Below, piece after piece: positions 1-64,000 of a stretch of DNA of 64,000 bases. The stretch covers positions 1 to 64,000 of the forward strand of contig NZ_JAEMNW010000006.1 in assembly GCF_016481275.1 (NCBI RefSeq), read 5' to 3'. The notes under the pieces are model-generated. The model did not search any database, was not told where the DNA came from, and was given only the letters and a program-made list of their open reading frames with translations. Position numbers and translations under genes: made by a program. Origin of the DNA: Antrihabitans auranticaus. Its GTDB lineage: Bacteria > Actinomycetota > Actinomycetes > Mycobacteriales > Mycobacteriaceae. Each line of letters begins with the position of its first letter. Position 1 is the first letter of the stretch.

Positions 1-223
1 CTATCCGACACGCCGACAGCAACACCCGCCGTCGACGTCGGCACGCCGTCGCCGACCAACGACCAGTACCGATCGACAACCGACCGCAACCGTGAAAGAT
101 GCACGCAACACTCCTGAGAAATTCCAGTGTTGCAATCACTCCCTGAACCCAAGTCGGTGCGACTCCCGAGTCGGAGTGCGACGGAAACCTCTGCCATGGA
201 ACGCGCTTGCGATGGGACCGGCC
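1..223. other. Window edge, no gene that I can support
   Basis: One + strand frame is open from base 1 to a TGA at 115-117 and would encode a Ser/Thr/Pro-rich tail. It could be the disordered C-terminus of a gene starting before the window, but it is too short and too low in complexity to judge. The rest shows no start, RNA gene or repeat. Confidence 0.15.
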
Positions 224-2599
224 TCAGATCATGTCGCGCGAGGTCATCCAGCGCAGCGTCGGCCACCCGATGAAGACCGGCAACCAGCACGTCAGCACGC
301 GATACATGAGGACGGACGGCACCGCGATACTTGCCGGCAGCCCGAACGCGGCGAGACCGCCGATCAGTGCGGCCTCGACAGCGCCGACACCGCCGGGTGT
401 AGGTGCAGCAGACGCGAGCGTGCCGCCGATCATCGTGACCACCGTTACGGTGATGAACGACGCGCCTCCACCGAACGACTCGATGCTGGCCCACAATGCC
501 AGTGCCGCACCGAGAGTCGTCGCAATGCAGCCGAGGAAGATCAGCGAGAAACGTTTCGGGTCGCGGATCAGTTCGCCGAGTTCCCCGAACACCTCCGTGA
601 CCTGAGGCCGGATGGCGTTGTTCAGCCAGCGCCGCAAGATCGGTACGAACATGAACGTGCCGATCAGGCCGAGTGCGACGCCCGCGATGAGGTACAGCAC
701 GGTTGCGCTCGGGACGAAATGCGACAGGTCGGTCGTCGTTCCCGCGGCGACGCTGAAGAAGATGAGCAGGCTCACGTGGGTGATGACCTGAACCGACTGT
801 TGCAGGGCCACTGCGGCGGTCGCGCGAACAGTGCCGAGGCCGCCCTTTTGCAGGAATCGCACACTCAGCGCAAGCCCGCCGACGCCGGCGGGTGTCGTCG
901 TCGCGGCAAATGTGTTGGCCACCTGCATGATTGCCAGGTTGTAAAACTTGACCAACCCAGATGCGCACGCCCACAACGACACTGCCGCACCGACATACTT
1001 CAGCACCGAGACGCCGAGACCGAGTAGCGCCCACCACCAGTTCGCCGTGAGAACCTCGGTGAAGAACGTCGGCACAGCGCTGATGAACGGATACGCGACG
1101 TAGACGAGCCCGATCAGCAGGACCAGCTGAACGATCTGGTTCCGGCTGAAGCGTGTGACCTGTTCGGGCTGAATCTCTTTGGTGTCCGTCTGCTTGCGGA
1201 CCTCTTCGCGCGCCGCCTTCATGACGCTGTTTCCGTTGGGAATCGACTTGCGAACCTGCAACGGCATCGCAGACCGCGTCAGTCGTCGGGACGCCGTCAG
1301 CACTGCGTCCTTGCCGAGGACGTCGATCGCAGTTCGAACCGCGTGCTCTTCGCCGAACATCGCAGACGTGGTCACCAGCAGCTGCGCTATATCTGACTGG
1401 AATTGCGAATCTGAGGCGCCGAATTCGGCGAAGGTGAATTCGCCGAACAGCGCTATGCCGTCGTCGATCCGGATTTCGTTGCGGCGTAAGCCGCCGTGCG
1501 AGATGCGATTTGCGTGCAGCTTCCGCAACGACGACCAGACGCTGAACGCGAATGCGGGATCAGGATTCGGGTCGATCGGAGCACCGCGAGGTGTGCTGTG
1601 CGCGTACATCTCCCAGCCGCGATCGAGGGTCGACAGGGCAAGCGTCTTCGTGCTCGCGAGCCCGATGTCGTCGATCGCGATCGCCATGAGCGCGCGGTGT
1701 TCCACAGCTCGCCGCATCGACGCATGCAGTGGCGCTAGCTCGCTGCGGCGATGCCAGAACCACCGCCAGAACTGGCGGAGCGCGCCACCGCTGCGCTGAT
1801 TCTGACCGTAGAGCTCGACGATGACTTCGGTATTCGGTTCGTCGCATTTCGCCGCCAGTAACAGCGGTCCGGGGCCAGCGGGTCGCAGGACGCGAATTCC
1901 CGTCACCGTGTATCCGAGTTTTGCGAGGACGCGAACGGCGCGGTCGAGAGGCACCTCGAGTGCCGGTGTGCCCACGAGCAAGACGAGCAGAGTGCCGATG
2001 AGCCAGCCGACCGACAGTCCGAGCACGGTACGCGCGGGAATCACTTTGCTGACTACGAGGTGAATCGGGACGAAAGCGAGCAGCAATATCCACCAGGTGC
2101 GTCGCCACCGCAGCGGCAACCATGGGCCGGACACTGTCAGGACCGCAGCGAGAATCGCAATCCAACGGGAATCGTCGAGAAACTGTGAGATGAACGAATC
2201 GAGCCGATCATGGACTTCGATATGCCATTCCGGCGTCAGTTGCCCAGTGACGATGATCGAGAGAGTAAGTCCCGAAATAAGCGCGGCCACGGCAAACCCC
2301 GCGAGCAGCTTCCACTGCCGGCTGAAAATCAACCCGATGAGAACGAAAAACGGCAATGCGAGTATCAGAATTCCGTATACGAGATAAACAAGCTTCGCTT
2401 GGTCGGGACTGAGCACACCGACGATGTCGGATACCGACCGTTCCAGCGAATGCCATTGATTTCGCGTGATCAGCGACCCGGCCATGACGATGCCGACGAA
2501 CGCCGTCGCAAGCGCAACTCGGACTATGTCGTTGGTGCGACGGATGAGCGGTTGCAGCAGGCTACCGACAACCGGAATCTCCCGCCCATCAACGCGCAT
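224..2599 (-). CDS. Flippase-like (LPG_synthase_TM/YbhN type) membrane protein with internal degenerate kinase domain
   Basis: A 791-residue integral membrane protein. Residues 25-210 hold several hydrophobic segments. Residues 230-440 are soluble and read like a protein-kinase/APH fold. From about residue 485 to the end lies the multi-helix domain of the lysylphosphatidylglycerol-synthase TM/YbhN family, with the usual TPGGVGAVEAAL motif near the C-terminus. In the kinase-like part the catalytic loop is HGGLRRNEI (368-376), so the catalytic Asp of HGDL is Gly, and the metal-binding DFG region reads FGEF/AEFG. I infer a pseudokinase fused to a lipid or polyprenol-linked transport domain. The substrate is unknown; family members move lipids or act beside lipid glycosyltransferases. 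ATG start, transcribed away from the GH15 gene. Confidence 0.75.
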   Translation of the reverse strand: MRVDGREIPVVGSLLQPLIRRTNDIVRVALATAFVGIVMAGSLITRNQWHSLERSVSDIVGVLSPDQAKLVYLVYGILILALPFFVLIGLIFSRQWKLLAGFAVAALISGLTLSIIVTGQLTPEWHIEVHDRLDSFISQFLDDSRWIAILAAVLTVSGPWLPLRWRRTWWILLLAFVPIHLVVSKVIPARTVLGLSVGWLIGTLLVLLVGTPALEVPLDRAVRVLAKLGYTVTGIRVLRPAGPGPLLLAAKCDEPNTEVIVELYGQNQRSGGALRQFWRWFWHRRSELAPLHASMRRAVEHRALMAIAIDDIGLASTKTLALSTLDRGWEMYAHSTPRGAPIDPNPDPAFAFSVWSSLRKLHANRISHGGLRRNEIRIDDGIALFGEFTFAEFGASDSQFQSDIAQLLVTTSAMFGEEHAVRTAIDVLGKDAVLTASRRLTRSAMPLQVRKSIPNGNSVMKAAREEVRKQTDTKEIQPEQVTRFSRNQIVQLVLLIGLVYVAYPFISAVPTFFTEVLTANWWWALLGLGVSVLKYVGAAVSLWACASGLVKFYNLAIMQVANTFAATTTPAGVGGLALSVRFLQKGGLGTVRATAAVALQQSVQVITHVSLLIFFSVAAGTTTDLSHFVPSATVLYLIAGVALGLIGTFMFVPILRRWLNNAIRPQVTEVFGELGELIRDPKRFSLIFLGCIATTLGAALALWASIESFGGGASFITVTVVTMIGGTLASAAPTPGGVGAVEAALIGGLAAFGLPASIAVPSVLMYRVLTCWLPVFIGWPTLRWMTSRDMI

Positions 2600-2824
2600 C
2601 TTCGCAACAGTCTTTCGATCGAGTGAACTGACCCTCCCGTGCAGCTTCAGTCAACTTATTCCACCGTGTGCACAACGGATGCGATTGGGGCGCGAGTCGA
2701 CGGCGAAAGAACTCATTTCCCGCCGTACGCGTATTGGCGGCGAATGTGGGGAAACCACTTGTCGAAAGGGGCCGTGAGTCGGGACCGACCTGATCGTGGG
2801 CATGCCCCGTCGAGAGGATTCGCG

Positions 2825-4606
2825 ATGGTGGACCAAGTTCCCAAACGTGTGCTGCACCCACACGTGCTGCGCGACTACGCCCTGTTGGCCGACGGTGAGC
2901 GCGGCGCGCTCGTCGGTCCAACCGGAAACATTTCCTGGATGTGCGTGCCACGATGGCATTCGGAGGCCGTGTTCTCGACGCTGATCGGTGGCACCGGTAT
3001 GTACGTGGTCAAACCTACGGCGAGCCGGTTCGTCTGGGGCGGCTGGTACGAAGATCGCTCGCTGATCTGGCACAACCGCTGGGTTACCGAAGACTCGTCG
3101 ATCATCGAATGCCGTGAGGCTCTTGCCTTTCCAGGTGACCCCGATAGAGCGGTTCTGCTGCGCAGAGTGCTTCCGCTGCACGGCGCCGGTCGCGTCGACG
3201 TAGAACTCGACGTCCGCGCCGGTTTCGGTCGCTTCAGCATGACCAGGCTCAAGAAGAAGGACGGCATCTGGACGATGCGTTCCGGGGATCTGCGGCTGCG
3301 CCTTTCAGGTGCCGACAACGCAGATATCGATTCCGACGGCGTGCTCCACGCCGTCATCGATGTGCGGGAAAACGACCATCACGATCTCGTACTGGAGCTG
3401 TCGGACAAAACGCTTCCGCGGGAGCCGGTGTCAGCGGTGGCGGCGTGGGAGGCGACGGAACACTCGTGGAAGAAGGAGGTGCCGCTGATCAACGGGACGC
3501 TCGCGGATCGCGACTCGCAGCACTCCTATGCGGTGATGCGGGGCTTGACGAGCAGTAACGGGGGCATGGTCGCTGCGCCGACGATGTCGTTGCCCGAGCG
3601 TGCCCGGCGAGATCGAAATTACGATTACCGGTACTCGTGGATTCGCGACCAGTGTTATGCCGGTCTGGCAGCGGGGACGGCGGAAGCCACTCCCCTTCTC
3701 GACGAGGCGATCCGATTTGTTTCCGAGAGGGTACTGACGGACGGGCCTGACCTGCGGCCCGCGTACACCACGGATGGTTCGGCCGTGCCCAGCGAACGTC
3801 GTCTCGACCTACCGGGGTATCCGGGTGGCCGGCCCAAGACCGGCAACTGGGTGAACAACCAATTCCAGCTCGACACTTTCGGCGACGCGCTGTTGCTGTT
3901 TGCCGCGGGCGCGCGACTGGACCGCCTTGACACCGTGCACTGGCACGCGGTCGAGGCAACGGTGTCTGCGATCGAAAAGCGTTGGCAAGAAAAGGATGCC
4001 GGAATCTGGGAGATTCAGAACGACCGCTGGGCGCACTCCCGACTCAACTGTGCGGCCGGCCTGCGCGCGGTCGGTGCCGTTGCGCCCGCGCCGCAAGCTG
4101 CGGTGTGGAACAGCATGGCCGATCGGATCGTTGCCGAGACGTCAGCGGACTGTCTGCATCCGACCGGGCGGTGGCAGCGCGCGCCGGGGGATCCGCGCGT
4201 CGACGCGGCGTTGCTGATTCCGCTGGTTCGCGGTGCGGTCGCGGCGGACGATCCGCGCACGCGGGCCACGCTCGACGCGGTCCGCGCCGAACTCTGTGCC
4301 GACGGCTACGTCTACCGGTTTCGGCAAGATCCGCGTCCGCTCTCGGATGCCGAAGGCGCGTTTCTGCTCTGCGGTTACGTCATGGCTTGGGCAACCCATC
4401 AGCAGGGTAACGACGTCGAAGCCCTGCGCCTGTTCGAGCGGAATCGGGCGGCCTGTGGACCGCCGGGATTGTTCACCGAGGAATACGACGTCGACCAACG
4501 GCAGATGCGGGGCAATCTGCCGCAGGCGTTCGTCCACGCGGTGATGCTCGAATCGGCGCATCGACTCGCCGAACTCGATCCGATGGACAAGGAAACTGCG
4601 TCCTGA
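2825..4606 (+). CDS. Glycoside hydrolase family 15 (glucoamylase/trehalase-like)
   Basis: A 593-residue cytosolic enzyme with the N-terminal beta-sandwich (TREH-N/DUF5911 type, first ~220 residues) followed by an (alpha/alpha)6 catalytic domain. The GH15 signature RNYDYRYSWIRD is clear. Likely catalytic acid E396 lies in GIWE and the base near E552-E553 in FTEEYD, followed by the conserved GNLPQAF. The family hydrolyses alpha-glucosidic bonds of trehalose, maltodextrin or glucosylated metabolites; mycobacterial relatives act as trehalases, but sequence alone does not fix the substrate. The frame is open upstream to 2639, yet I chose ATG 2825 because GAGAGGA at 2812-2818 is a good ribosome binding site and family similarity starts at LRDYALL. 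Confidence 0.85.
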   Translation: MVDQVPKRVLHPHVLRDYALLADGERGALVGPTGNISWMCVPRWHSEAVFSTLIGGTGMYVVKPTASRFVWGGWYEDRSLIWHNRWVTEDSSIIECREALAFPGDPDRAVLLRRVLPLHGAGRVDVELDVRAGFGRFSMTRLKKKDGIWTMRSGDLRLRLSGADNADIDSDGVLHAVIDVRENDHHDLVLELSDKTLPREPVSAVAAWEATEHSWKKEVPLINGTLADRDSQHSYAVMRGLTSSNGGMVAAPTMSLPERARRDRNYDYRYSWIRDQCYAGLAAGTAEATPLLDEAIRFVSERVLTDGPDLRPAYTTDGSAVPSERRLDLPGYPGGRPKTGNWVNNQFQLDTFGDALLLFAAGARLDRLDTVHWHAVEATVSAIEKRWQEKDAGIWEIQNDRWAHSRLNCAAGLRAVGAVAPAPQAAVWNSMADRIVAETSADCLHPTGRWQRAPGDPRVDAALLIPLVRGAVAADDPRTRATLDAVRAELCADGYVYRFRQDPRPLSDAEGAFLLCGYVMAWATHQQGNDVEALRLFERNRAACGPPGLFTEEYDVDQRQMRGNLPQAFVHAVMLESAHRLAELDPMDKETAS

Positions 4607-4619
4607 CGGGTGGTGCTTT

Positions 4620-4883
4620 TCAGGCGCGGTTGGTGATCCGTGCCCAGTGCGGGCGCAGCCGCTTCTTGACGGTGAAAGGAATCCATCGCCTGAGCACGTG
4701 CATCCGCTGGCGTAGCTCCGGTGACGGTCGCGGCCCGAATTCGTATGCCAGCAACCAAAACCACACGATCACCAAGATCGGGATCACGATGTACCAGTAG
4801 TGGAAAACGAAGTTGGAGATGCGAAACAGTTCGGTGATGCCCGCGAGAATCACCAAGACCGCAACGCCGACAAGACCAACCAT
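4620..4883 (-). CDS. Small two-helix membrane protein, unknown function
   Basis: An 87-residue protein with two hydrophobic segments (about 1-18 and 27-48), then a basic cytosolic tail rich in Arg and Lys. I do not recognise the family. It is convergent with the GH15 gene (13 bp between stops) and lies downstream of the tandem repeat region in the same direction as the transporter gene beyond it. Confidence 0.55.
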   Translation of the reverse strand: MVGLVGVAVLVILAGITELFRISNFVFHYWYIVIPILVIVWFWLLAYEFGPRPSPELRQRMHVLRRWIPFTVKKRLRPHWARITNRA

Positions 4884-4994
4884 TGGGACCGGGCCCTCCC
4901 CTTCATCCTGGTGACCGAACGGACTCCAAGGCTACGGACCCGCTGGTCGGATGTGTTCGGTTCCACGGGAAACAATTGGTGGAGCGGGAGGCTT

Positions 4995-5252
4995 TGCCGA
5001 CCAGGTGGTTGTGGGGGTGTCGGGCGAGTGGGCGTCTCGGGGGCTGCCTGTTCGGCGGGTGGGGGTGTGCGGGTTGCCGACCAGGCGGTTGTGGGGGTAT
5101 CCGCCGGGTGGGGGTCGCGGGATCAGCCTGCTCGGCGGGCCGGGACGTGCGGCTTTGCCGACCAGGCGGTTGTGGGGATATCGGCCAAGTGGGTGTCGCG
5201 AAATCAGCCTGCTCGGCGGGCCGGGGTGTGCGGGCTTTGCCGACCAGGCGGT
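4995..5252. repeat. Intergenic tandem repeat, 80/81/82-bp units
   Basis: Three full units start at 4995, 5075 and 5156, and a truncated fourth starts at 5238. Each begins TGCCGACCAGG followed by (C/T)GGTTGTGGGG. Units 2 and 3 carry the near-perfect hairpin GCCTGC-TCG-GCGGGC (5126-5140 and 5207-5221); unit 1 has a wobble-paired version at 5046-5060. Units also hold a longer GCCGA...TCGGC-type inverted repeat. Unit lengths are not all multiples of three, so no single frame is kept and I do not read it as coding. It fills most of the 386-bp gap 4884-5269 and looks like a MIRU/VNTR-type element. Confidence 0.8.
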
Positions 5253-5269
5253 CGCTCGGCACCCGCCGA

Positions 5270-6639
5270 CTACCCCTGCGCCACCAGTTGCTTCTGTTCT
5301 TCGATGGCTTCCGGGGTGCCCGGAACCTCGGTGCCGCGTAGAGACATGCCCTTCGTCTCGATGAGGAAGTACGCCGAGACAATGCCGATCAGGCATGCGC
5401 CGAGCATGTAGAACGCGGGGATGAGATTGTTCCCGGTTGCGCCGATGAGGGATTCGTTGATCGCCGATGCGGTTCCGCCGAACAGCGAGGTCGCGACGTT
5501 GTAGCCGATGGCGACGCCCGCGAAGCGGACGATCGTGGGGAACATCGCCGGGAAGGTTGCCGAAATAGTCGCGAGCTGCGGCGCGTAAAGCAGGCCAAGC
5601 ACCGCGAAACCGATGATCGCTCCGGCGAGGTTGGTGCCGATCAGCATGTACATCGGGATGACGGCAACCACCAGTGCGGCGCACGAGAACAACCACATCG
5701 GACGTCTGCCGATTCGGTCGGACAGTCGGCCGAAGAACGGGAGGGTCACGAGCATCGCTATCTGACCGAACAGCGGGACCAGCAATGCGTCGGACTCCTC
5801 CATGTCCAGTGTGGTCTGCAGGTAGGTCGGCATGTAACTCAGCAGCGTGTAATTGACGACGTTGAGCGCGATGACAAGGCCGAAAAGGATGAGTACGCAA
5901 CGCAGATACTTCGTCAGCAGGTCTTTGAAGACTCCGGTGACTTCGTCTTCTGTCGCTTGCTTTTCTTCGAGTTCACGGAAGATGGGCGTGTCTTCCATGC
6001 GGTTTCGCAGGTACATACCGATCAGGCCGAGTGGCGCGGCGACATAGAACGGCAGGCGCCAGCCCCAGGTTTCCATTGCGTGCTCGTCGAGGACGTTCAC
6101 GAGCAGCAACGCGATCGAGTTGCCGAGTACGAAGCCCGACAAGGTTCCGACTTCGAGGAAGCTGCCGTAGAAGCCGCGCTTGTTGTCGGGCGCGTATTCC
6201 GCCATGAACGTCGCTGCGCCGCCGTATTCGCCGCCGGCGGAGAAGCCTTGGACGATTCGTGAGGCGTACAGGAGGATCGGCGCCCAGATCCCGATCGATT
6301 CGTAGCTCGGGATCAAACCGATGAACAGAGTCGACGACGCCATCAGGATGATCGTCATCGCGAGAACGCGTTTACGGCCGATCCTGTCGCCGAGCGGACC
6401 CCAGAAGAGGCCGCCGATGGGACGGATCAGGAACGAGAGCGCGAAGCCGACCAGCGTGTACAGGACGCCGTTGCTGTCTTCGGGGAATAGTGATGCTGCG
6501 ATGTGCGTCGTCAATATGCGTAAACGCCGTAGTCGAACCATTCGACTGCATTCCCGATTGCCGACGCACCGATTGCTCTGCGGAGAACGCTGGGCGGCAC
6601 GTCGTTTGGACTGTGGGTCTTGCTCGTTGGCTGCGACAC
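5270..6639 (-). pseudogene. MFS transporter, metabolite:H+ symporter (MHS/ProP-KgtP type), frameshifted
   Basis: The gene starts at GTG 6639, with AGGAG eight bases upstream. The first 42 codons give a typical MHS N-terminus (AIGASAIGNAVEWFDYGVYAY) and then hit TGA at 6511-6513. The next frame continues exactly with LTTHIAASLFPED and the remaining helices, including the signature DRIGRKRVL and the central RxxE-type loop. One base is missing near 6511-6516: an extra T in the run before TGACG would restore an uninterrupted protein of about 456 residues. Intact members import organic acids, betaine, proline or aromatic acids with protons. This copy is either dead or carries an assembly error. 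It lies beside a GAF regulator transcribed in the same direction. Confidence 0.85.
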
Positions 6640-6739
6640 GGAATTCTCCTGTCTTCGGCATTAGGAGCGAAGGTCCGTTTCCGCGCAGGAGACAACGCCA
6701 TCGCTACAGCGAAGCAGGCGTACCCACCCGTTCGAGCTT

Positions 6740-7930
6740 TTAAACGCGACCCGTGATCTGCAGTTCCACAGAATCGGAAAGTCGGTACGGCTTCGTCTCG
6801 ACCACCGCTCCGAGGACCCGGCGCAATCGCGACACCTCGGCGCGAACGGTGACGATATGTTCGGCATCGCCGTACACGGCGTTGCTCAGTTCGGCCGCGG
6901 TCAATCCGGTTCTGCCGTGCCTGTGCAAGAGTTGCAGGATCTCCGAATGCCGCGACGTCAGCGCGCTGCGCCAATCGTTGTCGGCGCCTGACACTTCGAT
7001 CGTTGGCGGACCGGACAGATCCAACGTCATTCGCAACCGGGTGTCCTTGCCCGCGGGGCGCACAAGCCACCCGTCGCCGATCTGTTCTGGGATGCACAGT
7101 CCGAGACGCGGTACGGTCAGCGTCTTCGCGTTGCGCGGGACTGCAATTCGGTCGGTCGATATCCCGGATGCGTGTGCGACCCAGCCGTTGTCGTCGACGA
7201 GCAGCACGGGACCGGAGGTTGACGCGAGCAGCGGTGCGGCGACTGTTCGCAACCGCTCCAAGCGTTGCTCGTGGCGCCGCCACAACTGCGATTCTGCAAG
7301 GCGCACACCAGTTTCCACGAGCGCGGTGATGGTCGGGTGCAGCGTAAGTGCCGGACCGCTGACGTCGACGATTCCGAGGAGGTCACCCGTGCGAGGATCG
7401 TGGATCGGTGATGCGGTGCAGTACCAGGGATGCTGTGCCTGTTCGAAGTGCTCGGCTGAAAAGAGTTGCACTGGAGCCGCTTCCGCAAGTGCTGTGCCGA
7501 TAGCGTTTGTGCCGACACGAGATTCGGTCCACTCGGCACCTTCGGTGAAGCCCAGCCCGTCCGCGTGATGCCGGACCCGCGCCGACCCGTCGCGCCACAG
7601 AATTATGCCGTCGCTGTCGGTGACGACCAAGAGGAGTGCGGACGCGTCGGCGACCGCCGTGATGACCTGCCGTAAATCCTCGATGACGCCCTGCAGCGGT
7701 GAAGCGCGCCGCCGCCGCTCGACCTCCTCGAGCGGCAGTGGATCGCGCAGGTTCGACGCGTCTGGATCGAGCCCAGCCCGCAGCACGCGGGTCCAGGAAC
7801 GAGCGACGACGTCGCGCGGCGCGAGCTGCGAACGGCCCCCACCGATGACTGCATCGTGCATGCGGAGCAGGTCGCGCGCGTAGCGGGGCAGATCGGTGCC
7901 CGGCCGAATCGCGCTGAATCCACTCACCAC
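6740..7930 (-). CDS. GAF-domain transcriptional regulator
   Basis: A 396-residue regulator of the actinobacterial kind related to acetoin/glycerol-type activators but lacking the AAA+ domain. Residues ~80-210 form a GAF sensor (motifs ESRVGTNAIGTAL and HPWYCTASPIHDP), and the last ~80 residues form a winged-helix DNA-binding domain (LTAAELSNAVYGD, then the AEVSRLRRVLG recognition region). It is divergent from the flavin monooxygenase at 8034 with about 100 bp between starts, so that gene is its likely target; the ligand is unknown. Confidence 0.75.
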   Translation of the reverse strand: MVSGFSAIRPGTDLPRYARDLLRMHDAVIGGGRSQLAPRDVVARSWTRVLRAGLDPDASNLRDPLPLEEVERRRRASPLQGVIEDLRQVITAVADASALLLVVTDSDGIILWRDGSARVRHHADGLGFTEGAEWTESRVGTNAIGTALAEAAPVQLFSAEHFEQAQHPWYCTASPIHDPRTGDLLGIVDVSGPALTLHPTITALVETGVRLAESQLWRRHEQRLERLRTVAAPLLASTSGPVLLVDDNGWVAHASGISTDRIAVPRNAKTLTVPRLGLCIPEQIGDGWLVRPAGKDTRLRMTLDLSGPPTIEVSGADNDWRSALTSRHSEILQLLHRHGRTGLTAAELSNAVYGDAEHIVTVRAEVSRLRRVLGAVVETKPYRLSDSVELQITGRV

Positions 7931-8033
7931 ACGAGGGTGCGCCTCCGTGCAATCCGTTGCAACCCTGTCGTGTCCTGGCGCGTCGGGTGTGTGCTCTGTG
8001 TCACACGGGTTACGGAGACGACAAGGAGTTGCG
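7931..8033. promoter_or_regulatory. Divergent promoter region, GAF regulator / monooxygenase
   Basis: Between the two starts the sequence holds GTGTG (7988-7992 region) and CACAC separated by eight bases, a possible operator. AAGGAG at 8022-8027 is the ribosome binding site of the monooxygenase. No strong -35/-10 pair is evident. Confidence 0.35.
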
Positions 8034-9860
8034 ATGACGCAGACGATCGAGCCGGTTTCGACGAACGGACAGGTTCACGCGCCGGCAGTGCGGGTAGCCA
8101 GGTGGCTGGCGGAATTCGAGGCAGCTCTCGCGGCGCGTGACGTCGACAAGGCGGCGAGCATGTTCGCAACGGACAGCTTCTGGCGCGATCTCACGGCATT
8201 CACCTGGAACATCAAGACTGTCGAAGGGCCTGCGGGTGTGGCGGACATGTTGCGGGCCCAGCTCGAACAGGCTGCACCGTCCGGCTTCCGGGCGTCCGAG
8301 GAACCGACGGAGGCCGACGGCGTGACGTCGGCGTGGATCGAGTTCGAGACGGCGGTCGGCCGCGGAACAGGGCATCTCAGGCTCAAGGACGAAGGCGCCT
8401 GGACGCTGCTCACCGCGATGCAGGAACTGAAGGGGCACGAGGAAGGCAAGGGGCGGCGGCGGCCGCGCGGCGTCAAGCACGGCGCCGACAAGAATCGCGT
8501 CACGTGGTCCGAGCAGCGGGCCAACGAAGAAGCCGAACTCGGGTACACCCGGCAGCCGTTCGTCGTGATCGTCGGCGGTGGGCAGGGCGGAATCGCCCTC
8601 GGCGCCCGGATGCGGCAGCTCGGAATTCCGGCGCTGGTCCTCGACAGGCACGATCGACCGGGTGACCAGTGGCGCGGCCGGTACAAATCGCTCTGCCTGC
8701 ACGATCCGGTCTGGTATGACCACCTGCCCTACATGCAGTTCCCCGAGAACTGGCCCGTGTTCGCCCCGAAGGACAAGATCGGCGACTGGCTGGAGATGTA
8801 CACGAAGGTCATGGAGGTTCCGTACTGGAGCAAGACGACCTGCAAGTCGGCGACCTACGACGAAGCCGCCAAGGAGTGGTCGGTCGTCGTCGACCGCGCC
8901 GGCGAGGAACTGACGCTGCGCCCGAAGCAACTCGTGCTTGCTACCGGAATGTCGGGTAAGCCGAATGTGCCGTCGTTTCCCGGCATGGACAAATTCCGGG
9001 GCGACCAGCATCACTCGAGCCACCACCCCGGACCGGACCGCTACGCCGGCAAGAAGGCCGTCGTCATCGGTGCGAACAACTCTGCGCACGACATCTGTGG
9101 CGCGTTGTGGGAGGTCGGCGCCGACGTGACAATGGTGCAGCGGTCGTCGACGCACATCGTGAAGTCGGATTCTTTGATGGACCTCGGGCTGGGGGACCTG
9201 TACTCCGAGCGTGCGCTCGCAGCAGGAATGACGACGCAAAAGGCAGATCTGACGTTCGCGTCGCTTCCGTACCGGATCATGCACGAGTTCCAGATTCCGG
9301 TGTATCAGGCAATCAAGGAACGCGACGCCGACTTCTACGACCGTCTGGAAAAGGCCGGCTTCCAGCATGATTGGGGTGACGACGGTTCGGGTCTCTTCAT
9401 GAAGTACCTGCGGCGCGGGTCCGGCTACTACATCGACGTCGGCGCCGCGGAGCTCGTCGCCAACGGTGACATCAAGCTTGCGCACGGCCAGGTTCGCGAA
9501 CTTACCGAGAACAGCGTGATCCTCGACGACGGAACGGAACTCGAAGCCGACCTCGTCGTCTACGCGACCGGATACGGCTCCATGAACGGCTGGGCCGCGG
9601 ACCTGATGGGCCAGGAAATTGCGGACAAGGTCGGCAAGTGCTGGGGCCTGGGCTCCGACACCACCAAGGATCCCGGACCATGGGAGGGCGAGCAGCGCAA
9701 CATGTGGAAGCCGACCCAGCAGGAAGGCCTGTGGTTCCACGGCGGCAATCTGCACCAGTCCCGGCACTATTCGCTGTATCTCGCACTGCAACTCAAGGCG
9801 CGGTACGAGGGCATCCCGACGCCGGTCTACGGACTGCAGGAAGTGCACCACACGGCTTAG
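8034..9860 (+). CDS. Flavin-containing monooxygenase with N-terminal NTF2-like domain
   Basis: A 608-residue enzyme. Residues ~15-140 look like an NTF2/SnoaL-like domain, followed by an FMO/YUCCA-like oxygenase. The FAD-binding GGGQGG is at ~181-186 and the NADPH-binding motif is GANNSA at ~346-351, where most family members have GxGxSA. The C-terminal ATGYGS motif is present. Such enzymes use NADPH and O2 to oxygenate ketones, amines or sulfur compounds; the substrate cannot be read from sequence. The open frame extends to 7896, but ATG 8034 has AAGGAG 7 bp upstream. The divergent GAF regulator probably controls it. Confidence 0.85.
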   Translation: MTQTIEPVSTNGQVHAPAVRVARWLAEFEAALAARDVDKAASMFATDSFWRDLTAFTWNIKTVEGPAGVADMLRAQLEQAAPSGFRASEEPTEADGVTSAWIEFETAVGRGTGHLRLKDEGAWTLLTAMQELKGHEEGKGRRRPRGVKHGADKNRVTWSEQRANEEAELGYTRQPFVVIVGGGQGGIALGARMRQLGIPALVLDRHDRPGDQWRGRYKSLCLHDPVWYDHLPYMQFPENWPVFAPKDKIGDWLEMYTKVMEVPYWSKTTCKSATYDEAAKEWSVVVDRAGEELTLRPKQLVLATGMSGKPNVPSFPGMDKFRGDQHHSSHHPGPDRYAGKKAVVIGANNSAHDICGALWEVGADVTMVQRSSTHIVKSDSLMDLGLGDLYSERALAAGMTTQKADLTFASLPYRIMHEFQIPVYQAIKERDADFYDRLEKAGFQHDWGDDGSGLFMKYLRRGSGYYIDVGAAELVANGDIKLAHGQVRELTENSVILDDGTELEADLVVYATGYGSMNGWAADLMGQEIADKVGKCWGLGSDTTKDPGPWEGEQRNMWKPTQQEGLWFHGGNLHQSRHYSLYLALQLKARYEGIPTPVYGLQEVHHTA

Positions 9861-9863
9861 ACG

Positions 9864-10304
9864 TCACTGGTAAGGATCGGTGATCTCGCGCAGCTTCGTC
9901 AGTAAGCGACGAAGCTGCGCCATATCGCGCTCACCCAAGTATTCGGTCCACTCCTGCTCGACCTCTGTGCCTGCGGCCGTTGCCAATTCGACGAGCTTGG
10001 TACCGCGTTCGGAGTAGCAGACCAGTCGCGCCCGACCGTCCGCCGGATCCGGCGCTCGTTCGACGAACCCATCGCGCTCGAGTTGGTCGACGAGAAACCC
10101 GGCGGCCTGCTTGGTCACCTGTGCCTGTTCGGCAAGATCGGTCAGGCGGGTTCCCTTGTGTCCGATGCGCTGGAAAAGCCGCCGCTGCGCGACGGTCATG
10201 CCGCCGAAGCCGGCCTCGTCGAGCGCCGCAACGACTCGGTTTTCCATCGCGCGGTACGGAATGAACATCAACAGCGCCACGTTCGGGTCAATGTTTTCGG
10301 CCAC
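9864..10304 (-). CDS. MarR family transcriptional regulator
   Basis: About 146 residues with a MarR winged helix: LTDLAEQAQVTKQAAGFLVDQL is the helix-turn-helix, with the basic wing DPADGRARLV after it. Two GTG codons are possible starts, 10310 and 10304; AAGGGG is correctly spaced only from 10304, so I chose that. It is divergent from the DinB-like gene and two palindromes lie between them, suggesting autoregulation plus control of that gene. Confidence 0.8.
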   Translation of the reverse strand: MAENIDPNVALLMFIPYRAMENRVVAALDEAGFGGMTVAQRRLFQRIGHKGTRLTDLAEQAQVTKQAAGFLVDQLERDGFVERAPDPADGRARLVCYSERGTKLVELATAAGTEVEQEWTEYLGERDMAQLRRLLTKLREITDPYQ

Positions 10305-10313
10305 CGGCACCCC

Positions 10314-10348
10314 TTGATTTGATCAAAGTACCTTGATTAAATAGTCAA
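10314..10348. promoter_or_regulatory. Putative MarR operators (two inverted repeats)
   Basis: TTGAT-TTG-ATCAA at 10314-10326 is a perfect inverted repeat, and TTGA-N8-TCAA at 10333-10348 is a second. Both lie just upstream of the MarR start and in the promoter region of the divergent gene at 10382. Confidence 0.6.
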
Positions 10349-10381
10349 AGACACTTTACCAAAGTCGAGGGCGGTGGCGAC

Positions 10382-11011
10382 ATGGATAGCGAAACGGGTT
10401 GGCAGGTTGTTCGCAGTCAGCGGCTCAGCCTCGCGGACATGCTCGACACGCTGACCGAGGACGAATGGGAGCGGCCGTCGCTGTGCGCGGAGTGGCGGGT
10501 CCGGGATGTCGTCGCGCATCTTGTGATCGGCGCGAATGCGCCCAAGCTCTCGTCGATGTTCGCGGCGGGGGTGCGTGCGGGCTTCAACCCGCACCACGTG
10601 GGGCGCGACACCGCGATCCGGCTTGCAGAAAGTGCGCCGGACGAGCTGGTGGATCGGTTGCGCGACCACGCCGGCGGCCGCCGACTGCCGGTTCCGGTAT
10701 TCACCGACTACCGGGATATGGTGTGCGACATCCTCGTTCACGGCCAGGATATCGCGATACCGACCGGGCGTGACCGGCCGATGCCGACCGACGCCGCGTG
10801 CCTCGCGGCGACACGCGTCTGGACGATGGGCTGGCCGTTCTGGGCGAAGCGCAAGCTGCGCGGGCTGCGCCTCTCGGCCACCGATGCGGACTGGTCCGTC
10901 GGCGAGGGCGAACTCGTCGAGGGGCCGATCTCGGCTCTGCTCCTGCTGGTCGCGGGTCGCCGCGCAGCGCTGGACCGCCTCGATGGCGCGACGAATCTCA
11001 TTGCCCGCTAG
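10382..11011 (+). CDS. Maleylpyruvate-isomerase-family (DinB/MDMPI) mycothiol-dependent protein
   Basis: A 209-residue protein with the DinB-like four-helix MDMPI N-domain. The motif LCAEWRVRDVVAHLVIGA carries the usual metal-ligand His, and a second His is in ILVHGQDIA. Family members use mycothiol as thiol cofactor for isomerisation or conjugation, mostly with unknown substrates. It is divergent from the MarR gene, which suggests induction by a compound sensed by that regulator. Confidence 0.7.
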   Translation: MDSETGWQVVRSQRLSLADMLDTLTEDEWERPSLCAEWRVRDVVAHLVIGANAPKLSSMFAAGVRAGFNPHHVGRDTAIRLAESAPDELVDRLRDHAGGRRLPVPVFTDYRDMVCDILVHGQDIAIPTGRDRPMPTDAACLAATRVWTMGWPFWAKRKLRGLRLSATDADWSVGEGELVEGPISALLLLVAGRRAALDRLDGATNLIAR

Positions 11012-11016
11012 GGGCT

Positions 11017-12162
11017 TCAGCCAACGGCCTCGTACACGGCCCGCAGGTATGCCTCGCTGCGCGGCGAACCGACCAAGCCCGGTCCCATTTTGTTCATCAT
11101 GTACGACACGGTCATGCGGCGGTCGAGATCCATGATGATCATCGACCCGCCCCAGCCGCCCCAGAAGCAGATCCGGTCGTCGGGGATGTAGGGCACAGTA
11201 TCGAGTTGTGGTAGCCCGTAACCGATTCCGAAGCGCAGCGGTATGCCGAGAACGAGGTCGGCACCGTTCGATTGCTCCTCGAAAATCAGGTCGATGGTCT
11301 TCGGTGTGAGCAACCGGACGCCGTCGACCGCTCCGCCGAGCGAGATCGCCGACATGATGCGTGCGACCGATCGCGCATTACCGTGCCCGTTGAAAGCGCC
11401 CATGTCTGCGTTGCGCCACGGCGCGGTGTTTGCAACTGTCGCTTCCAGCGGCGGCGAGCCCAGCGTCTTTCGCATGAGATTGTCTTCGGGCAGGACACTG
11501 AGATCTATCGGAAGTGGTGGTGGCGGAACGACATCGGCGATCCGTGGCCAGTCCGCCTCGCGAGCGCCGATCTGGAAGTCGGCACCGAGCGGCCCGGCAA
11601 TTTCGGTGGCGACGAACTCCTTCAGGTGCTTGCCGGTTACCCGCCGGATCACTTCACCGACCAGATGGCCCATGTTCTGCGCGTGATAGCCCGATGCCTT
11701 GCCGGGCTCCCACCAGAGTGACTGCGCTGCAAGTAGTTCCGTAGACTTCTGCCAGTCGAAGAGGTCCTCGACCGTGAACGGCTGTTCCCACCCCGACACG
11801 CCGGACGTGTGTGACATCAGGTGGCGGACCTCGACGCCCTCCTTGCCGTTCGCCGCGAACTGGGGCCAGTAATCCGCCACGGGCGCAAAGACATCCAACT
11901 CGCCGCGATCGACCAGCATCAGAGCCGCGAGGTTCGTGATCGTCTTCGTCGTGGACCACACGTTGGTGATCGTGTCGCTCGTCCACTCCGTCGTCCGGTC
12001 GCTGTCGCAGTGGCCGCCCCAGATATCGACGACGGTCTGGCCGTCGATGTCGACGACGATCGACGCGCCGAGCTCTTCGCCCGCCGCGAGCTGCTCGTCG
12101 AGCGCGGCCCCCACTCCGGCAAAGCGGTCGTCGAACGTGCCATGAACACGGGCTTCAGTCAT
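11017..12162 (-). CDS. Serine hydrolase, class C beta-lactamase/esterase family
   Basis: A 381-residue protein. The SxxK nucleophile motif is S70-TT-K73 in VWSTTKTITNL, a Tyr at about 159 in GYHAQN stands for the YxN motif, and SHTSGV and the C-terminal WGGWGG region are typical. No signal peptide is visible, so it is probably a cytosolic esterase (EstB/LipD-like) rather than a drug-resistance enzyme. Its ATG overlaps the stop of the TetR gene upstream (ATGA, 12159-12162), so the two are one operon. Confidence 0.8.
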   Translation of the reverse strand: MTEARVHGTFDDRFAGVGAALDEQLAAGEELGASIVVDIDGQTVVDIWGGHCDSDRTTEWTSDTITNVWSTTKTITNLAALMLVDRGELDVFAPVADYWPQFAANGKEGVEVRHLMSHTSGVSGWEQPFTVEDLFDWQKSTELLAAQSLWWEPGKASGYHAQNMGHLVGEVIRRVTGKHLKEFVATEIAGPLGADFQIGAREADWPRIADVVPPPPLPIDLSVLPEDNLMRKTLGSPPLEATVANTAPWRNADMGAFNGHGNARSVARIMSAISLGGAVDGVRLLTPKTIDLIFEEQSNGADLVLGIPLRFGIGYGLPQLDTVPYIPDDRICFWGGWGGSMIIMDLDRRMTVSYMMNKMGPGLVGSPRSEAYLRAVYEAVG

Positions 12163-12755
12163 GGGAGAACACCTTTCGGAGTGTATTGCGGGTCGCCGAG
12201 TAGTGCGGCGACAGCAATCGCCGCTTTGTTTGCGTCCGGTCGTTCGCCGGTGATGAGGTCGGCGTAGATGAACGACTCGGAGATTCGTGCGATCAGGTAC
12301 GCGAGGTCGTGCGCCGAGAGGGCGTGCCGCAGGTTGCCGCGATCGATCTCCTGTTGCAGGAGGCGTTCTGTTGCACCGACGATTTCGTGTTGTACGCGAC
12401 TGGCTTTGGTCGTGAGGATCCGTAGCCCGCGTTCGGGTTCGCGGCGAAGGAAAGCACGGAAGTAGGGTGCGGCGATCAGGTCGGAGACGAACTTGCCGGT
12501 GGCGTCGGCGACGCGAGCTGGACCGACTGAATCGGTCGCATCGATTGCCCGCTGGTAGGTCGGTGCGCCGAGGGACCAGAGCACGGTCGCGAGCAGTTCG
12601 TCTCTGTTGCCGACCCAGCGGAAAAGGGTCGTGCGATCGACACCGAGTTCGGCGGCGAGCTTCTGCATATCGATGCGCTCGCCGGAAACGAAGATTCGGC
12701 GCGCGGCGCCCACCGCTACGGCAGATCCCGGCTGGCTGTGGTGTACGTCACTCAC
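12159..12755 (-). CDS. TetR family regulator, QsdR type
   Basis: About 198 residues. The HTH lies at DMQKLAAELGVDRTTLFRWVG, and the long C-terminal ligand domain resembles the QsdR group of Rhodococcus. The frame is open to a TTG at 12770, but GTG 12755 (reading MSDVHHS) is the more natural start. It is translationally coupled to the esterase gene. Repeated GCAACAT boxes just upstream are candidate operators, and AlkB lies immediately upstream in the same direction. Confidence 0.75.
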   Translation of the reverse strand: MSDVHHSQPGSAVAVGAARRIFVSGERIDMQKLAAELGVDRTTLFRWVGNRDELLATVLWSLGAPTYQRAIDATDSVGPARVADATGKFVSDLIAAPYFRAFLRREPERGLRILTTKASRVQHEIVGATERLLQQEIDRGNLRHALSAHDLAYLIARISESFIYADLITGERPDANKAAIAVAALLGDPQYTPKGVLP

Positions 12756-12759
12756 CCAT

Positions 12760-12801
12760 GCAACATACAACTAGACGTTGCAACATTTCAATGGATGTTG
12801 C
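12760..12801. promoter_or_regulatory. Repeated GCAACAT/ATGTTGC boxes
   Basis: GCAACAT occurs at 12760-12766 and 12780-12786, and its complement ATGTTGC at 12795-12801. The latter two form a 7-bp-arm inverted repeat with an 8-base spacer, and GTTGCAAC at 12777-12784 is itself a palindrome. The block fills the 50 bp between alkB and the TetR start; it may be the TetR operator, or a weak alkB terminator hairpin. Confidence 0.5.
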
Positions 12802-12805
12802 GTGG

Positions 12806-13936
12806 CTACTTCAGTTTGGCTACGACGTTCGCCTTGGTGATGTCGCCGCCGTAGTGGGCGAGAACTCGTTTGTCCATCACCGCGCGCCACAGGGGCGGTA
12901 CCAAAGCGAGCAGGACCATCGTCGCGTAGCCGTAGGGCAATTGCGGTGCCTCGTCGTTGCTGCGCAAGGTCTGGTAGCGCCGGCCCGGGTTGGCGTGGTG
13001 GTCGCTGTGCCGCTGGAGGTGGAACAGAAATATGTTTGTCACGAGGCGATCGCTGTTCCAGCTGTGGCGGGGCAGGCATCGTTCGAAGCGGCCGTTTGCG
13101 AGGCGCCCGCGCAGGAGCCCGTAGTGCTCGACGTAGTTGACCAGCTCGAGCAATCCGAATGCGATGCATGCCTGCAGCAGCAGCCAGGGTGCGGCCGCCC
13201 AGCCGAAGACGAGTAGCAGCGAGCCGAACAAGACCGCGCTGAACAGCCACGCCTGCAGGATGTGGTTGTCGGTGGACCACGGACTGCGGCCGGTCTTGAG
13301 CAGGCGGGTCCGCTCGAGGCGCCACGCGGACCTGAACCCGCCGGCGACGCTGCGCGGAATGAACTGCCACACCGATTCGCCGAGCCGTGAGCTTGCGGGA
13401 TCGTTGGGTGTTGCGACGTTCGCGTGATGGCCACGGTTGTGCTCGACGAAGAAATGGCCGTACAGGGTCGGGGCGAGCGCCGCCTTCGACAACCAGCGCT
13501 CATGCTTCTCGCGGCGGTGACCGAGTTCGTGCGCCGCGTTTATTCCGATCCCGTTGACGAGGCCGATGGTGACCGCAAGGCCGAGTTTGTCGACCATGTC
13601 GAGTGTGCCGAAAGACCACAGCCAGCACGCAACGGTCATGGCGACGATCTGCATGGGAAGGAACGCGTAGGTGCACCAGCGGTAGAAGCGGACGTTGGAG
13701 AGTTCCTCGTACACCTCGTCGGGCGGGTTTTCACCGTCGTCGCCGACGATTCCGTCGATCAGCGGTATGGCGCCGAAAATGAGCATCGGCCCGATCCACC
13801 ACAAGATAGTTTGACCGGTGAGCGCGACCAGCGTGGATGGCAGCAACGCGCATGCCGGGACGATTAGCCCCAGCACCCACAGATACTTCTTTCGATCGCG
13901 CCATGTGCGATGTTGCTGCGTTTCTACACGGAGCAT
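12806..13936 (-). CDS. alkB: Alkane 1-monooxygenase (AlkB)
   Basis: A 376-residue diiron membrane hydroxylase that oxidises terminal methyl groups of n-alkanes using electrons from rubredoxin. All histidine boxes are present: HELGHRREKH (136-145), EHNRGHH (165-171), the NYVEHYGL motif (267-274) and LQRHSDHHANPGRRYQ (308-321), set among six hydrophobic segments. I chose ATG 13936 because AGGGA precedes it; the frame is open to a TTG at 13954. No rubredoxin or rubredoxin reductase lies in the window, unlike many rhodococcal alkB clusters. A QsdR-type regulator follows in the same direction. Confidence 0.93.
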   Translation of the reverse strand: MLRVETQQHRTWRDRKKYLWVLGLIVPACALLPSTLVALTGQTILWWIGPMLIFGAIPLIDGIVGDDGENPPDEVYEELSNVRFYRWCTYAFLPMQIVAMTVACWLWSFGTLDMVDKLGLAVTIGLVNGIGINAAHELGHRREKHERWLSKAALAPTLYGHFFVEHNRGHHANVATPNDPASSRLGESVWQFIPRSVAGGFRSAWRLERTRLLKTGRSPWSTDNHILQAWLFSAVLFGSLLLVFGWAAAPWLLLQACIAFGLLELVNYVEHYGLLRGRLANGRFERCLPRHSWNSDRLVTNIFLFHLQRHSDHHANPGRRYQTLRSNDEAPQLPYGYATMVLLALVPPLWRAVMDKRVLAHYGGDITKANVVAKLK

Positions 13937-14082
13937 AGTCTCGTCCCTAAACAAACTCGAAGTATTTGAACTCCGTCTGGAACGAACTTATCTCCGGATA
14001 AACGTGATTGCTAGAGAATTGCCGAGGAGAGACCAAGGCCATAAATAGCAGATCCTATGGCCGCGGTCACATTCTTTGGTTG

Positions 14083-14955
14083 TCAGATATTGTCCGCTGT
14101 CACCGGAAGCTTTCGAACTCGCGAGCGGCGAATTGCGTGCGCGACCGAGAACTTGCCGCGTTTCGGGTCGTAGGGCCGATGCAAGACATACAGCAGAACA
14201 TGGAAGTACTTGTGATAGCGCAGGGCCTTCTCGATCTGCGGCGTCATCGCCCCATGGAGCGTGAACGTCTTCGTCCCGGAGTCGATGTATGCGGTGAAGT
14301 CCCTGGGCGGAGTCAGCGCCCGGCGCGGCGAAATGTCGACCCGCATATCCGTGAGCTGCAGGATCTTGGGTCCCTCGGCATTGATGCAGAGCGCGAGGTC
14401 GACGTCTTCGTGGATGTCTTTACGGGTGCTGACGTCGTCGCGCACCTGCTCCCATACCGAGCGTCGAATCGCCATGTTCGCACCGTGCAGGTTGCGGATC
14501 TCGCGATCGCCGCCCATCGCGCCGAGCCGAACCTGCCGCGCCACCCACCAGCCCTTCATTTTTCGGAAGGGTGAGTCGTAGGAGTTGTTGAGTCCGCTGA
14601 TGCCGCCCACGTGGTCGACGTCATCGCGTTCGAAGAAGCCGAGGACGACGCTCGCCCAGTTCGGGTACGCGCGCGAATCGGAGTCGAGGCGACCGAGAAT
14701 ATCGCCTGTTGCTGCATCGAAACCACGGTTGCGCGCAAATGCAACGCCGGGCTCTGGCTCGCTCAGCAGCTGAATCTTTGGCTGTTCTTTCGCGAATTCA
14801 CGCACGATCGCTGCGGTGGAATCGGTCGAGTTATTGTCGACGACGATGATTTCGTGAAGCTCGTCGACCTGGCTGACCAGTGCTTCCAGGCACGGTCCGA
14901 TGTAATCCTCTTCGTTGAATGCCGGAATGACCACCGAAAGAGTGTGTTTTGCCAC
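14083..14955 (-). CDS. Glycosyltransferase family 2
   Basis: A 290-residue GT-A enzyme. The N-terminus LSVVIPAFNEEDYIGPCLEA, the IIVVDNNSTDST strand and the metal-binding LDSDSR motif are clear, with the acceptor-side HGANMAIRRS and HEDVDL later. There is no membrane segment in the catalytic part; the last ~60 residues are amphipathic and basic. It probably adds a sugar to a lipid or cell-wall precursor; donor and acceptor are unknown. GTG start; it stands alone between alkB and the GntP permease. Confidence 0.8.
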   Translation of the reverse strand: MAKHTLSVVIPAFNEEDYIGPCLEALVSQVDELHEIIVVDNNSTDSTAAIVREFAKEQPKIQLLSEPEPGVAFARNRGFDAATGDILGRLDSDSRAYPNWASVVLGFFERDDVDHVGGISGLNNSYDSPFRKMKGWWVARQVRLGAMGGDREIRNLHGANMAIRRSVWEQVRDDVSTRKDIHEDVDLALCINAEGPKILQLTDMRVDISPRRALTPPRDFTAYIDSGTKTFTLHGAMTPQIEKALRYHKYFHVLLYVLHRPYDPKRGKFSVAHAIRRSRVRKLPVTADNI

Positions 14956-15001
14956 CCCACGACGCTAGCGGAGGATTCGAGTCGTTTCTAATCGGGAGCG
15001 A

Positions 15002-16453
15002 CTAGGCGAAGATCGCGAACAGAATCGCGGCTACCGAGAAGCTCACGACCGAAAGGATCGTCTCGAGCACTGTCCAGGTTTGCAGGGTCTGCTTCACGGT
15101 GAGGTTGAAGAATTTCGAGATGATCCAGAATCCGCCGTCGTTGACGTGGCTGAGAATGATCGACCCCGCGGCAATCGCCATCGCGATCAGCGCGACGGCC
15201 ATCTGCGAATACTGATGCTCCGCGACCAACGGTGCGACGATGCCGCCGGTGGTGACGATGGCAACAGTCGCCGACCCCTGTGCGATGCGCAGTCCGCAAC
15301 TGATGATGTAGGCCAGCACGATGACGGGCAGTCCTGCGGCGGACATGGTGTCCGCGAGGGCCGTTCCTATTCCGGTTGCCGAGATCACCTTGCCGAAGAA
15401 TGCGCCCGCACCGACGACGAGCAACAGCATGCCGACCGGACGCAATGACTCACCGGTGAGGGTGCTGAGGTCTTGCACGCTGGAGCCGCGCCGGACGCCG
15501 AGAACGTAGAACGCCACCAGCACGGCGATGAGCAGCGCGACCGCGGGTGTCCCGAAGAACGTGAGCACCTGAAGCAGGCGCGAGCCTTCGTCGAGCAGCT
15601 GGGTGCCGAACGTCGCGCCCAGTATCAGGACCAGGGGAATCGCGATGATCGCACCGATGAGTCCGACCGAGGGCGGAGCCGCTGTCGCTTGCGCGACGGG
15701 CGCCGTCTTTACGCCGGTGCCGCCGCCACCCGTGGCGTCGTCGTCCGAGTCGGCTTCGATCAGGAATTCCTTCGGCACCTCCACGATGACGCGCTTGCCG
15801 ATGTAGCTGCCCCAGACGATGCCTGCCGCGATGAATCCTGGAATGCCGCAGATGAATCCCATGAAGATCAACCACCCGAGGCTGACTTCCAGCAGGCCAC
15901 CCAGCGCGACGGGTCCGGGATGTGGCGGCAGGAAGGCATGCGTCATGGACAGGCCGGCAAGCATCGGCATCGCGTAGAGGACGAGCGACTTGCCGCCGCG
16001 TTTGGCCGCCACGTACACGAGCGGTGCGAGAACGAAGATGCCGATGTCGAAGAAGACGGGGATTCCGAAGATCAGCCCCAGCAGTCCCATCGCGACCGGT
16101 GCGCCACGCTCCCCGAACACGCCGAGCAGCTTCGTCGTCAATACGTCTGCACCGCCGGACTTTTCGAGGATCGCACCCAGCACCGTCCCGAGTCCGATGA
16201 TCACGGCGATATGCCCGAGGATGCTGCCGAAGCCGACTTCCAAGAGGGATTCGTTGCTCTTGATCGCGGTCCCGACGATCTGCGAAACCGGAAGCCCCGC
16301 AGCAAGAGCCAGGGCAAGCCCAGTGATCAGCAGAGCGATGAAGGGTTCCAGTTTGATCTTGATGATCGTGAAGAGCAGGATCGCAATCGCGAGGCCGCAG
16401 AGCACCAACAGCCCAGGCGTGGAGGTGCGAAGCCAGTCGATGGTGGAGCTCAT
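15002..16453 (-). CDS. GntP family permease (sugar-acid:H+ symporter)
   Basis: A 483-residue membrane protein with about 12-14 hydrophobic segments. It carries family motifs such as FGIPVFFDIGIFVLAPL and THAFLPPHPGPVA, and a long acidic/Gly-rich cytosolic loop near the middle. Known members import gluconate and related sugar acids. Its start overlaps the KDPG aldolase stop (ATGA, 16450-16453), so it is the last gene of a four-gene operon. In this context the cargo is more likely N-acetyl-D-glucosaminate or another aldonic acid feeding 2-keto-3-deoxygluconate than plain gluconate (inference). The upstream open frame to 17152 is only the aldolase read in another frame. Confidence 0.85.
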   Translation of the reverse strand: MSSTIDWLRTSTPGLLVLCGLAIAILLFTIIKIKLEPFIALLITGLALALAAGLPVSQIVGTAIKSNESLLEVGFGSILGHIAVIIGLGTVLGAILEKSGGADVLTTKLLGVFGERGAPVAMGLLGLIFGIPVFFDIGIFVLAPLVYVAAKRGGKSLVLYAMPMLAGLSMTHAFLPPHPGPVALGGLLEVSLGWLIFMGFICGIPGFIAAGIVWGSYIGKRVIVEVPKEFLIEADSDDDATGGGGTGVKTAPVAQATAAPPSVGLIGAIIAIPLVLILGATFGTQLLDEGSRLLQVLTFFGTPAVALLIAVLVAFYVLGVRRGSSVQDLSTLTGESLRPVGMLLLVVGAGAFFGKVISATGIGTALADTMSAAGLPVIVLAYIISCGLRIAQGSATVAIVTTGGIVAPLVAEHQYSQMAVALIAMAIAAGSIILSHVNDGGFWIISKFFNLTVKQTLQTWTVLETILSVVSFSVAAILFAIFA

Positions 16454-17085
16454 GAATAGACCTTTCCGGACATGGATCGAACGAACGAGACTGCACGCGA
16501 GGAAATTTCGGCCCACTCGCCGGCCGCGACCGAAGCGGGCGGAACGACGTCGGTGCCGGCCGTGACCGCGACGGCACCCTGCGCGAGAAACTCGGCGGCA
16601 TTGCCTGCGTTGACTCCGCCGGAGGGGATCAGCGACACACCGGGAAACGGTCCGAGGAGATCCTTGAAGTAGCCGGGACCGAGTGTGCGGGCCGGAAAGA
16701 TCTTGACTGCCGCAGCACCGAGGTCGAGCGCGGCAAGTACCTCGGTGGGGGTGAAAGCGCCCATCACCACGGGGATTCCGCGCTGATTCGCGACTGCCGC
16801 AACTTCGGCGCGCACGCCGGGAGTGACGAGGAACTGGGCGCCGCTGTCGATAGCCGCACGGGCCTGATGGCCGGTGACGACCGTGCCGAGGCCGACTACG
16901 GCGGTCGACGATGCGGCAGCGGCGCGCAGACAGTCGAGGACGCCCGGCGTCGTGAAGGTCAGTTCGAGCGCCCTGATTCCCGACGCTGCCAAGGCATCGG
17001 CGAGCGCCAATGGGTCCGGCACGACCGGCGCACGAACGACCGCGAGCACGCGGTCCGCCAGGATTACCTGCATTGCGGTAGTCAT
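16450..17085 (-). CDS. eda: 2-dehydro-3-deoxy-6-phosphogluconate aldolase
   Basis: A 211-residue class I aldolase that splits KDPG into pyruvate and glyceraldehyde 3-phosphate. The Schiff-base Lys is in AAVKIFPA, the catalytic Glu in LELTFTTP, and the phosphate-binding PSGGV loop is present. Start ATG 17085 has GAAGGAGA upstream and overlaps the stop of the deacylase (17082-17085). It forms the last step of the pathway encoded by this divergent cluster, after the KDG kinase at 20079. Confidence 0.9.
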   Translation of the reverse strand: MTTAMQVILADRVLAVVRAPVVPDPLALADALAASGIRALELTFTTPGVLDCLRAAAASSTAVVGLGTVVTGHQARAAIDSGAQFLVTPGVRAEVAAVANQRGIPVVMGAFTPTEVLAALDLGAAAVKIFPARTLGPGYFKDLLGPFPGVSLIPSGGVNAGNAAEFLAQGAVAVTAGTDVVPPASVAAGEWAEISSRAVSFVRSMSGKVYS

Positions 17086-18695
17086 CGAGTCTCCTTCGCA
17101 TCGGCGTCCAGCCGCAGCGCGCGACCTGCGAGAGCGCCTGTAGCCGAGCCATTTTCGATCGCGCACACGCCGTTCACAATGACGTGGCCGATACCTCGCG
17201 CCTGCTGTTTAGGACTTTCGAACGTCGCGGTGTCGGTGACGGTCGCGGGATCGAAGAGCACGAGGTCGGCGGCATAACCGATTTCGATACGCCCGCGATC
17301 CCGCAGCCGGAGACGTTCCGCCGGCCGACCGGTCAGGTGGTTGACGCACTCCTCGAGGCTGAGCAGTCCGACATCGCGTACGTAGTGACCGAGGTAGCGC
17401 GGAAAGGTGCCCCACGCCCGGGGGTGCGGTCGTTCGCCGACGAGAATCGCATCGCTGCCGCCCATGTGCTTGGGATGCACCATGATCGCGCGCACATTCT
17501 CCTCGTGCCCGACGTGCTGCAGGATCGTTGTCGCGAGCTTGTCTCGGCGCAGGAGGTCGAAGAACACGTCCACCGGGGACAGTCCGCGCTCGGCGCTGAT
17601 TTCGACGATGGTCTTGCCGACGTACCGGTCGAGTTCCGGGTTTGCGACGCCGCTCAGCTGGATCGTCTCCCACTCGACGGTAACGCCATGGCAGCCGTCG
17701 GACCCGTTTACGTTGACGTCCCTCGTGATTCGCTCGCGCATAGCCGGATCCTCGAAGCGCTCCAGAGCGGCGTCCGGACCTCCGGACATCGCCCAACTGG
17801 GCAGCAGCGCGGAGAGCGTGGTGGCGCCTGGCAGGTAGGGGTAGGTGTCGAGAGTGATGTCGCAGCCCTCGGCGAGGGCTGCGTCGATCATGGACAGGAA
17901 TTCCGGTGCGCGGCCACGATTGACGCCGAAGTTCATGGTCGCGTGCGTCAGGTGCAGCGCACATCCTGTGCTGCGCGCCAGTTCGATCATCTCGGCGTAG
18001 GCCTCCAGCGCACCGGCACCGTAGGAGCGGGTGTGCGGGGCATAGAAACCGCCGAACTCAGCGACGACCTCGCACAAGGCCGCGAGTTCACCTGTGTCCG
18101 CATACATTCCGGGCGTGTAGGTGAGGCCACTCGACATGCCGACGGCGCCTTCGGAGAGGCCTTGGGCCAACAGGTCTTGCATGCGGCGGATCTCGCTGGG
18201 AGTGGCCGGTCGCTTGTCCGCGCCGACCGCGAGGAGGCGCAGCGTGCCCTGTGGAACGAGATACGCGGCGTTCGGCGTTATGCCCTGATCGAGCCTGTCG
18301 AGGTAGCCGGCAACGCTGCGCCAGGAGAAGTCGAGGTCGGCGGGATTGCCGTTCCAGCCAGCGATCTGGCGGCGGACGATATCGAGTGTGCGGTCGTCGA
18401 TCGGTGCGTACGCAATGCCGTCCTGGCCGAGTACCTCGGTAGTCACGCCCTGGCTGATCTTTGCGAAATGGCCGGGATCGGTGAGCAGTCGCAGGTCCGA
18501 GTGTGCGTGCATGTCGATGAAGCCGGGCGCGAGTACGGTACCGGGCGCCGTGTCGATGATCTTGTCAGCGTTGGCCGGCAGGCCGGTTGCGGCGATGTCG
18601 CTGATCTTCCCGCCGTCGACGAGCACGTCTGCGCGATACCGCGGAGCGCCAGTTCCGTCGATGACATCGACGTCGCGAATAAGTAAGTCAGTCAT
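17082..18695 (-). CDS. N-acyl-D-amino-acid deacylase family; candidate N-acetyl-D-glucosaminate deacetylase
   Basis: A 537-residue amidohydrolase of the D-aminoacylase family. The metal site shows as GFIDMHAHSD near the N-terminus, with later His in LTHATMNFG and the family ending GSDAILVGERPHPRAWGTF. The family removes N-acyl groups from D-configured amino acids. D-glucosaminate is such an alpha-amino acid, and the neighbours (PLP deaminase, RidA, KDG kinase, KDPG aldolase, GntP) match the route for 2-acetamido-2-deoxy-gluconate described for chitin oxidation in Pseudoalteromonas. I therefore prefer that substrate; a generic D-aminoacylase is the alternative. ATG 18695 is chosen; ORF extension beyond it is not family-like. 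Confidence 0.8.
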   Translation of the reverse strand: MTDLLIRDVDVIDGTGAPRYRADVLVDGGKISDIAATGLPANADKIIDTAPGTVLAPGFIDMHAHSDLRLLTDPGHFAKISQGVTTEVLGQDGIAYAPIDDRTLDIVRRQIAGWNGNPADLDFSWRSVAGYLDRLDQGITPNAAYLVPQGTLRLLAVGADKRPATPSEIRRMQDLLAQGLSEGAVGMSSGLTYTPGMYADTGELAALCEVVAEFGGFYAPHTRSYGAGALEAYAEMIELARSTGCALHLTHATMNFGVNRGRAPEFLSMIDAALAEGCDITLDTYPYLPGATTLSALLPSWAMSGGPDAALERFEDPAMRERITRDVNVNGSDGCHGVTVEWETIQLSGVANPELDRYVGKTIVEISAERGLSPVDVFFDLLRRDKLATTILQHVGHEENVRAIMVHPKHMGGSDAILVGERPHPRAWGTFPRYLGHYVRDVGLLSLEECVNHLTGRPAERLRLRDRGRIEIGYAADLVLFDPATVTDTATFESPKQQARGIGHVIVNGVCAIENGSATGALAGRALRLDADAKETR

Positions 18696-18706
18696 AGTTT
18701 TTCGTT

Positions 18707-19969
18707 CTAGAAGAAGGTGTGGATGAGATCGACGATGCGCGGGTGCTCGGCGTCGGCGTCGTCGACGACTGGAATTAGCCGCCACTTGTCGAATGCCGTG
18801 CAAGGGTGGGAGAGGCCGAGCCGAACGACGGTCCCGACCGGTGGCGCGCTCGCCATTCGGAGAAAGGCATGCTGATCGTTGAGAGCAGTCACCTTGGCGT
18901 CAGCGTTCGAGCCGATGCCCGCAATACGTTGCGGCACCGGCAATCCCTCGTCGTAGGGTAAGTCGCGCTTGCCCGCGTCGAGCAGTGCCAGCTCGGGTTC
19001 GGGCCGGGAAACGACGCGCGCCCAGCCGTGCATGGCTGACCGCAGCGGATGGTCCGAACGGTCGGGAATCATCGGTGAGATGCCGGCGTAGAAGCCGTCG
19101 TCGTGAATGATGTACGCGCCGGAGCGCAAGACAACCGATGTGGCATCGTCGGCAAGGTCGGCCAGCCGTTCGACGACGAGGTCTTGGTAGGCGCTGCCGC
19201 CGGCAGTGACGATCGCCTGTCCCGGATACCGCCCGGAAGCGGCAAGTTCGTTGTGCAACAACGCAATCTGATCCAAATAGGTCCGGACATTCGCCAGGCC
19301 TTCGGTCGAGCGGTCATGACTCAGCGCGCCCTCGTATCCGCCGACTCCCGCAAGCGACAATCGCGACGAGGCGGCGACCGCGGCTGCCACTTCCAACGCC
19401 GCGGCGACCGTCCGAGCGCCGGTCCTGCCGTGGGGCCCGCCGAGTTCGACGATCACCTTGATTCGTGGTCCGGAGGTCGGCCGCAGCTGATCCTCCATCA
19501 CCGCAACTGTCTCGACGCTGTCGACCCAGCTGACGAACTCGAACGCGGGGTCGCGGTCCAATTCACCTGCAACCCAATGCAAACCGATGGGGTCGACGAG
19601 TGCGTTCGCAAGCATGATGCGGCCGACCCCGAAGGATCGTGCCAACTGCACCTGCCACGCGGTCGCCAGCGTGATCCCCCACGCTCCGGCGGCGAGCTGC
19701 TTTGCCCACAGCTGCGGTGCCATCGTCGTCTTTCCGTGCGGTGCGAGCTGCACCCCGGCGGCCTTGGCCCAGTCGGCCATTGTCGCGATGTTGGAGTCGA
19801 TCGCACTGCTGTCCAGCGTGAGGGCCGGCGTCACCAACCGGTCGAAAGTGGGTACGTCGCGAAGGAAATCGCGCGCCGTCCTACCCCAGGCTTCTGGCGG
19901 CAGGCCTTTGTGTTGTGGTCCGAGAACACGGTCGGCGAGTGCAGCGACGGCGTCGGCGTCGATTGTCAC
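18707..19969 (-). CDS. PLP-dependent D-amino-acid deaminase/D-threonine-aldolase-like; candidate D-glucosaminate dehydratase
   Basis: A 420-residue fold-type III enzyme (alanine-racemase N-domain plus D-Ser dehydratase-like C-domain). The PLP Lys is about K80 in LAPHGKTTMAPQLW, and the metal-site motif GLSHPCTAFDKW lies at the C-terminus. Relatives cleave D-threonine or eliminate ammonia from D-serine. D-glucosaminate elimination to 2-keto-3-deoxygluconate and ammonia is the same chemistry and fits the cluster. GTG 19969 has AAAGGA upstream. It is first in the leftward operon, 11 bp from the deacylase, and shares the divergent operator with the kinase. Confidence 0.78.
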   Translation of the reverse strand: MTIDADAVAALADRVLGPQHKGLPPEAWGRTARDFLRDVPTFDRLVTPALTLDSSAIDSNIATMADWAKAAGVQLAPHGKTTMAPQLWAKQLAAGAWGITLATAWQVQLARSFGVGRIMLANALVDPIGLHWVAGELDRDPAFEFVSWVDSVETVAVMEDQLRPTSGPRIKVIVELGGPHGRTGARTVAAALEVAAAVAASSRLSLAGVGGYEGALSHDRSTEGLANVRTYLDQIALLHNELAASGRYPGQAIVTAGGSAYQDLVVERLADLADDATSVVLRSGAYIIHDDGFYAGISPMIPDRSDHPLRSAMHGWARVVSRPEPELALLDAGKRDLPYDEGLPVPQRIAGIGSNADAKVTALNDQHAFLRMASAPPVGTVVRLGLSHPCTAFDKWRLIPVVDDADAEHPRIVDLIHTFF

Positions 19970-19984
19970 GGTGATCCTTTCTGC

Positions 19985-20035
19985 GTTGCATATGATGCAA
20001 CGCATGTTGCGTATTTTGTACGCACTGGCTATTCT
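19985..20035. promoter_or_regulatory. Divergent control region: IclR-type operator and kinase promoter
   Basis: A perfect inverted repeat GTTGCAT-ATG-ATGCAAC lies at 19985-20001, just 16 bp upstream of the deaminase GTG. To its right, TTGCGT (20007-20012) and TATTCT (20030-20035) with a 17-bp spacer make a good promoter reading toward the kinase. The IclR protein encoded at 21080 is the obvious binder. Confidence 0.7.
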
Positions 20036-20078
20036 GCAATGGATAGCGCGCAGCCGCAAGGGGTCGAAGGAGATTGAT

Positions 20079-21083
20079 GTGACGAGGGTCGCCACCATCG
20101 GTGAGGGATTGGCAGTGCTCGTCGCGCAGCCCGGTCCGCTCGAGGACTCGTCGACGTTCGAGCGGTCGGCAGGGGGCGCGGAGGCGAATGTGGCGACCGT
20201 CCTCGCGCAACTGGGCATCGACTGTGCGTGGATATCCCGGGTCGGCGCCGATGGCTTCGGCCGCTACCTCGTCCGGCATTTGGCGGAGCGCGGGATCGAC
20301 GTCTCGGCCGTTGTCACCGATTCCACCCGGCCGACCGCCGTGTATGTGAAGGAGCGCGGCGGTGGCTCGGGCGGTCCGGCCGACCTGCGCCTTGGCGAAA
20401 GTCGAATGCTGTACTTCCGCAGCGGATCCGCGGCAAGTGCGTTCTCTCCCGCCGACCTTCTGCAGGCCGCAGATGTCTTGGACCGGTCCGATCTCGTGCA
20501 CTTCACCGGCATCACACCCGCATTGTCGGAATCTGCGACCGCACTCACCGAGGCACTGCTGGCCAGGCGGCGCGGCGGCGCGCTCGTCAGCTTCGACCTG
20601 AACTACAGGCCCGCGTTGTGGACAGGGCGGGACGCTGCGGAAGTCCTGGCCCGCCACGTGCGCGGCAGCGATGTGGTCCTGATGGGTGCCGACGAGGCCA
20701 GCGCTGTGTTCGGCACCGAGGACCCGTCAGAGCTGCGAAAGCTGTTCCCCGAGCCCGAACATCTCGTCGTCAAGAACGACGCGCACACGGTGACCGGCTT
20801 CCGGCGCAGTGAGCGTGTGGACGTACCCGCACTTCGCCTCGAAGTGGTCGAGCGGATCGGCGCGGGTGACGCCTTCGCGGGCGGCTTCCTTGCCGGACTG
20901 CTACACGGGCGCGGCCACGAGGAGCGCCTGCGATTCGGGCATCTCTGTGCCGCAGCAGCTTTGACCGGGCACGGTGACATCGCAGAGTTGCCCGCGCTAA
21001 GTCGTCTGGAGGCGCTCGCATCGGTCGATTCGGCAACCTGGGCGCGTATGGAATATGTCCTGTCCGAGAATGTTGCGCTATGA
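20079..21083 (+). CDS. 2-keto-3-deoxygluconate kinase (PfkB/ribokinase family)
   Basis: A 334-residue sugar kinase phosphorylating KDG to KDPG with ATP. The PfkB signature 1 region GGAEANVATVLAQLG is present, and signature 2 with the catalytic base is RIGAGDAFAGGFLAG. GTG 20079 is preceded by GAAGGAG at 20066-20072; long upstream open frame is antisense to the deaminase and is ignored. It overlaps the IclR gene by ATGA (21080-21083) and starts the rightward operon of the cluster. Confidence 0.85.
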   Translation: MTRVATIGEGLAVLVAQPGPLEDSSTFERSAGGAEANVATVLAQLGIDCAWISRVGADGFGRYLVRHLAERGIDVSAVVTDSTRPTAVYVKERGGGSGGPADLRLGESRMLYFRSGSAASAFSPADLLQAADVLDRSDLVHFTGITPALSESATALTEALLARRRGGALVSFDLNYRPALWTGRDAAEVLARHVRGSDVVLMGADEASAVFGTEDPSELRKLFPEPEHLVVKNDAHTVTGFRRSERVDVPALRLEVVERIGAGDAFAGGFLAGLLHGRGHEERLRFGHLCAAAALTGHGDIAELPALSRLEALASVDSATWARMEYVLSENVAL

Positions 21084-21847
21084 GTCAAAGTTTGCTGCGC
21101 GCGCTGACGATCCTTACGTCCCTCGGCGACGACTCCAAGTCTCTGGATCAGTTGGCTACACAGCTCGACGTGCACAAATCGACCGTATTGCGATTGCTGC
21201 GGACAATGGAGTCAGAGCGTTTCGTCAGCCACGACGAGGAGCATCGCTACCAACTCGGTTCACGCTTCTTCGAACTCGCCAATCATGCTCTCGAACAGCG
21301 CGACATCCGGACCCTCGCCAGACCGCACCTGAGCGCGCTCAACTCGAGCACCGGTCAGACGATTCACCTGGCCACGTACGAAGCAGGCGACGCGATCTAC
21401 ATCGACAAGTTCGATGCGATTCAAAGCGTCCGGATGTATTCGCGCGTCGGACGGCCCGCGCCACTGCATTGCACCGCTGTCGGAAAGGTCCTCGTATCGT
21501 CGCGTCCCCGCGCCGAATGGCGTGAGATCGCCGAACGAATCACGTACCCGCGCTTCACCGAACGCACGATCACGACACCTGACAAGTACATCGAAGAGCT
21601 CGAACTGGTTGCATCGCAGGGCTATGCGGAGGACCACGAAGAGCACGAGAGCTTCGTGAACTGCATCGGTGTGCCCATTCGGAACGGAACGGGCGCGGTT
21701 GTCGCCGCAGTATCGATGTCTGTGCCCGACATGCTGCTCGACCACGATCAAGTTCTCGCGACGCTGCCGCAAGTCCGCGCGGCGGCAGACGCAATATCGG
21801 CCGAACTCGGCTGGAGTCCGCAACTACGTCGAACGAAAGGCTCGTAA
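21080..21847 (+). CDS. IclR family transcriptional regulator
   Basis: A 255-residue regulator with an N-terminal winged helix (LDQLATQLDVHKSTVLRLLRTM) and a C-terminal GAF-like ligand domain (HCTAVGKVLVSS, CIGVPIRNGTG). In this family the ligand is usually a sugar acid or aromatic acid. It is co-translated with the KDG kinase and RidA, so I infer that it represses both arms of the cluster from the palindrome at 19985-20001, with KDG, KDPG or the imported amino-sugar acid as inducer. Confidence 0.85.
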   Translation: MSQSLLRALTILTSLGDDSKSLDQLATQLDVHKSTVLRLLRTMESERFVSHDEEHRYQLGSRFFELANHALEQRDIRTLARPHLSALNSSTGQTIHLATYEAGDAIYIDKFDAIQSVRMYSRVGRPAPLHCTAVGKVLVSSRPRAEWREIAERITYPRFTERTITTPDKYIEELELVASQGYAEDHEEHESFVNCIGVPIRNGTGAVVAAVSMSVPDMLLDHDQVLATLPQVRAAADAISAELGWSPQLRRTKGS

Positions 21848-22251
21848 TGACCCAGAAAATCGCGGTACGGACAACCGACGCACCGGCACCGGCGCACACC
21901 TTCTCGCAGGGCGTTCGCAAGGGCCCTTTCGTGCAGGTGTCGGGCCAGGGCCCCGTCGACCCGGCAACCAACGAGTACCTGTATCCGGGAGACGTTGCTG
22001 CCCAGACGCTCCGGACTCTGCAGAACGTCAAGGCAATCATCGACGCGAGTGGTGCGACCTTCGACGACGTGGTGATGCTGCGCGTCTACTTGACAACGCG
22101 CGACGATTTCGCCGCGATGAACGACGCCTACGGCGAATTTGTGCGAGCCAACACCGTCGGTGATGTGCTGCCGAGTCGCACGACCGTCTTCACGGGGCTG
22201 CCGCGCGAGGAGATGCTCGTCGAGATCGATGCGATCGCGGTAGTGGATTAG
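21847..22251 (+). CDS. RidA family enamine/imine deaminase
   Basis: A 134-residue RidA/YjgF-type protein. The family Arg in MLRVYLTT and the Glu of EMLVEIDAIA are present. RidA proteins hydrolyse reactive enamine/imine intermediates released by PLP-dependent dehydratases, which explains its place next to the deaminase of this cluster. It starts on the last base of the IclR stop (TAATG at 21845-21849), so it is translationally coupled. Confidence 0.88.
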   Translation: MTQKIAVRTTDAPAPAHTFSQGVRKGPFVQVSGQGPVDPATNEYLYPGDVAAQTLRTLQNVKAIIDASGATFDDVVMLRVYLTTRDDFAAMNDAYGEFVRANTVGDVLPSRTTVFTGLPREEMLVEIDAIAVVD

Positions 22252-22310
22252 TACCGAATTGTCCTCGCTGAGGTCTTGCAATTGCGAGCCTGGCAAAGGA
22301 CGTTTGACCT

Positions 22311-23903
22311 ATGGCGATCAACGAGGATCTGTCCCGACCTGATTCGACCGCGAAAGGTGAGTCCGATCCTGCGCGAAGTTCCGTGCGGACCGACCTTGTG
22401 GTCTTTATCGTCACGGCTGTCATAGCCGCGGCAATTCTCGTCTGGGGACTGGCGTGGGCTGACAATCTCGACAGCGTGTCGTCCACGATTCTGAACTGGC
22501 TTGTCGTGAATCTCGGCTGGCTGTTCGTCGTCGCGGCATCCGGATTCGTGCTGTTCGCGGTGTGGTTGGCCGTCAGCAGGTTCGGAAAGATTCCGCTCGG
22601 AAAAGACGGCGAGAAGCCCGAGTTCAACACCGTCAGCTGGATAGCGATGATGTTCAGCGCCGGCATGGGAATCGGGCTGATGTTCTACGGCGTCACCGAG
22701 CCTCTGACGCATTTCGTGACGCCGCCACCCGGATCCGAACCCGGAATCGGAACTGCGATGGCGACGACGATGTTCCACTGGAGCCTGCACCCGTGGTCGA
22801 TCTACGCGGTCGTCGGTCTGGCGATCGCCTACGGCACCTACCGGATGGATCGCAAGCAGCTGATCAGTTCGGCGTTCATTCCGCTACTCGGGAAGAAGCG
22901 AACCGAAGGTCCGATCGGCAAGGTCATCGACATTCTGGCCATCTTCGCCACGATGTTCGGCACTGCCGCTTCCCTCGGCCTCGGAGCGCTGCAGATCGGC
23001 TCCGGAGTCGAGGTTCTCGGCTGGATGGATGCAGCGGGGACCTTGTTGCTCGTCGCCGTCGTCGCAATCCTCACGTTGGCGTTCGTCGCCTCTGCCGTCT
23101 CGGGTGTCGCAAAGGGTATTCAGTGGCTGTCGAACATCAACATGGTGCTGGCGTTGATCCTCGCCGTCTTCGTGTTCGTATGTGGCCCGACGGTGCTGAT
23201 CCTCAACCTGATTCCCACGGCACTCGGTGACTACGCCTCCGACATAGTCGGCATGTCGGCCCGCACCGCGGCCGCCGGTGATACCGCGACGGCCGAATGG
23301 CTGTCGTCCTGGACGATCTTCTACTGGGCCTGGTGGATCTCGTGGACACCGTTCGTCGGAATGTTCCTGGCGCGCATCAGCCGCGGTCGCACTATTCGGC
23401 AGTTCGTCATCGGCGTCATCCTCGTCCCGAGTGTGGTCAGCCTGCTGTGGTTCTCGATCTTCGGCGGCGCCGCTATCGGTCAGCAGCGCGAGGGCACCGA
23501 CCTCGCGGGACGGGGCACGCCGGAATCGCAACTGTTCGGGATGCTCGAAGGCCTCCCGCTTGCCGGTGTCGCGTCGTTCCTCGTCATGCTGCTGGTGGCG
23601 ATCTTCTTCGTGTCCGGTGCAGATGCCGCATCGATGGTCATGGGCACGCTTTCGCAGCGAGGCACCCTCGACCCGACGAGGTGGGCAGTCGTCTTCTGGG
23701 GTCTGCTGACGGGCGGTATCGCCGCCCTGCTGTTGTGGACGGGCGGCTCCGACGCCCTCAACGGACTGCAGCGAATGACGATCATCGCAGCGGCGCCGTT
23801 CACGATCGTGATGATCGGACTATGCGTCTCGCTGTACCGTGACCTCAGCAGCGACCCACTGATCATCGAGGGGTTGCGTCAGCGGCGGGAACGGATCGAC
23901 TGA
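22311..23903 (+). CDS. BCCT family betaine/carnitine/choline transporter
   Basis: A 530-residue permease with 12 expected helices. The BCCT signatures GMGIGLMFYGVTEP and the Trp-rich WAWWISWTPFVGMFLARIS are both present. It probably imports a trimethylammonium compound such as glycine betaine with Na+ or H+. The N-terminal cytosolic tail is short and there is no long C-terminal osmosensor domain. AAAGGA lies ~10 bp before ATG. It follows the RidA gene by 59 bp and could be read through from that operon, though it has no obvious role in the sugar-acid pathway. Confidence 0.85.
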   Translation: MAINEDLSRPDSTAKGESDPARSSVRTDLVVFIVTAVIAAAILVWGLAWADNLDSVSSTILNWLVVNLGWLFVVAASGFVLFAVWLAVSRFGKIPLGKDGEKPEFNTVSWIAMMFSAGMGIGLMFYGVTEPLTHFVTPPPGSEPGIGTAMATTMFHWSLHPWSIYAVVGLAIAYGTYRMDRKQLISSAFIPLLGKKRTEGPIGKVIDILAIFATMFGTAASLGLGALQIGSGVEVLGWMDAAGTLLLVAVVAILTLAFVASAVSGVAKGIQWLSNINMVLALILAVFVFVCGPTVLILNLIPTALGDYASDIVGMSARTAAAGDTATAEWLSSWTIFYWAWWISWTPFVGMFLARISRGRTIRQFVIGVILVPSVVSLLWFSIFGGAAIGQQREGTDLAGRGTPESQLFGMLEGLPLAGVASFLVMLLVAIFFVSGADAASMVMGTLSQRGTLDPTRWAVVFWGLLTGGIAALLLWTGGSDALNGLQRMTIIAAAPFTIVMIGLCVSLYRDLSSDPLIIEGLRQRRERID

Positions 23904-23918
23904 ACATCGCTCGGGGTC

Positions 23919-24494
23919 TCAGAGCCCCCGCCAGTTCCGGCGCACTCGTGCGCCGAGTTCGACGACGAGCGGCGTGCCACCTTCGAACCAGGCGTGGTGC
24001 AGCTCCACGATCTTGGCGCGCGTCGGCCTACCGCGCCGGTGAAAGATGTTCTCGGCGTAGTCGAACGGGTGCACCGCGTCGCAGAATTCGGCGCGAGCAG
24101 CAGTGCGTTCGGCCTCGTCCGCCGGATCACGCACCACGCCCGTGTACGTGCCACCGCGCAACCGTAGCGTCACCGTCGGGTTTGCACGAATGTTCTTGAG
24201 CCACAACGCATGTTGGCCGGGGATCGAGACAAGGTAGGCCTTGTTCCCCGATCGGACGGCCTTGACGTACGTGCTCCGCGGCTTGCCGGATTTGCGGCCC
24301 GTGGTGGTGAGGGCGCCGACGTTGACCGGTATCCGAACGACGAACCACGGCTTGTGCACCGCGCGCAAGAACCGGGCTGCGATGCGCCTACTCCGGAGGG
24401 TCTGGTTGTCGCCGAGCCATCCCCGCTCCGGCACATACTGGCCGTCGTCGTATCGCAGTGAGTCGGGCACCGCTGCCGTGGGTGAGTCGTCCAT
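23919..24494 (-). CDS. Deazaflavin (F420)-dependent nitroreductase-family oxidoreductase
   Basis: A 191-residue protein of the Ddn-like split beta-barrel family. The motifs LTTTGRKSGKPRSTYV and HALWLKNIRANPTVTLRLRG are diagnostic. Such enzymes bind F420 and reduce various, mostly unknown, substrates. ATG 24494 is preceded by GAGGGG. It lies 47 bp downstream of the ECF sigma factor on the same strand, so it may be part of that operon, and it converges on the BCCT gene. Confidence 0.8.
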   Translation of the reverse strand: MDDSPTAAVPDSLRYDDGQYVPERGWLGDNQTLRSRRIAARFLRAVHKPWFVVRIPVNVGALTTTGRKSGKPRSTYVKAVRSGNKAYLVSIPGQHALWLKNIRANPTVTLRLRGGTYTGVVRDPADEAERTAARAEFCDAVHPFDYAENIFHRRGRPTRAKIVELHHAWFEGGTPLVVELGARVRRNWRGL

Positions 24495-24541
24495 AGTTGC
24501 CCCCTCGTTCGGACTCGCTACCGGTCTAACACGATTGCGGG

Positions 24542-25819
24542 CTAGGGGCAATCGGAGACTTGTATTGCCAAATCCGAGAACAGACTTCGGCGACGTTCTC
24601 GAAAGCGTTGCTCGGGCACGGTCGCCGGGCCCTCGAGGGACCGGCTCAGCTCGTCGGCAGCCTCGGCGTACCGGCCTTCGCGGGCAAGCAGTTCGGCGCG
24701 GACCGCGTGCCAGCGCGGGTCTGGCGGGAGGTCGGCAAGGAGGACGAGTCCTGTTGCGGGACTGTCGGCTTCGGCGGCAGCTACGACCCGAGCCAGGGCT
24801 GCGGCATTGCTCGGCGCAATCGATAGGAGGAAGTCGTAGAGCCGCAAGACCTCGGACCAGTTCGTCGCGGCATAGCTCGGCGCGCGGGCGTGTTCGGCGG
24901 CGATCGCAGCCTGGAGTTGGTAGGGATCTGCCTGGCCCTCGGATTGCCGAAGCGAATCATTCAGTAGCGCAATGCCTTTGTCGATCCGGTCGATGTCCCA
25001 GAGGGCGCGATTCTGCTGCTCGAGCGTGACGATGTCGCCGTCTTCGTCGAGTCGTGCAGGCCTGCGGGCTTCGGTGAGCTGCAGCAGCGCGAGCACAGCC
25101 TTGGGCATCGACTCTCGGGGTAGCAGTGCGTGCAGTAGTTCGGCGAGCCGTATCGCTTCGGTGCACACGTCGACGTCGACGCTGGATGTGCCCTCGATCG
25201 GCGCGTGCCCAGCGGTGTACAGAGCGTGCAGCACGCCGCACACCGCGGGTAGGCGATCCGCCAACTCGTCCTCGGCCGGCACCCGGTACGGGATGTGCGC
25301 CGCCGCAATCTTCTGTCGAGCCCGCGTCAGTCGCTTGGTTGTCGCTGCCTCCGTCGTCAGCAGGACGGCGGCGATCTGCGCCGGGGAAAGCCCGCAGAGC
25401 GTTCGTAAGGCAAGAGCGATTCGCGTCGCCGGTGCGAGGGCAGGATGGCAACAGGTGAAGATCAGGCGTAGCTGGTCGTCGTGAACGACGTCGTCCGACG
25501 GCAGATCGGACCTCGATAATTCGATCATCCGGAATCCGTCCTGCTCCTTGGTTGGGCGAGCGTGCTCGCGCCGGAGGATGTCGATCGCCTTGCGTCGAGC
25601 AGTGACGGTCAGCCACGCGCGCGGCTCGGGCGGCACGCCGGATACGGGCCAGGAATTCAACGCCGCCAGCGTCGCCTCCTGGACCGCATCTTCTGCGAGT
25701 TGAACGTCGCCGACCGTCCGGATCAAGGTGGCGAGGATGCGCGCGCCCTCGACCCGGATCGTCGCAGCAACGGCGTCGCTTCCGGACACATAGCTTCCGG
25801 ACACATAGCTCCCGGACAC
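24542..25819 (-). CDS. ECF RNA polymerase sigma factor, ECF42 type (DUF6596)
   Basis: A 425-residue sigma factor. Region 2 is in the first ~80 residues (AEDAVQEATLAALNSWP), region 4 at ~110-170 (CGLSPAQIAAVLLTTEAATTKRLTRARQKI), and there is a long helical C-terminal extension with TPR-like repeats. This architecture plus the adjacent DGPF protein is the hallmark of ECF42, where the extension, not an anti-sigma factor, controls activity. Start is uncertain: GTG 25819 has GAGG upstream, but two further in-frame GTGs come with the 15-bp repeat. The DGPF gene is just upstream in the same operon. Confidence 0.85.
   Translation of the reverse strand: MSGSYVSGSYVSGSDAVAATIRVEGARILATLIRTVGDVQLAEDAVQEATLAALNSWPVSGVPPEPRAWLTVTARRKAIDILRREHARPTKEQDGFRMIELSRSDLPSDDVVHDDQLRLIFTCCHPALAPATRIALALRTLCGLSPAQIAAVLLTTEAATTKRLTRARQKIAAAHIPYRVPAEDELADRLPAVCGVLHALYTAGHAPIEGTSSVDVDVCTEAIRLAELLHALLPRESMPKAVLALLQLTEARRPARLDEDGDIVTLEQQNRALWDIDRIDKGIALLNDSLRQSEGQADPYQLQAAIAAEHARAPSYAATNWSEVLRLYDFLLSIAPSNAAALARVVAAAEADSPATGLVLLADLPPDPRWHAVRAELLAREGRYAEAADELSRSLEGPATVPEQRFRERRRSLFSDLAIQVSDCP
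25775..25819 (-). repeat. Three 15-bp tandem units at the 5' end of the ECF gene
   Basis: Units at 25805-25819, 25790-25804 and 25775-25789 read (on the minus strand) GTGTCCGG(G/A)AGCTAT twice and a last diverged unit. They encode VSGSY, VSGSY and VSGSD. Every unit opens with GTG, so copy number could change the set of possible start codons without shifting frame. Confidence 0.8.
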
Positions 25820-25826
25820 GGTGTAG

Positions 25827-26177
25827 TTACCTCGCCACGATGACCGGGCGCACCTCGACGGCACCACCATCCCACGCCGCGGGAATCTCGGCAGCGATCC
25901 GAACCGCCTGTTCGAGGTCGTCGGCTTCGATGAGGTAATAGCCGGTCAAGGCCTCCTTCGTCTCGGCGTACGGTCCGTCGGTCGTCACGACGCTTCCGCC
26001 CCTGGCGCCTTCCACGCGAACAACCGTCGCCGTCGCGGTCGGGTGCAGTAGCGCACTTGCCTGGATGCGCTCGTTGTTGTCCACGGCGAACTGGCGGAAC
26101 TCAGCTAGTTCGCTCGCATGCTCGGGCGCCCACCAGTTGACGTCCGCGGTGTAGGTCAAAGCGAGGTACTGCGGCAT
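25827..26177 (-). CDS. YCII/DGPF family protein
   Basis: A 116-residue protein of the YCII-related group, with the DGPF-like motif TTDGPYAETKE and the usual GYYLIEADDLEQAV after it. Biochemical function is not settled; such genes are regularly the targets and neighbours of ECF42 sigma factors. ATG 26177 has AGGAG upstream. Its stop is 7 bp before the GTG of the sigma gene, so the pair is an operon. Confidence 0.85.
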   Translation of the reverse strand: MPQYLALTYTADVNWWAPEHASELAEFRQFAVDNNERIQASALLHPTATATVVRVEGARGGSVVTTDGPYAETKEALTGYYLIEADDLEQAVRIAAEIPAAWDGGAVEVRPVIVAR

Positions 26178-26199
26178 CGGAACACTCCTTCGTCGTATC

Positions 26200-26216
26200 A
26201 GGGCATATCTTGCCCT
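26200..26216. promoter_or_regulatory. Inverted repeat upstream of the DGPF/ECF operon
   Basis: AGGGCA-TATCT-TGCCCT at 26200-26216 is a perfect 6-bp-arm inverted repeat in the 81-bp gap between the antiporter stop and the DGPF start. It could be an operator for the operon or a short hairpin ending antiporter transcription; there is no U tract. Confidence 0.35.
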
Positions 26217-26258
26217 CGACAATGGAACGAACGGGGAGACTCGGAAAGGACATCCGAG

Positions 26259-27755
26259 TCAGTCCGGTTCGCCGTATTCGTCGAACCAGTGCGCGAGTTT
26301 GCCGCGTCGACTCACCGCACGCAGACGACGCTCGGCGACCTCTCGGGTCTTGGTGGTGGTGACGATCAGCAGTTCGTCGCCGACCTCGATCCGAGTGTCG
26401 GGTTGCGGGACGAACGTGTGGCCCTCCCGGATGATCAAGGTGATGACACTGGGGTCGGGTAACCGGAGTTCGAGGACGGAGACGTCGTGCAGCCGAGACA
26501 TCGGCAGCACCCGCATCGTCAGCAGCTCGGCTTCCAGGACGTCGAGCGGTGCGGACTCCACCTGAATTTCTCTCGCGGTATCGCGCCGGATCAGGCCCAT
26601 CCGATGCGCTATCGGCTGCAGGCTCGGTCCCTGAACAAGGGTGAAGACCACCACCAGAATGAACACGATGTTGAGTAGGCGGCCGCTGTCGGCCACGCCC
26701 TCGACGATCGGGAAAGTAGCCAGCACGATCGGCACCGCACCACGCAGCCCGGCCCACGACAGGAAGACCTGCTCCTGCCATGGCACCTGAAAGCCCGCGA
26801 GTGAAATCACCACCGACAGTGGGCGGCCGAGCAACAGCAGTACGGTTCCGATGACGACCGCCGGAATCAGATCGTCGACCAGTTCGCTCGGCGTGACAAG
26901 CAGACCGAGCAGAACGAACAGACCGATCTGCGCGAGCCACCCGAGCCCCTCCGCGAACGAACGTGTCGCCGCGCGGTGCGGCAAACCGGAGTTCGCGAGC
27001 ACGACTGCTGCGAGGTACGCCGCAAGGAACCCGCTGGCGTGGGCGCTGCCGGCTGCCGCAAACGCCACCATGCCGAGCCCGAACGTGGCGAGCGGATACA
27101 GACCCGATGCGGGCAGAGCGATGCGGCGCAGGGCGGTCGCACCGAGGAAGCCGCCCGCCAGCCCGATGGCGGCTCCGATCGCCAACTCGTAGATCAACTC
27201 GTACGCGGCGTGGACCGGTGAGAACGCCAGTGGCGTAGCGCTGAAAATGAGAACGAGGATCACGGCGGGGGCGTCGTTGAACCCTGATTCGGCTTCGAGC
27301 ATGCCGGCTACGCGTCTCGGCAGCGGCAGGACTCGCAGGACCGAAAACACCGCGGCGGCGTCCGTGGAGGAGACGATCGCGCCGAGCAGCAGCGCGAGTT
27401 GCCAGTCGAAGCCGAGCAGAAAGTGTGCGCCCGCCGCAGCGACAAGCATGCTGACGCCGACTCCGAGCGTGGCGAGGACGCTGGCGTGCGGAATCACCTT
27501 GCGGATATCGCCGAACCGCGTTGCGAGACCACCCTCGACGAGAATGACGGCGAGCGCCGCGGTGCCGATGTCCCGCGCGAGTTGCACGTCGTCGAATTCC
27601 AGACCCAGACCGTCCTCGCCGAGCAGGACGCCGACACCCAGGAACAGCAGCAGACTGGGCAAGCCCGCCCGGCTTGCGAGCCGAGTGGCAACAATGCTGG
27701 CCAGCAGCACAAGTCCACCGGCGAGCAACGCCAGGTAGAGCTGCTGCAACGACAT
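26259..27755 (-). CDS. K+(Na+)/H+ antiporter, CPA1/NhaP2 type with TrkA-C domain
   Basis: A 498-residue antiporter. About 12 helices span residues 1-400 (key motifs ESGFNDAPAV and FLSWAGLRGAVPIVLA), and the C-terminal ~90 residues are a TrkA-C (RCK-C) regulatory domain ending with EVGDELLIVTTT. It exchanges cytosolic K+ or Na+ for protons. ATG 27755 matches family N-termini. It is divergent from a TrkA-type NAD-binding protein, which suggests joint K+ homeostasis. Confidence 0.85.
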   Translation of the reverse strand: MSLQQLYLALLAGGLVLLASIVATRLASRAGLPSLLLFLGVGVLLGEDGLGLEFDDVQLARDIGTAALAVILVEGGLATRFGDIRKVIPHASVLATLGVGVSMLVAAAGAHFLLGFDWQLALLLGAIVSSTDAAAVFSVLRVLPLPRRVAGMLEAESGFNDAPAVILVLIFSATPLAFSPVHAAYELIYELAIGAAIGLAGGFLGATALRRIALPASGLYPLATFGLGMVAFAAAGSAHASGFLAAYLAAVVLANSGLPHRAATRSFAEGLGWLAQIGLFVLLGLLVTPSELVDDLIPAVVIGTVLLLLGRPLSVVISLAGFQVPWQEQVFLSWAGLRGAVPIVLATFPIVEGVADSGRLLNIVFILVVVFTLVQGPSLQPIAHRMGLIRRDTAREIQVESAPLDVLEAELLTMRVLPMSRLHDVSVLELRLPDPSVITLIIREGHTFVPQPDTRIEVGDELLIVTTTKTREVAERRLRAVSRRGKLAHWFDEYGEPD

Positions 27756-27901
27756 TTTCGCCCCCGTTTGGTCAAGGTGTGGCCCCGCCAGTAAATCAGT
27801 ACAAATCACCGGGTGCGCGGTGCGGCTCCGAAGGTCGGTGGCGCTGTCGATGCGTCATGATGACTTCGTGCACCGGGAGGGTGCGGTTGAGGAGCGGAGC
27901 A

Positions 27902-28585
27902 ATGCGAATCGGTATCGCCGGGGCGGGAGCAGTCGGCCGTTCGGTCGCGCAAGAACTGCTCGACGCCGGGCACAAGGTCCTGCTGATCGAACACGAACCT
28001 CGCCGCTACGAACCGCACACGGTGCCCGCCGCCGACTGGTTGCTCGCCGACGCGTGTGAGTTGGCCGCGCTCGAAGACTGCGGGATGGAACTCTGCGACG
28101 TGATGATCGCCGCGACCGGCGACGACAAATCGAACCTCGCGGCAGCGTTGCTCGCCAAGACCGAGTTCGGTGTGCAGCGGGTCGTGGCACGAGTCAACGA
28201 AACCCGAAACGAATGGCTCTTCACCGAGGCGTGGGGAGTCGATGTCGCGGTGTCGACGCCGCTTGCCATGGTTGCGGGCGTCGAGGGCGCCATCGACGTC
28301 GGGCACCTCGTGCGCCTACGCGGGTTGCGTCAGGGCAAAGCCAATCTCGCGAAGCTGACCCTGCCGGTAGGTAGCCCGCTCGTCGGCAAGACGGTCGGCG
28401 AGGTTGCTCTGCCCGAGAACACGGCTTTGATCACGGTGCTTCGTGGCAACGCCGTGATCCTGCCCCAGCCCGACGACGTGCTCGAGGATGGCGACGAACT
28501 GCTGTTCGTCGCCGACGGTGCCGGTGAGAATTTGATCCGTGCGGTTATTCACGGGCCACCCCCACTGCGTAGCACCTCCCCCTGA
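27902..28585 (+). CDS. TrkA family potassium uptake regulatory protein
   Basis: A 227-residue cytosolic protein. The N-terminal RCK-N Rossmann fold opens with MRIGIAGAGAVGRSVAQEL (GxGxxG), and a TrkA-C domain follows from ~145 (GSPLVGKTVGEVALPE). It binds NAD(H) or ATP and gates a K+ transport partner. No Trk/Ktr membrane subunit is nearby, so the partner is elsewhere or is the divergent antiporter. ATG 27902 follows a GGAGCGGAG-type ribosome binding site; upstream open frame is antisense to the antiporter. Confidence 0.83.
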   Translation: MRIGIAGAGAVGRSVAQELLDAGHKVLLIEHEPRRYEPHTVPAADWLLADACELAALEDCGMELCDVMIAATGDDKSNLAAALLAKTEFGVQRVVARVNETRNEWLFTEAWGVDVAVSTPLAMVAGVEGAIDVGHLVRLRGLRQGKANLAKLTLPVGSPLVGKTVGEVALPENTALITVLRGNAVILPQPDDVLEDGDELLFVADGAGENLIRAVIHGPPPLRSTSP

Positions 28586-28627
28586 CTGGCACATGAGCGC
28601 GGATTCACCTTGCCGGAGCGCCGCGAA

Positions 28628-29263
28628 TCACAGAGCCGGCGTGTGTGACATGTAGTGCGCCGCAAGGGTTATGCGCTGTTCATCGATATCGGGCAGTGGG
28701 TAGAGCGGCCGCGTCAGGGTTGCGCCCGAAAACATATGCATCATCGAGAACAACGTGACGCGCCGCGAACGCTCGGGAATGTCGGCAAGCAGTCCTAGTC
28801 CGTCCGTCAGTTCGAATACGCCCTCGTAGAGCTTCGGCAGGGAAGGCGCAACCATGTCTCGCAACTCGACGTCGGTTCGCGCCGCCATCATCAGTTCCCG
28901 CCAGACGTCGGTCAGTGGTGCCGAGGACGAGTACGCGAGAAATTCGAGCGCAGACCGGCGCGGGTCGGGCCGCGTTGCCAGTGCTTCGGCAGCCTCGGCG
29001 TAGGAATCGAGGATGCGGTCGGTTACATCGTTGGCGACCTTCGCCATCAGTGCAAGACGCGAATCGAACTGGCGGAACATCGCCCCGACCGAGAGTCCCG
29101 CTCGCGTGCAGATCTCCTTGACTGTCGTGCGGTAGTACCCGACCTCGAGGATCGTTTCGATAGCTGCCTCGGTCAGCCTGTCGACGGTCGCGTCCCGGCG
29201 CTCTTGTTGTGTTCGCCGCGAAACCGGCCGCACTGGCGTCATCGACCCATTATGTCGCGCCAC
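28628..29263 (-). CDS. TetR family transcriptional regulator
   Basis: A 211-residue regulator. The HTH is TTVKEICTRAGLSVGAMFRQF, and the C-terminal domain does not match a group I can name. GTG 29263 starts the frame; ATG 29242 is an alternative. It faces the lipase gene at 29357 and a small inverted repeat overlaps that gene's promoter, so it is the likely repressor of the two lipases. Confidence 0.75.
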   Translation of the reverse strand: MARHNGSMTPVRPVSRRTQQERRDATVDRLTEAAIETILEVGYYRTTVKEICTRAGLSVGAMFRQFDSRLALMAKVANDVTDRILDSYAEAAEALATRPDPRRSALEFLAYSSSAPLTDVWRELMMAARTDVELRDMVAPSLPKLYEGVFELTDGLGLLADIPERSRRVTLFSMMHMFSGATLTRPLYPLPDIDEQRITLAAHYMSHTPAL

Positions 29264-29269
29264 GAGAAA

Positions 29270-29308
29270 TTGACATCCCAGTCCGCTTAATGCAGTATCG
29301 TACAGATA
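29270..29308 (+). promoter_or_regulatory. Lipase promoter with overlapping inverted repeat
   Basis: TTGACA (29270-29275) and CAGTAT (29293-29298) with a 17-bp spacer form a plausible promoter for the lipase pair. TATC-GTACA-GATA (29296-29308) overlaps its -10, as a TetR operator would. Confidence 0.45.
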
Positions 29309-29356
29309 GAGAGCGATCGATTCCTTTCTTAATTACCAACCTGCAAAGGAGCAGAA

Positions 29357-30817
29357 GTGTCGATGTGCCAGCTGTCGCCAAGATCCCTTCGCGGCCCACT
29401 TCTCGTCATATCGACAGTTCTCTGCATGCAGATCGTGCCGATGTCGGGCACCTCTGCTGAGCCCTCAGGGGACGCGGGCTCACCCGTGATTGTGGCGCCG
29501 GTGTTGCCATTTCCGGTCCCGCCCGCTCCGCCCTACCTTGATCCCGCCTTCTACAACCCCGAACAGGCAGTTGTCGATGCGGCAGAACCCGGACAGATTC
29601 TCGCGGCGCGTGAAGTCAACGTTGCCAACCTCTGGGTGTTCCCGCTCAACGTCGACGCGTGGCAACTCTCCTATCGGTCGACGAATACGCGCGGCGAGGC
29701 AATCCCCGCAGTCGCGACGCTGATGAAGCCACGAGATACCACGCCACAAGGATTGGTGTCGTTCCAATTCGGCGAGGACTCGTTGTCGTTCAACTGCTCC
29801 GCGTCGTACGCACTCCAACAAGCCTCTCTGCCGAATCCGCTGAACTCGATCCACCAGGCGGAATTCATCGAAGTCCAAGGACTGTTGCAAGCCGGAAACG
29901 CGGTCGTTGTTCCCGACCATGAGGGCCCGCATTCCGGCTACGGCGCGGGACCACTCGGTGCGCGCATCGTTTTGGACGGCATCCGCGCGTCGGAGGCGTT
30001 GCCGCAAGCTCGCTTGTCCGGCGCAGCAACGAGAACTGCGATGTGGGGATACTCGGGTGGTGCAATTCCGACCGCGCACGCGGCCGAACTCGCGCCGAGT
30101 TATGCGCCCGAACTCAATCTGGTCGGTTCGGTGACTGGCGGGCTGGTCACCAACATTCGCGACGTTGTGAACTACAACAACGGAACCTCGGTACTCGGGG
30201 GGTTCATCCTGGCCGCGCTGTTCGGCGTATCGCATGAGTACCCAGTTGTCGCAGACTATCTCGACAAGCATCTGAACCCGCTAGGGCAAGGTTTGCGGAC
30301 ACTGAAAACGGGCCAGTGCAACGGGTTCCAGCCGATGACATTCCCGTTCGTGAATATTCTCGGCCTGTTCGACAATCCCGATCCGCTCGCTGCTCCCGAA
30401 CTCCAAGCCGTATTGGACGAATTGAATCTCGGGCACTCGGTTCCCGCGATACCGATCTACATCTACCAGTCCGTGTTAGACGAAATCGTGCCTCCCGGAC
30501 CGGTTAACACTCTCGTCGACAGGTACTGTGCCGATCCCGAAGCGTCGGTTCACTTCACGCGCGACCACCTCAGTGAGCACATCGTCGCCGCGGTCGCCGG
30601 TGCCCCGAGCGCTTTGTTGTGGATCCAGGACCGGTTGTCAGGTGTCCCAGCCGAAAAGGGTTGCACAACAAATGATGTGCTGACCCAGATCGCCCAGCCG
30701 GGAGCGTCGACAAGCTCGTCAGCGTCGTCGGAAATAGCTTGGCCTCGTTGTTCTACGCACCTGTCGGGCGCTAGCCCACTTCTCAAAGGACCTGATCGTG
30801 AGTTTTATCCGCAATAA
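29357..30817 (+). CDS. Secreted LIP-family lipase, C-terminus frameshifted
   Basis: A 486-residue exported esterase/lipase of the Candida lipase A-like secretory family. A signal peptide ends near SGTSA-EP (34/35). The nucleophile is S233 in GYSGGA, with acid and His candidates in VLDEIVPP and HLSEHI. GTG 29357 has AAAGGAG. The last ~37 residues look wrong: shifting frame at the GGG before AGCGTCG (about 30702) gives VDKLVSVVGNSLASLFYAPVGR and a TAG at 30772-30774, clear of the next gene. As written the frame runs 20 bases into that gene. One missing base, real or an assembly error, explains this; the catalytic core is intact. Confidence 0.82.
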   Translation: MSMCQLSPRSLRGPLLVISTVLCMQIVPMSGTSAEPSGDAGSPVIVAPVLPFPVPPAPPYLDPAFYNPEQAVVDAAEPGQILAAREVNVANLWVFPLNVDAWQLSYRSTNTRGEAIPAVATLMKPRDTTPQGLVSFQFGEDSLSFNCSASYALQQASLPNPLNSIHQAEFIEVQGLLQAGNAVVVPDHEGPHSGYGAGPLGARIVLDGIRASEALPQARLSGAATRTAMWGYSGGAIPTAHAAELAPSYAPELNLVGSVTGGLVTNIRDVVNYNNGTSVLGGFILAALFGVSHEYPVVADYLDKHLNPLGQGLRTLKTGQCNGFQPMTFPFVNILGLFDNPDPLAAPELQAVLDELNLGHSVPAIPIYIYQSVLDEIVPPGPVNTLVDRYCADPEASVHFTRDHLSEHIVAAVAGAPSALLWIQDRLSGVPAEKGCTTNDVLTQIAQPGASTSSSASSEIAWPRCSTHLSGASPLLKGPDREFYPQ

Positions 30818-32096
30818 CTTCGCCCGGATACTCGTTGCAACAGCAATGTGTGCCGGGGTAGGAGCAGCAACGGCGGATGCAGATCCGTTGCCACCTATGC
30901 CGGGCGATCAGAATCAATTACCGGAGTTACCAAGCGAATCGGACGTATATCCGTTCTTTCCGCTCCCCACCCCGGCCGACGACCCGTGGTACACCGACCC
31001 AGAGAATCTCGACTCGATGGCGAATGGCGATATCGTCCGGAGCCGCGATGTCCAGCACTACATGTTCGGCCTGCCCTGGCCCGTCGCCACTCGCCAAATC
31101 CTCTATCGCAGCACCAATTCACACGACCAGCCCATAGTCACTGCCACGACGGTGCTCACGCCCGGAATTCCGTGGGCCGGCGGACCACGCCCACTCGTTT
31201 CGTACCAGGAGGCTATCGACGGTCTCGCGCAAGTCTGCAATCCGTCGTACACGCTGCGCGCAGGGACATTCAAAGAATCCTCGGCTGTGCAATCGTTCCT
31301 CGTTCAGGGCTACGCAGTAGCAATACCCGACTTCAACGGAAAGACCAACGCCTACCTCTCCACCGGGGAGGGACACATGGTGCTCGACGGAATCCGCGCC
31401 GCGCAGCGTGATCCGGCACTCGGACTCGCAAACTCCCCTGTCGCACTCCTGGGTTACTCGGGCGGGGCAAGTGGCACCGGATTCGCTGCCGAGCAGCACC
31501 ACAACTACGCGCCCGAACTGAACATCGTCGGGGCCGCGTTCGGCGGAATTCCAGGCGACAAAGTGGGTATCGCCGAGTTCGGTGCCTCCCACGCAGCGGG
31601 GCAAGCCAACTTCACCCTCTGGCTCGCTGTCGTCTCACTCAGCCGGGAGTATCCGGAGGTATTCGGCCACTACGACGAGTTCCTCACCCCCGAGGGAGTA
31701 GCTCTCGCCAACGACATGAACGACCGCTGTCTTTACACCGGCGCCGCTACCGGCGCGTTCCGGCCAATGTCCGGGTATCTCCGAGATCCGGACTTTCTGC
31801 GCTCCCCCGAGATCCGAAGCCTTCTGGAAAACCTGAGCTTCGGGCAACCGCAGAATCGACCGGATATCCCGCTGTTCACCTTCCACTCGACGACCGACCA
31901 ACTTCTGCCCTTCGAAGCCGCCTACGAAACGACGCTGCAGAAGTACTGCGCAATGGGCGTCGACGTGCGGTTCTATCCCGTCCCGGTCAGCGAGCACATC
32001 AGCGGCGAGGTCTTCGGCTATGTGCCTGCGACGCTGTGGGTCACCGCCGTGTTGCGTGGTGTCACGCCCGAACCGAGCAATTGCCCTGCGACATAG
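30798..32096 (+). CDS. Secreted LIP-family lipase
   Basis: A 432-residue secreted lipase. The signal peptide covers about residues 1-28 (cleavage near ATADA-DP). The family block DPWYTDPENLD...GDIVRSRDVQ precedes the alpha/beta-hydrolase core. Catalytic S221 is in GYSGGA, with likely Asp in STTDQLLP and His in VSEHISGE. It resembles the lipase at 55491 more than its direct neighbour, sharing the DQNQLP start. GTG start, 23 bp after the repaired stop of the first lipase, so the two are one operon. Confidence 0.85.
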   Translation: MSFIRNNFARILVATAMCAGVGAATADADPLPPMPGDQNQLPELPSESDVYPFFPLPTPADDPWYTDPENLDSMANGDIVRSRDVQHYMFGLPWPVATRQILYRSTNSHDQPIVTATTVLTPGIPWAGGPRPLVSYQEAIDGLAQVCNPSYTLRAGTFKESSAVQSFLVQGYAVAIPDFNGKTNAYLSTGEGHMVLDGIRAAQRDPALGLANSPVALLGYSGGASGTGFAAEQHHNYAPELNIVGAAFGGIPGDKVGIAEFGASHAAGQANFTLWLAVVSLSREYPEVFGHYDEFLTPEGVALANDMNDRCLYTGAATGAFRPMSGYLRDPDFLRSPEIRSLLENLSFGQPQNRPDIPLFTFHSTTDQLLPFEAAYETTLQKYCAMGVDVRFYPVPVSEHISGEVFGYVPATLWVTAVLRGVTPEPSNCPAT

Positions 32097-32104
32097 CGGC
32101 GCCG

Positions 32105-32950
32105 TCAGCTTTGCAGAAAAGCCAGGAGATCGGCGTTGATCGTCTCGGCCTGGGTGGTCGGCATGCCGTGCGGAAAGTCCTTGTAGGTCTTCAAGGTTCC
32201 GTTCTGCAAGAGGTCGGCCGAGAGTGGACCGGAGTCCGCGTAGGGAACGATCTGATCGTCTTCGCTGTGCATCACGAGCACAGGCACGGTGATCTTCTTC
32301 AGGTCCTCGGTGAAATCGGTCTGCGAGAAGGCGACGATGCCGTCGTAATGGGCCTTCGCGCCGCCCATCATGCCCTGGCGCCACCAGTTCTGGATGACGG
32401 CCTCCTGTGCTTCGACGCCTGGCCGGTTGAAGCCGTAGAACGGTCCCGCCGGTAGGTCGCGGTAGAACTTCGACCGGTTCGCCGCCAACTGTGCCTGCAG
32501 ATCGTCGAACACCGATTTGGGTAGCCCGCCCGGATTGGCGTCGGTCTGCACCATCAGCGGCGGAACGGCGCACAGCAACGCAGCCTTGGCGGCGCGGCCC
32601 TCGCCGTGCCGCGCCAAATAGTGGACGACCTCGCCACCGCCCGTGGAATGCCCGACGTGAATTGCGTCGTGCAGATCGAGATGCTCGACCAGAGCGGCGA
32701 GGTCGTCGGCATAGTGATCCATGTCGTGGCCGTCGCCGGTCTGCGACGATCTGCCGTGCCCGCGCCGGTCGTGGGCGATGACCCGGTAACCGTGCTGAAG
32801 GAAGAACAACAGCTGGGCATCCCAGTCGTCGGCCGACAACGGCCAGCCGTGACTGAACACGATCGGCTGACCGCTACCCCAGTCCTTGTAGAAGATCTCC
32901 GTGCCGTCCGCGGTCGTGATCATTCCCATGGATGCATCTTGGAGGTTCAT
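32105..32950 (-). CDS. Alpha/beta hydrolase, non-haem chloroperoxidase-like esterase
   Basis: A 281-residue soluble hydrolase. The N-terminus [16 protein letters not shown], oxyanion-region [14 protein letters not shown], nucleophile elbow GHSTGG, acid in [10 protein letters not shown] and His in FPHGMPTTQ are typical of the group. These proteins are esterases that also show perhydrolase/haloperoxidase activity in vitro. ATG 32950 or ATG 32929 could be the start; neither has a good ribosome binding site, and relatives start at the second. It is convergent with the lipase operon and divergent from the phospholipase D gene. Confidence 0.85.
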
Positions 32951-32990
32951 GCGCGCTCACGCAATGGGCCGTGTGCTCTAGCCTTACGAC

Positions 32991-34463
32991 GTGGATGCGC
33001 TCTCCGGGCCGGCAACATCGATTCTCACGCCGGGGGAAACCTGCTGGCGCTTGGAACGAGCCGAGCGACTTGCCTACATCGTCGATGCCGCCGACTACTT
33101 CCGTGCGGCGAAAGCAGCGATGCTCCAAGCCCGTAGTCGAATCATGTTGATCGGCTGGGATTTCGACACTCGAATCGAACTGGAGCCCAACGAGGCCACC
33201 CTCGAGGGCCCTAACCGACTCGGCGACTTTCTGTCGTGGCTCATCGACCGGCAGCCAGAGCTCGACATCTATTTGCTCAAGTGGGACATCGGTGTCTTCA
33301 CCGGCATCGGGCGCGGTATGCCGCCGATATTCCTGCTCAATTGGATCACCGACAAGCGCCTGCACCTTCGCGCGGATTCGGCACATCCGGTCGGCTCGGC
33401 ACATCACCAGAAGATCGTCGTGATCGACGACGCTTTCGCGTTCTGCGGTGGTATCGACATGACGGTCGAGCGCTGGGACTCCCGCGAGCACAGGGAGGTC
33501 GACGAGCGACGGACCGACCCCGGTGGCGCGCAGCACGGCCCCTGGCATGACGCGACCGTCGCAGTCGACGGCGCGGTCGCGGGAGCGCTCGGCGAACTCG
33601 CCCGCGATCGATGGTTCACTGCTTCAGGCGAAGAGTTGGCGCCGATCGACGCGGGCGATGCCCATGTGTGGCCGGACTTTCTGGAGCCGACACTGCGCGG
33701 CGTCGATGTCGGAATCGCGAGGACCCGGCCTGAATTCGCGGCGCATGAAGAGGTCCGCGAGATCGAAGCGCTGTACCTGGCCGCCATTCTGTCGGCGCGG
33801 GACACGCTCTACATCGAGAGTCAGTACCTCGCCGCACGGACTCTTGCCGATGCGATCGCGCAACGACTCCAAGACCCCGAGTGTCCAGAGATCGTGCTCG
33901 TTCTTCCTCGCCACGCCGAGGGCTGGCTCGAGCAGAAAGCCATGGACGGTGCACGGCACCGATTGCTGCACCTGCTGTGGGAGGCGGACAAGCACGGCCG
34001 GTTCCGTGCCTACTATCCGGTGACTGCTGCGGGATCGCCGATCTACGTACACGCGAAGGTCCTCGTGATGGACGACCGACTGTTTCGGATCGGTTCCTCC
34101 AATCTCAACAATCGTTCGATGGGTTTCGACACCGAGTGTGACCTCGCGGTCGAAGGTGTGCCCGGCGTAACCGCCATCCGCGACGATCTGCTCTGTGAGC
34201 ACCTGGGTGTCACCGAATCCGAACTCGCAGAAGCGATCCACGCTGCCGAAAGTTCGGTGATCGGCGCTATCGAGGTGCTGCGCGAGCAGCCCGGCCGGAC
34301 GTTGGTGCCCTTCGAGCCCGACGATGTCGAGGGGGAAGACAACGTCCTTGCCGAGAACGAGTTGATGGACCCCGAGAGTCCGCCGGCGTTGCTGCCGGAG
34401 TGGATTCGCACCGCTCAGGCCGCTGCGTTGAAGTCGACGAGTATTTTTTCGACCGGCCGATAG
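32991..34463 (+). CDS. Phospholipase D-like (HKD) protein
   Basis: A 490-residue protein with two HxKxxxxD active-site motifs: H139/K141/D146 in SAHHQKIVVIDD and H354/K356/D361 in YVHAKVLVMDD, the latter followed by GSSNLNNRS. This is the arrangement of phospholipase D/cardiolipin-synthase enzymes, which exchange phosphatidyl head groups. No signal peptide or TM helix is evident at the N-terminus. GTG start. Its 3' end overlaps the HNH gene on the other strand by 49 bp. Confidence 0.83.
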   Translation: MDALSGPATSILTPGETCWRLERAERLAYIVDAADYFRAAKAAMLQARSRIMLIGWDFDTRIELEPNEATLEGPNRLGDFLSWLIDRQPELDIYLLKWDIGVFTGIGRGMPPIFLLNWITDKRLHLRADSAHPVGSAHHQKIVVIDDAFAFCGGIDMTVERWDSREHREVDERRTDPGGAQHGPWHDATVAVDGAVAGALGELARDRWFTASGEELAPIDAGDAHVWPDFLEPTLRGVDVGIARTRPEFAAHEEVREIEALYLAAILSARDTLYIESQYLAARTLADAIAQRLQDPECPEIVLVLPRHAEGWLEQKAMDGARHRLLHLLWEADKHGRFRAYYPVTAAGSPIYVHAKVLVMDDRLFRIGSSNLNNRSMGFDTECDLAVEGVPGVTAIRDDLLCEHLGVTESELAEAIHAAESSVIGAIEVLREQPGRTLVPFEPDDVEGEDNVLAENELMDPESPPALLPEWIRTAQAAALKSTSIFSTGR

Positions 34464-35752
34464 TAGTCGATCCGCACCGGAAGGGGCCTCGGCAACGGTG
34501 GTGCCGTGGATCGGTAGCGGTGCCCTGTCGGGGTCGTGAACACGTACCGATGCAGGCCTCCTCGTGCACTGTCGACCCGTCGACTGGTCCAGCCGGGCGC
34601 TTGTTTGGCGTGATTGCACGCCTCGCACAGTCCGGCGCCGTTTTCGGCGGTTGTCGCTCTACCGTTCTCGTGGGGTTCGATGTGGTCGTTGTGCCTGATC
34701 GGCGCTCCGCAGTACGGCGTCCGGCAGGTGCGGTCGCGAATCTCGAACCACCGGGCCAAGCCGGCCGGAAAGCGACGCGCGGTGGATTCCGTTGCGGTCA
34801 TCGCGCCTGTCGCAGGGTTCGCGTAGATCCGACGCATCAACAGGGCTTCCTCCGACTCCGGATCGGATGCCGTGGCTATCCAGTCGCGCGCGACTGCTGC
34901 GGGAATCGGCCCGAATCCCGGGATGTGCGCAGGTTCCGTGCCGCCCGCCAACAACGACTGATCCGACACGACGAGGTTGACGGTGATCGGCGCCGCCTTC
35001 GGCGAATCCAGACCCGTGACGCGCCGGACGAGTAGGTCGGCCATGATCTGGGACCGCGTCCGCTTGTCGCCGTGGGCGATGACGCTGTCGGCGTCGCGAC
35101 GCAGCGTCGCATATACGGCGACGCCATCACGGACCGGTAGCAGCGCGCTGAGGTTGCTCATCGTGTCAGGGGCCGGCCGAACGCTGACACGCCGATCCGT
35201 GACGGCATTGCTGTTTCGGCGGACCACCGCTTCGACATCTATGCGCGCAACCACGCTGCGCACCAACGCAATCAACGCTTTGTCTCCGAGCCCGTATAGC
35301 CGGTCCGGGTCGGCGCACAGCTCCCGGTCTGCCACCGCCCTATCGGCGCGGCTCAGGCAGGCAGTCTCTCGAACCAGGAGCGTCGCGCGCCATTCGCTGA
35401 GCACCCCCGATTCCAGGAGTGCCAGCGTGCTCGGCATCTCGTGCACCAGCGCTTTGGCGAGTCCGAGGTGGCGCCCTCCCCAGTACGGAGACGTCCGTCG
35501 CGCCAACGCGACCTCAGCGCCGACGCCCCGCCCCCGCTGTGGCGGAGGCACGCCGGCGGCCGCATGAGCCGCTCTGCGGGACGCATCCAGATCGGCGGTC
35601 GCCTTCACTTGCGCTGCGGCACAAGAGGATTTCAGCTCCTCCAGAGCTCTGATCAGATCGATGCGGGTCCTGTCGTCCACGCTTCGATCCAGACTCGCTA
35701 GCTGGTATGCGACAGCGGCGACTGCCTGCACGATCCCCCCCGAGTCGAACAT
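34415..35752 (-). CDS. DUF222 / HNH endonuclease protein (13E12 repeat family)
   Basis: A 445-residue protein with an N-terminal DUF222 helical region and a C-terminal HNH zinc-type nuclease domain (CRTPYCGAPIRHNDHIEPH, then CEACNHAKQAPGW). Such genes occur in many copies in mycobacteria and rhodococci and may be selfish or defence-linked; function is unproven. Both nuclease halves look intact. The 49-bp convergent overlap with the phospholipase D gene suggests insertion or 3' drift. Confidence 0.85.
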   Translation of the reverse strand: MFDSGGIVQAVAAVAYQLASLDRSVDDRTRIDLIRALEELKSSCAAAQVKATADLDASRRAAHAAAGVPPPQRGRGVGAEVALARRTSPYWGGRHLGLAKALVHEMPSTLALLESGVLSEWRATLLVRETACLSRADRAVADRELCADPDRLYGLGDKALIALVRSVVARIDVEAVVRRNSNAVTDRRVSVRPAPDTMSNLSALLPVRDGVAVYATLRRDADSVIAHGDKRTRSQIMADLLVRRVTGLDSPKAAPITVNLVVSDQSLLAGGTEPAHIPGFGPIPAAVARDWIATASDPESEEALLMRRIYANPATGAMTATESTARRFPAGLARWFEIRDRTCRTPYCGAPIRHNDHIEPHENGRATTAENGAGLCEACNHAKQAPGWTSRRVDSARGGLHRYVFTTPTGHRYRSTAPPLPRPLPVRIDYYRPVEKILVDFNAAA

Positions 35753-35838
35753 GTGTTCTACACATGTCCTGCTCTCGACCTAGCGCAACACCCAGTCGGT
35801 TTGCGGCAACCGCCCCGCTCGGCGACGATTGTCGCGAC

Positions 35839-36549
35839 ATGACGAACGCCGAAGAGACTCCCGCCCCGGCTCCGTCCAATCGTCGGCATCTGGTGCGTCT
35901 CGCTCTTTTCGGCTTGTTCTTGACCGCGCTGTTCGTTATCGGTGCGACGACCGATCTCGTCGACGTCGACGGGCTCCGCCGAACGGTCGAAGCGGCCGGC
36001 CCGCTGGCACCGGTTGCGTTCGTCGTCGTCTCCGCCGTGCTTGCTGCGGTGTTCGTGCCGGGGCCGATTCTCGCCGCGACAAGTGGTCTCCTCTTCGGGC
36101 CGGTTCTCGGAACCGTGGTGACCCTGAGTTCGACGGTCGGCACGGCACTGATCGCCAACCGCCTCGGTCGGCGTGGCGGGCTGGAAAGCGCTCGGGCGTT
36201 GATCGGCCCACGGCGCATGTCCTGGCTCGATTATCAGCTCGAAAGGCGCGGCCTCTGGGCGGTCGCGGGCCAGCGGCTGATTCCGGGTATCTCCGACGCC
36301 GCGGCGTCGTACGCGTTCGGGGCGATCGGTGTGCCGCTGTGGCAGATGGCTTTGGGCGCGTTGATCGGATCGGCGCCGCGTGCCTTCGTCTATACCGCGC
36401 TCGGTTCGGTTGTCGACGATCCTGCATCGCCACTCGGCGTTGCCGCACTTGTCATTTGGTGTGTCACCGCGATAGCCGGGGTGGAGGGTGTGCGCAGGGC
36501 CGTCAAATCGTGGCGCGCGCATTCGAAGGCCGCGGCCGAGGACGATTAG
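35839..36549 (+). CDS. TVP38/TMEM64 (SNARE-associated/DedA-like) membrane protein
   Basis: A 236-residue membrane protein with about five hydrophobic segments. The family region VFVPGPILAATSGLLFG and the later GQRLIPGISDAAASYAFG are present. Relatives are thought to scramble or translocate lipids. ATG 35839 is chosen because the upstream open frame runs antisense through the HNH promoter. Its stop overlaps the GntR stop by 4 bp (convergent). Confidence 0.8.
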   Translation: MTNAEETPAPAPSNRRHLVRLALFGLFLTALFVIGATTDLVDVDGLRRTVEAAGPLAPVAFVVVSAVLAAVFVPGPILAATSGLLFGPVLGTVVTLSSTVGTALIANRLGRRGGLESARALIGPRRMSWLDYQLERRGLWAVAGQRLIPGISDAAASYAFGAIGVPLWQMALGALIGSAPRAFVYTALGSVVDDPASPLGVAALVIWCVTAIAGVEGVRRAVKSWRAHSKAAAEDD

Positions 36550-37274
36550 GCTCGCGCGACGAACCGGAACCGGTCGCCACGGTAGACCGATCGCGTCCAT
36601 TCGATGATCTGCCCGGACGGGTCTCGTGCCGTCCTATGGAAAAGCAGCAGGGGTTGCCCGGTGCCGACTCCGAGGAGGTCCGCCTCGGCCGGTGTCGTGA
36701 GCGCTGTTTCGACGGTGTCCTCGACTGTCGCGACCTGGCGGCCGTAGCACTCGCGCAGTGTTGCGTACAGCGAACCGCGTTCTGTCAGGCGGGCTTCGAA
36801 GCCGGCCAGCCGCCCGGGCAGGTGGGCGATCTCGATCGCGAGCGGTTCGCCGTCGACAAACCTCAGGCGCGACAGTCGATGGATGCGCTCCCCCGGCGCG
36901 ATCTCCAGGTGACCCGCGACGTCTGCGTCCGCGCGGATCCGCTCGAGCTCGAGAATGCGTGAACTTGCTTGCAGCCCTTCGGCACCGAGGTCGTCGGTGA
37001 GTGACGTGAGCTGGCGAACGTGCACGATCTTCGGTGGTGCGACGAAGTTGCCGCTGCCCTGTGTGCGGCGAAGCACCCCCTCGCCGGCGAGTTCGGCGAG
37101 TGCCTTGCGCAGGGTTGTCCGGGAGGTGCCGAGTTGCTCGGCGAGCGGTCGCTCCGGCGGCAGCGACGCTCCGGCATCCAGGTTGCCGATCAGTTCCTTC
37201 AGTGCCAGTTTCACCTGGAAATAGCGCGGGGAACCCGCACTCGCGCTCGCGACGCTCGCAACTGCCTCGATCAT
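36546..37274 (-). CDS. nagR: GntR/HutC (UTRA) regulator of N-acetylglucosamine use, NagR/DasR-like
   Basis: A 242-residue repressor. The winged helix is at ~30-90 (RPLAEQLGTSRTTLRKALAEL), and the UTRA ligand domain fills the rest (IEIAHLPGRLAGFEA, TPAEADLLGVGTGQPLLLFHR). NagR/DasR proteins bind phosphorylated amino sugars. It is divergent from the GlcNAc operon and two palindromes in the 96-bp gap are of the NagR/DasR type, so it probably represses both genes until GlcNAc-6-P or GlcN-6-P appears. Confidence 0.85.
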   Translation of the reverse strand: MIEAVASVASASAGSPRYFQVKLALKELIGNLDAGASLPPERPLAEQLGTSRTTLRKALAELAGEGVLRRTQGSGNFVAPPKIVHVRQLTSLTDDLGAEGLQASSRILELERIRADADVAGHLEIAPGERIHRLSRLRFVDGEPLAIEIAHLPGRLAGFEARLTERGSLYATLRECYGRQVATVEDTVETALTTPAEADLLGVGTGQPLLLFHRTARDPSGQIIEWTRSVYRGDRFRFVARA

Positions 37275-37301
37275 GAAGTCAACTTACCCCTTGACGGCCA
37301 A

Positions 37302-37347
37302 ATTGGTATATGCCAATGTGTACCTCATCACATTGGTATATACCAAT
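37302..37347. promoter_or_regulatory. Two NagR/DasR-type operators
   Basis: ATTGGTATATGCCAAT (37302-37317) and the perfect palindrome ATTGGTATATACCAAT (37332-37347) have centres exactly 30 bp apart, about three helical turns. Both resemble the TGGT...ACCA core of DasR/NagR sites and lie between the regulator and the transporter start at 37371. Confidence 0.8.
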
Positions 37348-37370
37348 TTAGCCCAGTGAGAGGAAGCAGA

Positions 37371-38780
37371 ATGGGCACCATCCGCGACTTGCGAGAGTCC
37401 TCCAGAGTGGGACTTCTCGTCGCGATAACCGCCGCCAGCGTCGGCGTCATCTACGGCTACGACATGTCGAACATCGCCGGCGCGTTGCTCTTCATCACCA
37501 ACGAGTTCGACCTCAGCACCCGCCAGCAGGAACTGGTCACCACTGCAGTCGTCATCGGCGAAATAGCTGGTGCGATCGGCGGCGGCTGGCTCGCAAACGC
37601 GATCGGGCGCAAGAAGTCGATGGTCCTTGTCGCTGCGGCCTATGCGGCATTCGCCCTGCTCAGTGCGCTATCGGTATCGGTACCGATGCTCCTGGTGGCA
37701 CGCCTCCTGCTCGGCCTGACAATCGGCGTTTCGGTTGTGGTGGTTCCGGTCTTCGTTGCCGAGTCGGCGCCGGCGAAAGTGCGTGGTTCCCTGCTTGTCG
37801 CATACCAGGTGGCGACCGTCGTCGGCATCATCATTGGGTACCTCGGCGCGTACTTCCTGGCCGAAACGCAGAGTTGGCGGTGGATGCTCGGGTTGGCAGC
37901 AGTTCCCGCCGTAGTGACGATGGTCCTGCTGCTACGCATGCCGGACACCGCGCGGTGGTACATGCTCAAAGGCCGTGTCGCAGAGGCCCGTCGGACGTTG
38001 TTGCAAGTCGAGCCGTCCGCTGACGTCGACGCGGAACTGGCCGAAATCAAGCGTGCGCTTACAGATGAGTCCGGCGGGGTGATCCGGGAAATGCTGCGCC
38101 GTCCCTACTTACGCGCCACCATCTTTGTCGTCGGACTCGGCTTCTTCATTCAGATCACCGGCATCAACGCAATCGTCTACTACAGCCCGCGACTGTTCGA
38201 GGCGATGGGCTTCGAAGGCAACTTCTCCCTCCTCGTGCTACCGGCGCTTGTGCAGGTCGCCGCCCTCATCGCCGTGTTCGTCTCGCTCGTGATGGTCGAC
38301 CGAGTCGGCCGCAGGCCCATTCTGCTCGGCGGAATCGGCATGATGGTTGCGGCAAACATTCTGCTGATCGGAGTATTCGTGGTCGGATCCGACTTCGGCG
38401 GCGCGCTCACCGCGCTCGGCTTCTTCGGCGTACTGCTCTTCACCGTCGGCTTCACCTTCGGATTCGGCGCCCTGGTGTGGGTATACGCCGGCGAGAGTTT
38501 CCCGTCGCGGCTGCGTTCGATGGGTTCGAGCGCGATGCTCACCTCAGACCTCGTCGCCAACGCAATCGTTGCAGCGTTCTTCCTCACGATGCTCAACTCC
38601 CTCGGCGGCGCAGGCACATTCGCGGTGTTCGGGATCCTCGCGCTCCTCAGCATGGTCTTCGTCTACCGCTTCGCACCGGAGACGAAGGGCAGGCAACTCG
38701 AAGACATCCGGCACTTCTGGGAGAACAACGGCACATGGCCGAACGACTCCGACGACGTGCTGGCCGGTGACCGGGCGTGA
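37371..38780 (+). CDS. MFS sugar porter, probable N-acetylglucosamine:H+ symporter
   Basis: A 469-residue, 12-helix sugar-porter-family protein with motifs GRKKSM after helix 2, PDTARWYMLKGR before the central loop, DRVGRRPILL, and the C-terminal PETKGRQLEDI. GAGAGGAAG precedes ATG 37371. It begins an operon with NagK, a GlcN-6-P deaminase-like SIS protein and NagA, all with 4-bp overlaps, so GlcNAc (imported unphosphorylated) is the likely cargo. Confidence 0.85.
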   Translation: MGTIRDLRESSRVGLLVAITAASVGVIYGYDMSNIAGALLFITNEFDLSTRQQELVTTAVVIGEIAGAIGGGWLANAIGRKKSMVLVAAAYAAFALLSALSVSVPMLLVARLLLGLTIGVSVVVVPVFVAESAPAKVRGSLLVAYQVATVVGIIIGYLGAYFLAETQSWRWMLGLAAVPAVVTMVLLLRMPDTARWYMLKGRVAEARRTLLQVEPSADVDAELAEIKRALTDESGGVIREMLRRPYLRATIFVVGLGFFIQITGINAIVYYSPRLFEAMGFEGNFSLLVLPALVQVAALIAVFVSLVMVDRVGRRPILLGGIGMMVAANILLIGVFVVGSDFGGALTALGFFGVLLFTVGFTFGFGALVWVYAGESFPSRLRSMGSSAMLTSDLVANAIVAAFFLTMLNSLGGAGTFAVFGILALLSMVFVYRFAPETKGRQLEDIRHFWENNGTWPNDSDDVLAGDRA

Positions 38781-39670
38781 CCACCGTCCTCGGTCTCGAT
38801 ATCGGCGGATCCAAGACCCACGCTGCTCGTTCGGAGAACGGTGTGGTTGTCGCCGAGGCCCTCGCCGGCAGTGCGAACGTCACCTCCGTCGGACCGGCCG
38901 AAGCAGGTCGGCAGCTCGACATCATCCTGGAGCAATTGGGCAACAAAGACATTCAGTCCGTGTGCGCAGGCGCCGCCGGGGTTGACTCCCCAGCCGGTGC
39001 GGCTCGCCTGCGCGAACTACTGGCCTCTCGACTGCCAGGTGCCCGCATCCGCGTCGTCCACGACAGCGAATTGATACTTGCTGCGGCAGGCGTCGAGGAC
39101 GGTATCGCACTGATCGCCGGAACAGGATCGGTGGCATGGGGACGCCGCGCCGGACGGCACGCGCGAGCGGGCGGTTGGGGCTACGCACTCGGCGACGAAG
39201 GCAGTGGATACTGGGTCGCACGCGAAGCTGTGCGCCGGACACTACGTCGCGTCGACACCGGCTCGCAGGCCGACCGACTCGGCCGTCAACTGGTGGCCGA
39301 ATGCGAATTGCGTTGTCCCGATGAACTTCTCGACCACTTCTACGCACACCCAGAGCGCCGCTACTGGGCAGGGCGCGCACGGATGGTTTTCGAACTCGCC
39401 GAAGCCGGTGATCGGGCCAGCTCCGAAATCGTCGAGGCTGCCGCAACCGCACTGGCCGACCTCGCTGTCGCGGTCTCGGAGAAGCTCGATCTTCCCGGAC
39501 CGACCGTACTTGCCGGCGGGCTCGCGGTGCACCAGCCGTTGCTGCAGAACGCCGTTCGCAACCATCTCGACCGACGTGGCCTCGACGATGTTCGCGTCCT
39601 CGACATCGACCCCGTTCGCGGAGCAGTGACGTTAGCTCGCTCCGAACCCAACCTAGGAGACCTTCGATGA
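38777..39670 (+). CDS. nagK: N-acetylglucosamine kinase (BadF/BadG/BcrA ATPase family)
   Basis: A 297-residue ASKHA-fold kinase that would convert cytosolic GlcNAc to GlcNAc-6-P. The phosphate-1 motif is LGLDIGGSKTHA, phosphate-2 is ALIAGTGSVAWG, followed by the family GDEGSGYWVAREA, and the adenosine motif is VLAGGLAVHQPL. GTG 38777 overlaps the transporter stop (GTGA). This makes a PTS-independent route together with the MFS porter. Confidence 0.87.
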   Translation: MTTVLGLDIGGSKTHAARSENGVVVAEALAGSANVTSVGPAEAGRQLDIILEQLGNKDIQSVCAGAAGVDSPAGAARLRELLASRLPGARIRVVHDSELILAAAGVEDGIALIAGTGSVAWGRRAGRHARAGGWGYALGDEGSGYWVAREAVRRTLRRVDTGSQADRLGRQLVAECELRCPDELLDHFYAHPERRYWAGRARMVFELAEAGDRASSEIVEAAATALADLAVAVSEKLDLPGPTVLAGGLAVHQPLLQNAVRNHLDRRGLDDVRVLDIDPVRGAVTLARSEPNLGDLR

Positions 39671-40719
39671 CAACAACACTCGACCTCCCCGGCCGGCTCA
39701 TGGCCGCCGAGATCGCCGAACAACCAGAAGTGTGGCGCAGGCTGCTGACCGACGGGGCCGCCGCAATTGCTGCCGCGTCCGCGCAAATCGTCGACCGTGC
39801 ACCACGTTTCGTGCTGTTCGTTGCTCGCGGCACAAGCGACCACGCCGCGCTGTATGCGAAGTACCTCGTCGAGATCAACCATGGCTTGCCCGCTGGGCTC
39901 GTTTCGCCTTCGACGATGACCGTCTATGGCGCCAGGCCCGACCTTCGCGACGTTCTCTATATCGCCGTGAGCCAATCCGGCGGCTCGCCCGATCTGGTGC
40001 GGTCGGTCGAGGTCGCGAGACAGCAAGGCGCACTGACCCTTTCCATCACGAACAACGCAGAGTCGCCGCTGGCTGCTGCCGCCGACATTCACGTCGACGT
40101 CCTCGCCGGGGCCGAGCGATCGGTGGCGGCGACGAAGTCCTACACCGCAGAGTTGCTCGCGCTCTACCTGTTGCTCGAGCGGGTTCGTGGCGGCGACGGG
40201 GCCGAGGCTGCCGCTCTGCCCGACCTGGGTGCCCGGGTGCTGGAATCCGACGACCTCGTTCACGGCGTTGCCCAGCGCTACCGCTTCGCGCAGCGACTGA
40301 TCACGACCGGGCGCGGGTACTCCTATCCCACCGCACGTGAGGCCGCGCTGAAGTTGATGGAGACGTCCTACCTTTCGGCCCAGGCATTTTCAGGTGCCGA
40401 CCTCCTGCACGGACCACTCGCAACCGTCGACCCGCAGGTGCCCGTCCTGGCGATCGTTCCCGAGGGTGCCGGCGGTCAGGCGATGGCGCCGGTGCTCTCG
40501 CGGTTGGCCGAGCGAAACGCCGACGTGTTCGGGGTTGGATCGGCGGCGCTGTTGGAAAACCTCGCGGGCGGTATAGCACTCCCGGGCGGTGTGCCGGATG
40601 CGCTGTCGCCACTGCTGGAAATCCTTCCGCTGCAACAGTTGGCGATGCACCTGGCGATTGCACGCGGTGAGAATCCGGACAAGCCACGGGGTCTGTACAA
40701 GGTGACGGAAACGCTATGA
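39667..40719 (+). CDS. SIS-domain glucosamine-6-phosphate deaminase (NagB-II type)
   Basis: A 350-residue protein with two SIS domains (GTSDHAALYAKYLVE and VSQSGGSPDLVRS in the first; GRGYSYPTAREAALKLMET in the second). It is like the isomerase half of GlmS without the glutaminase. In a nag operon this form replaces hexameric NagB and turns GlcN-6-P into fructose-6-P plus ammonia. It overlaps both neighbours by ATGA. Confidence 0.82.
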   Translation: MTTTLDLPGRLMAAEIAEQPEVWRRLLTDGAAAIAAASAQIVDRAPRFVLFVARGTSDHAALYAKYLVEINHGLPAGLVSPSTMTVYGARPDLRDVLYIAVSQSGGSPDLVRSVEVARQQGALTLSITNNAESPLAAAADIHVDVLAGAERSVAATKSYTAELLALYLLLERVRGGDGAEAAALPDLGARVLESDDLVHGVAQRYRFAQRLITTGRGYSYPTAREAALKLMETSYLSAQAFSGADLLHGPLATVDPQVPVLAIVPEGAGGQAMAPVLSRLAERNADVFGVGSAALLENLAGGIALPGGVPDALSPLLEILPLQQLAMHLAIARGENPDKPRGLYKVTETL

Positions 40720-41870
40720 CCCTGATCAGCGCCGGCACGATGGTGCTCGACGGCCGGGTCTGCCGACCGGGCTGGTTGGAGTTCGCAGCCGGCCGGGTCG
40801 TCGCATGCGGTGCCGGTGCCCCACCGCGACCTGTCGACGCAGAATTTCCCGATGCCGTCGTCGTCCCCGGCTTCGTCGACATGCATGTGCACGGCGGCGG
40901 TGGCGCGTCCTATACCGACGGTGTCGAGGCCGAGGTCTCGCGCGCCGCCGCGTTCCACCTTCGGCACGGCACCACGACCACGGTCGCCAGCCTGGTCACC
41001 GCTTCCCCCAGCGAGTTGCTCGGCACGGTTCGGGTGCTGTCCGAACAGGTCGGCAACGGCACGCTCGCGGGAATTCATCTGGAGGGTCCGTGGTTGAGCT
41101 CCGCCCGGTGCGGCGCGCACGATGCAACACAGTTGCGAGATCCCGATCCTGGTGAAATCGCCGCCGTCCTGGCCGCGGGCAACGGGGCGATCCGAATGGT
41201 CACGCTCGCACCGGAACTGGAGGGTGGCGTGGAGGCCGTTCGCCGCCTCGTGGACGGCGGTGTGGTCGTCGCAATCGGGCACACCGACGCAACCTACGAG
41301 CAGACGACTCGGGCGCTGGCAGCCGGTGCGACCGTCGGCACGCACATCTTCAACGCGATGCGGCCGCTGCATCACCGCGAGCCCGGACCCGCGCTCGCGT
41401 TGCTCGAGGATCCGCGGGTGACCGTCGAAGTCGTTGCCGACGGCGTGCACGTGCACCCGGCGCTCGTCCGTCAAGTCATGGAAGTTGCTGGACCCGAACG
41501 GGTTTCGCTGATCACGGATGCCATGTCCGCCGCCGGAATGACAGACGGGTTCTACCGGCTGGGAACGCTTGAGGTCGAAGTCGAACAGCAGGTCGCCCGT
41601 GTCCGCGGGACATCGACCGTCGCAGGCAGTACCGCGACGATGGACGAACTGTTCCGCACCGCGCTGCGTATGCGGGGCGGCATCGCATCGGACTCGGCGC
41701 TGGTCGCGGCCGTCGACATGACATCGACGACCCCCGCCCGTGCATTGGGGCTAGCCGATGTGGGCGCTCTGCGCGTGGGCCGCCGCGCGGACCTTGTCGT
41801 CCTGGACAGCAACGGCTCCGTTCTCGACGTGCTGCTCGGCGGCTACTGGCGACTCAGGTCCACGGTGTGA
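40716..41870 (+). CDS. nagA: N-acetylglucosamine-6-phosphate deacetylase
   Basis: A 384-residue amidohydrolase removing acetate from GlcNAc-6-P. Metal/substrate motifs: DMHVHGGGG, HLEGPWLSSARCGAH, AIGHTDATYEQ, HIFNAMRPLHHREPG, and the catalytic Asp in SLITDAMSAAGMTDG. Last gene of the nag operon; its 3' end overlaps the opposite-strand hypothetical gene by 17 bp. Confidence 0.92.
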   Translation: MTLISAGTMVLDGRVCRPGWLEFAAGRVVACGAGAPPRPVDAEFPDAVVVPGFVDMHVHGGGGASYTDGVEAEVSRAAAFHLRHGTTTTVASLVTASPSELLGTVRVLSEQVGNGTLAGIHLEGPWLSSARCGAHDATQLRDPDPGEIAAVLAAGNGAIRMVTLAPELEGGVEAVRRLVDGGVVVAIGHTDATYEQTTRALAAGATVGTHIFNAMRPLHHREPGPALALLEDPRVTVEVVADGVHVHPALVRQVMEVAGPERVSLITDAMSAAGMTDGFYRLGTLEVEVEQQVARVRGTSTVAGSTATMDELFRTALRMRGGIASDSALVAAVDMTSTTPARALGLADVGALRVGRRADLVVLDSNGSVLDVLLGGYWRLRSTV

Positions 41871-42180
41871 TCGGTGGTTTGATCCACATGATCTTCTCGT
41901 CGACCAGCTGCGGAGTCGCCGACGGATGATCGGGATTGGCTGCCGCCCACGCGTCCTTGCGGTCCAGGAGTCCGGCGACCTCGTTCCAGGTTTCGGACGT
42001 GCTCGGCGGGTTGACACCGGCGGCACGGGCGAGTTTGCGACGCTGCTCATCGCTCAGAGTCTGCAGTTCCACGGCATCGATACCGCGTTCCCAGACATAG
42101 CGAGCCAGCGTGATTGCCTTCTCGCGCCGCATGTTTCCGGCTCTGTCTGTGTGGGCGAAATCGGCGTCCGATCCGTCCAT
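41854..42180 (-). CDS. Conserved-looking hypothetical protein
   Basis: About 108 residues, soluble, no recognised domain. It has a helical centre (KAITLARYVWERGIDAVELQTLSDEQRRKLARAAGV, cited here in two halves of one region) and a Trp/Pro-rich end. ATG 42180 with GGGCCAGGG just upstream, or a TTG a few codons earlier with AAAGGG, could start it. Divergent from the PHA-synthase-like gene. Confidence 0.5.
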   Translation of the reverse strand: MDGSDADFAHTDRAGNMRREKAITLARYVWERGIDAVELQTLSDEQRRKLARAAGVNPPSTSETWNEVAGLLDRKDAWAAANPDHPSATPQLVDEKIMWIKPPITPWT

Positions 42181-42349
42181 CCCTGGCCCTGTCAATTCCG
42201 TCAGCCCTTTCTCGCGCAGACCGCAACGGTATCGGGTGCCCGCTCGGCGCTGCCTCCCCAACTAGGGGATACGTCACTCTTCCTTGCAGGATTTACCTGG
42301 GACACGGGATCCTGGGTAACGCTTGTGTCATCGTCGACAAGGAGAAATC

Positions 42350-43399
42350 GTGAGCGGGACGATCGTGGCGGACCTGCCGGTCGCCTTGCGTAATGCGTGG
42401 GCATTGTCGTTCGGTGACGGTATCGAACAGCGCGTTCCGACGCCGTCGACGACCATCTACGACGAACCGCATCGGCATCTGAGTCGATACGACCGGTCGA
42501 CGCCGGCGACCGGAAACCCGGTTCTGCTGGTGCCGCCTCTCGCGGTGACTATTTCTTGCTACGACTTGCGACCCGGTCAGAGCCTGGCGGAGTACCTGCT
42601 CGACATCGGTAAGCAGGCCTATGTCATCGACTACGGCGAGATCGGGTACGAGGACCGCAACCTCGGTTTCGAAGAGTGGACCCACGACATAATTCCCGCG
42701 GCCGTTCGCCGGGTTTCTGCCGAGCACGGCGGCGCTCCGGTCGATCTGATCGGCTGGTCGTTCGGTGGGACGATCAGCATTCTGACCGCCGCCGCACACG
42801 CTGACCTGCCGATAGCTTCGGTCACCGCGATCGGTACGCCGTTCGATCAGCGCAAGAACCCCGGCGTCGCACTGCCGCGTGCCATCGCGCGATACACCGG
42901 CGGCCGGGAAGTCACCGAGCCGACGAAGTGGTTCGGCGGCATCCCGAAGCAGGCTGTTCGCGCAGGTTTCCGGGTGCAGGCTTTCTCGCGTGAGATCACG
43001 CGTCCAGTCTTCATCGCGCGCAATCTCGCAAACACCGAGGCGCTCGCGCGGATGGAATCGATCGATCGATTCATCGGCGAGATGCCGGGTTACCCGGGTC
43101 GTCTGTATCGCCAGTCCTACCGGCAATTCATCCAGCGCAACGAACTGGCCAAGGGCACGGTCAACCTGCGCCGCAATTGCGTCATCGAGCTCTCGAAGCT
43201 GACCTGCCGCGTGCTGCTGATCGGCAGCCGTTCCGACATTCTGGCACCCGCCGCGGCGGTCGCTGCCGGTGTCGACGTTCTGACCGGTGCCGTGGAGGCG
43301 CGTTACGAAGAGGTCGGGGGCAGTCACCTCGGCATGGTTGCCGGACCTGAGGCGCGCACGGCGACCTGGCCGCTGATCGAGGACTTCCTCGAGGCCTGA
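42350..43399 (+). CDS. PHA-synthase/depolymerase-like alpha/beta hydrolase
   Basis: A 349-residue protein resembling the catalytic core of polyhydroxyalkanoate synthases: PVLLVPPLAVTISCYDLRPG, the VIDYGEIGYEDRNLGFEEW region and an elbow GWSFGG with Ser (about 137) where true PhaC has Cys. His is in GGSHLGMV. A Ser nucleophile points to a hydrolase or acyltransferase rather than a polymerase. GTG 42350 is preceded by AAGGAG. Confidence 0.75.
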   Translation: MSGTIVADLPVALRNAWALSFGDGIEQRVPTPSTTIYDEPHRHLSRYDRSTPATGNPVLLVPPLAVTISCYDLRPGQSLAEYLLDIGKQAYVIDYGEIGYEDRNLGFEEWTHDIIPAAVRRVSAEHGGAPVDLIGWSFGGTISILTAAAHADLPIASVTAIGTPFDQRKNPGVALPRAIARYTGGREVTEPTKWFGGIPKQAVRAGFRVQAFSREITRPVFIARNLANTEALARMESIDRFIGEMPGYPGRLYRQSYRQFIQRNELAKGTVNLRRNCVIELSKLTCRVLLIGSRSDILAPAAAVAAGVDVLTGAVEARYEEVGGSHLGMVAGPEARTATWPLIEDFLEA

Positions 43400-43423
43400 T
43401 TTCGGTCCGTCTAGGTTTGTCGC

Positions 43424-44068
43424 ATGCCCGATGACATGACGGTGTACGACGCCATCCGAATGCGCCGGGATGTGCGGGCGGAGTTCACCGGCTCGACGAT
43501 CACCGACGACGTGCTGCTGCGGTTGCTCGACGCAGCGCATCGGGCGCCGAGCGTCGGCAACACGCAGCCATGGGACTTCGTCGTCGTGCGCGATGCGGGA
43601 AAGTTGGCGAAATTCGCTGCTCATGTTGCCGAGCAGCGCCGGCTCTTCGCCGATTCACTGCCAGCCGACCGCGCCGCAACATTCGACCCGATCAAGATCG
43701 ACGGCGTGGTCGAGAGCGGGACCGGCGTCGTCGTGACGTACAGCTCCGACCGCGGTGGACCGCACGTGCTCGGTCAGCGAACCATCGCAGATACGGGTGT
43801 GTTCTCCGCTGTTCTAGCGATCCAGAACCTGTGGCTGGCTGCGGTGGCCGAAGGCATCGGTGTCGGCTGGGTGTCCTTCTATGACGAGCCGTTTCTCGTC
43901 GATCTGCTACGCATTCCTGCGGCGGTGCGCCCGATCGCATGGCTCTGCGTCGGCCCGGTAGCGGAGTTTGCGGCGACACCCGATCTGGAGCGATTCGGAT
44001 GGCGACCACGCCGCCCGCTCGAATCGGCCGTGCATTGGGAAGAGTTCGCGCCGCGACCTCAGTTGTGA
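43424..44068 (+). CDS. bluB: 5,6-dimethylbenzimidazole synthase
   Basis: A 214-residue flavin-destructase of the nitroreductase fold that makes DMB, the lower ligand of B12, from FMN and O2. Family marks: RRDVRAEFTG, RAPSVGNTQPWDF, LGQRTIADTGVFS and AIQNLWLAAVAEGIGVGWVS. It stands without other cobalamin genes, 25 bp after the PHA-synthase-like gene. Confidence 0.88.
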   Translation: MPDDMTVYDAIRMRRDVRAEFTGSTITDDVLLRLLDAAHRAPSVGNTQPWDFVVVRDAGKLAKFAAHVAEQRRLFADSLPADRAATFDPIKIDGVVESGTGVVVTYSSDRGGPHVLGQRTIADTGVFSAVLAIQNLWLAAVAEGIGVGWVSFYDEPFLVDLLRIPAAVRPIAWLCVGPVAEFAATPDLERFGWRPRRPLESAVHWEEFAPRPQL

Positions 44069-44105
44069 GGGTGCAGCGGCTTCCTGAGCGTGCGCGACCT
44101 AGATC

Positions 44106-44130
44106 CTTTTCTTGACTCTTTCAAGAAAAG
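44106..44130. promoter_or_regulatory. FurA operator of the furA-katG operon
   Basis: CTTTTCTTGA-CTCTT-TCAAGAAAAG at 44106-44130 is a perfect 10-bp-arm inverted repeat, 17 bp before the furA GTG. It matches the AT-rich autoregulatory site known upstream of mycobacterial furA, and TTGACT inside it could be the -35. Confidence 0.85.
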
Positions 44131-44147
44131 GGGGCAGACTTCCGGAC

Positions 44148-46867
<2,720 letters not shown>

Positions 46868-46882
46868 TCTGTTCGATCCGAC

Positions 46883-46914
46883 ATCCAGGCCGGTCCACTA
46901 GGGCCGGCCTGGAT
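46883..46914 (+). terminator. Hairpin after katG
   Basis: ATCCAGGCCGG (46883-46893) and CCGGCCTGGAT (46904-46914) form a perfect 11-bp stem with a 10-base loop, 15 bp after the katG stop. No U tract follows, as is common in actinobacteria. Confidence 0.75.
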
Positions 46915-46934
46915 TCGGTCGTAGGCTCTTCCGA

Positions 46935-47777
46935 GTGCGAACACGAAAGATGTTGCCGGTACTCGGGTCGTTGTTGCTTGCTGCTCTGGTTCCCGGGGTT
47001 GCCACTGGCGCTCCCGGCGGCGCCGAGTATGTCGCTCTCGGCGACTCCGGCGCTGCTACCACCGGAATCCAGAACTTCGATGTCGATGCACCCCTGCTGT
47101 GTGCGCAGTCGACGACGAATACGCCGAAACTGGTTGCGCGGGAACTGGGTTTACAACTCGATGACCGAACCTGCAGCTCCGCGCGGATACCGCACCTCAC
47201 GACTTCGCAGAGCCCGGGCGTGGCACCGCAGTTCGATGGTCTCGGCCCGAACACGAAGGTTGTCACGCTGCACATCGGGGCGAACGACGCGCAGTTCACA
47301 CGCAATATCCTTGCCTGCCATGTCGGTTCGTTGGCCGGGCGCGCGTGTTCGGACAGTCAGGACCCACTGTGGGGCAACGATATTGCCGCGGTGGGACCGG
47401 CCTACGCGACCGCATTGCGGCAGATCCACCAACTCGCCCCGAACGCGACGGTCTTCGTCGACGGTTGGCCGCTCTACGTCCGAGACACCAGTTGTGCTGA
47501 TCTGATCGGGCTCACGCCACGAGACGCCGCCTATATCCAGTCGAAATTCGACGCACTGAACGACGTCGTGTCGCGCGAGGCAGTAGCGCACGACGCTGTC
47601 TACATCGACACCCGTGCCCGATCGACCGGCCACGACATGTGCGCGGCACCAGGGATTCGCTGGTTCGAGCCGTTGGTCGCGGGCCAGACTCTCGTGCCCT
47701 ATCACCCGACTCTCGAAGGGATGCAAGGCGTAGCCGACGTCGTGGTCGCCGCGATGAGAGCTTCCGGAGTGAGTTGA
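46935..47777 (+). CDS. Secreted SGNH/GDSL esterase
   Basis: A 280-residue protein with a signal peptide (about 1-26, cleavage near ATGA-PG). SGNH blocks: YVALGDSG (nucleophile Ser), HIGANDAQ and the C-terminal YHPTLEGMQ (catalytic His). Several Cys suggest disulfides outside the cell. It probably hydrolyses lipid or acyl esters. GTG start; the katG hairpin separates it from katG. Confidence 0.85.
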   Translation: MRTRKMLPVLGSLLLAALVPGVATGAPGGAEYVALGDSGAATTGIQNFDVDAPLLCAQSTTNTPKLVARELGLQLDDRTCSSARIPHLTTSQSPGVAPQFDGLGPNTKVVTLHIGANDAQFTRNILACHVGSLAGRACSDSQDPLWGNDIAAVGPAYATALRQIHQLAPNATVFVDGWPLYVRDTSCADLIGLTPRDAAYIQSKFDALNDVVSREAVAHDAVYIDTRARSTGHDMCAAPGIRWFEPLVAGQTLVPYHPTLEGMQGVADVVVAAMRASGVS

Positions 47778-47865
47778 TCTCGTTCTTGCTCGTTCTCACC
47801 CGCAGAAAGCCGACCAGAGGGGATCGTATTCCTCGAAGGTTCAACTGTCGTGAAGGAGAACTGGC

Positions 47866-49476
47866 ATGACGACTGTTCGCGACGCAACGCTTGATTTGCT
47901 TCGAACCCACGGTCTCACAACGTGGTTCGGCAATCCTGGCTCGTCCGAGCTCAGCCTGCTGGTGGACTTTCCGGCCGATTTTCGGTACATCCTCGGTCTG
48001 CAGGAGATGATCCCGGTAGGCATGGCAGACGCGTACGCGCAGATCACCGGCAAGCCCGCGCTGGTCAACCTGCACACCGCGCCCGGCGTCGGCAATGCGC
48101 AGGGGGCGCTGTACAACGCGTTCGTGAACAAGACGCCGCTCATCGTCACGGCGGGTAACCAGCGGCGCAACATGCAGAACCAGTACTGCCTGCTGACCAA
48201 CTTCGACGCGACGATCGTGCCCAAGCCCTTCGTGAAGTGGTCTGCCGAACCGGCAATTGCGAGCGAGGTGCCGGCCGTTCTCGCGCGCGCAATCCATCTC
48301 GCCACGACGCCGCCGATGGGCCCGGTGTTCGTGTCGATGCCGATGGACGACCTCGACGTCGAACTCGACGAAACGCAGGTGGCCGACATTGCGATTGTCC
48401 GCGACCGAAAGATCACGCACGCAGGCGGATTCGGCGGTGCGATCGCTGCGGACCTCGCCGCGCGACTCGATGCCGCGTCGGCGCCCGCACTTGTCGTCGG
48501 TGGTGACGTCGAACGCTACGGCGCGTGGGACGCGGTGATCGCGTTGGCAGAACGCCTCAACGCGGTTGTCTGGAGCGCGCCGCTGACCGGTCTCACCGGA
48601 TTTCCGGAGAATCACCCGCTGTATCAGGGAATGCTGCCGCCCGGGCGCGGCTGGGTTGCGGCGACTCTGTCAGGGCGCGACCTGGTCGTCGTCCTGGGGG
48701 CACCGGCATTTCGCTACTACCCCCAAATTCCGGGCCCGTACCTGCCGCCCGGCACGTCGCTCGTCCACATCACGAACGATCCTGACGAAGCTGCACGCGC
48801 GCCTATCGGGGAGGCAATTGTCGCCGATATCCGTTGTGCGGCAGAGGCATTGCTCGGTTTGGTTGCGAAGACGCAGCGTCCCGCGCCACCGGCCAGGGCT
48901 GCGGTCGGCGAGGTTACGGCGTCGGCCGTGCCGTTGAGTCCGGAGGCGCTGTGGTCGACGGTTGGGAAGGCTGCGCCGTCCGACACGCTCTGGGTGTCGG
49001 AGGCGGGCAGCAACGAGGGCACGATCGCCACCTGCATCCGCGCTGAGAAACCTTTCTCCCACGTCTCTGCCGCGGGCGGCGGACTCGGGTTCGGGCTGCC
49101 TGCGGCGGTCGGCGCGCAACTCGCCGCACCGGACCGGCCGGTCGTGGCGTTGATGGGTGACGGGTCGATCCAGTACGCCATCACGGCGCTGTGGACCGCG
49201 GTGCACTACAAGATCCCCGTGACGATCGTCGTGGCGTCGAATGCCGAATACGGCGTTCTCAAACAGTTCGGCATGATCGAACAGACTCCGGGCGTCCCCG
49301 GCCTCGATCTACCCGGGCTCGACATCGTGACCATCGCCCGCGGGTACGGCGTCGAGGCGCACGATGTCACCGACACCGACCATCTGAACGAACTGTTGCG
49401 GTCGAGCATCGCCGACCGCAACGGGCCCACCCTCATCAACGTTCGCACCACCCCGGCCAAGGGCTTCGGTATCTGA
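47866..49476 (+). CDS. mdlC: Benzoylformate decarboxylase-like ThDP enzyme
   Basis: A 536-residue ThDP-dependent decarboxylase. S26 (GNPGSS), E47 (LQEM) and H70 (LHTAPG) fall at the same numbers as in Pseudomonas putida benzoylformate decarboxylase, and the cofactor motif starts GDGSIQYAITALW and ends VVASN. The second active-site His (H281 there, in FRYH) is Tyr here, in FRYY (about residue 285), so substrate range or rate may differ. GAAGGAG precedes ATG 47866. No mandelate pathway partners are seen nearby. Confidence 0.85.
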   Translation: MTTVRDATLDLLRTHGLTTWFGNPGSSELSLLVDFPADFRYILGLQEMIPVGMADAYAQITGKPALVNLHTAPGVGNAQGALYNAFVNKTPLIVTAGNQRRNMQNQYCLLTNFDATIVPKPFVKWSAEPAIASEVPAVLARAIHLATTPPMGPVFVSMPMDDLDVELDETQVADIAIVRDRKITHAGGFGGAIAADLAARLDAASAPALVVGGDVERYGAWDAVIALAERLNAVVWSAPLTGLTGFPENHPLYQGMLPPGRGWVAATLSGRDLVVVLGAPAFRYYPQIPGPYLPPGTSLVHITNDPDEAARAPIGEAIVADIRCAAEALLGLVAKTQRPAPPARAAVGEVTASAVPLSPEALWSTVGKAAPSDTLWVSEAGSNEGTIATCIRAEKPFSHVSAAGGGLGFGLPAAVGAQLAAPDRPVVALMGDGSIQYAITALWTAVHYKIPVTIVVASNAEYGVLKQFGMIEQTPGVPGLDLPGLDIVTIARGYGVEAHDVTDTDHLNELLRSSIADRNGPTLINVRTTPAKGFGI

Positions 49477-49485
49477 CCGGCTGCG

Positions 49486-50088
49486 CTACTTTCGCATCAG
49501 GACGCTGAACAACTCGCGCATGTCGGCAGCCGACGGCGTCGGGAGACTGTCGTGGCCGTGCACGAATCCGATTCCAGCAAAGACGAGCACGCCCGCCCGG
49601 GTGCGTGCCTGCTCGGGCGTCAGGTCCAGCTCCAGCAACGACTTCTGAATCACCTCGAAGATCCGCAGGTCGAGCTCGCGCACAGCTTTGGCTACTCGCT
49701 CGTTGGTTCGCGCCCAGTCTCTGACCGTGGACTCCACCGTCCACGCGGATTCGCTCGTCAGCCGTGTGCCCATGACTTCGAGCCGTTCCGCCACGCTCAG
49801 TGATTCGAGTTCGGACAGTCCGCGAACTGCGTCGTTCTGTGTTCCGCACCAGTAGTCGGTAATGGCTTCGAGCAGCTGGTCGACATCGTCGAAGTGCCAG
49901 TAGAAGCTGCCTTTCGTGACGCCGAGTTCTTCACACAGTCGAGGGATGCGAATTGCGCCTACGCCCTCGCGGCGCAGCAGAGCCAGCGCGCCGGCAATCC
50001 AGTCGTCGACTGTGAGGCGCGACTTCGCCGTCTTCTGGGACGTGGCTTTCCTGGACATCCCGGGCATCGTCTCATGAGAACCAACCAT
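49486..50088 (-). CDS. TetR family transcriptional regulator
   Basis: About 200 residues with HTH IPRLCEELGVTKGSFYWHF, a C-terminal domain of common TetR type. ATG 50088 is preferred over a TTG at 50094. It is divergent from the DUF2236 oxygenase gene and the gap holds two matching palindromes, one covering its own start, so it most likely represses itself and that operon. Confidence 0.8.
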   Translation of the reverse strand: MVGSHETMPGMSRKATSQKTAKSRLTVDDWIAGALALLRREGVGAIRIPRLCEELGVTKGSFYWHFDDVDQLLEAITDYWCGTQNDAVRGLSELESLSVAERLEVMGTRLTSESAWTVESTVRDWARTNERVAKAVRELDLRIFEVIQKSLLELDLTPEQARTRAGVLVFAGIGFVHGHDSLPTPSAADMRELFSVLMRK

Positions 50089-50122
50089 ACTCAAGAGTAC
50101 CGAATATCCGTACTATCAAGTA
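50088..50122. promoter_or_regulatory. Two TACT-N4-AGTA operators
   Basis: TACTCAAGAGTA (50088-50099, arms TACTC/GAGTA) and TACTATCAAGTA (50111-50122) share the TACT-N4-AGTA pattern with centres 23 bp apart, between the divergent TetR and oxygenase genes. Confidence 0.6.
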
Positions 50123-50153
50123 TGGTCACTTGAAATAGATTGGAAGGGGCACG

Positions 50154-51401
50154 ATGGCTGCCAACACCTGCCCGACTGCATTTCGCTATTGGGACTCGCT
50201 GGAAACGTCACGGGTGCAGCGCTTGCAGAGAGTGGTGCGTCGCTTGACGGGAGGCGAACTGTTCCCGACCGAGAAGCAGGCGACCGACTTCTGCAGCGAC
50301 CTCTTTGCCGGCGATCCCGTCGCCGAGCGCTTTGTCGCAGACGTCTTGCATGGCGACATCGGCCCCAAGGCCGGGCGCAAGATGCTCGATACCGCGCTTG
50401 CGAACGGAATCGACAGTCTCGACGACGTTCCGGCTGCGATGAGCGAGTTGTTCGACGAGTTCGAAACCGTGCCGGACTGGGTCCAGCCCGAACTGGTCGA
50501 ACAGGGTGCTGCAATCTGGCGACGATGGGGCACAATGCTTTTCAGCTTCGCAGGTGCCGAGACGCTGGAGATCTACACCGAGGCTGCAGTCGCAACTCCG
50601 CTGTCGCTGGCCGGTGGCTATGCCGGTGACAACGCGCTGCGCCGCTTCCTCGAAACATGCCGGTTCTGGATGGACGTATCCGAGCCTGGTGCGCTTCTGA
50701 CGCCCGGCTCGAAGGGTCGCGCGACCGCGTTGAAGGTGCGCGTGATGCATGTGTCGGTGCGGTCACGGGTCGCAAACCACCCTGAGTGGGACACGGAGAA
50801 GTGGGGATTGCCGATCAGTCAGGGCTACATGCTGCTGACGTTGCTCGCTGGAAGCGTCACGCCGGGTCTTGCCCTGTGGTCACTCGGATATCACACGACA
50901 CCATCGGAAATCAGGGCGCTGCTGCATTTCCAGAAGTACATGGGTCACCTACTGGGTGTGCGGGTGACCTGGTATCCGGAGACGATCGCCGACTCGGCGC
51001 GGTTGCTCGCGATGACCGCGGCCTCGCGTTCCTACGACGCCGGTGTGCACGGCGCCGAACTCATCGAGTCCTACCCTGCCGCTTTCGCACCGAGGGATGG
51101 CCATCGTGGTCTCGTTCGACTGCGTGAGGCCTACAACTTCCGGATCAACTCGGTCTATTCGGCAATGTTCATGGCGCCGGGAACGCGCCGGAACTACACG
51201 ATGCCCAAAGCCTTTCCGTGGGTGCTCATTCCACTCGCCAGGTTTCCCGTGATCACCGCGACCGAACTGACGCGCCGCTTCGTGCCGGCATTCGCCAGAG
51301 TGCACGAGAAGGTCATGCTCTGGCACCGCGAGAACTGGTACGAAGCCCAGATGAGCGGTCGCAAAGCCGCATTCGATGCCAGTGGCGCATTGCGACGCTG
51401 A
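50154..51401 (+). CDS. DUF2236/MpaB-like haem oxygenase-family protein
   Basis: A 415-residue protein of the oxygenase MpaB/latex-clearing-protein group. The region KVRVMHVSVRSR with H199 corresponds to the axial haem His of Lcp; the core otherwise is alpha-helical. Family members use b-type haem; those characterised cut rubber or modify mycophenolic acid precursors. No Tat signal is visible, so this is probably not a secreted rubber oxygenase. It starts an operon with an AttH-like protein. Confidence 0.7.
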   Translation: MAANTCPTAFRYWDSLETSRVQRLQRVVRRLTGGELFPTEKQATDFCSDLFAGDPVAERFVADVLHGDIGPKAGRKMLDTALANGIDSLDDVPAAMSELFDEFETVPDWVQPELVEQGAAIWRRWGTMLFSFAGAETLEIYTEAAVATPLSLAGGYAGDNALRRFLETCRFWMDVSEPGALLTPGSKGRATALKVRVMHVSVRSRVANHPEWDTEKWGLPISQGYMLLTLLAGSVTPGLALWSLGYHTTPSEIRALLHFQKYMGHLLGVRVTWYPETIADSARLLAMTAASRSYDAGVHGAELIESYPAAFAPRDGHRGLVRLREAYNFRINSVYSAMFMAPGTRRNYTMPKAFPWVLIPLARFPVITATELTRRFVPAFARVHEKVMLWHRENWYEAQMSGRKAAFDASGALRR

Positions 51402-51424
51402 GAACCAGCAGAACGGAGAACGAA

Positions 51425-52486
51425 ATGACCGCACCGAACATCGTCGAAGCATGGAACGGGCCCGGGCGTCGAGACGGCGAAATCACTACGGTTGCGCCCT
51501 ACGACAACGCGCTGCACCCGTCCACCAAGCTGAGTGCATTCGAGCACTGGTACTTCGATGCACACCTCGACTCCGGGCACGTCGTGATCGGCTTTCTCGT
51601 GAAGCGCCGACCGGAGGATCCGCCCATCTCCCGTCCCTGGGTAGAGCTGATCGTCTATTCGCCCGACGGCACGAGGCGTCAGGTCAGCAAGAAGTACTCG
51701 CGCTCGGCCGCGTCGTTCTCAACCGAGCAATGCGATGTGCGAATCGGCGAAAACCGTGCTTACGCAGAGCTATCCGGTGACCTTCCGGTTCATCACGTGC
51801 ATCTCGCAGAGGACGACCTCGTCTTCGATCTGCGGTTCGAGAACGAGACACCGAGCTGGATGCCAGGAAAGGGCGAGACTCACTTCGGCGCGAAGGATTC
51901 CTTCGGTTGGGCGGTCGGCGCGCCGCGAGCGCGGGTGACGGGCACCGTACGAATCGGTGATCGGACCTTCGACGGCAGCGGACGTGGTTACGCCGACCAC
52001 AACTGGGGCGTCGGCGACATGAAGCGGGTCATCGATCGGTGGCACTGGGGACGGCTCTATGTGGATGACTACTCGTTGCTCTACGCGACCGTACTGACGC
52101 AGCAACGGTTCGGCGCACACGAAATCCGGCCGCTCATGTTGGCGCGCGGCGGCGAAATCGTGCTCAGCACAGGCGAAGTCGAATTCTCGGAAGGGCCGAG
52201 CGTATACGACGCCACGGCCAACCGCAGCTATCCGACGTGGATCCGGCTGCAGGTCGAGGGGGTGGTCGACCTTCGGCTCACGGTGCAGGACGTCATTCAC
52301 GCACACGATTTTGTCGACGATGTTCCGGTGCTTCGCAGTTCCCTGCTCAAGCCCGTCGCATACAAGTTGATCGGGCATCCCGGTTACTTCAGGTTCAATT
52401 CCGCGTTCGAGCTCACTATCACTACCGAACAAGGCAGTGAAACACGAAGCGGGACAACGTTGCACGAGCTTGTGGCGCTGAAGTAG
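51425..52486 (+). CDS. AttH/CrtC-like lipocalin-fold protein
   Basis: A 353-residue protein resembling the AttH/hydroxyneurosporene synthase (CrtC) domain: HWYFDAHLDSGHVVIGFL at the start and GRGYADHNWGVGDM in the middle are the usual marks. CrtC relatives hydrate isoprenoid double bonds. Paired with the DUF2236 oxygenase 23 bp upstream, an isoprenoid or steroid-type lipid substrate is plausible (inference). ATG 51425 has GGAG upstream. Confidence 0.65.
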   Translation: MTAPNIVEAWNGPGRRDGEITTVAPYDNALHPSTKLSAFEHWYFDAHLDSGHVVIGFLVKRRPEDPPISRPWVELIVYSPDGTRRQVSKKYSRSAASFSTEQCDVRIGENRAYAELSGDLPVHHVHLAEDDLVFDLRFENETPSWMPGKGETHFGAKDSFGWAVGAPRARVTGTVRIGDRTFDGSGRGYADHNWGVGDMKRVIDRWHWGRLYVDDYSLLYATVLTQQRFGAHEIRPLMLARGGEIVLSTGEVEFSEGPSVYDATANRSYPTWIRLQVEGVVDLRLTVQDVIHAHDFVDDVPVLRSSLLKPVAYKLIGHPGYFRFNSAFELTITTEQGSETRSGTTLHELVALK

Positions 52487-52503
52487 GTAAACGCAACTAT
52501 ATT

Positions 52504-53475
52504 GTGGCGATGCACGAGTTCCTGGAGCGGATAGGGCTCGAGCTGCCCATTGTCCAGGCAGGCATGGGCGGGGGCATAGCCGGATCGGCGCTCGCGACGG
52601 CGGTCTCCGCGGCAGGTGGTCTCGGCACCTTGGGGACGGCGGGTCCTTCGAGGATGGCCGCCTGGCTGGCCGAGGTCAGGCAAGCTACCGACAAACCGAT
52701 CGCCATGAATTTACTTTTGCCGTTCGCGCGTGCGGCGCACTGGAAGGTTGCGGCACAGGCGGACGTAGTCGTGACGTTCTGGGGTCGGCCGCAACGATTT
52801 TCGACAGGGGTCTGGATCCATCAGGTGGGCACCGTTGCCGAATCGCGTGCAGCCTTCGACGCCGGCGCGGACGCGGTGATCGTGCAGGGCGTCGAGGCGG
52901 GCGGGCATGTGCGGGGAACGGTGCCGGCACTGGAACTGCTCGAACAGACGCGCGCTGCGCTGCCTGCCGGATATCCGATCTTGCTGGCGGGTGGAATTGC
53001 CGACGCAAACGACGTCGAAGGTGCGTTGGCGGCCGGTGCTGCCGCGGTGGTTGCCGGGACCCGTTTCGTCATGTCGGATGAGAGTGGAGCGGCTCCGGAG
53101 TACAAGGTCCGCCTGGCAAACGGCAGTGAGACGGTTCTGACGGAACTTTTCGGAGTCGGTTGGCCGGGCGCGCATCGCGTCCTCCGAAACGGCGCGACCG
53201 AACGCTGGCTGCGACACGACCAGCGCGGTCCTGCCGTTGTACGCGGGATCAATCGGTTGACCGCGCCTGCCCTTGCAAGGGTGCCGGAAGCATTGCAGCA
53301 GTGGACATCCCGGCACCAACTAGTGGCGTTGCCATTCTTCGCGCCCGTCCCCCCGACCGGATCGATGAACGGCCGTATCCTCGAGACTGCGCCGCTGTAC
53401 GCCGGCGAGACGGTCGCACGCATCACTGATATCGCACCTGCTGCTTCGATCGTTCGTTCCCTCACCCCGGGGTGA
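52504..53475 (+). CDS. Nitronate monooxygenase (FMN-dependent)
   Basis: A 323-residue TIM-barrel flavoprotein. The N-terminal LPIVQAGMGGGIAGSALA, the His motif VQGVEAGGHVRG and the phosphate loop LAGGIADANDVEGALAAGAAAVVAGTRF (split here for length: LAGGIADAND and GAAAVVAGTRF) match class I NMO, which oxidises toxic nitronates. It could instead be an enoyl reductase-like FMN enzyme. GTG 52504 or ATG 52510 starts it, 17 bp after the AttH-like gene. Confidence 0.78.
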   Translation: MAMHEFLERIGLELPIVQAGMGGGIAGSALATAVSAAGGLGTLGTAGPSRMAAWLAEVRQATDKPIAMNLLLPFARAAHWKVAAQADVVVTFWGRPQRFSTGVWIHQVGTVAESRAAFDAGADAVIVQGVEAGGHVRGTVPALELLEQTRAALPAGYPILLAGGIADANDVEGALAAGAAAVVAGTRFVMSDESGAAPEYKVRLANGSETVLTELFGVGWPGAHRVLRNGATERWLRHDQRGPAVVRGINRLTAPALARVPEALQQWTSRHQLVALPFFAPVPPTGSMNGRILETAPLYAGETVARITDIAPAASIVRSLTPG

Positions 53476-53519
53476 CTAGGGGCACGTTCGGCTGCTGATG
53501 GAGGGTCCACCGTCGGTTC

Positions 53520-54074
53520 TTAGTCTGTGACGTCGCGGATCTTGGCGTAGTGGCGCGCAGCGCGGGCTCGATTTCCGCAGCCGTCCGAGCACCACTCTCT
53601 GCGCGGCCGGTCTTTGACGAAAAAGAGCACGCACCCCGGTCCGCCGCAGGCCCGCAGTTGGTCGCGCATCGGTCCACCGAACAGTTCCACAGCCGCGGCT
53701 GCGATCTCGGCGAGCGAAGCCACGGTAGGGCGGGCGTTGGTGCGCGAGACTGCGCGGAGTTCATGAAGCTCGCGCCATCGCGGGGTGGCGGCGACGAATC
53801 CGTTGAGGGCGCCGACGGCGTCGCTACTTGGTTTGCCGCCGTTGACGATTGCTGTCGAAATGGCCCTGATCGTCGTTCGAAGTTCCCGAGCGGCGGTCAG
53901 ATCTCCTGTGGTGATGCCGTCTGCGTCGAGGTGCTTCTCGAGTAGCCAGGTTTCCAGATGCTCGCAGGTCTCGAGACCGTCCTGTGGCCGGCCGCGCACG
54001 GCGTAGGTCGTGTTGGCCAGTTCGATGGGCAAGGGTTCGCCCAGCAGTGGAGCCCCGCCCAAGTACTCAGCCAT
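53520..54074 (-). CDS. CGNR zinc-finger (ABATE domain) regulator
   Basis: A 184-residue protein with an N-terminal ABATE (DUF1470) domain and a C-terminal CGNR zinc finger: RACGGPGCVLFF then REWCSDGCGNRARAARHY. These are thought to be transcription factors. It is divergent from the VOC gene, with an ordered set of TCTAATG sites between them. Confidence 0.85.
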   Translation of the reverse strand: MAEYLGGAPLLGEPLPIELANTTYAVRGRPQDGLETCEHLETWLLEKHLDADGITTGDLTAARELRTTIRAISTAIVNGGKPSSDAVGALNGFVAATPRWRELHELRAVSRTNARPTVASLAEIAAAAVELFGGPMRDQLRACGGPGCVLFFVKDRPRREWCSDGCGNRARAARHYAKIRDVTD

Positions 54075-54077
54075 GGT

Positions 54078-54155
54078 TCTAATGGTAACTCGCCATTGAC
54101 AGCATTAGATCGCCGCGCTACGTTTCTAATGGATCGCCCCATTGGAATCGTTAGA
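54078..54155. promoter_or_regulatory. Operator array, four TCTAATG half-sites
   Basis: TCTAATG at 54078-54084 pairs with CATTAGA at 54103-54109 (outer span 32 bp). TCTAATG at 54125-54131 pairs with CGTTAGA at 54149-54155 (span 31 bp); the second pair extends to 8-bp perfect arms GTTTCTAA/TTAGAAAC (54122-54158). Confidence 0.65.
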
Positions 54156-54166
54156 AACGAGAGCAG

Positions 54167-54613
54167 ATGAACGCCTTCGAACCTGGTCATGTCGGACTCA
54201 ATGTCACCGACCTCGCCCGCTCGACTGCCTTCTACCGCAAAGTATTCGGGTTCGACGTGCTCGGTGAACACGCCGAAGGTGACCGGCGGTTCGCGTTCCT
54301 CGGACTTGGGGGCACCCTGATGGTGACGTTGTGGCAGCAAAGCTCCGGCACGTTCGAGACCGGCCGGCCCGGCCTGCATCACTTGGCGTTTCAGGTCTCC
54401 GACATCGATGCGGTCCGCCGCGCCGAGGCAATCGTGCGCGACCTGGGCGCAAAGCTGTTTCACGACGGCGTCGTCCCGCACGGCGAAGGTGCGTCGTCAG
54501 GTGGCATCTTCTTCAGCGACCCGGACGGGGTCCGTCTCGAGATCTATGCGCCCGTGGGTGCAGACGTTGCGTCCGCCCCCACAGCAGGCGCACCGACCTG
54601 CGGCTTCTTCTGA
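54167..54613 (+). CDS. VOC (glyoxalase/dioxygenase) family protein
   Basis: A 148-residue single-domain VOC protein. HVGLNVTDLARSTAFYRKVFGF opens it (cited for its His), HHLAFQVSDIDAV and the terminal VRLEIYAP (Glu) supply the metal ligands. Substrate unknown; the C-terminal APTCGFF tail is unusual. Controlled probably by the divergent CGNR protein. Its stop overlaps the next start (TGATG). Confidence 0.8.
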   Translation: MNAFEPGHVGLNVTDLARSTAFYRKVFGFDVLGEHAEGDRRFAFLGLGGTLMVTLWQQSSGTFETGRPGLHHLAFQVSDIDAVRRAEAIVRDLGAKLFHDGVVPHGEGASSGGIFFSDPDGVRLEIYAPVGADVASAPTAGAPTCGFF

Positions 54614-55494
54614 TGGAGCATCCCGGCGAACTGGCCGTTCAAGCGCGCACGGGCGTGCGCATCTCGCCATGGGGTTCCGCTCGGATGGACGGCGAGATCC
54701 CGCCCGTCGCGGCGGACTTTCTCGCGCAGCAAACGATGGTCGTGCTGGGCGCCGCCGCGCGCGACGGGTCCATGTGGGCGAGCTTGCTTGCCGGACCGGC
54801 GGGTTTCGTGACTGCCATCGACGACCGCACGGTGGCCATAGATCGACTGCCCGCCGAGACCGATCCGCTCGCCGGGCTGTTCGACAGCGAACACGACATC
54901 GGGATGATTGCGATCGACCTTGCCACACGGCGGCGGATGCGAATCAACGGCCTCGCGCACCGCTCGGACGATCGGTTGATCGTGCGCACCGAGCAGGTAT
55001 ATGCGAACTGTCCCAAGTACATTCAAATCCGCGAGCCCGCTGTGGAATTGCATGGCACGAGGCAGGCGCACCACGGCCCTGCCCTTACGAGCGTGCAACG
55101 CGAACTGATCGCAGCAGCGGATACGTTCTTCATCGCAACGCACGCCGACGGTGCCGGAGCCGACGTATCCCATCGGGGCGGTAACCCAGGATTCGTCTCT
55201 GTCGAAGGAGAGCGGCGTCTCTCGTGGCCGGACTATTCCGGCAATCTGATGTACATGACCCTCGGAAACCTCGAACTGGATCCGCACTGCGGGTTGCTCT
55301 TCGTCGACTGGGGCAATGGCTCCGCGCTGCATCTCACGGGCCGGGCATATGTCGACTGGGAACCCGATCGTGCAGCGAATGTGCCTGGGGCACAACGCAT
55401 GGTCGACTTCGATGTGGAACAGGTATGGCAGGTCGACGGCGCTGTGCCCTGGCGTTGGGCGCTGCGCGACTACTCGCGATTCAACCCGTCTTAG
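54613..55494 (+). CDS. Pyridoxamine 5'-phosphate oxidase-family flavoprotein
   Basis: A 293-residue split-barrel protein of the PNPOx-like group. FLAQQTMVVLGAAARDGSMWASLL and later CPKYIQIRE and LSWPDYSGNLMYMTLGNL are the family marks of the longer FMN/F420-binding form. Its reaction is unknown. It is co-translated with the VOC gene, and overlaps the lipase stop on the other strand by 4 bp. Confidence 0.75.
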   Translation: MEHPGELAVQARTGVRISPWGSARMDGEIPPVAADFLAQQTMVVLGAAARDGSMWASLLAGPAGFVTAIDDRTVAIDRLPAETDPLAGLFDSEHDIGMIAIDLATRRRMRINGLAHRSDDRLIVRTEQVYANCPKYIQIREPAVELHGTRQAHHGPALTSVQRELIAAADTFFIATHADGAGADVSHRGGNPGFVSVEGERRLSWPDYSGNLMYMTLGNLELDPHCGLLFVDWGNGSALHLTGRAYVDWEPDRAANVPGAQRMVDFDVEQVWQVDGAVPWRWALRDYSRFNPS

Positions 55495-56837
55495 CTACCG
55501 GGAAAGCCCGGGGGTAGCGGTTCGAAGGCCGCCTTGAACTTCGGGCCCGGTGGGAGACCGCGCAGAACCGCACTCGTCCACGCGACAGCAGGCGGCCATC
55601 CGGTGACCGCGTTGACGCCGTGCTCGGGCAGCGGCACCGTGTAGAAACGCAGATCAGCGCCCTGCGCCCAGTAGGCGTCCACAGTCGGGAGGACCGTAGA
55701 CGGTGGAATCAGCTCGTCCCACACGCCGTGCCACCACAGGATCGGCGTATCGGGAATGTGTTTGCCGAGGCTGTTGTCCTCGAGAATCTGCATGATCTGC
55801 GGTGAATTCTCCAGTGACTTGCCTGGTAGGAAGTACTCGCTCATCGGGCGATAGGCGCCGGTCAGAGCCGCGGTATAGACGCAGCGACTCTGCAGGTCGG
55901 CGACGATCTGCTGGCCTTCGGGCGTCAATAATTCGTCGACGCGGAAGGCGTCCGGGTATTCCTTGGCAAACGACGCGAGGCCGAGCCACATCGTGAAGCT
56001 GCTGGTGCCCGTCAGTCCTGGTTGCGGCGTGGTCGCATATCGCGCGATCTCGACGAGGTTGCCGGGAGTGCCGCCGATGCTGGTGCCGAGGAGCGCGACG
56101 TCAGGCGCATAGGACTGGCGTAACTCAGCGGCACGCAGCGACGCGGAACCGCCGCCCGAATAGCCGTAGAGCGCGATTCCGGAATCGGTGAGGTGCAGCG
56201 ACGTGTCGTTCTTCATGGCGCGAAGACTGTCGAGGACCATCTTGCCCTCGTCGTAGGTGTTGAAAGTGTTGAACTTACCGTCGAAGTCGGGGACGTTTAT
56301 CGCGAATCCCTCCGCCAGCCAGAACTGCATCAGCGCGGCTTCCTTCATGGTTCCGACCTGCAGCGTATGCGACGGATTGCACGACGAATCGCTGGCATCG
56401 ATCGCCTCCTGAAAGGAGAGCACCGGACGCGGACTGCCCTGCCACGGAATGCCGGGAATGATCACCGAGGTGGCGGTGACGATCGGATTGTCGTGTACGT
56501 CGTTGGTGCGGAACAGGATCTGCTTCGTGTAGACGGGAACCGGGATACCGAGCAGCCGAGTCTGGACCTCGCGGGTTCGCACGATGTCACCCGGCTGCAG
56601 CGCTGCCATATTTGGCGGGTCGTTGTACCAAGGGTCGGTGTCCGGCGGCAGGATCGGCAGGAGGTCGTACAGCTGCGGCTCCGTGGGCAACTGCGGAAGC
56701 TGATTCTGGTCTGGCGGGAACACCGGCGGAAAGGTGGGGTCGGCAGCAGCAGTGCCCATGCCGAGCACCGGCGCCAAACATATCGACACGGATAGCGCGG
56801 CTACGCGCATGCGCGCCCGTCGAACAGCGGTGTTCAT
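55491..56837 (-). CDS. Secreted LIP-family lipase
   Basis: A 448-residue secreted lipase, signal peptide about 1-32 (GTAAA-DP). Family block DPWYNDPPN...GDIVRTREVQ, nucleophile S227 in GYSGGG, Asp in VWDELIPPS and His in PLPEHGVN. It shares the N-terminal DQNQLPQLPTEP pattern and overall course with the lipase at 30798, so the two are paralogues. Confidence 0.87.
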   Translation of the reverse strand: MNTAVRRARMRVAALSVSICLAPVLGMGTAAADPTFPPVFPPDQNQLPQLPTEPQLYDLLPILPPDTDPWYNDPPNMAALQPGDIVRTREVQTRLLGIPVPVYTKQILFRTNDVHDNPIVTATSVIIPGIPWQGSPRPVLSFQEAIDASDSSCNPSHTLQVGTMKEAALMQFWLAEGFAINVPDFDGKFNTFNTYDEGKMVLDSLRAMKNDTSLHLTDSGIALYGYSGGGSASLRAAELRQSYAPDVALLGTSIGGTPGNLVEIARYATTPQPGLTGTSSFTMWLGLASFAKEYPDAFRVDELLTPEGQQIVADLQSRCVYTAALTGAYRPMSEYFLPGKSLENSPQIMQILEDNSLGKHIPDTPILWWHGVWDELIPPSTVLPTVDAYWAQGADLRFYTVPLPEHGVNAVTGWPPAVAWTSAVLRGLPPGPKFKAAFEPLPPGFPGS

Positions 56838-56930
56838 GTTCAGTCACGCTGCCAGTACCGCGGCGCCATGTCATTGGGCAATCGTTCATGCCAGCGCGCG
56901 TGATCTGTGCACTTTTCCAAAGTGCAGGCG

Positions 56931-57668
56931 CTAGTGCGGCGACTGCGGGGTTGCACAGAACGCCAGTCCAACCGGATCGCGAAACACAGTGAAGGAGTGC
57001 GTGTCGTCGACGACGGGGGCACCGAGTGCTCTCATCCGTTCGGTTTCGGCCGCGACGTTGTCGGTGCCGAGGTCGAGGTGCGCACGCGTACTCGAACCGG
57101 CGTCGTCGTCTCCCAACCGCTGAACGAGGATCTGCAACGACTGCCGATTCGGCGGAATCAAATGGCTGAACTCGGGTGTCGTCGATGCCCGCGGCCGCCA
57201 CTGTGTGGTCTGCTGCCAGAACCGCCACTCGACGTCGATCAGTGCCGCGGGAACGTCGATGCACACTTGCTTGATACGGCTGCGATGACCGCCCGCCCAC
57301 TCGATCGGAGCCGGAAGCTGTTCGCCCCGAAACCTGCACAGGCAGAACGGAAGTCCGCCCGGAGAAGCCATTGTCTGCCAGTGTTCGTGACGTTCGCCCA
57401 CGCTCGCGCCCAGTTCGGCGAGACGCGCGCACTCGGTATCGATGTCGTCGACTGCGAGATCGAAATGTACACGTGGTGGTCCGGCAATGCGCTGCACGTG
57501 AACGTACGAATCACCCTGTGCCGGTATCAAACTGATGAACTCCGGCAGGCCTTGCCAGGGCGTGCCGACCCGCCAGGACGTCACAGCGGACCAAAAAGTC
57601 AGCGCTGCAGCCGGTTCCGGCACATCGATGAAGACGTGTGTCCAGCGGATCGGGGAATCGCCGTTCAT
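56931..57668 (-). CDS. Two-domain VOC family protein
   Basis: A 245-residue protein with two tandem VOC modules: WTHVFIDVPEPAAALTFWSA opens the first and KQVCIDVPAALIDVEWRFW the second; VHFDLAVDDID and AHLDLGTDNV are the repeated central strands. Function unknown. ATG 57668 overlaps the TetR stop (ATGA), so it is the second gene of the regulator operon. Confidence 0.75.
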   Translation of the reverse strand: MNGDSPIRWTHVFIDVPEPAAALTFWSAVTSWRVGTPWQGLPEFISLIPAQGDSYVHVQRIAGPPRVHFDLAVDDIDTECARLAELGASVGERHEHWQTMASPGGLPFCLCRFRGEQLPAPIEWAGGHRSRIKQVCIDVPAALIDVEWRFWQQTTQWRPRASTTPEFSHLIPPNRQSLQILVQRLGDDDAGSSTRAHLDLGTDNVAAETERMRALGAPVVDDTHSFTVFRDPVGLAFCATPQSPH

Positions 57669-58300
57669 TCCGGCTCTCCCCACACCGACGCGAGCCAGAT
57701 CGCCCGAGCGGCTGCCAGTAGTCGCGTGTCGAGTTCGGGTCGACTGCGACGGATGTCGTTGCGCAGGATCGAAATCATCATCCCGACCAATGTGTCGATC
57801 AGTGCGGGAACATCGTCGACGATCGGCTGGATGGCCCCGGTGTTGCGCACTCGTTCGGTGAATGCGGCTATGCGGGCGCTGAGATTGCTGACGAAGTCTG
57901 CCCACATTCCACTGAGTTGCGGGTCTGCGGACTGCATGCACGCATCGAGCAGAGCAGCGTTCTGTCGCCACACCTCGATGACGTTTCCGATCATCCGCTC
58001 GCTGAAGGCGGCGGGGGGTTCCTGGAAATCGAACGAATCGAGACCGGTGGTTCCGGCCTCGATGGCCGTCCACACCTGCTGCAAGGCCGCGGCGACGACC
58101 GTGTACTTCGAATCGAAGTAGAAGTAGAACGCCGGGCGGGTGACGCCGGCATGTTTGGCGATCTGCAGCACCGAAAGGTTTGCGATCGGCACAGTTTCGA
58201 GCAATTCGACGACCGAGGCGATGATCAGCGCACGCTGCTGGTCGCCCCGACTGGGTGGCCTGCGATCACCCACCAGTGCCCGTTCTGTTGTGTCAGGCAT
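57665..58300 (-). CDS. TetR family regulator, EthR-like
   Basis: A 211-residue repressor. The HTH LSVLQIAKHAGVTRPAFYFYF with FYFYF after the turn is typical of the EthR branch. It is divergent from the DUF5134-like/LDI-like operon, and a 10-bp-periodic half-site array in the gap fits cooperative multimer binding as known for EthR. It is co-translated with a two-domain VOC protein. Confidence 0.82.
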   Translation of the reverse strand: MPDTTERALVGDRRPPSRGDQQRALIIASVVELLETVPIANLSVLQIAKHAGVTRPAFYFYFDSKYTVVAAALQQVWTAIEAGTTGLDSFDFQEPPAAFSERMIGNVIEVWRQNAALLDACMQSADPQLSGMWADFVSNLSARIAAFTERVRNTGAIQPIVDDVPALIDTLVGMMISILRNDIRRSRPELDTRLLAAARAIWLASVWGEPE

Positions 58301-58321
58301 AGGCGGAGCCTACCTCGACTC

Positions 58322-58376
58322 TTGACGAACCGTCAGCGATGCTGACACTATGTCAGTCAAGCTGACACTCTGTCAG
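58322..58376. promoter_or_regulatory. Ten-bp-periodic operator array (six half-sites)
   Basis: Half-sites alternate in orientation exactly every 10 bp: TTGAC 58322 (one mismatch to CTGAC), GTCAG 58332, CTGAC 58342, GTCAG 58352, CTGAC 58362, GTCAG 58372. Included are two copies of CTGACA-CT(A/C)-TGTCAG 20 bp apart. A further GTCAG at 58292 overlaps the TetR start and is in phase. Confidence 0.8.
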
Positions 58377-58400
58377 GTAGCCACGAGGTATCGGGTCGAC

Positions 58401-58892
58401 ATGCACGTACATGACCAGGCCGGATCGGCGGCCGCTTCCCTGCTGATCGCAGCACTTGTTGTCTGTGTGCTGATAAGCCTGGTCCGACTGTTCGCAAATG
58501 AGGGATCGACCTATTCCGACGTCGCGCACCTGCTGATGAACGGCGCGATGCTCGGCATGGCATCCGATACCGCAATGGCGCTGGGGCAATGGTGGCTGGC
58601 CGTCACAGGTGCGATCGCCGCGGTGCTGATCGTCGAAATGGCGCGAAATTTCCGGACACCGCAAGTTGTGCATGTGATCTCGGCTCTGATCATGGTCGTC
58701 GCAACCCACATGATGCTGGCCGGAAGAATCGGTGGCCCGGTGGCCTTCACGCTCGGAGCAGTTGTGCTCGCCGACGTGGTTGTGACGGCGATTCTGCTCT
58801 CGGTCGGCAACCGAGTTCCCGGTAGCGCCGGCGCCACGATCCCGCACCTTGGTATGGGCGTCGGGATGCTGTGGATGTTGAGCGGGGCGTGA
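58401..58892 (+). CDS. Membrane protein, probably DUF5134 family
   Basis: A 163-residue protein with about five hydrophobic helices; an N-terminal His pair (MHVHDQ) and DVAHLLMNGAMLGMA are suggestive of the DUF5134 group. Function unknown. ATG 58401 avoids starting inside the operator array, though the ORF is open to 58350. First gene of an operon with the small ORF and the LDI-like gene. Confidence 0.6.
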   Translation: MHVHDQAGSAAASLLIAALVVCVLISLVRLFANEGSTYSDVAHLLMNGAMLGMASDTAMALGQWWLAVTGAIAAVLIVEMARNFRTPQVVHVISALIMVVATHMMLAGRIGGPVAFTLGAVVLADVVVTAILLSVGNRVPGSAGATIPHLGMGVGMLWMLSGA

Positions 58893-58896
58893 GGCG

Positions 58897-59064
58897 ATGG
58901 GCTGCTGCATTGCCGTTGCGTATCTGATCGCACTCATCCGGCGGGGATTTCGGTACGCGACGCGACGCCCGACCGAAATCGCGATCGACTTTCCGCCGCC
59001 GGCGGTTCGTAGCGCGCCAGAACTCGTCAAAGAACACCACGCACTAGAACGGAGTGTCGAATGA
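58897..59064 (+). CDS. Small 55-residue ORF between DUF5134-like and LDI-like genes
   Basis: ATG 58897 follows GAGG directly after the upstream stop, and the ORF ends in an ATGA overlap with the next gene (59061-59064). It begins MGCCIAVAYLIALIRRG, a possible short membrane or lipid-anchored segment with two Cys, then a charged tail. The coupling on both sides argues that it is translated. Confidence 0.5.
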   Translation: MGCCIAVAYLIALIRRGFRYATRRPTEIAIDFPPPAVRSAPELVKEHHALERSVE

Positions 59065-60983
59065 CCAGTGCATCGACGTTGTTTCGGGAACAGGGCACGC
59101 GGCGGCTGATCCTGTCGCTGCCCGCCGACCCGAAGCGCACCGGCCGTGAATCTCGACGGCGGATGCTGCGTGCACTCGCTGTTTGGGGGGTCCTGTGGAT
59201 CGTCGGATTCTGGACGGTCTCGGCCGGCGCGCCAGAAGGTCTGACCGCGGTCGCGGTCGGAATCGCGGTACCTGCAGGCGGCCTTATGGTTTCGGCGCAT
59301 TGGGCACTCGCGCTCGGCGGCGTGGCAGTATTCGTTGTCGCCGTCTTCATCTGGTGGGCTGCGGGACCGGTGATCCTGCCGCCGCTGGTGTGGCTCGGGT
59401 TGGCGGTCCTGCCGCTCGCCGTAGGCACCGCCGAAATGTCCGTGGTGGGGGCAGTCGTCGCGTTGGCCCTACCCCTCGTGGCGATCGCGGTTGGTTCGGT
59501 TGTGCAGGAGGTCAGGTTTCGCCGTCAGGTACAGCGCGGACGCCATATAAACCACGGTCTGGCGCAGCAGATTTTCACCGTCACCGGTCCGCCCACCACG
59601 CCGGAGGTCCGTGAGTCGTCGGAGGAAGATCTCGCATCGCTGCGATACGCGCTCGACCTCGCCTTGCAGCCGATCGATCGGTTCGACGGGTTCACCAAGA
59701 TCGATCAGTTCCGCGAGGCCGCACTTCGGTATCAGCTCAATTCGCTGGGCTATGCGCTCTCGACCGCGCAGTACACCCGCACTCCGGCATTCACCGGGTA
59801 TCTCGCAGAGGCGCAACGCAATACGATCCACAAGATGCTCGACAAGCGGGTCTGGGGCTATTGGGCAATCGAGAACCTGTGGGGCAACCTGCGCTGGAAC
59901 CCGGATCCCATCGAACGCGAAAACATCATGCTCACAGGCTTTTTCGGGTTGCAGATCGGGATGTACGAGACGCTCAACGACGACCGGTTCTCGGCGGACG
60001 GCGCACTTACCTTCCGGTGGAACGAAGACCGGGTCTATCCGAACAACTTCACCTCGCTCGCCCAATCCATACACCGAAACATGCTCGGCTCGGATTACAC
60101 GCTCTTTCCATGCGAGCCGAATTGGACCTACACGGTCTGCAATACCTTCGGCCTCAACACTCTGATCACCCATGATCGGCTTCACGGAACGACGTTCGCG
60201 ACCGACGTCCTCGATCGTCTGCACCACGCCTATGAAACAGAGTTTCTCCGACCCGACGGTCGTATCGTCGGAGTTCGGTGCGAGCGCCTCGGTCTCTCGT
60301 GGAATCTGTGGGCGGGTCCGGCGATCCAGCTCACGACCGCCTTCTGGTTGCATGCCGGACTGCCGGACCTTGCGCAGCGGACGTGGTGGATCGTGCGCGA
60401 TCAAGAAATGCGGCAGGAGGGCGACCGGGTCACGTTTCCGCCACGTGTGACGAGTCGGCTCGATCCTGGGAACTACCGTCTCGGCAACGACGCATACGGC
60501 CAAGCGATGATTGCGATGGCAGCACGTGAAATGGGCGACGAGAAAACAGCTTTCGCAGCAACCGCGGGACTTGAAGAAAGTGGCGACGCTGTTACGCGTG
60601 ACGGTGTCCGTCGTTACGCGGCATTGTCCGGACTCGGCAACCTGTACGCATTACAAAGCCGATTCAACCGTGCGAGCGGCCTACGTGACCTCGTGACCTA
60701 TGGCGTACCCGACGAGTGGCGGAAGGGGCCGGTGCTGGCCGAAGCCGCGTATCCCGACGTACTTGTGGCGCGCGCCGTCAGCGACGGTACCGGTCTCGAC
60801 CTCGTCCTCCGGCCTGGGAACGGCCCCCGGCGTACCACGTTGCGCATCGATCGGCTTGTCCCCCAACGTGAGTACGTGGTCACAGGGGCACGCAGTCACA
60901 GCCTCACAGCATCGGTGGACGGCCAGGCCGTCATCGAGATCGATCTCGGCGGCCGTCACGAGGTCCGCATCGCTCCGCGCTGA
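59061..60983 (+). CDS. Linalool dehydratase/isomerase-like protein with N-terminal membrane domain
   Basis: A 640-residue protein. Residues ~37-150 contain four to five hydrophobic helices. The rest is an (alpha/alpha)-barrel of the linalool dehydratase-isomerase (LDI) family. C351 and C360 (CEPNWTYTVC) keep the nine-residue spacing of the Castellaniella active-site Cys pair, followed by the family HDRLHGT. The position of its catalytic His (129 there), from my memory of that sequence, is F294 here (TGFFGLQ), so chemistry may differ. Substrate is likely an isoprenoid or tertiary alcohol, or unknown. Controlled probably by the EthR-like protein. Confidence 0.75.
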   Translation: MTSASTLFREQGTRRLILSLPADPKRTGRESRRRMLRALAVWGVLWIVGFWTVSAGAPEGLTAVAVGIAVPAGGLMVSAHWALALGGVAVFVVAVFIWWAAGPVILPPLVWLGLAVLPLAVGTAEMSVVGAVVALALPLVAIAVGSVVQEVRFRRQVQRGRHINHGLAQQIFTVTGPPTTPEVRESSEEDLASLRYALDLALQPIDRFDGFTKIDQFREAALRYQLNSLGYALSTAQYTRTPAFTGYLAEAQRNTIHKMLDKRVWGYWAIENLWGNLRWNPDPIERENIMLTGFFGLQIGMYETLNDDRFSADGALTFRWNEDRVYPNNFTSLAQSIHRNMLGSDYTLFPCEPNWTYTVCNTFGLNTLITHDRLHGTTFATDVLDRLHHAYETEFLRPDGRIVGVRCERLGLSWNLWAGPAIQLTTAFWLHAGLPDLAQRTWWIVRDQEMRQEGDRVTFPPRVTSRLDPGNYRLGNDAYGQAMIAMAAREMGDEKTAFAATAGLEESGDAVTRDGVRRYAALSGLGNLYALQSRFNRASGLRDLVTYGVPDEWRKGPVLAEAAYPDVLVARAVSDGTGLDLVLRPGNGPRRTTLRIDRLVPQREYVVTGARSHSLTASVDGQAVIEIDLGGRHEVRIAPR

Positions 60984-60991
60984 CGGGACAG

Positions 60992-61471
60992 TCAGTCCTG
61001 CCTCGGCCAGGGATTGTCTTCGAGCGACTCGATCGACTGATTGAACTTCGCGATCATCGCGTGCAGTTGTGCGACCTCGGTTTCGGACCAGTCCGCGACC
61101 ACTTTGCCGACGTTCTCTCGCCCCGTGTCGCGATCGGCACGAACCATCCGGCGGCCCTGCTCGGTTGCGCGAATCTTGCGCGCGACACCGCCCTCGGGAT
61201 CGGGGACGCGCTCGACCAGTCCGGTGCGGCGCATCGCGGCGACCTGGCGATTGAGGGTCGACACGTCGAGCCGAAACGCTTCGGACAGCTCCTTCAAGCT
61301 GAGGGCATCGTGTTCGCCCAGCCGGACCAGGATGAGATAGGCGGACCGGTCGAGTTTCTGCCCGCCGCGGTGTGCGAGCGCGGACAGGTAGTGCCGTGAT
61401 AGCAGGGCCAGCTCGTACTCGAGTCCCGTCAGCTGTTTGGTGCTGGGCGCGAGGCTTTCTGTCGACTTCAT
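60992..61471 (-). CDS. MarR family transcriptional regulator
   Basis: A 159-residue MarR protein with HTH LSLKELSEAFRLDVSTLNRQV and wing DPEGGVARKI. ATG 61471 (or GTG 61474) starts it. Divergent from a DHA2-type exporter with two palindromes between, the classic arrangement of a drug-sensing repressor. Confidence 0.82.
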   Translation of the reverse strand: MKSTESLAPSTKQLTGLEYELALLSRHYLSALAHRGGQKLDRSAYLILVRLGEHDALSLKELSEAFRLDVSTLNRQVAAMRRTGLVERVPDPEGGVARKIRATEQGRRMVRADRDTGRENVGKVVADWSETEVAQLHAMIAKFNQSIESLEDNPWPRQD

Positions 61472-61483
61472 CACCCGCCATTA

Positions 61484-61516
61484 TGCATCATGCACATGAT
61501 GTGTATCCTACACATC
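61484..61516. promoter_or_regulatory. MarR operators upstream of the exporter
   Basis: TGCAT-C-ATGCA at 61484-61494 and GATGTGTA-TCC-TACACATC at 61498-61516, both perfect inverted repeats; the second ends one base before the exporter GTG. Confidence 0.65.
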
Positions 61517-62959
61517 GTGACTTCTGTCGATACCGATGCGCTGCCCGATACGCCGGCGACCGCACCCCGTCCCGCCGCCGTGCTCGTCGCTGTCCTGGCC
61601 GGCTGCGGAATCGTCGTCTCGCTCATGCAGACGTTGGTCATCCCGATCGTCCCGTCGCTGCCGCTCTTCTTGAGCACGACGCCGGCCGATGCGTCCTGGG
61701 TCATCACGGCGACCCTGCTCGCCGGCGCGGTTGCGACCCCGATCAGCGGCCGCCTCGGTGACATGTTCGGTAAACGGCGGATTCTGCTCGCAAGCCTCGG
61801 GATGCTGATCCTGGGTTCGCTTGTGTGCGCATCCTTTTCGTCGCTCGTGCCGATGATCGTCGGCCGCGCCCTGCAAGGCCTCGCAGTCGGCGCGATCCCC
61901 CTCGGAATCAGCATCCTGCGCGACGAATTGCCGGCCGAGAAGGTAGGTTCGGCGATCGCGATGATGAGCGCCACGCTCGGCGTGGGCGGAGCGATCGGCC
62001 TGCCGTTCGCTGCGGTGATCGCGCAGAACGCCGACTGGCACGTGCTCTTCTGGATCTCGGCCGCGCTCGGTGCGGTCCTCGCCGCGGTCGTATTCGTGCT
62101 GGTCCCCGAATCGCCGGTACGCACTCCCGGTCGCTTCGACTTTCTCGGCGCAATCGGCCTGTCGATCGCGTTGACCTCGCTACTGCTCGCGATCAGCAAG
62201 GGCAGCACCTGGGGTTGGTCCAGCGCGTCGATCCTGGGCTTGTTCGCTACGGCCATCGTCGTACTGCTCGTGTGGGGTGCCTGGGAGCTACGCACTCGGT
62301 CGCCGTTGGTCGACCTAGCCGTGTCGGCCCGGCCGCGCGTGCTGCTCACCAACCTCGCGTCCATTGCCGTCGGTTTCGCGATGTACGGCATGTCGCTCGT
62401 GATGCCGCAGCTGCTGCAGGCACCGACAGCAACTGGCTACGGGCTCGGCCAGTCGATGGTGGCCGCGGGACTCGTCCTCGCACCCGGCGGGCTGATGATG
62501 ATGCTGCTCTCGCCCGTGTCCGCACGACTGACGGCGGCTCGGGGACCGAAGGTGACCTTGATGGTCGGTTGCGGCGTAATCGCCACCGGATACGTCAGCG
62601 CATTCTTGATGATGAACAACCGCTGGGAAGTCATGGCCGCATCGATGATCATCGCCGGCGGTATCGGTATTGCCTATGCTGCGATGCCTGCGTTGATCAT
62701 GGGTGGTGTGCCGCTCAGCGAAACCGCTGCCGCGAACGGCCTCAACGCACTTATGCGCTCGATCGGCACATCGACATCCGCCGCAGTCATGAGCGTGGTG
62801 CTCGCGCACATGACGATGTCGCTCGGTGGACACCAACTGCCAACGCGGGACGCCTTCCACACCGCCTTCGGCATTTCGATCGTCGCCGCGTTGGCAGCGA
62901 TCGCATTGACCGCGTGCATTCCGATGGGTGCCAAAACCGTCACAGCTCCTCGAGCCTGA
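61517..62959 (+). CDS. MFS exporter, DHA2 (14-helix) type
   Basis: A 480-residue drug:H+ antiporter. The motif after helix 2, GRLGDMFGKRRILL, and the antiporter motif C-like GVGGAIGLPFAAVIA are present, with helices to the end. GTG 61517 is preferred because the longer ORF reads through the operators. It presumably exports a toxic compound sensed by the MarR protein. Confidence 0.87.
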   Translation: MTSVDTDALPDTPATAPRPAAVLVAVLAGCGIVVSLMQTLVIPIVPSLPLFLSTTPADASWVITATLLAGAVATPISGRLGDMFGKRRILLASLGMLILGSLVCASFSSLVPMIVGRALQGLAVGAIPLGISILRDELPAEKVGSAIAMMSATLGVGGAIGLPFAAVIAQNADWHVLFWISAALGAVLAAVVFVLVPESPVRTPGRFDFLGAIGLSIALTSLLLAISKGSTWGWSSASILGLFATAIVVLLVWGAWELRTRSPLVDLAVSARPRVLLTNLASIAVGFAMYGMSLVMPQLLQAPTATGYGLGQSMVAAGLVLAPGGLMMMLLSPVSARLTAARGPKVTLMVGCGVIATGYVSAFLMMNNRWEVMAASMIIAGGIGIAYAAMPALIMGGVPLSETAAANGLNALMRSIGTSTSAAVMSVVLAHMTMSLGGHQLPTRDAFHTAFGISIVAALAAIALTACIPMGAKTVTAPRA

Positions 62960-63203
62960 TCAGCCCGTCCTGCAGCGCCCGGGCGACGAGCGCGGCCTTG
63001 GTCGGAGCAGGGCGTCCGACGGCTTGGTACTTCTCGCGGATACGGGTCAGGTGCGTATTCACCGTCCCCATCGTGATGAACAGATCGGAGCATGCGGCCG
63101 ACTTCGAGTCGCACGTGATCCAGCGCAGCATGACCTGAACTTCACGGGCGCTCAGTTTGGGGTCAGGTCGGGTCGGTGAAAGTGGTGCGGATGCGTTGTG
63201 CAT
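62940..63203 (-). CDS. LuxR/GerE-type HTH-only protein
   Basis: An 87-residue protein consisting only of a LuxR-type DNA-binding domain: LSAREVQVMLRW, then FITMGTVNTHLTRIREKYQAVGRPAPTK (two parts of one domain). It matches the C-terminal half of a rhodococcal response regulator, and a receiver domain of that kind begins at 63706. Either a free-standing regulator or the remnant of a duplicated one. Overlaps the exporter end by 20 bp. Confidence 0.7.
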   Translation of the reverse strand: MHNASAPLSPTRPDPKLSAREVQVMLRWITCDSKSAACSDLFITMGTVNTHLTRIREKYQAVGRPAPTKAALVARALQDGLIRLEEL

Positions 63204-63297
63204 TGTTGTCCTCGCTTTGGGTTGTGCCAGAACCGATGTCGAACCCCGACTGATCTCCGACGTCGAGAACGCTATTCCGCTGTGGCGGGCGCCGCGA

Positions 63298-63340
63298 GAT
63301 CCGAATTGCGCGATCCGAATTGTGTGATCCCAGAACTGGG
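63298..63340. repeat. Short direct and inverted repeats
   Basis: GATCCGAATTG at 63298 and 63312 (14-bp period, GATCC again at 63326), followed by CCCAG-AA-CTGGG (63329-63340). Lies in the 246-bp gap 63204-63449, otherwise empty; may be a regulatory site. Confidence 0.5.
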
Positions 63341-63449
63341 GTCACAGGTTCTCGATCTAGCGGCGCGGCCTGCGATCCGGTCTCATGAGGAGTACGGAAA
63401 TACGGTGACCGCCGACTCAGGGGATGGCTCTCGTGGTTAAGGATTTGCG

Positions 63450-63689
63450 ATGCAACGGCTCAGCCCGATCGTCAAAGACGCGCACGACGATGTGTCGGCC
63501 GCATTGCGCAGCGCCAGGCAGGCCGGCGGAGAGGTTCGCATCGCCGCGGCAAGGTATGCGCTGCAACGACTCGATCGAGCCCTGGAACTCTGCCGGATCG
63601 ATCGCGAACGTCATTCCACCGATCGACAGCAGCAGGCGGGCAGTTGGGGGAGACTTGATCGGCGGGCAGGGTGCAGTCGTGGGGAATGA
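63450..63689 (+). CDS. Small ORF upstream of the response regulator
   Basis: A 79-residue reading frame, helical and charged in the first half, Arg/Gly-rich in the second; no family recognised. It ends inside the region of possible starts of the response regulator, as in an operon. It may equally be the non-coding leader of that gene. Confidence 0.35.
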   Translation: MQRLSPIVKDAHDDVSAALRSARQAGGEVRIAAARYALQRLDRALELCRIDRERHSTDRQQQAGSWGRLDRRAGCSRGE

Positions 63690-63705
63690 GGTGACACAGT
63701 TGGTG

Positions 63706-64000
63706 ATGGAACGATCCCACCGACCCTCGGGCGTACTTCGGATCGGGATCGTCGAAGACCACGAGAGCCAGGTGTACGGAGTCAAAGCGATTCTCGCCGA
63801 GACCGACGATCTGGTGCTCGTCGCCAACGGTGCGACTGTCGCCGAGTTGCTCGCCATCACAAGCGATCTCGATCTTGTTGTGCTCGACCTCCGGCTTGCT
63901 GACGGGTCGACGCCGAAGTCCAACGTCGAACAACTGCGCGCCGCGGGCCTCGAAGCGCTCGTCGTGACATCCGCTGAGGAGCCTTATCTGGTGCAGTCGG
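63706..64000 (+). CDS. Response regulator, receiver domain (cut by window end)
   Basis: The first 98 residues of a CheY-like receiver: IGIVEDHES with the acidic pair, VVLDLRLADGS with the phospho-Asp, and VVTSAEEPYLV with the conserved Thr/Ser. ATG 63706 is in frame with GTGs at 63703, 63691 and 63679, any of which may be the start. A LuxR-type output domain is expected beyond the window. Confidence 0.8.
   Translation, partial: MERSHRPSGVLRIGIVEDHESQVYGVKAILAETDDLVLVANGATVAELLAITSDLDLVVLDLRLADGSTPKSNVEQLRAAGLEALVVTSAEEPYLVQS

Follow-up and report, generated by a model that had tools for sequence, protein, structure and literature searches.

What is the substrate of a gene cluster in which a D-aminoacylase-like amidohydrolase and a PLP enzyme of the D-serine-dehydratase type accompany a KDG-kinase-like protein and a KDPG aldolase (KDG, 2-keto-3-deoxygluconate)? 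Such a cluster, composed of seven ORFs in two tight divergent operons that all lie inside positions 15002-22251, is found in a 64-kb stretch of Antrihabitans auranticaus DNA (below, the window; Table 1). ORF positions and family matches confirmed the seven genes named in the initial annotation and their tightly overlapped divergent arrangement, the gaps between neighbouring genes being, in order, 5, -4, 11, 109 (the divergent promoter), -4 and -1 bp. The comparisons described here point to a regulated catabolic cluster that very probably serves N-acetyl-D-glucosaminate (GlcNAc1A), the acid left by oxidative chitin cleavage. From them we infer GlcNAc1A as the substrate, as well as the individual reactions, the binding of the regulator and its inducer.

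Table 1. Features of the predicted GlcNAc1A cluster in the window
Feature	Position	Strand	Evidence
GntP-family permease	15002..16453	-	TIGR00791, 373.9 bits, cut-off 292.75 (passes); PF02447, E 2e-120
KDPG aldolase, Eda type	16459..17085	-	TIGR01182, 176 bits, cut-off 156.05 (passes); PF01081, E 2e-42
D-aminoacylase-like amidohydrolase (N-acyl-D-amino-acid deacylase-like)	17082..18695	-	PF07969, E 2e-38
Fold-type III PLP enzyme, D-serine-dehydratase type	18707..19969	-	PF14031, E 4e-20
Divergent promoter region, 109 bp	19970..20078		Gap between PLP enzyme and kinase genes
Palindrome GTTGCATATGATGCAAC, predicted IclR-family operator	19985..20001		Sequence scan
PfkB kinase, KDG-kinase-like	20079..21083	+	PF00294, E 3e-48; GTG start picked by eye
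IclR-family regulator	21080..21847	+	PF01614, E 3e-47; nearest curated model KdgR
RidA-family protein	21847..22251	+	PF01042, E 3e-30

The aldolase, which passes the KDPG model, scores 100.8 against the KDPGal-aldolase model NF006600, under its cut-off of 207, and this combination counts for a KDPG route. The kinase belongs to the PfkB family, its best NCBIfam model being NF040938 (KDG/KDGal kinase; 178.5 bits, under the cut-off of 400), and the regulator contains the IclR domains and scores 197.4 bits against the KdgR model NF011671, under the cut-off of 275. The best PDB match of the PLP enzyme is 3gwq (E 1e-65). With the D-serine dehydratase / D-threonine aldolase family (3GWQ, 3ANU, 4V15) it shares the PHGK lysine motif, seen as Lys80 in PHGKTT, and His388-x-Cys390, a motif typical of dehydratases. 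The name "D-serine deaminase" of 3GWQ is that of its depositors only, and the window enzyme differs from this family in its setting, a cluster with a KDG-type kinase.

The initial annotation had proposed a search for the gene set across actinobacterial genomes; we examined 80 related named loci, chosen by similarity of the deacylase. The PLP deaminase is present in all 80, RidA and the IclR regulator in 73 each, the kinase in 70, GntP in 54 and the KDPG aldolase in 25. The order and orientation of the genes are identical in Nocardia, Tsukamurella and Arthrobacter, which argues against a chance assembly, and relatives of the cluster are widespread among Streptomyces-like bacteria. The next gene in the window, encoding a BCCT transporter (22311-23903), has no counterpart in any of the 80 loci and was rejected as a cluster member.

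Further hints of an aldonate made from an N-acetylhexosamine come from genes joined to the cluster in its relatives. In 20 of the 99 genomes of the genus that includes genome G257, the deacylase and a GH20 hexosaminidase form a single fusion; in G257 itself, ROK-family genes and a gene of the glucosamine-6-phosphate-isomerase family lie beside it. A separate GH20 gene occurs in six of the 80 related loci, a lactonase in nine and an ABC solute-binding protein in seven (in one of these at only 32% identity); in some Pseudonocardiaceae GH20, lactonase and a sugar ABC importer adjoin the cluster. In Actinokineospora, a GntR protein, DasR-like by eye, and GH20 are encoded near the cluster. GH18 matches were seen in the fetched stretch of 7/80 named loci and 7/11 loci of the Streptomyces-like genomes of our G series, some of them truncated by the end of the stretch; they may be a matter of synteny alone and count for little here.

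The palindrome GTTGCA-N5-TGCAAC in the divergent promoter is located 15 bp before the start of the PLP enzyme and 77 bp before that of the kinase. It is the only site with at most two mismatches in the window and the only exact copy in its own genome. With the same tolerance, 74 of 81 regions have the palindrome upstream of the PLP gene, compared with 39 hits among 5822 background tiles, counts that are partly circular because these loci are the same as those where the motif was noticed. In Streptomyces-like genomes it was found 21-23 bp before the ATG of operons combining an ABC importer with GH20 in all four test cases, which are independent of motif discovery, and at the same distance in genome G171, the case that had prompted the test. 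In genome G334 it stands 40 bp before an unlinked KDPG aldolase gene. We predict that the IclR protein binds the palindrome as its operator. No exact copy was found in three of the eight cluster genomes scanned, and genome G128 has an extra exact copy (C1:249402) with no clear target.

Among 397 genomes of the order, LPMO_10 is found in 74 of the 87 with the deacylase, as against 80 of the 310 without it; counted by genus, the proportions are 24/30 and 9/56, an association that, beyond this genus count, ignores phylogeny and genome size. In the family of the window, LPMO_10 occurs in only 3 of 12 deacylase genomes. Of the cluster genomes checked, 19/35 contain it and 16/35, including that of the window, do not. 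The initial annotation had also proposed looking for chitin LPMO genes in the same genome; no match to LPMO_10 was obtained there, nor to GH18 or GH20. The window host was therefore rejected as a chitin oxidiser for these three families, and it is probably at most a scavenger of the free acid, taken up through GntP. Streptomyces are described as leading degraders of chitin in soil that carry several LPMO genes, and a chitin-active LPMO of Streptomyces coelicolor yields C1-oxidised chito-oligosaccharides (PMC9820598).

The GH20 fusions, the linked GH20, lactonase and ABC genes, the common palindrome and the co-occurrence with LPMO_10 all point to an aldonate derived from an N-acetylhexosamine, and thus support the GlcNAc1A route put forward in the initial annotation. 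In the proposed pathway, GntP would import GlcNAc1A, the amidohydrolase would remove acetate to give D-glucosaminate, and the PLP enzyme would dehydrate and deaminate the latter to KDG, with hydrolysis of the enamine/imine intermediates by RidA; KDG would be converted by the PfkB kinase to KDPG, and the aldolase would split this into pyruvate and glyceraldehyde-3-phosphate. The IclR regulator would control both operons from the single palindrome, the inducer perhaps being KDG or a near intermediate. In the larger actinobacteria, C1-oxidised chito-oligosaccharides are probably imported by the ABC transporter and trimmed inside the cell to GlcNAc and GlcNAc1A, since the same palindrome precedes the importer and a GH20 enzyme that has no evident signal peptide.

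In its gene set the cluster corresponds to the ong route of Pseudoalteromonas prydzensis ACAM 620, for which there is experimental proof (PMC9537276). The ong cluster comprises OngA, OngB, OngC, OngD, KdgK, OngIT and OngR (PMC9537276, PMC12017989), with a KDPG aldolase added in the Vibrio, Klebsiella and Serratia versions (PMC9537276). Like the window, it unites a deacylase of the D-aminoacylase superfamily, a fold-III PLP deaminase, RidA and a sugar kinase in one locus; its GH20 (OngA) has parallels in some actinobacterial relatives, whereas none was found in the genome of the window. We compared the window with four fetched ong-type loci (two from Pseudoalteromonas, one each from Vibrio and Klebsiella). 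The deacylases are 31-35% identical and the PLP enzymes 34-36%, while the kinase is 24-28% identical in three loci and has no match in the fourth. Transport and regulation differ, an SSS transporter and a MurR/RpiR regulator in ong corresponding to GntP and IclR in the window (GntP or ABC in its relatives). On the phylogenetic trees the window deacylase falls outside the OngB clade and the PLP enzyme outside the OngC clade, the four ong-type PLP enzymes forming a separate clade with support of 100/99.

Asp92 of the deacylase, invariant in both alignments, occupies the position of the metal-binding Cys of OngB (Cys97) and of AfDam from Alcaligenes faecalis; of the Cys/His/His metal site and catalytic Asp of subtype V D-aminoacylases, His, His and Asp are retained and Cys is replaced. 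The HxH motif, both metal His, the catalytic Asp and the carboxylate-binding Arg are kept. According to the residue table, OngB Glu226 is changed to Tyr, Lys254 to Thr and Ser290-292 to Gly-Ala-Thr; Gln298 appears as Arg, in a column that is unsure owing to a loop insertion, which itself aligns poorly. The profile of the window deacylase gives a higher score with the D-aminoacylase 1m7j (362.7 bits) than with PpOngB 9kb1 (293.1 bits). AfDam (1M7J), the N-acyl-D-glutamate deacylase 3GIP and the Klebsiella D-acylase 9G5M are the top-scoring solved relatives by sequence and also among the best matches by predicted fold, and the window deacylase differs from them in Asp for the metal Cys, Thr for the HHK lysine and a longer insertion. 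Its predicted model (mean pLDDT 87) has the D-aminoacylase/OngB fold, with TM-scores, by query length, of 0.81 to 1m7j, 0.83 to 3gip and 0.83 to PpOngB 9kb3; the model thus agrees with D-aminoacylases about as well as with PpOngB and does not discriminate between substrates. Residue differences, tree and profile scores rule out an OngB orthologue. As the OngB metal Cys and sugar-contacting residues are missing, both enzymes branch apart, and transporter and regulator differ, these sequence comparisons place the window cluster outside the marine ong type. A GQDG motif, considered as a marker of function, was dropped because it also occurs in one haloarchaeal and one alphaproteobacterial deacylase with no annotated KDG kinase or fold-III PLP enzyme within 4 kb.

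Could the cluster instead serve general N-acyl-D-amino-acid catabolism, for instance of N-acetyl-D-serine or D-threonine, with a deacylase, a D-serine/D-threonine deaminase and RidA as its core and the kinase and aldolase incidental? The nearest solved deacylases are D-aminoacylases, the nearest PLP structures are annotated as D-serine deaminase and D-threonine aldolase, other deacylases of the wider family adjoin ABC transporters or D-amino-acid genes, and OngC itself accepts D-serine and D-threonine (PMC9537276). However, an ordinary D-amino acid needs neither the KDG-type kinase found in 70/80 loci, nor a palindrome before the KDPG aldolase, nor the GH20 fusion and the GH20, ABC and lactonase linkage, so that we regard this explanation as improbable. 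Use of gluconate or KDG only would account for GntP, a KDG-kinase-like gene, a KDPG aldolase and a KdgR-like IclR protein occurring together, but would leave without a role the PLP deaminase and the deacylase, which accompany each other in 80/80 loci, and is very improbable.

Both GlcNAc and GalNAc can be substrates of GH20 enzymes, and the deacylase is unlike OngB at the sugar-contacting residues, which would fit the same chemistry applied to another N-acyl amino-sugar acid (N-acetyl-D-galactosaminate or -allosaminate) or to a non-acetyl N-acyl group. This option has a slim chance, given the aldolase that passes the KDPG and not the KDPGal model and the strong co-occurrence with the LPMO family, of which one chitin-active Streptomyces coelicolor member makes C1-oxidised chito-oligosaccharides (PMC9820598). 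More weight, while still rather unlikely, is due to a GlcNAc1A pathway fed by enzymatic oxidation of free GlcNAc and not by LPMO-cut chitin, which overlaps the preferred explanation and differs in the source of the acid only. It agrees with the 16 cluster genomes without LPMO_10; on the other side, the order-wide LPMO association and the palindrome before the sugar importer and GH20 argue for oligosaccharide-bound acid in the larger genomes.

Returning to GlcNAc1A released from oxidised chitin, we consider it likely that Actinomycetota have assembled a separate regulon of their own to use C1-oxidised chito-oligosaccharides, where one IclR regulator and one palindrome would govern a dedicated ABC importer, an intracellular GH20, a deacetylase from a D-aminoacylase lineage other than that of OngB and with Asp for Cys at the metal site, a deaminase, a KDG kinase and a KDPG aldolase; the Nocardia-like relatives would have the monomer branch only, using the free acid via GntP. 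The Das chito-oligosaccharide system of Streptomyces likewise has a sugar ABC importer for chitin products, and the terms aminoacylase, oxidized, IclR, GlcNAc1A, hexosaminidase and gluconate are all absent from the main text of the paper describing it (PMC12370203). Among the matches listed in the open-licence PMC literature, no title or abstract reports an actinobacterial GlcNAc1A pathway, and the papers found there do not describe what becomes of the oxidised chain ends in Streptomyces. The gene set, the palindrome and the predicted regulon are testable in Streptomyces. These findings may account for the restriction to Proteobacteria of the hits in a screen that used the marine genes, and they suggest that one catabolic logic has been assembled twice from relatives of D-aminoacylase and D-serine dehydratase.

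The cluster consists of two tight divergent operons, of four genes on the minus strand and three on the plus strand, with intergenic gaps of 5, -4, 11, 109, -4 and -1 bp from GntP to RidA. The gene names in the initial annotation, which had read the locus as an actinobacterial cluster for catabolism of N-acetyl-D-glucosaminate (GlcNAc1A), are borne out by Pfam and NCBIfam. GntP and the KDPG aldolase exceed curated NCBIfam cut-offs; the nearest NCBIfam models of the kinase and the regulator are KDG kinase and KdgR, respectively, each scoring below its cut-off. A BCCT-family transporter gene located 59 bp 3' of RidA was matched in none of the best 80 of 457 related loci, and a glycosyltransferase gene lies immediately outside the cluster.

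Features of the window and of related stretches (G, genomes of relatives; L, stretches fetched around matches)
Sequence	Position	Strand	Feature
window		-	first operon: GntP, KDPG aldolase, deacylase, PLP enzyme
window		+	second operon: kinase, IclR, RidA
window	19985-20001		exact palindrome
window	22311-23903		BCCT-family transporter
window	14083-14955		family 2 glycosyltransferase
L031, L062	G000:C1:1402217-1403503		second fold-III PLP enzyme
L047	7636-12270		PLP enzyme with distant deacylase
L048	9333-12710		PLP enzyme with distant deacylase
L034	7974-11785		split cluster matches, Microbacterium plasmid
L039	3745-10149		ong-like cluster, Klebsiella plasmid
L109	14429-15262		GntR regulator, Actinokineospora

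A search for the gene set across actinobacterial genomes, as initially proposed, showed that it recurs. Named bacterial and archaeal genomes were scanned with a deacylase alignment, and the best 80 of 457 relatives were compared with the window proteins by tblastn; the counts are lower bounds, since contig ends interrupt some loci. The PLP enzyme accompanies the deacylase in all 80 loci, RidA and IclR each in at least 73, the kinase in at least 70, GntP in at least 54 and the aldolase in at least 25. The genera include Nocardia, Mycobacterium, Tsukamurella, Kribbella, Nocardioides, Arthrobacter, Amycolatopsis, Saccharopolyspora and Streptomyces, and an annotated Tsukamurella record has all seven genes in the window's order. 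In a sample of the phylum, 26 of 396 genomes contain a relative of the PLP enzyme, and 13 of the 25 stretches fetched around it from genomes other than the window's own carry a close deacylase (at least 53%), together with RidA (13/13), IclR (12/13), kinase (11/13), GntP (9/13) and aldolase (1/13). Five family-mates (L051-L054 and L058) have the PLP enzyme without the six other genes.

Several other arrangements of these genes were observed. G000 has a second PLP enzyme (44% identical), with a RidA-like gene after it and neither a deacylase nor a kinase within the fetched stretch; it is probably an ordinary D-amino-acid deaminase. In L047 and L048 the PLP enzyme is paired with a far more distant GQDG deacylase (34-37%), perhaps reflecting another acyl or sugar specificity; L047 additionally contains the kinase, IclR and a match to part of the aldolase. 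In L050 and L065 the genes beside the PLP enzyme encode a ROK-family protein and a KDG-like kinase (33-34%), and the fetched stretch yielded no deacylase match; perhaps this is a pathway for free glucosaminate. The kinase, PLP-enzyme and deacylase matches in L034 are each broken into two or three fragments, a pattern resembling frameshifts from sequencing or decay.

With at most two mismatches, the palindrome GTTGCA-N5-TGCAAC, which was first spotted in cluster promoter regions, precedes the PLP gene in 74 of 81 regions (the window and the best 80 of 457 loci) and is present in 39 of the 5822 background tiles; 30 regions and one tile have an exact copy. The window's copy is its sole site with up to two mismatches. 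Scanning eight cluster-bearing genomes for exact copies yielded eight sites in five genomes, and none with the reversed pattern. Five lie at the cluster promoters of G000, G128, G193, G334 and G171. The other exact sites are found in G171, 21 bp (or 3 bp, depending on the start codon) upstream of an ABC-GH20 operon's solute-binding gene; in G334, 40 bp upstream of a gene for KDPG aldolase (PF01081, E 8e-73); and in G128, at a position with no clear target. No exact copy was found in G278, G023 and G257; the clusters of G278 and G023 have sites with two mismatches and one, respectively.

The placement before ABC-GH20 operons was tested on twenty additional stretches around GH20 matches in Streptomyces-like genomes (390,808 bases), which contain ten palindrome sites in total. 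All four complete operons of the G171 type (L202, L203, L205 and L209; solute-binding proteins 65-71% identical) have a site with at most two mismatches, positioned 21, 23, 21 and 23 bp ahead of an ATG. No such site lies within 1 kb of the solute-binding gene in L212-L214, the three ABC-GH20 loci that are distant (30-32%). Of the 13 others, two contain a one-mismatch site, located 213 bp from GH20 in L206 and 3 kb away in L217; no site occurs in the remaining 11, among them L204, whose contig ends before its solute-binding gene. In Pseudonocardiaceae, one-mismatch sites precede the solute-binding ATG by 11 bp (L089, L130) or the GH20 ATG by 25 bp (L109).

Other links to N-acetylhexosamines come from gene fusion and neighborhood. 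In G257, a single open frame encodes both a deacylase with 53% identity to that of the window and a GH20 beta-N-acetylhexosaminidase domain (E 3e-90), which contains the GGDE motif of the catalytic pair. Such a frame is present in 20 of 99 genomes of this genus; in 19 of them a single match extends to query residue 987 or beyond, and in G491 two matches fall inside a 1257-residue frame. The G257 fusion neighbors the PLP enzyme, RidA, a glucosamine-6-phosphate-isomerase-family protein and a pair of ROK-family genes, of which one gives a weak helix-turn-helix match; no kinase or aldolase resembling the window's was found in this stretch. In L154-L176, 23 loci centered on the G257-type gene, the helix-turn-helix ROK-family gene was matched in 20 and a two-mismatch palindrome site in one.

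Genes near the cluster in the best 80 of 457 loci include a separate GH20 (six loci), a PF10282-type lactonase (nine) and a sugar ABC importer solute-binding protein (seven, one of them at 32% identity), the latter two Pfam-checked on L107 and L109. By eye, GH20 of L198, L107 and L091 lacks a signal peptide, and the solute-binding proteins have lipoprotein-like N-termini. A GntR regulator, DasR-like by eye, lies between the cluster's GH20 and a sugar ABC importer in L109. Since a Streptomyces coelicolor LPMO yields lactone and aldonic-acid ends, as passages of PMC9820598 state, a lactonase near the cluster fits here.

For Pseudoalteromonas prydzensis, successive deacetylation, deamination and phosphorylation have been proven and the aldolase step has been proposed (PMC9537276). 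In the host of the window, GlcNAc1A would most likely be imported via GntP, deacetylated, and converted to KDG through dehydration-deamination by the PLP enzyme; phosphorylation and aldol cleavage would follow. The window cluster would work like the ong cluster of that bacterium but is not a member of it, membership being rejected by deacylase residue changes and separate tree placement of both enzymes. With numbering transferred via L036, a Pseudoalteromonas ong-type locus with Cys97 at the identical number, the window deacylase keeps His68, His70, Tyr194, His222, His252, Tyr285, Asp368 and Arg379 among the OngB key residues published in available parts of PMC12017989. Other key positions are substituted in it (Cys97 to Asp, Glu226 to Tyr, Lys254 to Thr, Ser290-292 to Gly-Ala-Thr and perhaps Gln298 to Arg). 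The four ong-type loci are separate from the window's clade in the tree of 52 PLP enzymes and in that of 43 deacylases, the latter carrying a long-branch warning. A profile of 26 deacylases scored AfDam at 362.7 bits, 9g5m at 333.5, 3gip at 318.7 and PpOngB at 293.1; the AlphaFold2 model (mean pLDDT 87.2) gave similar TM-scores to 9g5m, 1m7j, 3gip and PpOngB (0.78-0.83 by query length).

According to passages of PMC9537276, a survey covering 2,455 marine genomes and 12,220 terrestrial ones, which demanded four co-occurring genes each above 30% identity to ACAM 620 proteins, assigned the pathway to Gammaproteobacteria and a single Achromobacter. Such an ong-based survey could miss the window cluster, because its kinase is 24-28% and its two enzymes 31-36% identical to the ong-type proteins. 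In the ong-like cluster of L039, the annotated kinase and aldolase are 2-dehydro-3-deoxygalactonokinase and KDPGal aldolase rather than enzymes of the KDG type; this cluster might be a galactosaminate version. We found no report of an actinobacterial GlcNAc1A pathway in the open-licence literature; the available main text of the closest Streptomyces chitin paper (PMC12370203) makes no mention of aminoacylase, oxidized, IclR, GlcNAc1A, hexosaminidase or chitobionic.

Of 397 genomes from the order, 87 encode the deacylase (E up to 1e-120; 55 of the 87 belong to a single family) and 154 the chitin-type LPMO_10; raw counts, ignoring kinship and genome size, are 74 with both, 13 with the deacylase only, 80 with LPMO only and 230 with neither. 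Per genus, with the same factors ignored, LPMO occurs in 24 of 30 with the deacylase versus 9 of 56 without it. LPMO_10 is absent from nine of 12 deacylase genomes of the window's family. It is present in 19 of 35 cluster genomes (34 drawn from the 80 named loci, L081 not among them, and the window's own) and in 15 of 396 genomes of the phylum sample, 11 of these being cluster-carrying genomes of one Streptomyces-like genus. The initial annotation had suggested looking for chitin LPMO genes in the window's own genome (GCF_016481275.1); LPMO_10, GH18 and GH20 were each searched there and none was found. Given this gene complement, the Antrihabitans host appears to consume free acid that others produce.
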